From positions 1 through 34,510 of the forward strand of contig JADLHC010000087.1 in NCBI GenBank assembly GCA_020849035.1: a DNA stretch of 34,510 nt, given 5' to 3'. Numbering within the stretch: the first letter of the stretch is position 1; each line of letters starts with the position of its first letter. The stretch comes from Planctomycetia bacterium (GTDB lineage Bacteria > Planctomycetota > MHYJ01 > WSZJ01). This document shows, piece by piece, positions 1 through 34,510 of this stretch. The notes beneath the pieces are model-generated. The model did no database searches. It saw only the letters and a program-made list of their open reading frames with translations, and was not told where the DNA came from. A program made the translations under genes and the position numbers.

Positions 1-3000
1 CCCGCGGGCTTCCGGGTGCTCGCGAAGCCACGTCCTCCAGTCCGCCGCTTCCCACGGCGGCATGTCCGGCGGCGTCTTCCGGCGTGTCAGCGAGACCAGC
101 GCGTCGCCCGCCGTGCTGCGGACGACGAAGTCCCCGTCCTGCGCGAGATCCGCGAGACCCTCCAGGGCCTCCCGCCCGCGCGCCACGCCGAGGGCGCGGG
201 CCGCGGCGAGGCGGTCGTCCGGGTCGGAGGAGGTCGAAAGGGTCCGGAGACCTGCGGCGCCCTCGGGGTCCCCCAGGGTCAGCAGGGCGGCGAGCTTCGC
301 GGCGCGGGCGGCGCGGTCCTCTTCTCCCTCCAGCGATGCCCGCAGCCCCGCGCGGGCGAACCCCGGCGCCTCGAGTCCCAGCGTGCCGACGGTGCGGGCG
401 CCGGCGGCGCGCGCGCCGGTGTCGGGTGCGTTCAGGAGCGGGAGGAGCCGGGGCAGGGCGTCGGGCCCGAGGCGGGGGAGGACGGCGCCCAGGGCGAGTT
501 CGTCGCCCGGGGCGCCGCGGAAGGCGGCCGCGGCCAGGGACAGGATCGTCGTGGAGGAGTCCGGCCGGGCGCGGGCGACGGCGGCCTGGCGGGCGCGCGC
601 GGAGGGGCCGTCGAACTCGGCGGGGACCGGGCATTCCACGACCCGGATCGATTCCGCCGGCGGGTCCGACGGCGCATTCCAGCGGCGCAGGTGCCGCCGC
701 AGCCGAAGCAGTTCCTCGCGGCTCTCGGGCTCGTCCGCCGCCCTCGCGAGAAGTGCGACGTCCGCCAGGGTCCGGGACTTCTCCAGGGCGTAGTACTCCG
801 GGAAGTCGGACGTGGACCCGCATCTCAGCGAGGAGAGGCAGGCGAGGGAGATGGAGAGCAGGGAATCCGCGGGAAGCCGGGAGAGCGCCGCGCTGCGCGC
901 ATTGCGGTCACCGCGGAAGATCTGCTCGTACGCCGTCCCGGTTCTCCCCAGCGGAATTCCCGCGGCGCGCGCCAGGGAGAGCAGCGTCTCGTTCGCCGCC
1001 AGGGAATCCATCGTCGCCGCGTCCGCGTCCCGAAGGCCGTCGCCGAGCGTCCCGACGATGCGCTCGAGGTCCGGCCGCGCCGCGTCCTCCCGGGCGAGGG
1101 CGAGCAGGAACGCCGACAGAGCCGTCGCGCAGGGCGGCGAAAGCGGCGGGCGGTTGCGGATCGGCGTGAAGCGCAGCGCCTCCACCGTGACGGCGCGCGA
1201 CTCGGCATCCAGAGCCGCGCGGCCCAGCAGCGGGACCGTGAGGGGATCGCACCAGGCGCGCGAGAGCAGGACCGCGGTGGCGGGGACCCTGGCCTGGCGG
1301 GAGGCATCCCGCGCGAATGCAGCCACAACGCGCGCTCCCGTCGGCCCGGAGCCTGCGAGCGCGTGGAACCACGTCATCGTCCGGCTGGAATCGGAGGCGG
1401 CCTCGAACCCGTCGAGCAGCGCCGGCACGAACGCGAGGTCTCTTCCGTCCTGCAGGAGGCCGCCGAGAACCGCAGGGTCGTCGGCCCTTCCTCCCCGAAG
1501 GGCCGCCAGGACGGAGGTGCGGTCGCCCAGCATCCCGATCTGCGACGCCTTCTGGCGGTCGAGGGGACCCGGGGCGGCGGCGAGGGCGCGCAGCCGTTCG
1601 ACGACGTAGCGGCGAGGCCGCGTCCAGCCTTCCCGGCTGTCCAGTTCGGGCCGTTCGGGGGCGGCCTGGGGGCGCGCCGAGAGGAGGAACGCGAGGGCCG
1701 CCTGCGCCGTCGCGGCGTCCTGTCCCCCCGCGACCTCGACCAGGCGCTTCGTGATCTCCGCCCGCTGGTCGATCCTGTCCCATGCGTCCCCGAGGAGCCC
1801 GAGCGCGAGTTGCTTCTCCTCGGCGTCGTCGGAGGACAGCATCGCGCCCCACGTTTCCGCGTCGAGCCCGGAAACCCAGCCGGCGCGGACTCGGGCGGCT
1901 CCGTCGAGTCCGCGAGGGAACTGCGCGGCATCGGGAGGAACGCCGAGTCGGAGCAGCCTGGCCACTCTCCGGGCGGCCCCACCGGCGTCCGGGTCCCCTT
2001 CGAGACCCGCGAGCACGGGCCCCGCTTCGCCATGGACGAGCCAGAGCGCCTGATAGGCGGCGCCGGCCACCGGGCCGGACTCGCCTCCGACATCGAGCAG
2101 ATGCCGCACGGCCCACTCGATTTCCCCGGTCGAGCCCGGTCCGGCCGCCGCGTCGAGACACGTGCGGAGGGCCGCCGCCAGGCACAGGGCTGATTCGATC
2201 CGCTGCCCTGCAGGCCGCGGCTGGCGCTCCCTCGTCCAGCGGTCGAAGCTGCGAAGGGCGGACAGTCGCACGGATTCGTCGGGATCGCCGAGGAACGCGG
2301 CGCCGCGGACGATCTCCTGCGGCGTGAAGCCGTCGAGGGGCGCGAGCGCCCTGCGGACGCCTGGATCCGCATCGTCGCCCAGCACCACCCGGAGGTCGGG
2401 GGCGAGGAAGCGCGACCTGCCTCCGGCGCGCCTCGCGATGTCGAGCGCGCCATCGGGCCCGAGCAGTCTCCCCAGGCGCGCGGGATCGTCCCAGAGCAGG
2501 CGCTCCATCGTGCCCGGGCCGGTCCCCGCGATGCGTGGCCAGATGACCAGTCGCAGCTCGGGACCGTGGGTCCCCGCGAGCAGCGAGAGCACCGAGGCCA
2601 GCTCCTCCGCCTCCTCCGGCAGCGCCGGCAGATCCCCCGGTTCCAGGGTCGCAGACATCAGCGCGGCCCAGAGGCGGAGCCGGACCCCGCTGTCCCTCTC
2701 CGCCTCGAGGGCAAGGCGGATGTCCCCCGCGAGCCCGCGGACCGAATGGTAGCCCAGGGCAAGGGCCGCCGGGTTCCGCACCCGCAAGGGCCTCGAGCCC
2801 AGGTGTCGCAGCGCCTCGCGCGCCCAGCCCGGGTCCCTTCCCGGTCCGGATGCCAGCGTCTCCAGACCGCGGCAGAGGTCGTCCTCGGAAGCGGCGTCCA
2901 TCCAGCGCGCCAGTAACCGGCCGGATACGGCGCTTCCGGCGACGACCGCACGGGACGCGCCGGCCCGGCGCGCCTCGGGGTCGGAGGAGGCGAGGAGCAG

Positions 3001-3264
3001 GAAGACTTCGAGGTCGGTCACGGCGATCTCGGGGTCGAACCGCCGCGCTGCGAGGATCGCGCCGGCCAGGGACGCCTCGGGGGCCTCCGAATCCAGCAGG
3101 GCGCGGAGAGGCGCGTCCGCCTCCGGTCCCGCCCGCCGCAGGTCCTCGACGGCGCGGCGGACTGCTTCCGGATCCGCGTCCGCGAGACGGGCGCAGGCTT
3201 CGCCCGCGTCGCCGGCGGCAAGCCGCAGGGGGAGGAGAAGGAGCAGCGCCAGGACGCGGAGCAT
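1..3264 (-). CDS. Large secreted HEAT-repeat-like protein, truncated at the window's left edge (1088 codons visible)
   Basis: Minus-strand frame from ATG at 3264 (MLRVLALLLLLPLRLAAGDAGEACARLADADPEAVRRAVEDLRRAGPEADAPLRALLDSEAPEASLAGAILAARRFDPEIAV...) read open to position 1 in every line spot-checked. N-terminal signal-like peptide, then Ala/Leu/Arg-rich helical repeats (e.g. LPRLLPLLNAPDTGARAAGARTVGTLGLEAPG; DPDDRLAAARALGVARGREALEGLADLAQDGDFVVRSTAGDALVSL), ending at the edge with PPWEAADWRTWLREHPEARG. The ORF track omits it because it lacks a stop inside the window. Confidence 0.82.
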   Translation of the reverse strand, partial: MLRVLALLLLLPLRLAAGDAGEACARLADADPEAVRRAVEDLRRAGPEADAPLRALLDSEAPEASLAGAILAARRFDPEIAVTDLEVFLLLASSDPEARRAGASRAVVAGSAVSGRLLARWMDAASEDDLCRGLETLASGPGRDPGWAREALRHLGSRPLRVRNPAALALGYHSVRGLAGDIRLALEAERDSGVRLRLWAALMSATLEPGDLPALPEEAEELASVLSLLAGTHGPELRLVIWPRIAGTGPGTMERLLWDDPARLGRLLGPDGALDIARRAGGRSRFLAPDLRVVLGDDADPGVRRALAPLDGFTPQEIVRGAAFLGDPDESVRLSALRSFDRWTRERQPRPAGQRIESALCLAAALRTCLDAAAGPGSTGEIEWAVRHLLDVGGESGPVAGAAYQALWLVHGEAGPVLAGLEGDPDAGGAARRVARLLRLGVPPDAAQFPRGLDGAARVRAGWVSGLDAETWGAMLSSDDAEEKQLALGLLGDAWDRIDQRAEITKRLVEVAGGQDAATAQAALAFLLSARPQAAPERPELDSREGWTRPRRYVVERLRALAAAPGPLDRQKASQIGMLGDRTSVLAALRGGRADDPAVLGGLLQDGRDLAFVPALLDGFEAASDSSRTMTWFHALAGSGPTGARVVAAFARDASRQARVPATAVLLSRAWCDPLTVPLLGRAALDAESRAVTVEALRFTPIRNRPPLSPPCATALSAFLLALAREDAARPDLERIVGTLGDGLRDADAATMDSLAANETLLSLARAAGIPLGRTGTAYEQIFRGDRNARSAALSRLPADSLLSISLACLSSLRCGSTSDFPEYYALEKSRTLADVALLARAADEPESREELLRLRRHLRRWNAPSDPPAESIRVVECPVPAEFDGPSARARQAAVARARPDSSTTILSLAAAAFRGAPGDELALGAVLPRLGPDALPRLLPLLNAPDTGARAAGARTVGTLGLEAPGFARAGLRASLEGEEDRAARAAKLAALLTLGDPEGAAGLRTLSTSSDPDDRLAAARALGVARGREALEGLADLAQDGDFVVRSTAGDALVSLTRRKTPPDMPPWEAADWRTWLREHPEARG

Positions 3265-3270
3265 GGGTGG

Positions 3271-3276
3271 ATTATA
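3271..3276 (-). promoter_or_regulatory. TATAAT -10 box placed 6 nt before the HEAT-protein ATG (leaderless-type)
   Basis: Minus strand: ccTATAATccacccATG. Confidence 0.6.
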
Positions 3277-3336
3277 GGCCTTCACGATCAGGCCCCCGGC
3301 TCTAACGTCCCTGCGCGCCCCGGGTTCGACCCCGCT

Positions 3337-4110
3337 CTACACGCCGCCGCCGCCCTCAGCCTCCGGACGGTCGGTCAGCGCGGCGCACAGGTATTCGCGG
3401 TTCATCCGCGCGATGAACTCCACCCCGATCGACTTGGGGCACGCCGCCTCGCACTCCCGCGTGTTCGTGCAGTTTCCGAACCCCTCCGCGTCCATCTGGC
3501 TCACCATCTTCTGCACGCGCGTCGCCGCCTCCGGCCTGCCCTGCGGCAGGATCCCCAGGTGCGACACCTTCGCGCTCGTGAAGAGCATCGCGCTGGCGTT
3601 CGGGCACGCCGCGACGCACGCGCCGCAGCCGATGCACTGCGCCGCATCCATCGCCAGGTCCGCGTCCTTCTTCGCCACCGGCACCGAGTTCGCCTCCGGC
3701 GCGCTTCCCGTGTTCACGCTCACGAACCCGCCCGCCGAGATCACCCGGTCGAACGCGCTGCGGTCCACGACGAGGTCGCGCACGACGGGGAAGGCTTTCG
3801 CGCGCCAGGGCTCGAGGAAGATCTGGTCGCCGTCGTTGAACGTGCGCATGTGCAGCTGGCAGGTCGTCGTCGCCGGCCTCGGCCCGTGCGGGATTCCGTT
3901 GATCACGATCCCGCACATCCCGCAGATTCCCTCGCGGCAGTCGTGGTCGAACGCCACCGGCTCCTCGCCCTTCTCGATCAGGCGCTCGTTCAGCACGTCC
4001 AGCATCTCCAGGAACGACATCTCCGGGCTCGCGTCCGGAACGTCGTACGAGACCATCTTCCCCGCGTCGTTCGGGCCGCGCTGGCGCCAGATGTGGAGGA
4101 TCAGCTTCAT
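3337..4110 (-). CDS. sdhB: Succinate dehydrogenase / fumarate reductase iron-sulfur subunit
   Basis: [24 protein letters not shown]... with CREGICGMC (2Fe-2S), [12 protein letters not shown] and CEAACPKS cysteine motifs. Start set at 4110, where the ATG overlaps the sdhA stop (TAATG). Confidence 0.96.
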
Positions 4111-6029
4111 TATTTGTAGCTCCGCTGGGTCGGGTGAACGATCTCGAACGTCAGCGGCTCCTTGTTGAGCTCCGGTTTCTGCCCCTCGCCCTTCCACTCC
4201 CACGCCGCCACGTACGCGAACTTCTCGTCGTCCCGCTTCGCCTCGCCGTCGGGCGTCTGGTGTTCTTCACGGAAGTGCCCGCCGCAGGACTCCTCGCGGT
4301 GGAGGGCGTCGCGGCAGGTGAGCTCGCCGAATTCGAGGAAGTCGGCGACGCGGCCGGCCTTCTCGAGCTGCTGGTTGAGCTGCTCGCCGGTGCCGAGGAC
4401 CGAGATGTTCTTCCAGAATTCCTCGCGGATCTCGGGGATCCGCTGGATCGCCTTCTGGAGCCCCGCGGCGTTGCGGCCCATGCCGCAGTTGTCCCACATG
4501 ACCTTCCCCAGCTCCTTGTGGAACGAGTCGGGCGAGCGCCTGCCCTTCACCCCGAGCAGCCTTGCCGTGCGCCCCGCGACCTCTTCGATGACGGCCTTGC
4601 ACGCCGGCGCATCGGGTTCGACCTTCTCCAGCTTCGCGTTCGCGAGGTAGTGGCCGATGGTGTAGGGGATGATGAAGTACCCGTCGGCGAGTCCCTGCAT
4701 GAGCGCCGACGCGCCGAGGCGGTTTGCGCCGTGGTCGCTGAAGTTCGCCTCCCCGAGCACGAACAGCCCGGGAATGGTGGACATGAGGTTGTAGTCCACC
4801 CAGAGGCCGCCCATCGTGTAGTGGATGGCGGGGTAGATGCGCATGGGCGTCCGGTACGGGTTCTCGTCGGTGATGCGTTCGTACATCTCGAAGAGGTTCC
4901 CGTACTTGTCGGCGATGGTCTTCTCGCCGAGGCGCCTGATGGCGTCGCCGAAGTCCAGGTAGACGCCGAGGCCGCCGGGCCCGACGCCGCGCCCCTCGTC
5001 GCAGGCGGCCTTGGCGGCGCGCGACGCGACGTCGCGGGGGACGAGGTTGCCGAAGGACGGGTATCGGCGCTCGAGGTAGTAGTCGCGCTGGTCCTCGGGG
5101 ATCTGCGCGGCGGGCCGCTTGTCGCCCTTCTCCTTAGGCACCCAGATGCGCCCGTCGTTGCGCAGCGACTCCGACATCAGGGTGAGCTTGGACTGGTACT
5201 CGCCGCTTACGGGGATGCAGGTCGGGTGGATCTGCGTGAAGCACGGGTTGGCCATGAGGGCGCCGCGGCGGTGGGCCCGCCAGATCGCCGTGACGTTGCA
5301 GCCCTTCGCGTTGGTCGAGAGGTAGAACAGGTTTCCGTAGCCGCCGGTCGCGAGGCAGACGGCGTCGCCGGTGTGCGACTCGATCCGGCCCGTGACGAGG
5401 TTCCGGACGACGATGCCGCGCGCGGCCCCGTTCACGAGGATCACGTCCAGCATCTCGGTGCGCGGGAACATCTGCACGGCGCCCAGGCCGATCTGCCGCT
5501 GGAGCGCCGGGTAGGCGCCGAGCAGGAGCTGCTGCCCGGTCTGGCCGCGGGCGTAGAACGTGCGGCTCACCTGCGTCCCGCCGAACGACCGGTTCGCCAG
5601 AAGCCCGCCGTACTCGCGCGCGAACGGGACGCCCTGCGCGACGCACTGGTCGATGATGCTGACCGAAATCTCCGCCAGCCGGTGAACGTTCGCCTCGCGC
5701 GCCCGGTAGTCCCCGCCCTTCACCGTGTCGTAGAACAGCCGGTGCACCGAGTCGCCGTCGTTGCAGTAGTTCTTCGCCGCGTTGATGCCGCCCTGAGCCG
5801 CGATCGAGTGCGCGCGCCGCGGGCTGTCCTGGAAGCAGAACGCCTTCACCTTGTAGCCGAGCTCCGCGAGGGAGGCGGCCGCGGAGGCGCCCGCGAGCCC
5901 GGTCCCGACGACCAGGATCGTGTACTTGCGCTTGTTCGCCGGGTTCACCAGCTTCATCTCGAAGCGGTGCTTCTCCCACTTGCCCTCCATCGGGCCCGAC
6001 GGGATGTTGCTCTTGAGTTCGATGGTCAT
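4110..6029 (-). CDS. sdhA: Succinate dehydrogenase / fumarate reductase flavoprotein subunit
   Basis: [61 protein letters not shown]... with FAD-binding [22 protein letters not shown], and [27 protein letters not shown]. Start at 6029 overlaps the sdhC stop (ATGA). Confidence 0.97.
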
Positions 6030-6700
6030 TTCAGGATCCCGAGCATGACGGAGACGGGGATGGAGATGTAGCCGGCGCCGATGGCCGTGGCGACGGCGAT
6101 GGAGGCGAAGCGGAGGGCGGGGGTGTACTTGGGGTGGTTGAAGCCGAGGGTCTGGCAGAGGGACCAGAGCCCGTGGGAGAGGTGGGTGGCGAGCATGACC
6201 ATGGCGACGATGTAGGTCAGGGCCACGGCCTTGTTCTGGAAGCCGACGATCACGTTGCGGTAGACGTCGTCGGGATTGAAGTCCGGGTGGGCGTGGCCGG
6301 TGGTGAAGTGAAGGAGGTGGTAGACGACGTAGGCCAGGATGAGGGGCCCGCTGATGATCATGGTGCGCGCGGCGTACCCGGCCTCGCGCCACTGGCGCAC
6401 GTGGTACTTCACCGGCCGCGCCGCGCTGTTCTCCATCGCCAGCAGGATGGCGGCGGCCGCGTGGACGAGGACGATCGCCAGGAGCGAGAGGCGCGCGCCC
6501 CAGAGCACGGCCGGCTTGCTCTTGATGAGGTGCCCGTACTGGGTCAGCGCCTGCTTGTCCGGCAGGTAGACCTGCAGATTACCGAGGAGGTGGATCACGA
6601 CGAACCCGAACAGCATCAGGCCCGTCACGGCCATCAGTCCCTTCTTGCCGATGGAAGATCTCAGCGTTTCCGACACCCAGCAGCCGGTCGATCCGCCCAT
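6026..6700 (-). CDS. sdhC: Succinate dehydrogenase cytochrome b subunit
   Basis: [45 protein letters not shown]... multi-TM, HLLGN and [21 protein letters not shown] typical of the single-subunit b558-type SdhC. SD-like GGGAG 6 nt before the ATG. Confidence 0.92.
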
Positions 6701-6739
6701 TCATGACTCCCTGGTGACTGACGGCGTGGCAGTCGCGGC

Positions 6740-6768
6740 AGTTTCGGCCGCAGTCCCGGATTTGTCAA
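6740..6768 (-). promoter_or_regulatory. Candidate sdhCAB promoter: TTGACA -35, 17-nt spacer, weak -10 GAAACT
   Basis: Minus-strand TTGACA at 6768-6763; spacer 6762-6746; GAAACT at 6745-6740. ATG at 6700. Confidence 0.45.
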
Positions 6769-6791
6769 ATGACGGGGCCGGCGACCATAAT
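6762..6791 (+). promoter_or_regulatory. Candidate promoter for the glycosyltransferase gene: TTGTCA-18-CATAAT
   Basis: TTGTCA 6762-6767, spacer 18, CATAAT 6786-6791, ATG at 6819. Confidence 0.6.
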
Positions 6792-6818
6792 GCCGCGCCG
6801 CGCGGCCTAACGCACCCC

Positions 6819-7658
6819 ATGAGCGACAACGCAGCCTCTTCCCGCCCCCGGATCTCCGCCGTCGTGATCTGCTTCAACGAGGAGCAGAGCATCGGCGCGT
6901 GCCTCGAATCCGTCCGGTGGTGCGACGAGGTCGTGGTGGTCGACTCAGGCTCCACGGACCGTACGGTCGAGATCGCCCGCGGGTTCACGCCCCGGGTTCT
7001 GCACCACGACTGGCCGGGGTTCGTCGCGCAGAAGAACTTCGCGATGGAGCAGGCCACGGGCGACTGGATCCTGTCCCTCGACGCCGACGAGCGGTGCACC
7101 CCGGAACTCCGCGCGGCGATCGAGCGGGCCGTCGTGCAGCCCGGGCCCGCCGGCTACCGGGTTCGCCGGCTCGTCCGCTACCTCGGCCGCTGGATCCGCC
7201 ACTGCGGCTGGTACCCCGACGAGAAGGTGCGCCTCGTCCGCCGCGGCGCCGCCCGGTGGGAAGGCGAGGACCCCCACGACCGCCTCGCCTGCACCGGCGA
7301 TGTCCGCAGCCTCGATGCCGACCTCCTCCATTTCACCTACCGCGACTTCGCCCACCAGATCCGCACGATGGACCACTTCTCGGATGTGGTCGTCGCCGAG
7401 TGGGAGAAGAAGGGTCGTCGGCCGTCGTACCTGATGCTGCTGCTGCACCCGCCTGTGAAGTTCCTGGAGGTGTACATCCGGAAGCTCGGCATTCTCGATG
7501 GTCTCCCGGGGCTGGTCATCGCGGCGGCCACGGCGTTCTACGTGTTCTCGAAGCACGTGAAGCATCGGGAGCGTTCGCGGGGCCTGACTTCGCCCTCCGC
7601 CGGTCCGCCGGTTCCCGCCACGGTCGCCACACAGCACGAGGAGATGCCCGCCCCATGA
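6819..7658 (+). CDS. Glycosyltransferase family 2 (WaaE/LPS-core-type beta-glycosyltransferase)
   Basis: MSDNAASSRPRISAVVICFNEEQSIGACLESVRWCDEVVVVDSGSTDRTVEIA...GDWILSLDADERCTPELRAAI...HDRLACTGDVRSLDADLLHFTYRDFAHQI: GT-A nucleotide-binding and DxD-like motifs. Confidence 0.9.
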   Translation: MSDNAASSRPRISAVVICFNEEQSIGACLESVRWCDEVVVVDSGSTDRTVEIARGFTPRVLHHDWPGFVAQKNFAMEQATGDWILSLDADERCTPELRAAIERAVVQPGPAGYRVRRLVRYLGRWIRHCGWYPDEKVRLVRRGAARWEGEDPHDRLACTGDVRSLDADLLHFTYRDFAHQIRTMDHFSDVVVAEWEKKGRRPSYLMLLLHPPVKFLEVYIRKLGILDGLPGLVIAAATAFYVFSKHVKHRERSRGLTSPSAGPPVPATVATQHEEMPAP

Positions 7659-7680
7659 CGAGCATTCCGGGAGCGTCCGC

Positions 7681-8238
7681 GTGAGGCTGTTCATCGCCGT
7701 CGACACGGATCCCGCCCTCCACCCGGTCCTCTCCCGGGTCGTGGAGCACCTGCGTTCGGCGGGGGCGGACGCCAGGTGGACCGGTCCTGAGCAGTGGCAC
7801 GTGACGCTGAGGTTCATCGGGGAGACCGACGACGCCATGGCGGGGCGCGTGGCCGGGGCGATGCGGAGGATCGCGGCCGCCGGGCAGCCCGCGGCGCTGC
7901 GGCTGGCCGGCCTCGGTACGTTCGGGGGCCCGAAACCCCGCGTGGTGGCCGCGAAGGTCGACGATCTCTCGGGCGTGATCTCCGCCGCGGCCCGATCACT
8001 CGAGGGCGAAGTCCGGCTGCTCGGGTTCGCGCCGGAGAACCGGCCGTTCACGCCGCACATCACCCTGGCCCGCGTCCGGTCGCCCCGGAATGCGGCGGCG
8101 CTTGCGGACGCCGTGCGGTGCGAATCCGCGAGCGTCAAGGGGGAGTGGCTGGCGTCCGAGCTCGTGCTCTACCTCTCCACGCTGAAACCCGGGGGCGCGG
8201 AGTATGAGGCCCTCGCCCGCGCCCGGCTGGGCGGATGA
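7681..8238 (+). CDS. thpR: RNA 2',3'-cyclic 3'-phosphodiesterase (2H phosphoesterase, LigT/ThpR family), GTG start
   Basis: MRLFIAVDTD...WTGPEQWHVTLRFIGE...NRPFTPHITLARVRSP: the two HxTL motifs of the 2H family. Confidence 0.93.
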   Translation: MRLFIAVDTDPALHPVLSRVVEHLRSAGADARWTGPEQWHVTLRFIGETDDAMAGRVAGAMRRIAAAGQPAALRLAGLGTFGGPKPRVVAAKVDDLSGVISAAARSLEGEVRLLGFAPENRPFTPHITLARVRSPRNAAALADAVRCESASVKGEWLASELVLYLSTLKPGGAEYEALARARLGG

Positions 8239-8263
8239 GCCGGGGGGACGCGTACAACGGAGG

Positions 8264-8291
8264 TTGCTGAATCCGCCCGCCCGGGTAGTCT
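8264..8291 (+). promoter_or_regulatory. Candidate recA promoter: TTGCTG-16-TAGTCT
   Basis: TTGCTG 8264-8269, TAGTCT 8286-8291, ATG at 8320; -10 followed by GTACGCCC. Confidence 0.45.
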
Positions 8292-8319
8292 GTACGCCCA
8301 CCTTTTTCCGGAACGCGCC

Positions 8320-9342
8320 ATGTCCGAAGCCGCCAAGCCCGACTCCCGCCGTGCCGCCCTCCAGGCCGCGATTTCCCAGATCGAGAAGCAGTTCGGCCGC
8401 GGGTCCATCATGCGGCTGGGCGCTGAGCCGAAGGCGGTGGTCAACGGGATCTCGACGGGCTCGCTCACGCTGGACCTGGCGCTCGGCGGCGGCGGCATCC
8501 CGAGGGCCCGCGTCAGCGAGATCTTCGGGCCGGAAGCCAGCGGCAAGACGACCGTCTGCCTGCACCTCGCGGCGAACGCCCAGAAGTCCGGCGGCACCGT
8601 CGCCTTCATCGACGCCGAGCACGCGCTCGACCCCGTCTACGCGAAGAGGCTCGGGGTAAACCTCGAGTCGCTCCTCCTGTCGCAGCCCGACAACGGCGAG
8701 CAGGCTCTCGAGATCGCCGACCTCCTCGTGCGCTCGAACAGCGTGGACCTGATCCTGATCGACTCCGTCGCGGCCCTCGCGCCGCGCGTCGAGCTCGAGG
8801 GCGAGATGGGCGACCAGCACGTCGGCCTCCAGGCGCGCCTCATGAGCCAGGCCCTCCGCAAGCTCACCGGCTCCCTCGGCAAGTCCCAGACCGCCGTCGT
8901 CTTCACCAACCAGGTCCGCGAGAAGATCGGCGTCATGTACGGCAATCCCGAGACCACCCCCGGCGGCCGCGCCCTCAAGTTCTACGCCTCCGTCCGCATC
9001 GAGACGCGCCGCGTCACCGCCATCAAGGAAGGCGAGAACACCATCGGCCACCGCGCCAAGGCCACCATCGTCAAGAACAAGCTCGCCCCGCCGTTCCGCA
9101 AGGCCGAGTTCGACATCATCTACGGCCGCGGCATCTCCCGCGAAGCGGACGTCCTCGACCTCGGCGAACAGCACAAGGTCCTCACCAGAAGCGGCACCTG
9201 GTTCAACTTCGGCGAGACCAGGCTCGGGCAGGGAAGGGACAAGGCGCGTGAGTTCCTCGAGCAGAACCCGGACGTCCTGAAGCAGGTGGAGGACGCCATC
9301 CGCAAGGCCTCCGTCGCCCCGCCGCCGCCCGCGGCGAAATAA
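8320..9342 (+). CDS. recA: Recombinase RecA
   Basis: [21 protein letters not shown]...[36 protein letters not shown]...[41 protein letters not shown]...[31 protein letters not shown]. Confidence 0.99.
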
Positions 9343-9364
9343 GCCGCGGCCTCCCGAAATTCCG

Positions 9365-9395
9365 AACCGCATCCCGCCGCGGTTGTTATTCTTTT
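9365..9395 (+). terminator. Possible intrinsic terminator after recA (6-bp stem plus T-rich tail)
   Basis: AACCGC (9365-9370) / GCGGTT (9379-9384), 8-nt loop, followed by GTTATTCTTTT. Confidence 0.45.
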
Positions 9396-9444
9396 CGCCC
9401 CGTTGCCCGGCCATTTCCCCGAAAACCCACACCGGACCGCACCC

Positions 9445-12078
9445 ATGAAGGCCTCCGAAATCCGCGCGCGCTACCTGAAGTTTTTCGAGAAGAAGGGCCA
9501 CACGATCGAGAAGTCCGACTCGCTCGTGCCGGAGAACGACCCGACCGTGCTGTTCACGGGCGCGGGGATGAACCAGTTCAAGGACATGTTCCTGGGCAAG
9601 GGGAACAAGCCGTACCGGCGGGCGACGACGTCGCAGAAGTGCCTGCGGACGGGGGACCTGGACAACGTGGGGAAGACGCCGAGCCACCACACGTTCTTCG
9701 AGATGCTGGGGAACTTCTCGTTCGGGGACTATTTCAAGGCGGAGGCGATCCCCTGGGCGTGGGAGTTCTGCACGAGGGAGCTGGCGATCGACCCGGCGCG
9801 GCTCACGGTGACGGTGTACGAGGACGACCAGGAGGCGTACGACATCTGGGCGAAGATCATCCCGAAGGAGAAGCTCTTCCGCGGCGACGCGAAGGACAAT
9901 TTCTGGCCCGCGAACGCGCCGAAGGACGGCCCGAACGGGCCGTGCGGGCCGTGCAGCGAGATCTACTTCGACCGCGGCGCGAAGTACGGGTGCTCGACGA
10001 CGGACTGCGGCCCGCTGTGTCCGAAGTGCAAGCGGCACATCGAAATCTGGAACCTGGTGTTCACGCAGTTCGACCGGCAGGACGGCGGAGTGCTCGCGCC
10101 GCTGAAAAATAAAAACATCGATACCGGCATGGGTCTGGAGCGCACCGTCGCGACCCTGCAGGGCGTCCCGACGAACTTCGACACCGACCTCTTCGCGCCC
10201 ATCATCCGGCGCATCGAGGACATCACAGGCAAGCAGTACCTCCAGGAGGGTCCCGACACCCCGCGCTTCCGCCGCATCGCAGACCACGCGCGGGCGATGA
10301 CGTTCGTGATCGGGGACGGGGTGACGCCGGGGAACGAGGGGCGGGAGTACGTGCTGCGGCGGATCATCCGGCGCGCGGCGGACGACGGGAAGCGGCTGGG
10401 GATGCGGGACGCGTGGCTCTACCGGCTGGTGCCGGCGGTGGGCGAGGCGATGGGGGACCAGTATCCCGAGATCGTGGAGCGGCGGGAGAACATCGCGCGG
10501 ATCGTGAAGGCGGAGGAGGAGCAGTACGCGGCGACGCTCGAGGCGGCGCAGGGGATCATCGAGCGCGAGGTGACGCGGCTGAAGGGCGCGAAGGGGCGGA
10601 CGTTCTCGGGGGACGTGGCGTTCGACCTGCACCAGACGCATGGGTTGCCGATCGACCAGCTCACGGAAATCCTGAAGGAGCGCGAGATCGCGACCGACCG
10701 CAAGCGGTACGACGAGTTGATGGAGGATCACCGGAAGAAGAGCGCGGCGCAGGCGGCGGGAGACGTGTTCTCGCTGGGGCCGCTGGGGAAGATCAAGCCG
10801 ACCGTCGCGACGACGAAGTTCTGCGGTTACGACGCGATGCAGGGGACCGCGACCGTGAAGGCGATCATCGTCGGCAACGACGTCGTGGACGGCGCGGGGG
10901 CGGAGACCGCGGTCCGGGTTGTTCTCGACCAGACCCCGTTCTACGCGGAGAGCGGCGGGCAGGTCGGCGACGCCGGCGTCCTGCGCGGGGACGGCGTCGA
11001 GGTCAGGATCGAGGAGACGAAGAAGACCGAGGGGTACTGGCTGCACGGCGGGAAGGTGGTCCGGGGCACGCTGCGCCCGGGGCTCAAGGTCGAGGCCCAG
11101 GTGGACGTGGACCGCCGCTGGGCGATCATGCGCAACCACACGGGGACGCACATCCTCCACAACGCGCTGCGCACCGTGCTCGGAAAGCACGTCGAGCAGG
11201 CGGGCTCGCTCGTCGCGCCCGACCGTCTCCGCTTCGACTTCAGCCACTTCCAGGCGCTGACGCGCGACGAGGTCCGCCGGATCGAGACGTATGTGAACGA
11301 GCGGATCATGGAGAACGCGCCGGTGACGTGGCGCGAGATGCCGATGTCCGAGGCGAAGAACCTGGGCGCGCTGATGTTCTTCCAGGACAAGTACGGCGAC
11401 GTCGTGCGCCTTGTGTCGGTCGGGGACTGGTCGCGCGAGCTGTGCGGCGGGACCCACGTCCCCTCGGCCGGGACGATCGGCTACTTCCACGTCGTCAGCG
11501 AGGGCTCCGTCGCGGGCGGCACGCGCCGCATCGAGGCGGTGACCGGCGCGGGCGCGGTGGCGCAGGCGCTGCAGTCCGAGGACCGGGTCGCAGCGGCGGC
11601 GACCCTGCTCAACACGCCCCCGGCGAAACTCGCCGACCGCATCCAGGAGCTCCTCGACGAGGTCCATGCGCTGAGGCGCGAGCACGAAAAGGCGCGCCGG
11701 GCCGCGGCGGCGGACGAGGCGGGAGGCCTCTCCGCGAAGGCGTTCCAGGCGGGACCGGAGAAGGCGGTCGTCGAACTCCTCAAGGACAAGTCCGCGGACG
11801 ACCTTCGCTCCATGATCGACAGGCTCGTCAAGGAGCAGAAGATCGCGGTCGCGGCGCTGGGAAGCGTCTTCGAGGAGAAGCCCGTGCTCGTGGTCGGCGT
11901 CCGGCAGGACCTGACGGCGAAGCTCGACGCGGGCGCGATCGCGAAGGAAGCGGGCAAGGCGATGGGCGCGGGCGGCGGCGGCAAGAGGGACCTCGCGCAG
12001 TGCGGCGGAAAGGACGCGTCCAGGGTCCCCGCAGGCCTTGACGCGGCGCGCGCGGCGATCGCCCGGCTTCTCGGGTAG
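9445..12078 (+). CDS. alaS: Alanyl-tRNA synthetase
   Basis: MKASEIRARYLKFFEKKGHTIEKSDSLVPENDPTVLFTGAGMNQFKDMFLGKGNKPYRRATTSQKCLRTGDLDNVG...NHTGTHILHNALR...CGGTHVPSAGTIGYF. Confidence 0.99.
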   Translation: MKASEIRARYLKFFEKKGHTIEKSDSLVPENDPTVLFTGAGMNQFKDMFLGKGNKPYRRATTSQKCLRTGDLDNVGKTPSHHTFFEMLGNFSFGDYFKAEAIPWAWEFCTRELAIDPARLTVTVYEDDQEAYDIWAKIIPKEKLFRGDAKDNFWPANAPKDGPNGPCGPCSEIYFDRGAKYGCSTTDCGPLCPKCKRHIEIWNLVFTQFDRQDGGVLAPLKNKNIDTGMGLERTVATLQGVPTNFDTDLFAPIIRRIEDITGKQYLQEGPDTPRFRRIADHARAMTFVIGDGVTPGNEGREYVLRRIIRRAADDGKRLGMRDAWLYRLVPAVGEAMGDQYPEIVERRENIARIVKAEEEQYAATLEAAQGIIEREVTRLKGAKGRTFSGDVAFDLHQTHGLPIDQLTEILKEREIATDRKRYDELMEDHRKKSAAQAAGDVFSLGPLGKIKPTVATTKFCGYDAMQGTATVKAIIVGNDVVDGAGAETAVRVVLDQTPFYAESGGQVGDAGVLRGDGVEVRIEETKKTEGYWLHGGKVVRGTLRPGLKVEAQVDVDRRWAIMRNHTGTHILHNALRTVLGKHVEQAGSLVAPDRLRFDFSHFQALTRDEVRRIETYVNERIMENAPVTWREMPMSEAKNLGALMFFQDKYGDVVRLVSVGDWSRELCGGTHVPSAGTIGYFHVVSEGSVAGGTRRIEAVTGAGAVAQALQSEDRVAAAATLLNTPPAKLADRIQELLDEVHALRREHEKARRAAAADEAGGLSAKAFQAGPEKAVVELLKDKSADDLRSMIDRLVKEQKIAVAALGSVFEEKPVLVVGVRQDLTAKLDAGAIAKEAGKAMGAGGGGKRDLAQCGGKDASRVPAGLDAARAAIARLLG

Positions 12079-12146
12079 TTCCCGGATTGGAGGTGGACGT
12101 CGAATCCCGCGCGGATATCATGGCCGCGCCGGGGCACCCGGCTCCA

Positions 12147-15100
12147 ATGATCCGCGCCACCCTGGACACTTTCGACGCCCTCTTCCTCAGTTTTGGGCAG
12201 CGTCTCGGCCACTTCTCCTCCCGGGACATGGGGGACGCCGCCGCCGCCGCATCGCGGCTCGAGCGCTCGGGCCACCCGGTCCCGATCGAGACGCTGGTCA
12301 CCTCGCTGGGGATGGCGGACGAGCCCGCGTGCGAGGGAATCCTGGCCGCGATCCGGGAGTCGGAGTTCCGGTGCACGTCGTGCGGGACGGGGCTGCGCGG
12401 GGCCGATCTCGAGAGTGCGCGCACCGTGACCTGCCCGCGGTGCGGCGAGGCGGGCGTCGACCGGGTCACCCGCGGCACGTCGCGCGCGCCTTCCGTCCGT
12501 GTGCCGGCGCGACCGGCCGCCCGCGCCGCCCCCGGCGGCCAGTCCCCGGCGTCCGTCACCGGGACGGCGCTCACCGAGCTCCGCAGCATCGACGTGCCCG
12601 TCGAGCACGAGCCGCGCCCGGATCGCGCCGACCCGCTCCTCGGGAAACTCTTCGGACGCTACCGCATCAAGGGACTCCTCGGCATCGGCGGGTGGGGGAA
12701 CGTCTACCTCGCGGAGTCCGAGGGGCGCGAGTTTGCAGTGAAAGTCCTGCGCGCCGAGCTCGCGGGCTCCGCCGATCACCTCGACCGCTTCATGACCGAG
12801 GCCCAGATCACCGCCACCCTCGATCATGCCGTCATCCGCCGCACGCTCGACATCGGGAAACACCACGGATTCCACTACATGGCGATGGAGTACGTGGATG
12901 GGGCCAGCGTGCACGCGCTCGTCGCGCGCAACGGCCCGCTCCCCGTGGCGCTGGCGGCCAAGATCGCCGTCCGCGTCGCCGAGGCCCTCCGTTTCGCCTC
13001 GCGCCGCGGAATCGTGCACAGGGACATCAAGCCCCGCAACGTCCTCGTCTCGCGGGCGGGGGAGGTCAAGCTCACGGACTTCGGGCTCGCCAAGATGCTC
13101 CTCGACGGCTCGAGCATGACAGGAACCGGCGCCGTGCTCGGCACGCCGGAGTACATGAGCCCCGAACAGTTCGACGGCGCGCGAGCCGACAAGCGCTCCG
13201 ATATCTACTCCCTCGGCTGCACTCTCTTCTTCATGCTCACCGGCCACCCGCCTTTCGAGGGCACGGACTTCGCCTCCCTCATGCGCCGCCACAAGCAGGG
13301 ACAGCCCCCCTCGCCCCTCCGCTTTAACCCCGATGTCCCCGCCCACGTCTGCTCGGCCCTCTCGCGGATGCTCGAAAAGGCGCCCACGCGGCGCTTCCAG
13401 GACTACGACGAACTGCTGGAGGCGCTCTCGGCGCCGGGGGAGGCGGGGGAGCGGCACGAAGGGGCGGAGGCGCACGGACTGGAAGAGGCGTGGATGGACG
13501 AGGAGAGGGTGAAGCGCGGGGCGGAGGTGCAGGCGATGTACACGGCGGAGGGGATGCCGGCGCCGCCGCGGTACCACGTGCTTCGGGGGCTGGGCTACGG
13601 GGCGGGCGTGGCGGCGGGGCCGGACGATGGGTTCTTCGCGCATCCGGTGCTGCTGCGCTGCGACGGCTGCGGGCGGTCCTTCCGGTTCAAGGCGCCGCTG
13701 GCCGGGGAACTGGCGTGTCCGAAGTGCCGCGCGGTCGCGATGAGCCATGCCGCGTTCGCGATCGACCGGCAGGCGTGTTTCCTGTACCTGCGGATCGGGG
13801 ACCAGGGAGCCGGGATACCGAACGCGCAGGACGACCTCGTGCGCGTGGCCGGCATGGCGAGCCAGTCGGGCACGAACAACGTGGTGCTCGACTTCTCGGC
13901 CTGCTCGACGTTCCCGAGCGAAGTCATCGGGCCGCTCTTGCGGCTCAAGGAGATCCTCACCGCCGACCGCGTCGCCCCGGCGCTGCTGGTGTCGACGAAG
14001 GGGATGAAGGCTCTCAAGTCGCGGGGGATGCAGGAGTTCTTCCTGTGCTTCTCTTCCGAGCAGGAGGTGGAGGAGCACGTGGCGGCGGCGCGGCTGTGCC
14101 CGCACGTCCGCTATTTCCTCTGCGCCGTCCGCGGCCAGCTCACGGTGGGCGAGGAGGAGATCCAGGAAAACCTCGCGTCCAGCGCCCGCCCCTGCGTGGA
14201 CCGGGCCGCGTTTGAGGAGGCCTATCCGCTCCTGCGCGAGGCGCTTCGCCGCTCCGACGCCCGGGCCGCCCGCGCCGCCTGCGCGGCGCTGGGGCGGCGG
14301 CTCGGGAAGGAGCCGTGCCTGCAGGCGGCGGCGAAACGGATCAGGGACATGGCGGAGGACGCGATCCGGCTGTCGCTGGAGAATTCGGCGCGGTCGCACC
14401 TGGCGCGGGGGCGGGTGGACCGGGCGAGGGTGGCTGCGAAGGAATGCCTCGCGGCGTTCCCCGATTCGCCGGCGGCGGCGGAGGTGCTGGCGCAGATCGC
14501 GATGACCGAGGGGCGCCCGTCCGAGGCGGCGGGGCATTTCGAGGCCGCGGCTCGCGGGGCCGCCTCGACGGCGGAGTACCGGCTCAGCGAGGCGGCCGCC
14601 CTCCAGCGCGCCGGGGACAGCGCGGGCGCACTCAAGTGCCTCGACGCCGTGCTCGCGGAGGACCCGGGGCATTTCCGCGCGGCGCACTTCAAGGGAACGA
14701 TCCATTTCGCGCGCGGCGAGTACGAGCAGGCCGGGGAGTCGTTCGACCGGGCGCTCGAGATCCAGCCTGAGATCGCCGACGTGCTGCTCTGGCGAGGGCG
14801 GGTGAATCACCGTCTCAACCGGCTCAACGAGAGCCTCCGCGACTTCGTCAAGGCGAACCGGATCGAGCCTCGCCGCCCAAGGACGCTCGCCAACTGCGGC
14901 GCCATCTGCGGCCGCCTCGGGAGGCACCGGGAGGCGATCGCGTTCCTGCAGAGCGCCATCAGGCTGAACCCGTCGCTGGCGGGACCCCGGTACAACCTCG
15001 CCTGCTCGCTCGCGGCCACCGGCGACACCGCCGGCGCGCTCAGGACGCTTCGGGAAGCCGTCGCCGCCGGCTGGCGAAACCGCGATCTCGCCCTGCGCGA

Positions 15101-15200
15101 CCCGCTTCTCCAGCAGCTCCGCGACGACCCGGAGCTCGGCCCGCAGTTCCAGTCCGCCATGGCCGACATGCCCGGGCAGGGCGAGACCGAGGAGTACTGA
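12147..15200 (+). CDS. Ser/Thr protein kinase with N-terminal helical module, zinc ribbon, kinase, second zinc ribbon, STAS-like domain and C-terminal TPR repeats
   Basis: FRCTSCGTGLRGADLESARTVTCPRCGEAG (zinc ribbon); GRYRIKGLLGIGGWGNVYLAE...FAVKVL...IVHRDIKPRNVLV...LTDFGLA...GTPEYMSPEQ (complete kinase motifs); LLRCDGCGRSFRFKAPLAGELACPKC (zinc ribbon); NVVLDFSACSTFPSEVIGPLLRLKEILTADRVAPALLVSTKGMKALKSRGMQEFFLCFSSEQEVEEHV (STAS-like); AAHFKGTIHFARGEYEQAGESFDRALEIQPE (TPR). ORF opens at TTG 12087; ATG 12147 is my preferred start. Confidence 0.9.
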   Translation: MIRATLDTFDALFLSFGQRLGHFSSRDMGDAAAAASRLERSGHPVPIETLVTSLGMADEPACEGILAAIRESEFRCTSCGTGLRGADLESARTVTCPRCGEAGVDRVTRGTSRAPSVRVPARPAARAAPGGQSPASVTGTALTELRSIDVPVEHEPRPDRADPLLGKLFGRYRIKGLLGIGGWGNVYLAESEGREFAVKVLRAELAGSADHLDRFMTEAQITATLDHAVIRRTLDIGKHHGFHYMAMEYVDGASVHALVARNGPLPVALAAKIAVRVAEALRFASRRGIVHRDIKPRNVLVSRAGEVKLTDFGLAKMLLDGSSMTGTGAVLGTPEYMSPEQFDGARADKRSDIYSLGCTLFFMLTGHPPFEGTDFASLMRRHKQGQPPSPLRFNPDVPAHVCSALSRMLEKAPTRRFQDYDELLEALSAPGEAGERHEGAEAHGLEEAWMDEERVKRGAEVQAMYTAEGMPAPPRYHVLRGLGYGAGVAAGPDDGFFAHPVLLRCDGCGRSFRFKAPLAGELACPKCRAVAMSHAAFAIDRQACFLYLRIGDQGAGIPNAQDDLVRVAGMASQSGTNNVVLDFSACSTFPSEVIGPLLRLKEILTADRVAPALLVSTKGMKALKSRGMQEFFLCFSSEQEVEEHVAAARLCPHVRYFLCAVRGQLTVGEEEIQENLASSARPCVDRAAFEEAYPLLREALRRSDARAARAACAALGRRLGKEPCLQAAAKRIRDMAEDAIRLSLENSARSHLARGRVDRARVAAKECLAAFPDSPAAAEVLAQIAMTEGRPSEAAGHFEAAARGAASTAEYRLSEAAALQRAGDSAGALKCLDAVLAEDPGHFRAAHFKGTIHFARGEYEQAGESFDRALEIQPEIADVLLWRGRVNHRLNRLNESLRDFVKANRIEPRRPRTLANCGAICGRLGRHREAIAFLQSAIRLNPSLAGPRYNLACSLAATGDTAGALRTLREAVAAGWRNRDLALRDPLLQQLRDDPELGPQFQSAMADMPGQGETEEY

Positions 15201-15204
15201 CGCG

Positions 15205-15220
15205 GCGCGCCGGAGCGCGC
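15205..15220 (+). other. GC-rich hairpin immediately downstream of the kinase gene
   Basis: GCGCGC CGGA GCGCGC perfect inverted repeat 5 nt after the TGA; no U tract. Confidence 0.4.
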
Positions 15221-15256
15221 GCGGCGGGCCCTGACGCCGTGCGATGCCCCCCAACC

Positions 15257-15286
15257 TTGACACCCCTGCCGCGCCGCCGCTAGACT
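15257..15286 (+). promoter_or_regulatory. Candidate promoter of rpmF-plsX-fabH-fabD: TTGACA-18-TAGACT
   Basis: Perfect -35 TTGACA 15257-15262, spacer 18, TAGACT 15281-15286, rpmF ATG at 15319 preceded by AGGAG. Confidence 0.7.
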
Positions 15287-15318
15287 CCGCCCCCTTCGAC
15301 AGTCCCACAGGAGCCGAA

Positions 15319-15498
15319 ATGCCCAATCCAAAAAGGAAATTCTCGCGGTCGCGGACGCGCAAGAAGCGCACGCACGACCGCCACAAGCTGCCCACGCTTC
15401 ACCTGGCCGAATGCCCGCGCTGCCACCAGCACCGGCGCCCGCACCGCGTGTGCGGGAACTGCGGGTATTACGACGGCGAACCCGTGATCAAGCTCTAG
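15319..15498 (+). CDS. rpmF: 50S ribosomal protein L32
   Basis: MPNPKRKFSRSRTRKKRTHDRHKLPTLHLAECPRCHQHRRPHRVCGNCGYYDGEPVIKL; four-Cys zinc motif. Confidence 0.96.
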   Translation: MPNPKRKFSRSRTRKKRTHDRHKLPTLHLAECPRCHQHRRPHRVCGNCGYYDGEPVIKL

Positions 15499-15502
15499 GG
15501 CC

Positions 15503-16474
15503 ATGAAGCTCGCCCTGGACGCGATGGGGGGCGACCACGCACCGGCGGAGGTGGTGCGCGGGGGGATCGAATACGCCCGGACGGCTCCGGAGGACGTCGT
15601 GCTCATGGTCGGCATCCCGGAGAAGGTGCAGCCGCTGCTCGCGGGCGCGCCGCCGAACGTGAAGCTGATCCCGTGCACGCAGGTGATCGAGATGGGGGAG
15701 CATCCTGCGAAGGCGCTGAAGGAGAAGCGCGACAGCTCGATCGCCCTGTGCGTGGGGATGTGCGTGAAGGGGATGGCGGACGCGTTCATCGGCGCGGGCA
15801 ACACGGGCGCGTGCGTCGGCGGCAGCCTTTTCCTGATGGGCCACCTTCCCGGCGTGCTGAAGGCCGGGATTGCGACTCCGCTGCCGATGAGGGGCGGCGA
15901 GTGCACGGTGATCGACGCGGGGGCGAACATCGTCCCGAAGCCGCAGCACCTTCTGCAGTACGCGCTGATGGGTGCGATCTACGCGAAGGTTCGCGGGATT
16001 GCCGAGCCGAGGGTCGGGATCCTGAACATCGGCGAGGAGGACGACAAGGGGACGGAGCTGGTGCAGCAGGCGCGGGACCTGATCCGGAAGACGGACCTGA
16101 AGTACGTCGGGTTCGTGGAGCCGACGGCGATCGCCGAGGGCGCCGCGGACGTGGTGGTGGCGGACGGGTTCGCCGGGAACATCCTGCTGAAGGCGTTCGA
16201 GGGGATGGGCGAGCTGCTCCTGCAGCATTTCGAGAAGAGCGGCGTGGGCGGGGACGCGTTCGCGGCCGCGATGAAGGAAGGGCGTCGGATCGGCGACTTC
16301 GCCTCGTACGGGGGCGCGCCGCTGCTGGGGACGAAGGGCGTGACGATGATCGCGCACGGGCGGTCGAACGCGACCGCGATCGCCAACGCGCTGCGGCGCG
16401 GGTCGGCGTGCGCGCGCGAGAAGATCGTCGAGAAGATCGCCGCCGAAATCCAGAAGTACCCGATGAGCGCCTAG
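15503..16474 (+). CDS. plsX: Phosphate acyltransferase PlsX
   Basis: MKLALDAMGGDHAPAEVVRGGIEYA...FIGAGNTGACV...GILNIGEEDDKGTELVQQARDLI...VVADGFAGNILLKAFEGMGELL. Confidence 0.97.
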   Translation: MKLALDAMGGDHAPAEVVRGGIEYARTAPEDVVLMVGIPEKVQPLLAGAPPNVKLIPCTQVIEMGEHPAKALKEKRDSSIALCVGMCVKGMADAFIGAGNTGACVGGSLFLMGHLPGVLKAGIATPLPMRGGECTVIDAGANIVPKPQHLLQYALMGAIYAKVRGIAEPRVGILNIGEEDDKGTELVQQARDLIRKTDLKYVGFVEPTAIAEGAADVVVADGFAGNILLKAFEGMGELLLQHFEKSGVGGDAFAAAMKEGRRIGDFASYGGAPLLGTKGVTMIAHGRSNATAIANALRRGSACAREKIVEKIAAEIQKYPMSA

Positions 16475-16477
16475 ACC

Positions 16478-17467
16478 ATGACCCAGCTCCTCAAGGTCGG
16501 CATCGCCGGAACCGGCTCCTACGTGCCGGAGAAGGTGATGACGAACAACGACTTCACGAAGTACGTCGATACCTCCGACGAGTGGATCCGGGAGCGCACG
16601 GGGATCCGCGAGCGGCGTTTTGCCCCGGAGGGGATGGCCACGTCCCACATGGCGGAGATCGCGGCAAAGAGGGCGATGGAGGCCGCGAACGTGGCCCCCG
16701 AGGACATCGACCTGGTAATCGTGGGGACGGTGACGCCGGACAACGTGTTCCCGACGACGGCGTGCCAGCTGCAGCGCCGGCTCGGCTGCGTCCGCGCGGG
16801 AGCGTTCGACCTCGCGGCGGCGTGCAGCGGGTTCATCTACAGCACCTCGGTCGGATGGAACATGGTCCGCTCCGGCGCCGCGCGAAACGCCCTCGTGATC
16901 GGCGCGGAAAAGCTGTCCAACCTGCTGAACATGAAGGACCGCACGAGCTGCATCCTGTTCGGCGACGGCGCGGGCGCGGCGGTCATCCGGCCGATGGACG
17001 GCCCCTCCGAGATCCTCTTCTCGTCGCTTCACGCGATCGGCGACACGGAGGAGGTCATGATCCTCCCCGCGGGCGGCAGCCGGATGCCCGCGACGAAGGA
17101 CACGGTGGAGAAGGAGCTGCACTACCTGCGCATCAAGGGCCGCGAGGTCTTCAAGTTCGCGGTCAGCAAGATGGTGGAGCAGGTGGAGCTGTGCGCGGAG
17201 AAGTGCGGGGTGCCGGTGTCGAAGATCGCGACGATCATCCCGCACCAGGTGAACCTGCGGATCCTGGAGTACGCGAGCGAGAAGCTGAACGTCCCGATGG
17301 ACCGGATGATGATCAACATCGACAAGTACGGGAACACGAGCGCCGCGAGCGTGCCGATCGCGCTGGACGAGGCGGTGCGGTCGGGGCGTGTGAAGCGCGG
17401 GGACCTGGTGGTGATGGTGGCGTTCGGCGCGGGGCTGACGTGGGGGAGCGTGGCGCTGAGGTACTAG
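16478..17467 (+). CDS. fabH: 3-oxoacyl-ACP synthase III (KAS III)
   Basis: VGIAGTGSYVPEKVMTNNDFTKYVDTSDEWIRERTGIRERR...FDLAAACSGFIYS (active-site Cys)...IIPHQVNLRIL...NIDKYGNTSAASVPIALDEAV. Confidence 0.98.
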   Translation: MTQLLKVGIAGTGSYVPEKVMTNNDFTKYVDTSDEWIRERTGIRERRFAPEGMATSHMAEIAAKRAMEAANVAPEDIDLVIVGTVTPDNVFPTTACQLQRRLGCVRAGAFDLAAACSGFIYSTSVGWNMVRSGAARNALVIGAEKLSNLLNMKDRTSCILFGDGAGAAVIRPMDGPSEILFSSLHAIGDTEEVMILPAGGSRMPATKDTVEKELHYLRIKGREVFKFAVSKMVEQVELCAEKCGVPVSKIATIIPHQVNLRILEYASEKLNVPMDRMMINIDKYGNTSAASVPIALDEAVRSGRVKRGDLVVMVAFGAGLTWGSVALRY

Positions 17468-17469
17468 CA

Positions 17470-17501
17470 GGAGACGGGAGACGGGGGACGGGAGACGGGA
17501 G
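17470..17501 (+). repeat. Degenerate GGAGAC/GGGAGACG tandem repeat with G-quadruplex-type spacing
   Basis: ggagacgggagacgggggacgggagacgggag; G-runs at 17476-78, 17483-87, 17490-92, 17497-99 separated by 4, 2 and 4 nt. Confidence 0.85.
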
Positions 17502-17506
17502 TGTCC

Positions 17507-17523
17507 GGCCGCCGACGGCGGCC
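17507..17523 (+). other. Perfect 7-bp GC hairpin with 3-nt loop in the fabH-fabD gap
   Basis: GGCCGCC GAC GGCGGCC. Confidence 0.8.
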
Positions 17524-17551
17524 GATTTCGTTTCCAGGGGAGAACCGAGCG

Positions 17552-18478
17552 ATGAAGACCGCGGCGCTGTTCCCGGGGCAGGGCGCGCAGGGCGTGGGGA
17601 TGGGGAAGGACCTGTTCGAGAAGTCCGCGGCGGCGCGGAAGACGTTCGAGGAAGCGAACGCGATCCTGGGCGTGGACCTCGCGAAGACGTGCTTCGAGGG
17701 CCCCGAGGAGACCCTGTCGCGCACCGACACGTGCCAGCCGGCGATCCTGGTGCACTCGATCGCGGCGATCCGGGCGCTGGAGGAGAAGGGCGCGCCTCTG
17801 AAGGCGGACCTGGCGGCGGGGCTGTCGCTCGGCGAGTACACGGCCCACGTGTTCGCGGGCTCGATCGCGTTCGCCGACGCCGTGCGGCTCGTGCGCAAGC
17901 GCGGCGAGGCGATGCAGGCGGCGTGCGACGCGAAACCGAGCACCATGGCGACGGTGCTGGGGCTCGACCTGGAGAAGCTGAAGCATGCGGTCGCCGAGGG
18001 GAAGGCGAAGGGGATCGTGGTGGTCGCGAACCTCCTCGGGCCCGGCCAGGCGGCGATCAGCGGCGAGGTCGCCGCGGTCGAGGCCGCCGGCGAGGCCGCG
18101 AAGAAGCTCGGCGCGAAGCGCGTCATCCCGCTGAAGGTCGCGGGGGCGTTCCACTCCCCGCTGATGGCGTCCGCGGTGGAGACGCTCAGGGCCGCGCTCG
18201 CGAAGACCGAGATCCGCGCGCCGCGCATCCCGGTCATCAGCAACGTCACGGCCGCCCCGGCCACCGACCCCGCGCAGATCCGCGAGCTCCTCGGCCGCCA
18301 GGTCGGCGAGTCCGTCCTCTGGGAGGAATCCAACAGGCGCATGGGAGCGGACGGCGTGAAGCGCTTCGTCGAGGTCGGCCCCGGCAAGGTGCTGACGGGC
18401 CTGGCGCGCAAGATCGTGGACGGGAGCGAGACGGCGAACGTCGAGGCGTGGGCGAACGTCGAGGCGTTTTCGGGGTAG
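17552..18478 (+). CDS. fabD: Malonyl-CoA:ACP S-malonyltransferase
   Basis: MKTAALFPGQGAQGVGMGKDLFE...AAGLSLGEYTAHVFAGSI (GLSLGE nucleophile elbow)...AGAFHSPLM. Confidence 0.97.
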   Translation: MKTAALFPGQGAQGVGMGKDLFEKSAAARKTFEEANAILGVDLAKTCFEGPEETLSRTDTCQPAILVHSIAAIRALEEKGAPLKADLAAGLSLGEYTAHVFAGSIAFADAVRLVRKRGEAMQAACDAKPSTMATVLGLDLEKLKHAVAEGKAKGIVVVANLLGPGQAAISGEVAAVEAAGEAAKKLGAKRVIPLKVAGAFHSPLMASAVETLRAALAKTEIRAPRIPVISNVTAAPATDPAQIRELLGRQVGESVLWEESNRRMGADGVKRFVEVGPGKVLTGLARKIVDGSETANVEAWANVEAFSG

Positions 18479-18511
18479 CGCGGGCCGGCCGTTCCCGGCT
18501 AGCGTGACCGC

Positions 18512-20203
18512 ATGCCCGCGCCGAGCGTCTTCGCCGCCTGGTTCGACACGCTGAAGCAGTGCGAGCTGGGCGGGATGCTCGGCCTCGCGGCCGCCGCGCT
18601 GGCGGCCCCGGCGCGGCTGGCGGCCGTCGTGGCGCGGGGGTTCTGCCGCGCGCTCGACGCCGTCGCGGACCGGCCCGTGCTCGCGGTCTCCCTTCCCGGC
18701 CTCCTGTCTTTCTCGGGGGCGGCGCTGGCGGGGCTGCTGCTGCGGTATCCCGAGCCCGAGATCCACGACGAGTTCAGCTACCTGCTGGCGGGGGACACGT
18801 TCGCGCACGGGCGGCTGGCGAACCCGCCGCACCCGATGTGGCGGCATTTCGAGTCGTTCCACGTCCTCCAGCAGCCGACGTACCAGTCGAAGTACCCCCC
18901 GGCGCAGGGGATGTTCCTGGCGCTCGGGCAGCGCGCGACGGGGGACCCCATCGCCGGCGTCTGGCTGAGCACCGCGCTGGCGATGTCCGCCTTCGCCTGG
19001 ATGTTCCGCGGCTGGCTGCCGGCGCGATGGGCCGCGTGGGGCTCGCTCCTGGTTCTGCTGCGCGTCGGCGTGACGAGCTACTGGGCGCAGGCGTACTGGG
19101 GCGGCGCCGTGGCGGCGCTCGGCGGCGCGCTCGTCTGGGGGGCGTACCCGCGCCTCCGCTCGTCCCCGAACGTCCGCGACAGCCTCTGGCTCGCCCTCGG
19201 CCTCGCCGTCCTCTCCAACGCCCGCCCCTTCGAGGGCCTCGTCGTCTCCCTCCCCGTCGCGGCGGCCCTCGCGTGGCAGTTCGCCCGCACCGCCGCCCGC
19301 GCCGCATGGCTCGCCCGCGTCGCCGCCCCCGTCGCCCTCGTCCTCGCCGCCGACGCCGCCTGGATCCTGGCGTACAACAGGGCGGTGACGGGAAGCGCGA
19401 CGACGATGCCGTACTTCGTCCACGCGGAGCAGTACGCGCAGATTTCGCAGTGGGTGCTCGGGAAGCGCCGCCCCGCGCCCGCCTACCGCCACGCGGAGAT
19501 GCGCGAGTACTACGAGGGGCAGGAGCTGCCGTTCCACGAGCGGCAGCAGACGGCGGGCGGGTTCCTCGCGGAGCTCCCGCGGAAGCTCGTGGGCTCGGCG
19601 GACGTCCCGTACGCGGGCCTGATGTTCCTTCCGGTCGTGTTCGCCGCGGGGGTGTGGCGCCGTCGCCGCACGCGCCTCGCCATCGCCGGGTTCGGTGCCG
19701 CGCTTGCCGCCGCGGCCACGCTCACGATCTTCATCCCGCACTACGGGGCCCCCGCGACCCCGTGCGGCTTCCTCCTCGTCGCGCAGGGCCTTCGCCACCT
19801 CCACGCGGCGCGCCTCGGCGCCCGGCGCTTCGGCCGCCTCGCCGCGATCGGCGTCACGGCGACGGCGGTCGGCGTGTTCGCGTACCTCCTGTGGCTCCAC
19901 TCGGTCCTCGGCGCGTGGGGCCACGTCCGCGCTCACGTGCAGCAGACGCTGGAGGACCTGCCGGGCAACCACCTCGTCGTCGTCCGCTACGGCCCGCCGC
20001 CCGGGCACCAGGTCCACAACGAGTGGGTCTACAACGGCGCCGACATCGACGGCGCGCGCGTCGTCTGGGCCCGGGACCTGGGCGACGACGGCAACCGCGA
20101 CCTCATCGCGTATTTCCTTGCGCAGGGCCGGAAAATCTGGCTCATGGAGGTGCCGGACGACGCCCAACTCCCCCAACCCAGGCCCTACCCGGGACTCAAA
20201 TAG
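18512..20203 (+). CDS. Multi-TM GT-C-like membrane protein (paralog A)
   Basis: Many hydrophobic segments; HDEFSYLLAGDTFAHGRLANPPHPMWRHFESFHV...SKYPPAQG...YWAQAYWGGAVAALGGAL...AYNRAVTG...PYFVHAEQYAQIS...HLVVVRYGPPPGHQVHNEWVYNGADID. Luminal acidic motif after TM1 resembles GT-C glycosyltransferases. Confidence 0.75.
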   Translation: MPAPSVFAAWFDTLKQCELGGMLGLAAAALAAPARLAAVVARGFCRALDAVADRPVLAVSLPGLLSFSGAALAGLLLRYPEPEIHDEFSYLLAGDTFAHGRLANPPHPMWRHFESFHVLQQPTYQSKYPPAQGMFLALGQRATGDPIAGVWLSTALAMSAFAWMFRGWLPARWAAWGSLLVLLRVGVTSYWAQAYWGGAVAALGGALVWGAYPRLRSSPNVRDSLWLALGLAVLSNARPFEGLVVSLPVAAALAWQFARTAARAAWLARVAAPVALVLAADAAWILAYNRAVTGSATTMPYFVHAEQYAQISQWVLGKRRPAPAYRHAEMREYYEGQELPFHERQQTAGGFLAELPRKLVGSADVPYAGLMFLPVVFAAGVWRRRRTRLAIAGFGAALAAAATLTIFIPHYGAPATPCGFLLVAQGLRHLHAARLGARRFGRLAAIGVTATAVGVFAYLLWLHSVLGAWGHVRAHVQQTLEDLPGNHLVVVRYGPPPGHQVHNEWVYNGADIDGARVVWARDLGDDGNRDLIAYFLAQGRKIWLMEVPDDAQLPQPRPYPGLK

Positions 20204-20219
20204 CCGAAAGGAGACCTTC

Positions 20220-20963
20220 ATGCCCTCCCTCACCGGAAAAACCGCCCTCGTCACCGGCGCTTCCCGCGGCATCGGCCGCGACATCGCGATCCGGCTGGCC
20301 GAAGAGGGCGCGGCCGTGCTGTGCGTCGCGACGAACGAGGCGCTGCTGCGCGAGACGGTGACGGCGATCGAGTCGAAGGGCGGGAAGGCGGCGTACGCGA
20401 TCGCGGACGTGGGGAAGGCGGCGGAGGCGGAGGCGGTGATCGACAAGGTGGTGAAGGACTGGGGGAAGCTGGACGTGCTGGTGAACAATGCGGGGATCAC
20501 GCGGGACAACCTGCTCATGCGGATGAAGGACGAGGAGTGGGACCGCGTGCTCGAGGTGAACCTCAAGGGGGCGTTCAACCTGATCCGCGCGGCGGCGCGG
20601 CCGATGATGAAGGCGCGGTCGGGGAAGATCGTGAACATCTCGAGCGTGGTGGGGCTGATCGGGAACCCGGGGCAGGCGAACTACGCGGCGTCGAAGGGCG
20701 GGATGATCGCGATGACGAAGTCGGTGGCGCGCGAGCTGGGGAGCCGCGGGATCACGGCGAACACGGTGTGCCCGGGGTTCATCGAGACGGAGATGACGGG
20801 GAAGCTGACCGAGGACCAGAAGAAGGCCCTGTTCGCGAACATCGCGCTGGGGCGGTTCGGGAAGACGTCGGACGTGGCGGGCGTGGTGGCGTTCCTGGCG
20901 AGTTCCGCGGCGGACTACATCACGGGGCAGGACATCGTGGTGGACGGCGGGATGACGATGTAG
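20220..20963 (+). CDS. fabG: 3-oxoacyl-ACP reductase
   Basis: GKTALVTGASRGIGRDIA...VLVNNAGITRDNLLMRMKDEEWDRVLEVNLKGAFN...ISSVVGLIGNPGQANYAASKGG...VCPGFIETEMT: SDR TGxxxGxG, NNAG and S-Y-K motifs; AAGGAG SD upstream. Confidence 0.97.
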   Translation: MPSLTGKTALVTGASRGIGRDIAIRLAEEGAAVLCVATNEALLRETVTAIESKGGKAAYAIADVGKAAEAEAVIDKVVKDWGKLDVLVNNAGITRDNLLMRMKDEEWDRVLEVNLKGAFNLIRAAARPMMKARSGKIVNISSVVGLIGNPGQANYAASKGGMIAMTKSVARELGSRGITANTVCPGFIETEMTGKLTEDQKKALFANIALGRFGKTSDVAGVVAFLASSAADYITGQDIVVDGGMTM

Positions 20964-20976
20964 CGGGGGAGGGGCG

Positions 20977-22647
20977 ATGGCGCTGATGCTGGGACCGGCG
21001 CCGCTCGACGCGTGGGTGTCGGCGGCGCGGCTCGTCGAGCTCGGCGCCATGGCCGCGCTCGTCGCGGCCTGCCCGTTCCTGCCGGCCGCGGCGCGCCGCG
21101 TGGCGGCCGCGGTGCTGCGCGCGGCGGACGCGGCGGGGCGCAGGCCGGGCCGGGCCGCGCTCGCCCTCGGAATCCTCTCCCTCGCCGGCGCCGCCGCCGC
21201 CGGGCTGCGCGGCGTGCCCCAGCCCGCGGTCCACGACGAATTCAGCTACCTCCTCGCCGCGGACACCTTCGCCCGCGGCCGCCTGAAGAACCCGACTCCG
21301 GCCCACTGGGAACACTTCGAGGCCTTCCACGTGCTCTCCGTCCCGAGCCGCATGTCCAAGTACCCCCCCGCCCAGGGCCTCGCCCTCGCCGCCGGCCGGC
21401 TCCTCGGCCACCCCGTCGCCGGCGTCTGGCTCTCCACCGCCGCCGCCGTCGCCGCCGTCGCCTGGATGCTCTTCGCCTGGCTCCCCCCGCGCTGGGCCGT
21501 CCTCGGCGGCCTCCTCGCCCTCCTCCGCTTCGGCGTCGAGGGCTACTGGGCCCAGAGCTACTGGGGCGGCTCCGTCGCCGCGCTCGGCGGCGCCCTCGTT
21601 CTCGGCGCGGCCGGGAGGATGTGGCGGGAAGGGCCGTCGGCGCGGCGCGCGCTGGCGTTCGGCCTCGGCGCGGCGGTGCTCGCGAACAGCCGGCCGTTCG
21701 AGGGGCTCGTGCTGTGCGCGCTGGCGTCCGCCGCCCTGGCGTGGCGGGCGTCCCGCCGATGGGAGGCGGCCTGGCTCACGCGCGCCGCCGCGCCCGTCGC
21801 CGCCTGCCTCATCGCGACCGTCGGCGCCGGGATGGCGTACAACCGCGCCGTCACCGGCGACGCCCTCCGCCTCCCGTACTTCGTCCACCAGCAGCAGTAC
21901 GCCGCCATCTCGCCGTTCCTCTTCGGCACGCCCCCGTCCCCCCCTCCGTACCGCCACCGCGAAATGGCCGCCTACTACCTCGGCGTGGAGAAGCCCGTCT
22001 GGGACCGGCAGCAGTCCGCCGCCGCGCTCCAGCTCGAGACGCTCTGGAAATGGTGGCGCTGCGTGGACTTCCCGTTCGGCATGCTCGCGCTCCTCCCGCT
22101 CGCCTTCATCCGCCCGCTGTTCCGGTCGCGCGCCGGCCGCCTCGCGCTCCCCGCGTGGATCGCCTTCCTCGCCGCCATCGCCACCCTCACCCTCGTCATC
22201 CCCCACTACGCCGCCCCCGCCGCCGGGCTCTTCACCCTCCTCGTCGTCCTCGCGCTCCGCTCCGTCCACGCCCTCGGCCGCCCCGCGCGCCGCTGGGGCC
22301 GCGCCGCCGCCGTCGCGCTCCTCCTCCCGTCCGCAGGCCTCCTCGCCTGGCGCGTCGCCGGACACGACCCGGGCGGCGCCTTCGGCCGCAACCGCGCCGC
22401 GCTCGTGCGCAGCCTCGAGGACACCGGCGGCTCCCACCTCGTCTTCGTCCGCTACGGCCCGCGCCATTCCCCCAACTACGACTGGGTCTATAACCCCGCC
22501 GACCTCGACTCCGCCCCCGTGCTCTTCGCCCGCCCCCTCGGCCGCGTCCCCGATCTCCGCCTCCGCGCCGCCTACCCCGGCCGCACCGCCTGGATCCTCA
22601 CCGTCGACGCCGACGACGACGTCCCCACCCTCGCCCCGCTCCCGTGA
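20977..22647 (+). CDS. Multi-TM GT-C-like membrane protein (paralog B of 18512-20203)
   Basis: VHDEFSYLLAADTFARGRLKNPTPAHWEHFEAFHVLSVPSRMSKYPPAQGLALAAGRLLGHPVAGVWLSTAA...YWAQSYWGGSVAALGGAL...NSRPFEGLVL...AYNRAVTG...PYFVHQQQYAAIS...YRHREMAAYYLG; collinear with paralog A over most of its length. Confidence 0.75.
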   Translation: MALMLGPAPLDAWVSAARLVELGAMAALVAACPFLPAAARRVAAAVLRAADAAGRRPGRAALALGILSLAGAAAAGLRGVPQPAVHDEFSYLLAADTFARGRLKNPTPAHWEHFEAFHVLSVPSRMSKYPPAQGLALAAGRLLGHPVAGVWLSTAAAVAAVAWMLFAWLPPRWAVLGGLLALLRFGVEGYWAQSYWGGSVAALGGALVLGAAGRMWREGPSARRALAFGLGAAVLANSRPFEGLVLCALASAALAWRASRRWEAAWLTRAAAPVAACLIATVGAGMAYNRAVTGDALRLPYFVHQQQYAAISPFLFGTPPSPPPYRHREMAAYYLGVEKPVWDRQQSAAALQLETLWKWWRCVDFPFGMLALLPLAFIRPLFRSRAGRLALPAWIAFLAAIATLTLVIPHYAAPAAGLFTLLVVLALRSVHALGRPARRWGRAAAVALLLPSAGLLAWRVAGHDPGGAFGRNRAALVRSLEDTGGSHLVFVRYGPRHSPNYDWVYNPADLDSAPVLFARPLGRVPDLRLRAAYPGRTAWILTVDADDDVPTLAPLP

Positions 22648-22711
22648 TCCCAGCGCTTCTCACCGCCGCCCCCGCCGCATAAAGTCCGCTCTCCCACTTC
22701 GGAGCCCAGCC

Positions 22712-24223
22712 ATGTCCCCCAGACTCCTCGCCCCGCTCGCCCTCGCCCTCCTCGCGCTCCCGGCCTCCGCAGGCTTCAAGGACGGCGTCTTCACCTCCGA
22801 GGACCACGGCCTGCGCTTCAGGCTCCCCAAGGGCTCGAAAGTCGACGCGAAGTCCGCCGGCGACGGCAAGCTCGCGCTGTTCGAGACCGCGGACGGGAAG
22901 CTGAAGGGCGTGATCCGGCACGGGACCGAGGGGCTCGGGGCCTCGAAGCACGCGAAATGGCGCGCCTCGGAGTGGGAGAAGAGAGGCGCCGTGGTGACGT
23001 GGGACAGCGAGGAGAAGGTGGAGGGGAAGGACGGCGAGTGGCTGAAGGTCGTGCTGGAGCTGGAGGCGGGCGAGGAGGAGATGAAGTCGGCGCACCTGTT
23101 CGTGTCGAGGGGGAAGGACGACTTCGAGCTGGGGGTGATGGCGAAGGCGGGGGACTGGGACGGCGCGGCGAAGGACATCGAGGCGATCCTCGCGTCGCTG
23201 GAGTTCGGGGCGTTCAAGGACGAGGGGGACGACCCGCCGCCTCCCGACGCGGAGCCCGCGGCGAAGACCGGGGGGCGCACCTGGGCCGACGCCGCGCGCG
23301 GCATCGCGATGCGGGGGGCGGAGGGATGGACCTGGCGCGCGGAGAATTTCCGCGCCGGCGATCCCTACGAGATCCTCGAGTGGGACACCGGGGACGACGA
23401 GTTCATGGTGACGCTGTCGGAGGTCGAGAACGCCAACGGCGTCGAGCCAGGGACGTGGGCTGACATGACGCTCAAGGCGCTCGGCAAGTCCTTCAAGAAC
23501 CTCAACATGCTCGAGGGCAAGGCCCCGGAGGGGACCGAACGGCGCGACTTCACCGCCGAGAACGCGGGCAAGTCGCTGCGCTTCGCGCTCCTGTTCTTCG
23601 CGCGGAACTCGAAGATCTACTACGTGCAGGTGATCACGGCGGAGTCGAAATGGGACGCCCTGAAGGAGACGGCCGAGGGCGTGATCTCGGGGCTCGCGCT
23701 GGGCGACGTGTCGAAGCAGGTGGAGGAAATGGCGTCCCAGCCGGCGGCCGCGGATCCGAAGGAGAAGCGTGCGCCCCCGGACGAGGGCGGGAAGACGGTG
23801 CTGGCGCCGAGCCCGTGGGAGGGTTGCGGGAAGGGCTCGTGGGTGAAGTACCGCCTGGTGTCGGAGGCCGGCGGGACGAAGACGGAGATGGAGATGACGA
23901 CGACGCTCGTGGACTTCGACGACGAGTCCTACACGGTGAAGACCGACATGGTGATGGGCGGGAACGCGATCCCGGGGCAGGAGACGAAGGTGAACCGCCG
24001 CGTGCCGGCGCCGGCGGGGGACGCGGAGAAGCCCGAGGAGGGCGACGAGACGATCAAGGTCGCGAAGGGCGAGTTCGCCTGCCACTGGGTGAAATCGAAG
24101 GCGGGCGACGGCTGGGCGAAGGCCTGGACGAACCCGGACGTGCCCGGGCGCGTGGTGAAGACGTCCTCGGAGGCGTCCGGCGCGAAGAGCGAGATGGAGC
24201 TGGTGGACTTCGAGAAGAAGTAG
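22712..24223 (+). CDS. Secreted protein of unknown function
   Basis: Signal peptide MSPRLLAPLALALLALPASAG; two similar beta/alpha segments ending DIEAILASLEFG and TAEGVISGLALGD; distinct C-terminal beta-rich segment KGSWVKYRLVSEAGGTKTEMEMTTTLVDFDDESYTV. Confidence 0.75.
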   Translation: MSPRLLAPLALALLALPASAGFKDGVFTSEDHGLRFRLPKGSKVDAKSAGDGKLALFETADGKLKGVIRHGTEGLGASKHAKWRASEWEKRGAVVTWDSEEKVEGKDGEWLKVVLELEAGEEEMKSAHLFVSRGKDDFELGVMAKAGDWDGAAKDIEAILASLEFGAFKDEGDDPPPPDAEPAAKTGGRTWADAARGIAMRGAEGWTWRAENFRAGDPYEILEWDTGDDEFMVTLSEVENANGVEPGTWADMTLKALGKSFKNLNMLEGKAPEGTERRDFTAENAGKSLRFALLFFARNSKIYYVQVITAESKWDALKETAEGVISGLALGDVSKQVEEMASQPAAADPKEKRAPPDEGGKTVLAPSPWEGCGKGSWVKYRLVSEAGGTKTEMEMTTTLVDFDDESYTVKTDMVMGGNAIPGQETKVNRRVPAPAGDAEKPEEGDETIKVAKGEFACHWVKSKAGDGWAKAWTNPDVPGRVVKTSSEASGAKSEMELVDFEKK

Positions 24224-24276
24224 CCGTCGCACGATTCCTGTCCGCCCCGTCCAACCCCCGCTAGGATCCCGCCTCC

Positions 24277-25875
24277 ATGGCACGCACCCCGAAGCAGGAC
24301 AAGCCGGTGGCCAAGGCGCCCGCGAAGGCGGCCGGCGATCCCCTGGCCCGGCTGGAGGAGCTGAAGAAGCGGGCGCTGATCGGCGGCGGTCCCGAGAGGA
24401 TCGAGAAGCAGCATGCCGCGGGGAAGCTGACGGCGCGCGAGCGGGTGGACCTGCTCGTGGACGAGGGGACGTTCGACGAGGTCGGCATGTTCGTGACCCA
24501 CCAGTGCGACGCGTTCGGGATGGAAAAGCAGAAGTTTCCGGGGGACGGCGTGGTGACCGGGGTCGGCAAGGTGGACGGGCGGCCGGTCGCTGTGTTCTCG
24601 CAGGACTTCACCGTGTTCGGCGGGTCGCTGGGGCTGGCGCATGCGGGGAAGATCTGCAGGCTGATGGACCTGGCGATGAAGGTGGGGATGCCCGTCATCG
24701 GCCTCAACGATTCGGGCGGCGCGCGCATCCAGGAGGGCGTCGAGTCGCTGGGCGGTTACGCGGACATCTTCCTGCGCAACACGCTGGCGAGCGGCGTCGT
24801 GCCGCAGATCAGCGCGATCATGGGCCCCTGCGCGGGAGGCGCGGTGTACTCGCCGGCGATCACGGACTTCACGTTCATGGTCGAGGGGACGAGCTACATG
24901 TTCGTGACGGGCCCGAACGTGATCAAGACGGTCACGCACGAGGAGGTCACGAGCGAGGCGCTTGGCGGCGCCGCCGTGCACAACGAGACCAGCGGAGTGG
25001 CCCATTTCCAGAGCCGCAACGAGGCGGACTGCATCCAGTCCATCCGACGCCTGCTGTCCTACATCCCGGCGAACAACCTCGAGGAGCCTCCCGCCGTCCG
25101 CAGCGACGACCCGCCGGACCGCCGCGACGAGAAGCTCAACAAGGTCATCCCGGCCGACCCCAAGAAGCCGTACGACATGCACGACGTCATCGGCGCGGTC
25201 GTGGACCCGGGAACGTTCTTCGAGGTCGCCGCGAAGTTCGCCCAGAACATCATCGTCGGCTTCGCCCGCTTCCACGGACGCGTCGCCGGCATCGTTGCGC
25301 AGCAGCCCGCGGTGCTCGCGGGGTGCCTGGACATCAACTCGTCGGTGAAAGGCGCGCGGTTCGTCAGGTTCTGCGACGCGTTCAACATCCCGCTCGTGAC
25401 GTTCGAGGACGTGCCGGGGTTCCTGCCCGGCGTGGCGCAGGAGCACGGCGGAATCATCCGGAACGGGGCGAAGCTGCTGTACGCGTACTGCGAGGCGACG
25501 GTGCCGAAGATCACCGTGATCACGCGCAAGGCCTACGGCGGCGCGTACGACGTCATGTCGTCCAAGCACGTCCGCGGCGACGTGAACATCGCGTGGCCCG
25601 CGGCGGAGATCGCGGTCATGGGCGCGGAAGGAGCCGTGAACATCCTCTTCAAGCGCGAGATCGAGGCTGCGAAGGATCCCGCGGCGGAGCGCGCCCGGCT
25701 CGTGGCCGAGTACCAGGAGCGCTTCGCGAACCCGTACATCGCGGCGGGGAAGGGGTATGTGGACAAGGTGATCGAGCCCGCGGACACGCGGCGGGAGATC
25801 TGCCGGGCGATGGAGCTGCTGCGGACGAAGAGGGAGAGCGTGCCGTCGAAGAAGCACGGGAACATTCCGCTCTAG
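24277..25875 (+). CDS. pccB: Propionyl-CoA carboxylase carboxyltransferase (beta) subunit
   Basis: [58 protein letters not shown]...[15 protein letters not shown]...[52 protein letters not shown]...[16 protein letters not shown]. Asp in AYDVM is the PccB-type specificity residue. Confidence 0.94.
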
Positions 25876-25905
25876 GAGCCTTTCATCCGCCCCTGATCCG
25901 CACCA

Positions 25906-25958
25906 TCCGCCTTATCCGCGAATTCCCTTCTGAAAAGTGCATTCGCGGATGAGGCGGA
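25906..25958 (+). repeat. 18-bp inverted repeat (17/18 matching, plus G:U in RNA) between pccB and the biotin carboxylase gene
   Basis: TCCGCCTTATCCGCGAAT (25906-25923) tcccttctgaaaagtgc ATTCGCGGATGAGGCGGA (25941-25958). Stem extends by one A-T and, after a 3x3 internal loop, by TCCGC/GCGGA (25897-25901 with 25963-25967). Confidence 0.9.
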
Positions 25959-25995
25959 TTCGGCGGAACCGGCCGCGGATGTCGTGGGAGAAGAG

Positions 25996-27513
25996 ATGGC
26001 GGCGAAGCCCAGACCGATCCGGAAGCTGCTGGTCGCGAACCGCGGGGAGATCGCGGTGCGCGTGATGCGGAGCGCCCGCGAGATGGGCATCCGCACCGTC
26101 GCGGTCTACTCGGACGCGGACGAGGCCGCGCCGCACGTGCAGGCGGCCGACGAGGCGTTCCGGCTCGGCCCGCCGCCGGCGCGCGAGAGCTACCTGCGGG
26201 GCGACCTGATCGTCGCCGCCGCGAAGAAGGCCGGCGCCGACGCGATCCACCCCGGATACGGGTTTCTCAGCGAGAACGCCGCGTTCGCCCAGCAGTGCGC
26301 CGACGCCGGCGTGATCTTCGTCGGCCCTTCCCCGAAGTCCATCGACGCCATCGGCAACAAGGTGAACGCGCGCCAGGTCGCGAAGAAGGCGAACGTTCCG
26401 ACCGTCCCCGGCCTCGACCGCGCCGTGAACGACGGCGAGGACGTTTCCGGCATCGCGAAGAAGATCGGCTTTCCCGTCCTCATCAAGGCCGCAGCGGGCG
26501 GCGGCGGGCGCGGCATGCGCGTCGTCCGCGAGCCCGGCGAGCTGGCGCGCAACATCCGCGAGGCCCGCGGCGAGGCCGCCGCGGCGTTCGGGGACGGAAG
26601 CGTCTTCATCGAGCGCTACGTCGAGAAGCCGCGCCACATCGAGATCCAGGTCTTCGGGGACACCCGCGGAAACGTGGTGCACCTGAACGAGCGCGAGTGC
26701 TCGATCCAGCGGCGTCACCAGAAACTGATCGAGGAGGCTCCGAGCGCGGCGGTCGACGCGAAGCTGCGGGCGAAGATGGGCGAAACCGCGATCCGCCTCG
26801 CGAAAGCCGTGAACTACCAGGGCGCCGGGACGCTCGAGTTCCTCCTCGACCGCGACGGGAGCTTCTACTTCCTCGAGATGAACACGCGCCTCCAGGTCGA
26901 GCACCCCGTCACCGAGATGACGACCGGCACCGACCTCGTGAAGGCCCAGCTCCTCGTCGCCCAGGGCGAGGCCCTCCCCTGGAAGCAGGACGAACTCGCC
27001 CCGCGCGGCCACGCCATCGAGGCCCGCATCACCGCCGAGGACCCCTTCGCCGGCTTCACTCCGCAGGCCGGCCCGATCCTCGGCCTCGCCACGCCGTCCG
27101 GCCCGCACACGCGCTGGGACGCCGGCATCCGCGAGGGCGGCGCCATCTCCATGTTCTACGACTCCATGATCGCCAAGCTCGTCTGCTGGGGCCGCGACCG
27201 CGCCGAGGCCATCGAGCGCCTCCGCCGTGCCCTCGCCGAGCTCGTCATCGTCGGCGTCCCCACGCTCGTCCCGTTCCACCTCCACCTCCTCGCCGACGAG
27301 CGCTTCCGCAAGGCGCAGTTCCACACCGGCTTCGTCGAGAAGGAGTTCTCGATGGACGGCCTCGACCGCCCGCACCTCGACGAGGCCGCCGCCATCGCCG
27401 CCGCGCTCGAGTACCGCCGCCGCAGGCAGGAGACGCCCGGCGCGGGAAACGGCGGCGTCCCCGCCGTCCCGGCGTGGAAACTCCACGCCCTCCGCGAGGG
27501 CCTCCGCACATGA
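25996..27513 (+). CDS. Acyl-CoA (propionyl-CoA) carboxylase, biotin carboxylase subunit
   Basis: IRKLLVANRGEIAVRVMRSAREMGIRTVAVYSDAD...AIHPGYGFLSENAAFA...KAAAGGGGRGMRVV...HIEIQVFGDTRGNVVHLNERECSIQRRHQKLIEEAPS...FYFLEMNTRLQVEHPVTEMTTGTDLV. Confidence 0.95.
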   Translation: MAAKPRPIRKLLVANRGEIAVRVMRSAREMGIRTVAVYSDADEAAPHVQAADEAFRLGPPPARESYLRGDLIVAAAKKAGADAIHPGYGFLSENAAFAQQCADAGVIFVGPSPKSIDAIGNKVNARQVAKKANVPTVPGLDRAVNDGEDVSGIAKKIGFPVLIKAAAGGGGRGMRVVREPGELARNIREARGEAAAAFGDGSVFIERYVEKPRHIEIQVFGDTRGNVVHLNERECSIQRRHQKLIEEAPSAAVDAKLRAKMGETAIRLAKAVNYQGAGTLEFLLDRDGSFYFLEMNTRLQVEHPVTEMTTGTDLVKAQLLVAQGEALPWKQDELAPRGHAIEARITAEDPFAGFTPQAGPILGLATPSGPHTRWDAGIREGGAISMFYDSMIAKLVCWGRDRAEAIERLRRALAELVIVGVPTLVPFHLHLLADERFRKAQFHTGFVEKEFSMDGLDRPHLDEAAAIAAALEYRRRRQETPGAGNGGVPAVPAWKLHALREGLRT

Positions 27514-28016
27514 AATTCGCCCTCCGGCACGGCGAGGACCGCTTCGAACTCTCCGTCGAGGAAGAGGACGGCGGCTACCGCGTCTCCGACGGCAGGCGCA
27601 CCTGGCACATCCGTTTCGACGACCGACGCGGCTCCGTTCGCGGCGTCGTGGTGGACGACGCCCGCCACACGATCGGCGTGCAGCGCAAGGGCGAGGCGTG
27701 GGACGTCGTCCTCGACGGCATCAACTACGAGTTCCTCACCCGCGACGCGCGTTTCGAGAAGCTCCTCGAGCTGCAGCAGGCCCGCGGCGGCGGCGCATCG
27801 GGGCGCGCCGAGATCAAGGCGCCGATCCCCGGGCTCGTCACCAACGTGCTCAAGGCCGCCGGAGAAGAGGTCAAGGAGGGCGAGCCGGTGCTCGTGCTGG
27901 CGGCCATGAAGCTCGAAAACGAGATCCGCGCCCCGCGTGCCGGAAAGCTCGTCGAGATCCGCGCGAAAGCCGGCGCGGCGGTGGAGAAGGGCGAGCTTCT
28001 GGCGGTCGTGGAATGA
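27510..28016 (+). CDS. Biotin carboxyl carrier protein with an N-terminal beta-rich (BT-like) segment
   Basis: GRAEIKAPIPGLVTNVLKAAGEEVKEGEPVLVLAAMKLENEIRAPRAGKLVEIRAKAGAAVEKGELLAVVE: biotinyl-lysine in AMKLENEI. ATGA overlap with the upstream gene. Confidence 0.92.
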   Translation: MKFALRHGEDRFELSVEEEDGGYRVSDGRRTWHIRFDDRRGSVRGVVVDDARHTIGVQRKGEAWDVVLDGINYEFLTRDARFEKLLELQQARGGGASGRAEIKAPIPGLVTNVLKAAGEEVKEGEPVLVLAAMKLENEIRAPRAGKLVEIRAKAGAAVEKGELLAVVE

Positions 28017-28327
28017 AGCGGGATCGCGGGCATCGCGGCTCGTCGCCGCGCGACCGGAAGCCGGACGACTTCGTCCCGGGCACGAGCCGCCCGCTGCGCA
28101 ACGTGACGGTCGAGGAGGTCGAGAGGGCTCTGTTCGCCGACGGGCGAACGCTCGCGGATTTCGCCCTGCTCGAGTCCGGCCTCGCGCTTCGGCGCACGGC
28201 CGAGGGGCGCTGGGTCGCGGCGGTCGCCGGCGACAACGACCTCGCCCGCGCCGCCTCACGGTTCCTCCGCCAGCGCGGCGCGAAGACAATCACGTCGCGG
28301 GAGGCGCTCAGCGGCGGCGGGGTATGA
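28013..28327 (+). CDS. Small (104 aa) conserved-looking hypothetical protein coupled to the BCCP gene
   Basis: MKRDRGHRGSSPRDRKPDDFVPGTSRPLRNVTVEEVERALFADGRTLADFALLESGLALRRTAEGRWVAAVAGDNDLARAASRFLRQRGAKTITSREALSGGGV; ATGA overlap with BCCP stop. Confidence 0.6.
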   Translation: MKRDRGHRGSSPRDRKPDDFVPGTSRPLRNVTVEEVERALFADGRTLADFALLESGLALRRTAEGRWVAAVAGDNDLARAASRFLRQRGAKTITSREALSGGGV

Positions 28328-28334
28328 TCGGGGC

Positions 28335-29909
28335 ATGAAGCAGCCGCGGGAGCGCGTGGAGACGACGAGCGGGATCCCCGTGGACCTGGTGTCGACGCCG
28401 CCGGCGGCGCCGCCTGCCCTTCCGCGCCCCGGCGAATTCCCGTTCACGCGCGGCATCCACCCGGAGATGTACCGGTCGCGGCTGTGGACGATGCGGCAGT
28501 ACAGCGGCTTCGGGACGGCGGCGGAGACGAACCGTCGGTTCCGCTTCCTGCTCGACCGCGGCCAGACGGGGCTGTCGTGCGCGTTCGACCTGCCGACGCA
28601 GATGGGGTTCGACGCGGACGACGCGATGGCGGAGGGGGAGGTGGGGAAGGTCGGGGTGTCGATCGGGTCGATCGAGGACATGCGGGAGCTGCTGGAGGGG
28701 ATCCCGCTGGAGAACGTGACGCTCTCGATGACGATCAACGCGACGGCGTCGGTGCTGCTGGCGCTCGTCGTGGCGGTTGCGGAGGAGAGGGGAGTGCCGG
28801 CGGCGAAGCTGGGCGGCACGGTGCAGAACGACGTGCTGAAGGAGTACGTGGCGCGGGGGACGTACATCTACCCGCCCGCGGCGAGCCTGCGGCTGGCGAC
28901 GGACATCATCGAGCACTGCGTGAAGGAGATGCCGAAGTGGAACCCGATCTCGATCAGCGGGTACCACATCCGGGAGGCGGGGTCGACGGCGGCGCAGGAG
29001 ATCGGGTTCACGCTGGCGAACGGGTGCGAGTATTTGACGCACTGCGTCAAGCGCGGGCTCGACCCCGAGGCGGTCGGGAGGCAGGTCTCGTTCTTCTTCA
29101 ACGCCCACAACAACTTCCTCGAGGAAGTCGCGAAGTTCCGCGCCGCCCGCCGCATCTGGGCCGGGCTCATGCGCGACCGCTTCCACGCGAAGGACCCGCG
29201 CTCGCAGACCCTGCGGTTCCACGCCCAGACCGCCGGCTCGACGCTGACGGCGCGCGAGCCGGAGAACAACGTGACGCGCGTCGCGCTGCAGGCGATGGCC
29301 GCGGTGCTCGGCGGCTGCCAGTCGCTCCACACCAACTCGCTCGACGAGGCCCTCGCGCTCCCGACCGAGCAGTCCGTCCGCATCGCGCTGCGCACGCAGC
29401 AGATCCTCGGGCTCGAGACCGGCGTCGCGGCGGTCGCGGACCCGCTGGGCGGGTCGTGGTTCGTGGAGAACCTCACGGCGGAGCTGGAGAAGCGGGCGCG
29501 GGAGTACCTGGAGCGAATCGGGAAGATGGGCGGCGCGGTCGCGGCGATCCAGTCCGGGTACATCCAGAAGGAGATCGAGCGCGCGGCCTACGACGCGCAG
29601 AAGGCGCAGGACTCTGGGGAGGCGGTCGTCGTGGGCGTGAACGCGTACGCGGAGGAGGGGCGGGCGAAGATCCCGACGCTGCGCGTGGACGGAAAGGCGC
29701 GCGAACGCGCGTGCCGGCGGCTGGCGGCGCTGAAGAAGAATCGCGGGGCGAAGGAGGTCGCGCGGGCGCTCTCGGAGCTGCGCGACGCCGCGGCGGGGAA
29801 CGCGAATCTGATGAAGCCGATCCTGGGAGCGGTGAGGGCGAACGCGACGCTGGGGGAGATCTGCGGCGCGATGAAGGAGGAGTTCGGGAAGTACCAGCCG
29901 CCGAAGTAG
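28335..29909 (+). CDS. Methylmalonyl-CoA mutase, large (catalytic) subunit without B12-binding domain
   Basis: GIHPEMYRSRLWTMRQYSGFGTAAETNRRFRFLLDRGQTGLSCAFDLPTQMGFDADDAMAEGEVGKVGVSIGSIEDM...GTVQNDVLKEYVARGTYIYPP...FHAQTAGSTLTAREPENNVTRVALQAMAAVLGGCQSLHTNSLDEALALPTEQSVRIALRTQQIL. RQY and VAR residues match mutase Tyr/Arg signature. Confidence 0.94.
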   Translation: MKQPRERVETTSGIPVDLVSTPPAAPPALPRPGEFPFTRGIHPEMYRSRLWTMRQYSGFGTAAETNRRFRFLLDRGQTGLSCAFDLPTQMGFDADDAMAEGEVGKVGVSIGSIEDMRELLEGIPLENVTLSMTINATASVLLALVVAVAEERGVPAAKLGGTVQNDVLKEYVARGTYIYPPAASLRLATDIIEHCVKEMPKWNPISISGYHIREAGSTAAQEIGFTLANGCEYLTHCVKRGLDPEAVGRQVSFFFNAHNNFLEEVAKFRAARRIWAGLMRDRFHAKDPRSQTLRFHAQTAGSTLTAREPENNVTRVALQAMAAVLGGCQSLHTNSLDEALALPTEQSVRIALRTQQILGLETGVAAVADPLGGSWFVENLTAELEKRAREYLERIGKMGGAVAAIQSGYIQKEIERAAYDAQKAQDSGEAVVVGVNAYAEEGRAKIPTLRVDGKARERACRRLAALKKNRGAKEVARALSELRDAAAGNANLMKPILGAVRANATLGEICGAMKEEFGKYQPPK

Positions 29910-29911
29910 CG

Positions 29912-31177
29912 TCAGGCCCAGAGCACGAACGCCATCACGCCGGCGGTGCAGGCGAGCACGATCCCGAGGGCGGTCGCGACCGAGCGGCGCGTGAGGGCGC
30001 TTCCCAGGACGGCCGCGATCCCGAGCTTGACCAGGGTATTGGACGCCGCCGCAAGGAGGACGGCGGCGCAGCCCTGGTGCATCGGCACGGTGCCGGCCTT
30101 CGTCATGGAGGCCATGGAGAGGGTGATGGCGTCCATCTCGTGGAGGCCGGAGAGGAAGGCGGCGGCGTAGGCGCCGGTGGAGCCCCACTTGGCGAGGGCG
30201 ACGCGGAAGAGGATGGTGACGCCGGCGAAGAGGAAGGCGAAGGTGATGGCGGGGCGGAGTTCGACGGGGTTGGTGTATTCGACGGTGCCGGTCTGTTCGG
30301 GGGAGGTGGCGGCGGCGCGGCGGTAGACGAAGGCGGCGAGGAGGGCGGAGACGGTGAAGATGGCGACGGCGGGCGGGGCGAGGGCGAGCCCGAACTCGGG
30401 GTTGACGACGGCGGCCTCGATGAGGACGCGGCCCCAGAGGACGGTGCAGGCGGCGAGGATGGCGACGGTGCAGGGAAGGGAGAGCTCGGGGGTTTCGCGG
30501 CTGCGGCGCGAGAAGGTGAGGGTGACGGCGGTGGACGAGACGAGGCCGCCGACGAGGCCGGCGAGGCCGGTGCCGGCGCGGGCGCCGACGATGCGCGTGA
30601 GGATGTAGCCCGCGAAGCCCATCCCGGACATGAGGACGACCATGAGCCATGTCGTGTAGAGATTCACGGCCCACCAGCCGCGCCCGAGGGGGCGGTCGGG
30701 GATGAGCGGCAGGATGATGAGCGAGATGACGCCGAACTTGATGGCGGCGGCGAGGTCGCGTTCGGGAAGCTGCTTGGCGAACCCGCGGAGCTGCTCGCGG
30801 CCGGCGAGGAGCGTGGTGAGCACGAGGGCGACGCTGGCGCTCTGCAGGACGAGGCCGCGGGCGCAGCCGGCGCCGAGCAGGAAGGTCAGCACGAACGCGG
30901 CCTCGCTCGTGACGCCCGGGTGGCCGTCCTTGCCCGCGCGGAGATGCGAGGCGACCGCCAGCGCCGCGACGGCCAGCAGCCCCGCGACCAGCAGGGCCGA
31001 CCCCTCGAGCGTCGCGCACAGGAACCCCGACAGGCTGGCGATCGGGAACGTCCTGATCCCGGCGAACGGGACGTGGCGCTCCTCGTGCGCCGACCGCTCC
31101 CGCTCCAGCCCCACCGACAACCCCAGGAGCAGCGCCGCCCCGCCGTTCATGAAGAACTGGGCGTTCGGGATCTCCAT
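29912..31177 (-). CDS. MgtC/SapB-like plus DUF4010 family membrane protein
   Basis: MEIPNAQFFMNGGAALLLGLSVGLERERSAHEE...FAGIRTFPIASLSGFL...GVTSEAAFVLTFLLGAG...REQLRGFAKQLPERDLAAAIKFGVISLIILPLIPDRP...GLVGGLVSSTAVTLTFSRRSRE...FLSGLHEMDAITLSMASM. Confidence 0.88.
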   Translation of the reverse strand: MEIPNAQFFMNGGAALLLGLSVGLERERSAHEERHVPFAGIRTFPIASLSGFLCATLEGSALLVAGLLAVAALAVASHLRAGKDGHPGVTSEAAFVLTFLLGAGCARGLVLQSASVALVLTTLLAGREQLRGFAKQLPERDLAAAIKFGVISLIILPLIPDRPLGRGWWAVNLYTTWLMVVLMSGMGFAGYILTRIVGARAGTGLAGLVGGLVSSTAVTLTFSRRSRETPELSLPCTVAILAACTVLWGRVLIEAAVVNPEFGLALAPPAVAIFTVSALLAAFVYRRAAATSPEQTGTVEYTNPVELRPAITFAFLFAGVTILFRVALAKWGSTGAYAAAFLSGLHEMDAITLSMASMTKAGTVPMHQGCAAVLLAAASNTLVKLGIAAVLGSALTRRSVATALGIVLACTAGVMAFVLWA

Positions 31178-31244
31178 GCGCCCCCATCGTCGCCCATCCG
31201 GCGCGGGCGCGCAAGCCGGGGTCGCAGCCCCCGGCGGCACCCCC

Positions 31245-31250
31245 TATAAT
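31245..31250 (+). promoter_or_regulatory. TATAAT -10 box placed 6 nt before the mce ATG (leaderless-type)
   Basis: ccccTATAATccgcccATG; no Shine-Dalgarno sequence in the gap. Confidence 0.6.
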
Positions 31251-31256
31251 CCGCCC

Positions 31257-31673
31257 ATGAGCCACCCCTCGCTCAACCACATCGGGATCGCCGTCCGCCG
31301 CATCGAGGAAGCCCTTCCCGTCTACCAGCGCCTCCTTCCCGGCGCCCACGTCGAAATCGAGGACGTCCCCGACATGAAAGTCCGCGTCGCGAAGATCCAC
31401 CTCGCGAACGCGTGCCTCGAACTCATCGAACCCCTCCCGGGCGAGTCGGCCATCACCAAATTCCTCGAGAAGAAGGGCGAGGGCATTCACCACGTCTGCC
31501 TCGAGGTCCCCGACGTCGACGCCGCCACCGCCGCCCTCCAGGCCCAGGGCGCCACCCCCGTCTACCCGTCCTCCCGCGCCGGCTCCGGAGGCATGCGCGT
31601 CAACTTCCTGAGCCCGAAGGACACGAAGGGCGTCCTCTTCGAGCTCAACAGCCGAACTCCCCAAGGGCGTTAG
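31257..31673 (+). CDS. mce: Methylmalonyl-CoA epimerase
   Basis: MSHPSLNHIGIAVRRIEEALPVYQRLL...CLELIEPLPGESAITKFLEKKGEGIHHVCLEVPDVDAATAALQAQG...FLSPKDTKGVLFEL: vicinal-oxygen-chelate fold with H/E ligands. Confidence 0.94.
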   Translation: MSHPSLNHIGIAVRRIEEALPVYQRLLPGAHVEIEDVPDMKVRVAKIHLANACLELIEPLPGESAITKFLEKKGEGIHHVCLEVPDVDAATAALQAQGATPVYPSSRAGSGGMRVNFLSPKDTKGVLFELNSRTPQGR

Positions 31674-31680
31674 GTTTTCG

Positions 31681-31708
31681 TTGCCGTCCTTTCCCCCCTT
31701 CGTATAAT
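31681..31708 (+). promoter_or_regulatory. Candidate acpP-fabF promoter: TTGCCG-16-TATAAT
   Basis: TTGCCG 31681-31686, TATAAT 31703-31708; GGAGG SD before acpP ATG at 31752. Confidence 0.65.
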
Positions 31709-31751
31709 TCCGCCCTTCAACCCAGTCCCCAATTGCCGACGGAGGCGACGC

Positions 31752-31997
31752 ATGCCGTCCCCGCAGGAAATCCAGGACAAAGTGATCGAGATCGTCTGCA
31801 AGCAGCTCGGCGTGACGAAGGAGAAGGTGAACCCCCAGACGTCCTTCGTGAACGACCTGGGCGCGGACTCGCTCGACACGGTCGAGCTCGTCATGGAGAT
31901 CGAGGATGCCTTCGACCTCTCGATCCCCGACGAGGAGGCCGAGAAGATCCAGACCGTCGGCGATGCGATCAACTACATTCAGAAGAACGTGAAGTAA
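31752..31997 (+). CDS. acpP: Acyl carrier protein
   Basis: [81 protein letters not shown]: phosphopantetheine DSL motif. Confidence 0.98.
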
Positions 31998-33242
31998 ATG
32001 TCCAGGCAGCGCGTCGCGATCACCGGCATCGGCCTCATCACCCCTCTCGGCTGCGACCGCGAGGAGGTGTGGAAGGCCCTTCTGGCCGGAAAGAGCGGCG
32101 TGCGGCCGATCAAGTCGTTCGACACCACGGCGTTCGACACGAAGATCGGCGCCGAATGCGTCGACTTCGAGCCGTCCCGCTGGATCGACGAGCGCGAAGC
32201 CAAGCGTCTCGACCGCTTCTCGCAGTTCGGCATCGCCGCGGGAACGCTGGCGATCCAGGACTCGGAGCTGAACCTCGACAAGGTGGACCGGGCGAAGGCC
32301 GGGTGCATCGTGGGGTCGGGAATCGGCGGCCTGCGGGAGCTGGAGGAGCAGCACCGGAGGCTGTTCGAGAAGGGGCCCGGGCGGGTGAGCGCGTTCTTCA
32401 TCCCGAAGCTGATGACGAACGCGGTGCCGGGGCAGCTGGCGATCCGGTTCGGTCTTCGCGGGCCGAACTGGGCGGTGGCGAGCGCGTGTTCGAGCGCCAA
32501 CCACGCGATGGGGAGCGCCCTGCGGGCGATCCAGTACGGCGAGGCGGACATCGTGCTGACCGGCGGGTGCGAGGCGGCGCTGACGCCGTCCGGGCTCGCG
32601 GGGTTCATGGCGCTGAAGGCGCTTTCGACGCGGAACGACGCGCCGGAGAAGGCGAGCCGGCCGTTCGACAAGGACCGCGACGGGTTCGTGCTGGGCGAAG
32701 GCGCGGGGATGCTGGTGTTCGAGCGCATGGACCACGCGGTGAAGCGCGGCGCGAAGATCTACGCGGAGGTGCTGGGGTTCGGGGCGAGCGACGACGCCTA
32801 CCACATCACGGCGCCGGAGCCGGAGGGGCAGGGGGCAAGCGCGTGCATGCAGCTGGCGATGAAGGACGGGAACGTGCGGCCTGAAGAGGTGACGTACATC
32901 AACGCGCACGGGACGTCGACGCAGCTGAACGACGCGATCGAGACGAAGGGGATCAAGCTGGCGTTCGGCGCGCACGCGGCGAAGCTGCCGATCTCGAGCA
33001 CGAAGTCGATGGTGGGGCACCTGCTGGGCGCGGCGGGCGGGGTGGAGCTCGCGGCGGCGGCGATGTGCGTGCAGAGGGACATGGCGCACCCGACGATCAA
33101 CCAGGAGTCGAAGGACCCGGAGTGCGACCTCGACTACGTGCCGAACGTGGCGCGGAAGGTCGAGCAGCGGTACGCGCTGTCGAACTCGTTCGGGTTCGGC
33201 GGGCACAACTCGGCGATGCTGATCGGGAAGTACAAGGCCTAG
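31998..33242 (+). CDS. fabF: 3-oxoacyl-ACP synthase II
   Basis: RQRVAITGIGLITPLGCDREEVWKALLAGKSGVRPI...ASACSSANHAMGSALRAIQYGEADIVLTGG...INAHGTSTQLND...STKSMVGHLLGAAGGVE: Cys-His-His triad. Starts immediately after the acpP stop. Confidence 0.98.
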   Translation: MSRQRVAITGIGLITPLGCDREEVWKALLAGKSGVRPIKSFDTTAFDTKIGAECVDFEPSRWIDEREAKRLDRFSQFGIAAGTLAIQDSELNLDKVDRAKAGCIVGSGIGGLRELEEQHRRLFEKGPGRVSAFFIPKLMTNAVPGQLAIRFGLRGPNWAVASACSSANHAMGSALRAIQYGEADIVLTGGCEAALTPSGLAGFMALKALSTRNDAPEKASRPFDKDRDGFVLGEGAGMLVFERMDHAVKRGAKIYAEVLGFGASDDAYHITAPEPEGQGASACMQLAMKDGNVRPEEVTYINAHGTSTQLNDAIETKGIKLAFGAHAAKLPISSTKSMVGHLLGAAGGVELAAAAMCVQRDMAHPTINQESKDPECDLDYVPNVARKVEQRYALSNSFGFGGHNSAMLIGKYKA

Positions 33243-33261
33243 CGTCGCGGGGGAGGGGCCG

Positions 33262-33984
33262 GTGATGCGTCGCCCCGGGCTGGTGAGAATCGTGGCCGCC
33301 GTGGTCGCCTTCTACGGGTGCGTCTACGGGGTGCGCGCGCAGATGCGGCGGGCGGACCTGCCGCGGCGGGAACCGGCCGTGGCCGCGGTGCAGGCGCCGG
33401 TGGGGCCGCTTCCCGGCGAGGGCGAGGAGCGCGATCCGCCGCAGCCGGCGATGTGCGGCCCGTTTCCCGCCTTCGCGATGCTGCCCGAGTCGCTGTGGCC
33501 GCTGGCGCCGCAGATCATGCGGCCCGGGACGCGGGAGTGGCGCACCATCGTGGTTCACCACAGCGCGGGGACGGCGGGGAACGCCGCGGTCTTCGACAGG
33601 ATGCACCGGGAGGAGAACGGCTGGGTGAACGGCCTCGGGTATCACTTCGTCGTCGGCAACGGCAACGGCTCGCCCGCGGGCGCGGTGGAGGTGGGAGGGA
33701 GGTGGATCCAGCAGATCCAGGGAGCGCACGCGGGGGCGAAGGCCACGGAGTACAACGAGCACGGAATCGGGATCTGTGTCGTCGGGAACTACGAGACGGG
33801 CGATTTTCCGGAAGAGGTCTACCCCGGGCTGCGCGACCTCGTCGTCTGGCTTGCGCGCCGGTACGACATCCCGCCCGAGCGCATCCTGCCCCACCGCGAG
33901 GTCCGCGGCGAGCCGACGGAGTGCCCCGGCGGCCGCTTCCCGCTCGAACGCCTGCGCGACGACGTGCGGGCCGCGGCGCGGTGA
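33262..33984 (+). CDS. PGRP/Amidase_2-type N-acetylmuramoyl-L-alanine amidase with N-terminal signal/anchor (GTG 33262 or ATG 33265)
   Basis: MMRRPGLVRIVAAVVAFYGCVYGVRAQ (signal/TM); EWRTIVVHHSAGTAGNAAVFDRMHREENGWVNGLGYHFVVGNGNGSPAGAVEVGGRWIQQIQGAHAGA...YNEHGIGICVVGNYE...ILPHREVRGEPTECPGGRFP. Confidence 0.9.
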   Translation: MMRRPGLVRIVAAVVAFYGCVYGVRAQMRRADLPRREPAVAAVQAPVGPLPGEGEERDPPQPAMCGPFPAFAMLPESLWPLAPQIMRPGTREWRTIVVHHSAGTAGNAAVFDRMHREENGWVNGLGYHFVVGNGNGSPAGAVEVGGRWIQQIQGAHAGAKATEYNEHGIGICVVGNYETGDFPEEVYPGLRDLVVWLARRYDIPPERILPHREVRGEPTECPGGRFPLERLRDDVRAAAR

Positions 33985-34028
33985 GGTTGCGGTCTTTTTT
34001 TCGACCAAATAAAAACGGCGCGGCGCGT

Positions 34029-34058
34029 TTGCGAACCGCGGCGGGCGTCCCGTAAGAT
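34029..34058 (+). promoter_or_regulatory. Candidate promoter for the DnaA-like gene: TTGCGA-18-TAAGAT
   Basis: TTGCGA 34029-34034, TAAGAT 34053-34058, downstream of an A/T-rich patch in the intergenic region. Confidence 0.45.
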
Positions 34059-34155
34059 CGGCGCGGGACAAGGGACCGGGGCATCCGGGGCGCGCGCAGG
34101 ACCGGCCATCATCATCCATCCCGGCGCCCCGCCCGGACGACGTCGAGGGGAAACG

Positions 34156-34510
34156 ATGGACACGATCACGGCCCCCGGGGAACCGAGGGCCCGGGGATGG
34201 GCGCCGCCGCAACCGGGCGCGGGGCTCGCGCGCATGGTGACGGGTCCGTGGAACCGGCTCGCCCACGAAGCGGCGCGCAGGTTCGTGGAGTCGCGCGGGG
34301 CCTGGTCGCGCGTGCTGCTCGTGTCCGGGGGCGAGGGCAACGGCAAGACGCGGCTGCTGGAGGCGATCGAGCAGGGGCTGCGCGAAGCCGCCGGGAAGCC
34401 CGCGGCGGTGGTGCGGGCCTCCTGCGACGACTTCGTGCGGCACTTCACCTACGCCTCGACACACGGCCGGATGGCGGCGTTCCGGCAGAAGTACCGGACG
34501 ACGGAAGTCC
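34156..34510 (+). CDS. DnaA-like AAA+ ATPase, truncated by the window's right edge
   Basis: MDTITAPGEPRARGWAPPQPGAGLARMVTGPWNRLAHEAARRFVESRGAWSRVLLVSGGEGNGKTRLLEAIEQGLREAAGKPAAVVRASCDDFVRHFTYASTHGRMAAFRQKYRTTEV: NRLAHEAA, Walker A GGEGNGKT and F..FRQKYR pattern typical of DnaA. Confidence 0.75.
   Translation, partial: MDTITAPGEPRARGWAPPQPGAGLARMVTGPWNRLAHEAARRFVESRGAWSRVLLVSGGEGNGKTRLLEAIEQGLREAAGKPAAVVRASCDDFVRHFTYASTHGRMAAFRQKYRTTEV

Follow-up and report, generated by a model that had tools for sequence, protein, structure and literature searches.

A C-rich discriminator behind the -10 box in a planctomycete genome and its link to ribosomal-protein genes

The tract that follows the -10 box of promoters in this planctomycete genome is accurately described as a C-rich discriminator in which CGCCC is the commonest word; it is a statistical bias, and no rigid extended element. 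The positions, enrichments and conservation given below, together with a link to ribosomal-protein genes, are direct observations. By analogy with other bacteria, we consider it rather probable that the tract is a version of the familiar GC-rich discriminator in which C prevails over G, and that it couples growth genes to the state of the cell.

The window, i.e. the whole stretch of 34,510 nucleotides that was analysed, makes up contig C87 in a metagenome-assembled genome from Planctomycetota (MAG; 5.42 Mb, 349 contigs, 89% complete, GC content approximately 70%), and the closest relatives of its acpP gene are from Planctomycetota. The sample comprised 1.81 Mb of the same genome, approximately one third of it, with the window included, and genes were called via a codon-usage model. 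The main enrichment counts were repeated with the window left out, and some contigs were held out from the first analysis. The MAG assembly contains no 16S rRNA gene and the rRNA promoters thus fall outside the analysis; an Rfam search of the window gave no matches.

Promoters in the window and the leaderless class

An earlier, sequence-only reading of the window had proposed a recurrent composite element, a -10-like box followed closely by CGCCC. The 13-mer at 31703-31715, upstream of acpP, is TATAAT-TC-CGCCC exactly as given there, and the seven other instances (mce, HEAT, rpmF, pccB, alaS, recA and a secreted-protein gene) are all present. They are listed here with one counter-example.

31681..31686, + strand: -35-like TTGCCG of acpP, with a 16-nt spacer to the -10 box; congeners have TTGTTGC at the same place
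31703..31708, + strand: -10 box TATAAT of acpP, kept at acpP in congeners and in several genomes of the same class
31709..31715, + strand: C-rich discriminator TCCGCCC of acpP, read from the sequence, with relatives similar
31245..31256, + strand: TATAAT-CCGCCC of mce, adjoining the ATG at 31257; leaderless-type promoter
3265..3276, - strand: TATAAT-CCACCC of the HEAT gene, adjoining the ATG; leaderless-type promoter
24262..24276, + strand: TAGGAT-CCCGCCTCC of pccB, adjoining the ATG at 24277; leaderless-type promoter, spacer 9
15257..15294, + strand: rpmF (L32), TTGACA (15257-15262), 18-nt spacer, TAGACT (15281-15286) and discriminator CCGCCCCC (15287-15294)
9387..9401, + strand: TATTCT-TTTCGCCCC of alaS; leadered
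8286..8299, + strand: TAGTCT-GTACGCCC of recA; leadered, spacer 28
22680..22691, + strand: TAAAGT-CCGCTC of the secreted-protein gene; leadered
28323..28334, + strand: counter-example TATGAT-CGGGGC, adjoining the ATG at 28335; leaderless-type box with G instead of C

The acpP box ends 43 nt upstream of its gene. The earlier list was selective, in that the box at 28323 with its G was left out, and it pooled boxes at differing distances from their genes. It holds two classes, a division that was overlooked: mce, HEAT and pccB are of the leaderless type and the rest are leadered. In these three, only 6-9 nt separate the -10 box from the start codon; they are probably leaderless, and the stretch between box and gene would therefore be just a 6-9-nt discriminator.

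Across the sample, the distances of upstream TANNNT boxes from their genes are bimodal, with a sharp peak at 6-10 nt and a broad one at approximately 23-40 nt before the start codon. There are 134 boxes at 6-10 nt in the 859 genes of the full sample, compared with seven for the reverse-complement control, and a Shine-Dalgarno sequence precedes 1.5% of the genes with such a box versus 29.6% of other genes. In the literature, leaderless genes are recognized by a TANNNT box near the start codon together with the lack of a Shine-Dalgarno sequence (PMC3160421). We infer that leaderless transcription takes place in this lineage; among genes preceded by a gap, some 15% have the leaderless appearance. 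The arrangement is similar to that in Actinobacteria and Deinococcus-Thermus, where TANNNT lies approximately 12 nt before the start codon (PMC3160421, PMC3898074), in that TANNNT lies 6-10 nt before ATG or GTG with almost no Shine-Dalgarno sequences. It differs in that the host belongs to Planctomycetota, unmentioned in the 2011 survey, and in a 6-nt discriminator with 54% C and 5% A. A search of the literature on leaderless genes in Planctomycetota found nothing beyond a single-genome nucleotide-bias note (PMC5397173); a share of some 15% would improve start-codon annotation and promoter prediction in a poorly studied phylum. C is also preferred at -1 (65%) and -2 (57%) before the start codon, even in genes without a leaderless-type box.

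The C bias against null models

With the window excluded, CGCCC starts 1-3 nt after 21 of 206 leadered candidate -10 boxes (10.2%) and nine of 131 leaderless ones (6.9%), versus 1743 of 85236 intergenic positions taken on the gene strand (2.0%; leadered boxes against this background, p = 2e-9). The excess of the word thus withstands null models, the need for which the sequence-only reading had pointed out. For the leadered boxes, the excess also holds against T[CGT]NNNT hexamers at the same distance (21/800, 2.6%; p = 1e-5) and, less steeply, against TANNNT on the opposite strand (11/245, 4.5%; p = 0.015), where genuine divergent promoters may be included. After TANNNT inside genes, the rate is 0.3%. 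The word is the commonest 5-mer after boxes, at 4.2 times background. GGGCG, the GC content of which is the same, follows boxes in only 0-1.5% of cases (leadered, 0/206), so the bias is one of C rather than of GC content; GGG after leadered boxes amounts to 1-2% per position. In the first 6 nt after the box, G+C is 74% (leadered) and 85% (leaderless) versus 67% in intergenic DNA, and C is 47% and 54% (with A at 5% in the leaderless class) versus 35%. Unbiased de novo expectation maximization (EM) on upstream regions recovered TA-N-A-A-T and, behind it, a tract in which the positions are 51-61% C and 3-10% A.

These counts already contradict the reading that chance runs of C in a 70% GC genome, gathered by selective listing, account for the pattern. 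The high GC content, of which the earlier reading itself had warned, and omissions from its list such as the box at 28323 speak for chance. Against it stand a three- to five-fold excess over intergenic background and same-place non-TA hexamers, replication on held-out contigs (6/67, p = 0.006), the opposite-strand control, the asymmetry of C and G at identical GC content, and the count of the full promoter pattern given below (22 versus none when reversed). Pure chance from GC content was rejected on these controls and can hardly be right.

A fixed composite of box and CGCCC was also rejected. Approximately 90% of boxes lack the word, which has no single offset; C is also raised in the spacer between -35 and -10, so that part of the bias is a broad regional skew; and at leaderless promoters the word occurs at a rate of 0.072, as expected from column composition (0.073). 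The last three of these observations would also fit an alternative in which there is no regulatory element at all: a broad skew of C over G in the non-template strand around promoters, either mutational or arising from avoidance of G runs or Shine-Dalgarno-like G near the 5' end, with CGCCC as merely the likeliest word. The same alternative gains from the mce promoter of one congener, which has CGGCCG. It does not readily explain the leadered promoters, where the word rate is 0.119 versus 0.043 +/- 0.015 after column shuffling, nor why a Streptomyces replicon of equal GC content shows no such skew behind its leadered boxes. In the Streptomyces clavuligerus megaplasmid, the intergenic composition of which is the same, leadered boxes are followed by 32% C, versus 47% here, and by CGCCC in 0/21 cases (its leaderless boxes, 2/18, are too few to judge); for S. 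meliloti pSymB the figures are 27% and 0/38. Both comparators are plasmids with few growth genes, and the comparison bears on the general C bias only. With the gene distribution and conservation described in the next section also set against it, we regard the broad skew as a serious though distinctly less probable explanation than a C-skewed discriminator.

Genes with the strong form and its conservation

The word CGC[CT]C follows the box in six of seven ribosomal-protein promoters and in 39 of 249 other genes (p = 1.3e-4), or, with the window excluded, in 5/6 and 35/244 (p = 4e-4), although it was partly picked after inspecting ribosomal-protein promoters; the earlier list already contained CGCTC and CGCCTCC. 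For plain CGCCC, the proportions are 4/7 and 28/249 (p = 0.005). The functional link rests on these seven genes, which were picked by eye and then by Pfam from a list of small, basic proteins whose genes have a gap upstream. The test came after an indecisive Pfam sample of CGCCC-positive and CGCC-negative promoters (20 leadered proteins each), neither group of which was free of translation genes. The boxes of L34, L32, L13, L28, L27 and S16 are followed by C(C)GC[CT]C, with CTCCCCCCC instead at L25. Outside the test, S17 has TATACT-TCCTCTCCCCCC upstream and S15 has TATACG-TCCC, and CGCCCC is found at tRNA-His, tRNA-Asn and tRNA-Arg, three of the 15 tRNA genes found. Other promoters with an equally good TTGACA/TANNNT (of LexA-like, SMC-like, TetR-type and secreted proteins, judged by their N-termini) mostly lack CGC[CT]C, and this concentration in ribosomal-protein genes is not what a broad skew would predict. 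Promoter strength was considered as the cause and rejected; CGC[CT]C shows no steady rise with the match to the -35 consensus.

The excess at the level of the word and its functional clustering at leadered promoters might instead suggest the operator of a dedicated transcription factor that recognizes CCGCCC at the start sites of growth genes. The offset of the tract is, however, tied to the -10 box, there is no palindrome, and the word is degenerate (CGCCC, CGCTC, CCCCC) and present at many unrelated genes; we consider an operator very unlikely.

In each of these six ribosomal-protein promoters (L066, rpmF of the window, L020, L204, L220 and L019), only C or T occupies positions 7-10 behind the -10 box, which implies either a pyrimidine start or an unusually distant downstream start site. 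At E. coli rrnB P1, the starting nucleotide is the A of position 9 (PMC7822876). Growth promoters might accordingly initiate in a pyrimidine run, with CTP or UTP first, the C tract setting the initiating nucleotide or 5' end and not the stability of the open complex. The pyrimidines at L34, L32, L13, L28, L27 and S16 favour this, but some promoters have a purine at positions 8-11 (G8 in tRNA-His, G10 in tRNA-Asn, A11 in S16), and the sequence is compatible with more distant starts, and such a role for the tract seems very improbable.

A C-skewed discriminator is also consistent with what is found in relatives. Behind the acpP box, CGCCC, CCGCCC or GCGCCC stands at the same place in G002, G004, G009, G012 and G016, and CGCTT in G003; box and C-rich word are kept in congeners and in genomes of the same class (protein identity 74-80%). 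CCGCC also follows the box in planctomycete acpP loci of 46-50% GC, a finding for which composition cannot easily account. The alaS promoter reads TATTCT-CTTCGCCCC and TAACCT-TTCCGCCCC in two congeners; that of recA reads TAGTCT-GTAGCCC and TAGACT-CCGCCC in congeners and TACTCT-GCGCCC in G008, from another family. These footprints at acpP, recA and alaS speak against a broad skew. The mce promoter is identical in the congener G003, has TATAAT-CGGCCG in G004 and is different in a third.

The full pattern TTGAC-N17-19-TANNNT-N1-3-CGCCC, compared with its reversed form, occurs 22 versus 0 times in the genome itself, 79 versus 1 in the genus (five members, including this one), 80 versus 2 in two same-order genomes, 17 versus 0 in G008 and 18 versus 1 in family f5. 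Some other families of the phylum give 58 versus 0, 24 versus 2 and 21 versus 0; lower-GC families of the class do not differ from the control (approximately 10 versus 11). TATAATN0-3CGCC outnumbers TATAATN0-3GGCG by 55 to 10 in the genus, 95 to 22 in family f2 of the order and 128 to 78 in family f5. Of the earlier proposal of a lineage-wide extended promoter motif, the tendency to a C-rich discriminator therefore survives, throughout genome and lineage, and the single fixed motif does not: the word is missing after most boxes, is no commoner in the leaderless class than composition predicts, and is exchanged in orthologues, as at mce. GCGCCC or GCCGCC likewise follows a TANNNT box at the acpP loci of several gammaproteobacteria and an acidobacterium (L182, L189, L198, L178); this suggests that the acpP discriminator may be conserved far beyond this phylum.

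Mode of action and the question of ppGpp

The usual account of the GC-rich discriminator is control by ppGpp and DksA. The earlier reading had likened the tract to the GC-rich discriminator of stringently controlled promoters, and the likeness holds as far as a resemblance of the GCGCC type, the enrichment of CGC[CT]C at ribosomal-protein promoters and its presence at several tRNA promoters. Like the stringent sigma70 promoters of E. coli (rrnB P1, tRNA and ribosomal-protein), those described here at ribosomal-protein and tRNA genes have a G+C-rich stretch adjoining the -10 box and lack the GGGA motif for sigma region 1.2 downstream of it. Unlike them, they show a strong skew of C over G (CCGCCC rather than GCGCCNCC), most promoters of the genome share a milder C bias, a purine is often missing at the expected start, and the host phylum is reported to be without RelA/SpoT. 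A GC-rich discriminator in translation-gene promoters has been found in E. coli and not in S. coelicolor (PMC4681348); the present genome resembles the latter in its high GC content and TANNNT-type -10 box but differs from it in the enrichment. With mycobacterial rrnAP3 and other CarD-tuned promoters the likeness is that the GC content of the discriminator tunes open-complex stability (PMC10232725), although Planctomycetes are listed as lacking CarD (PMC4593161).

The GC content of the discriminator governs the stability of the open complex and sensitivity to DksA/ppGpp (PMC10232725, PMC7822876), as well as the response to supercoiling (PMC8422995); where it is high, open complexes are short-lived and promoters are sensitive to both. 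Promoter function, open-complex kinetics and growth control are inferred here by analogy with such systems. The promoters would be ordinary ones of the housekeeping sigma factor (TTGACN, 16-18 nt, TANNNT) and the tract their discriminator, which is generally C-rich and A-poor in this lineage. In a subset, enriched at ribosomal-protein genes and including some tRNA genes, acpP, recA and alaS, it takes a stronger form, with C(C)GC[CT]C starting no more than approximately 5 nt behind the box. The likeliest mode of action would be that of the GC-rich discriminator of E. coli rRNA promoters: without the GGGA contact for sigma region 1.2 and with costly melting, the open complex would be short-lived, and initiation would track the state of the cell (NTP supply, supercoiling or a DksA-like factor), so that growth genes are switched together. 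The ribosomal-protein, tRNA and acpP promoters should, on this analogy, be responsive to growth state.

Classical ppGpp control of these promoters is doubtful. According to published reports, Planctomycetes have no RelA/SpoT homologues (PMC3153485, from one genome; repeated in PMC8118318), and ppGpp is for this reason not assumed to be the signal; if it is truly missing, the signal must be something else. A tblastn search with E. coli RelA and SpoT gave no matches in the 1.81 Mb (one third of the genome), a weak result in that the controls recG and pyrG were found but gmk, trmH and mazG were not. A gene at L008:3991-4449 is predicted to encode a DksA/TraR zinc-finger protein from its zf-dskA_traR match (E = 3e-12). 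More tentatively, the growth genes of a phylum without ppGpp may have kept a stringent-type discriminator, in an almost C-only form and with a pyrimidine start region, the value of which is intrinsic (sensing of the initiating NTP or of supercoiling, possibly with a DksA-like protein) and does not depend on ppGpp; we consider this possible, though not the likelier outcome. If planctomycetes without ppGpp synthetases have indeed retained the element at their ribosomal-protein and tRNA promoters, it is separable from the alarmone, and older ideas such as NTP sensing and supercoiling would become directly testable.

Two further observations concern the genome itself. It has two recA genes (G000:C87:8320-9339 and G000:C36:13987-14967; protein identity 64%), as do three congeners (G001, G002, G004). 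A selenocysteine tRNA lies at L207:10746 and a SelB-like gene, seen by its N-terminus only, at L024:7866-9773, and the organism may therefore make selenoproteins.
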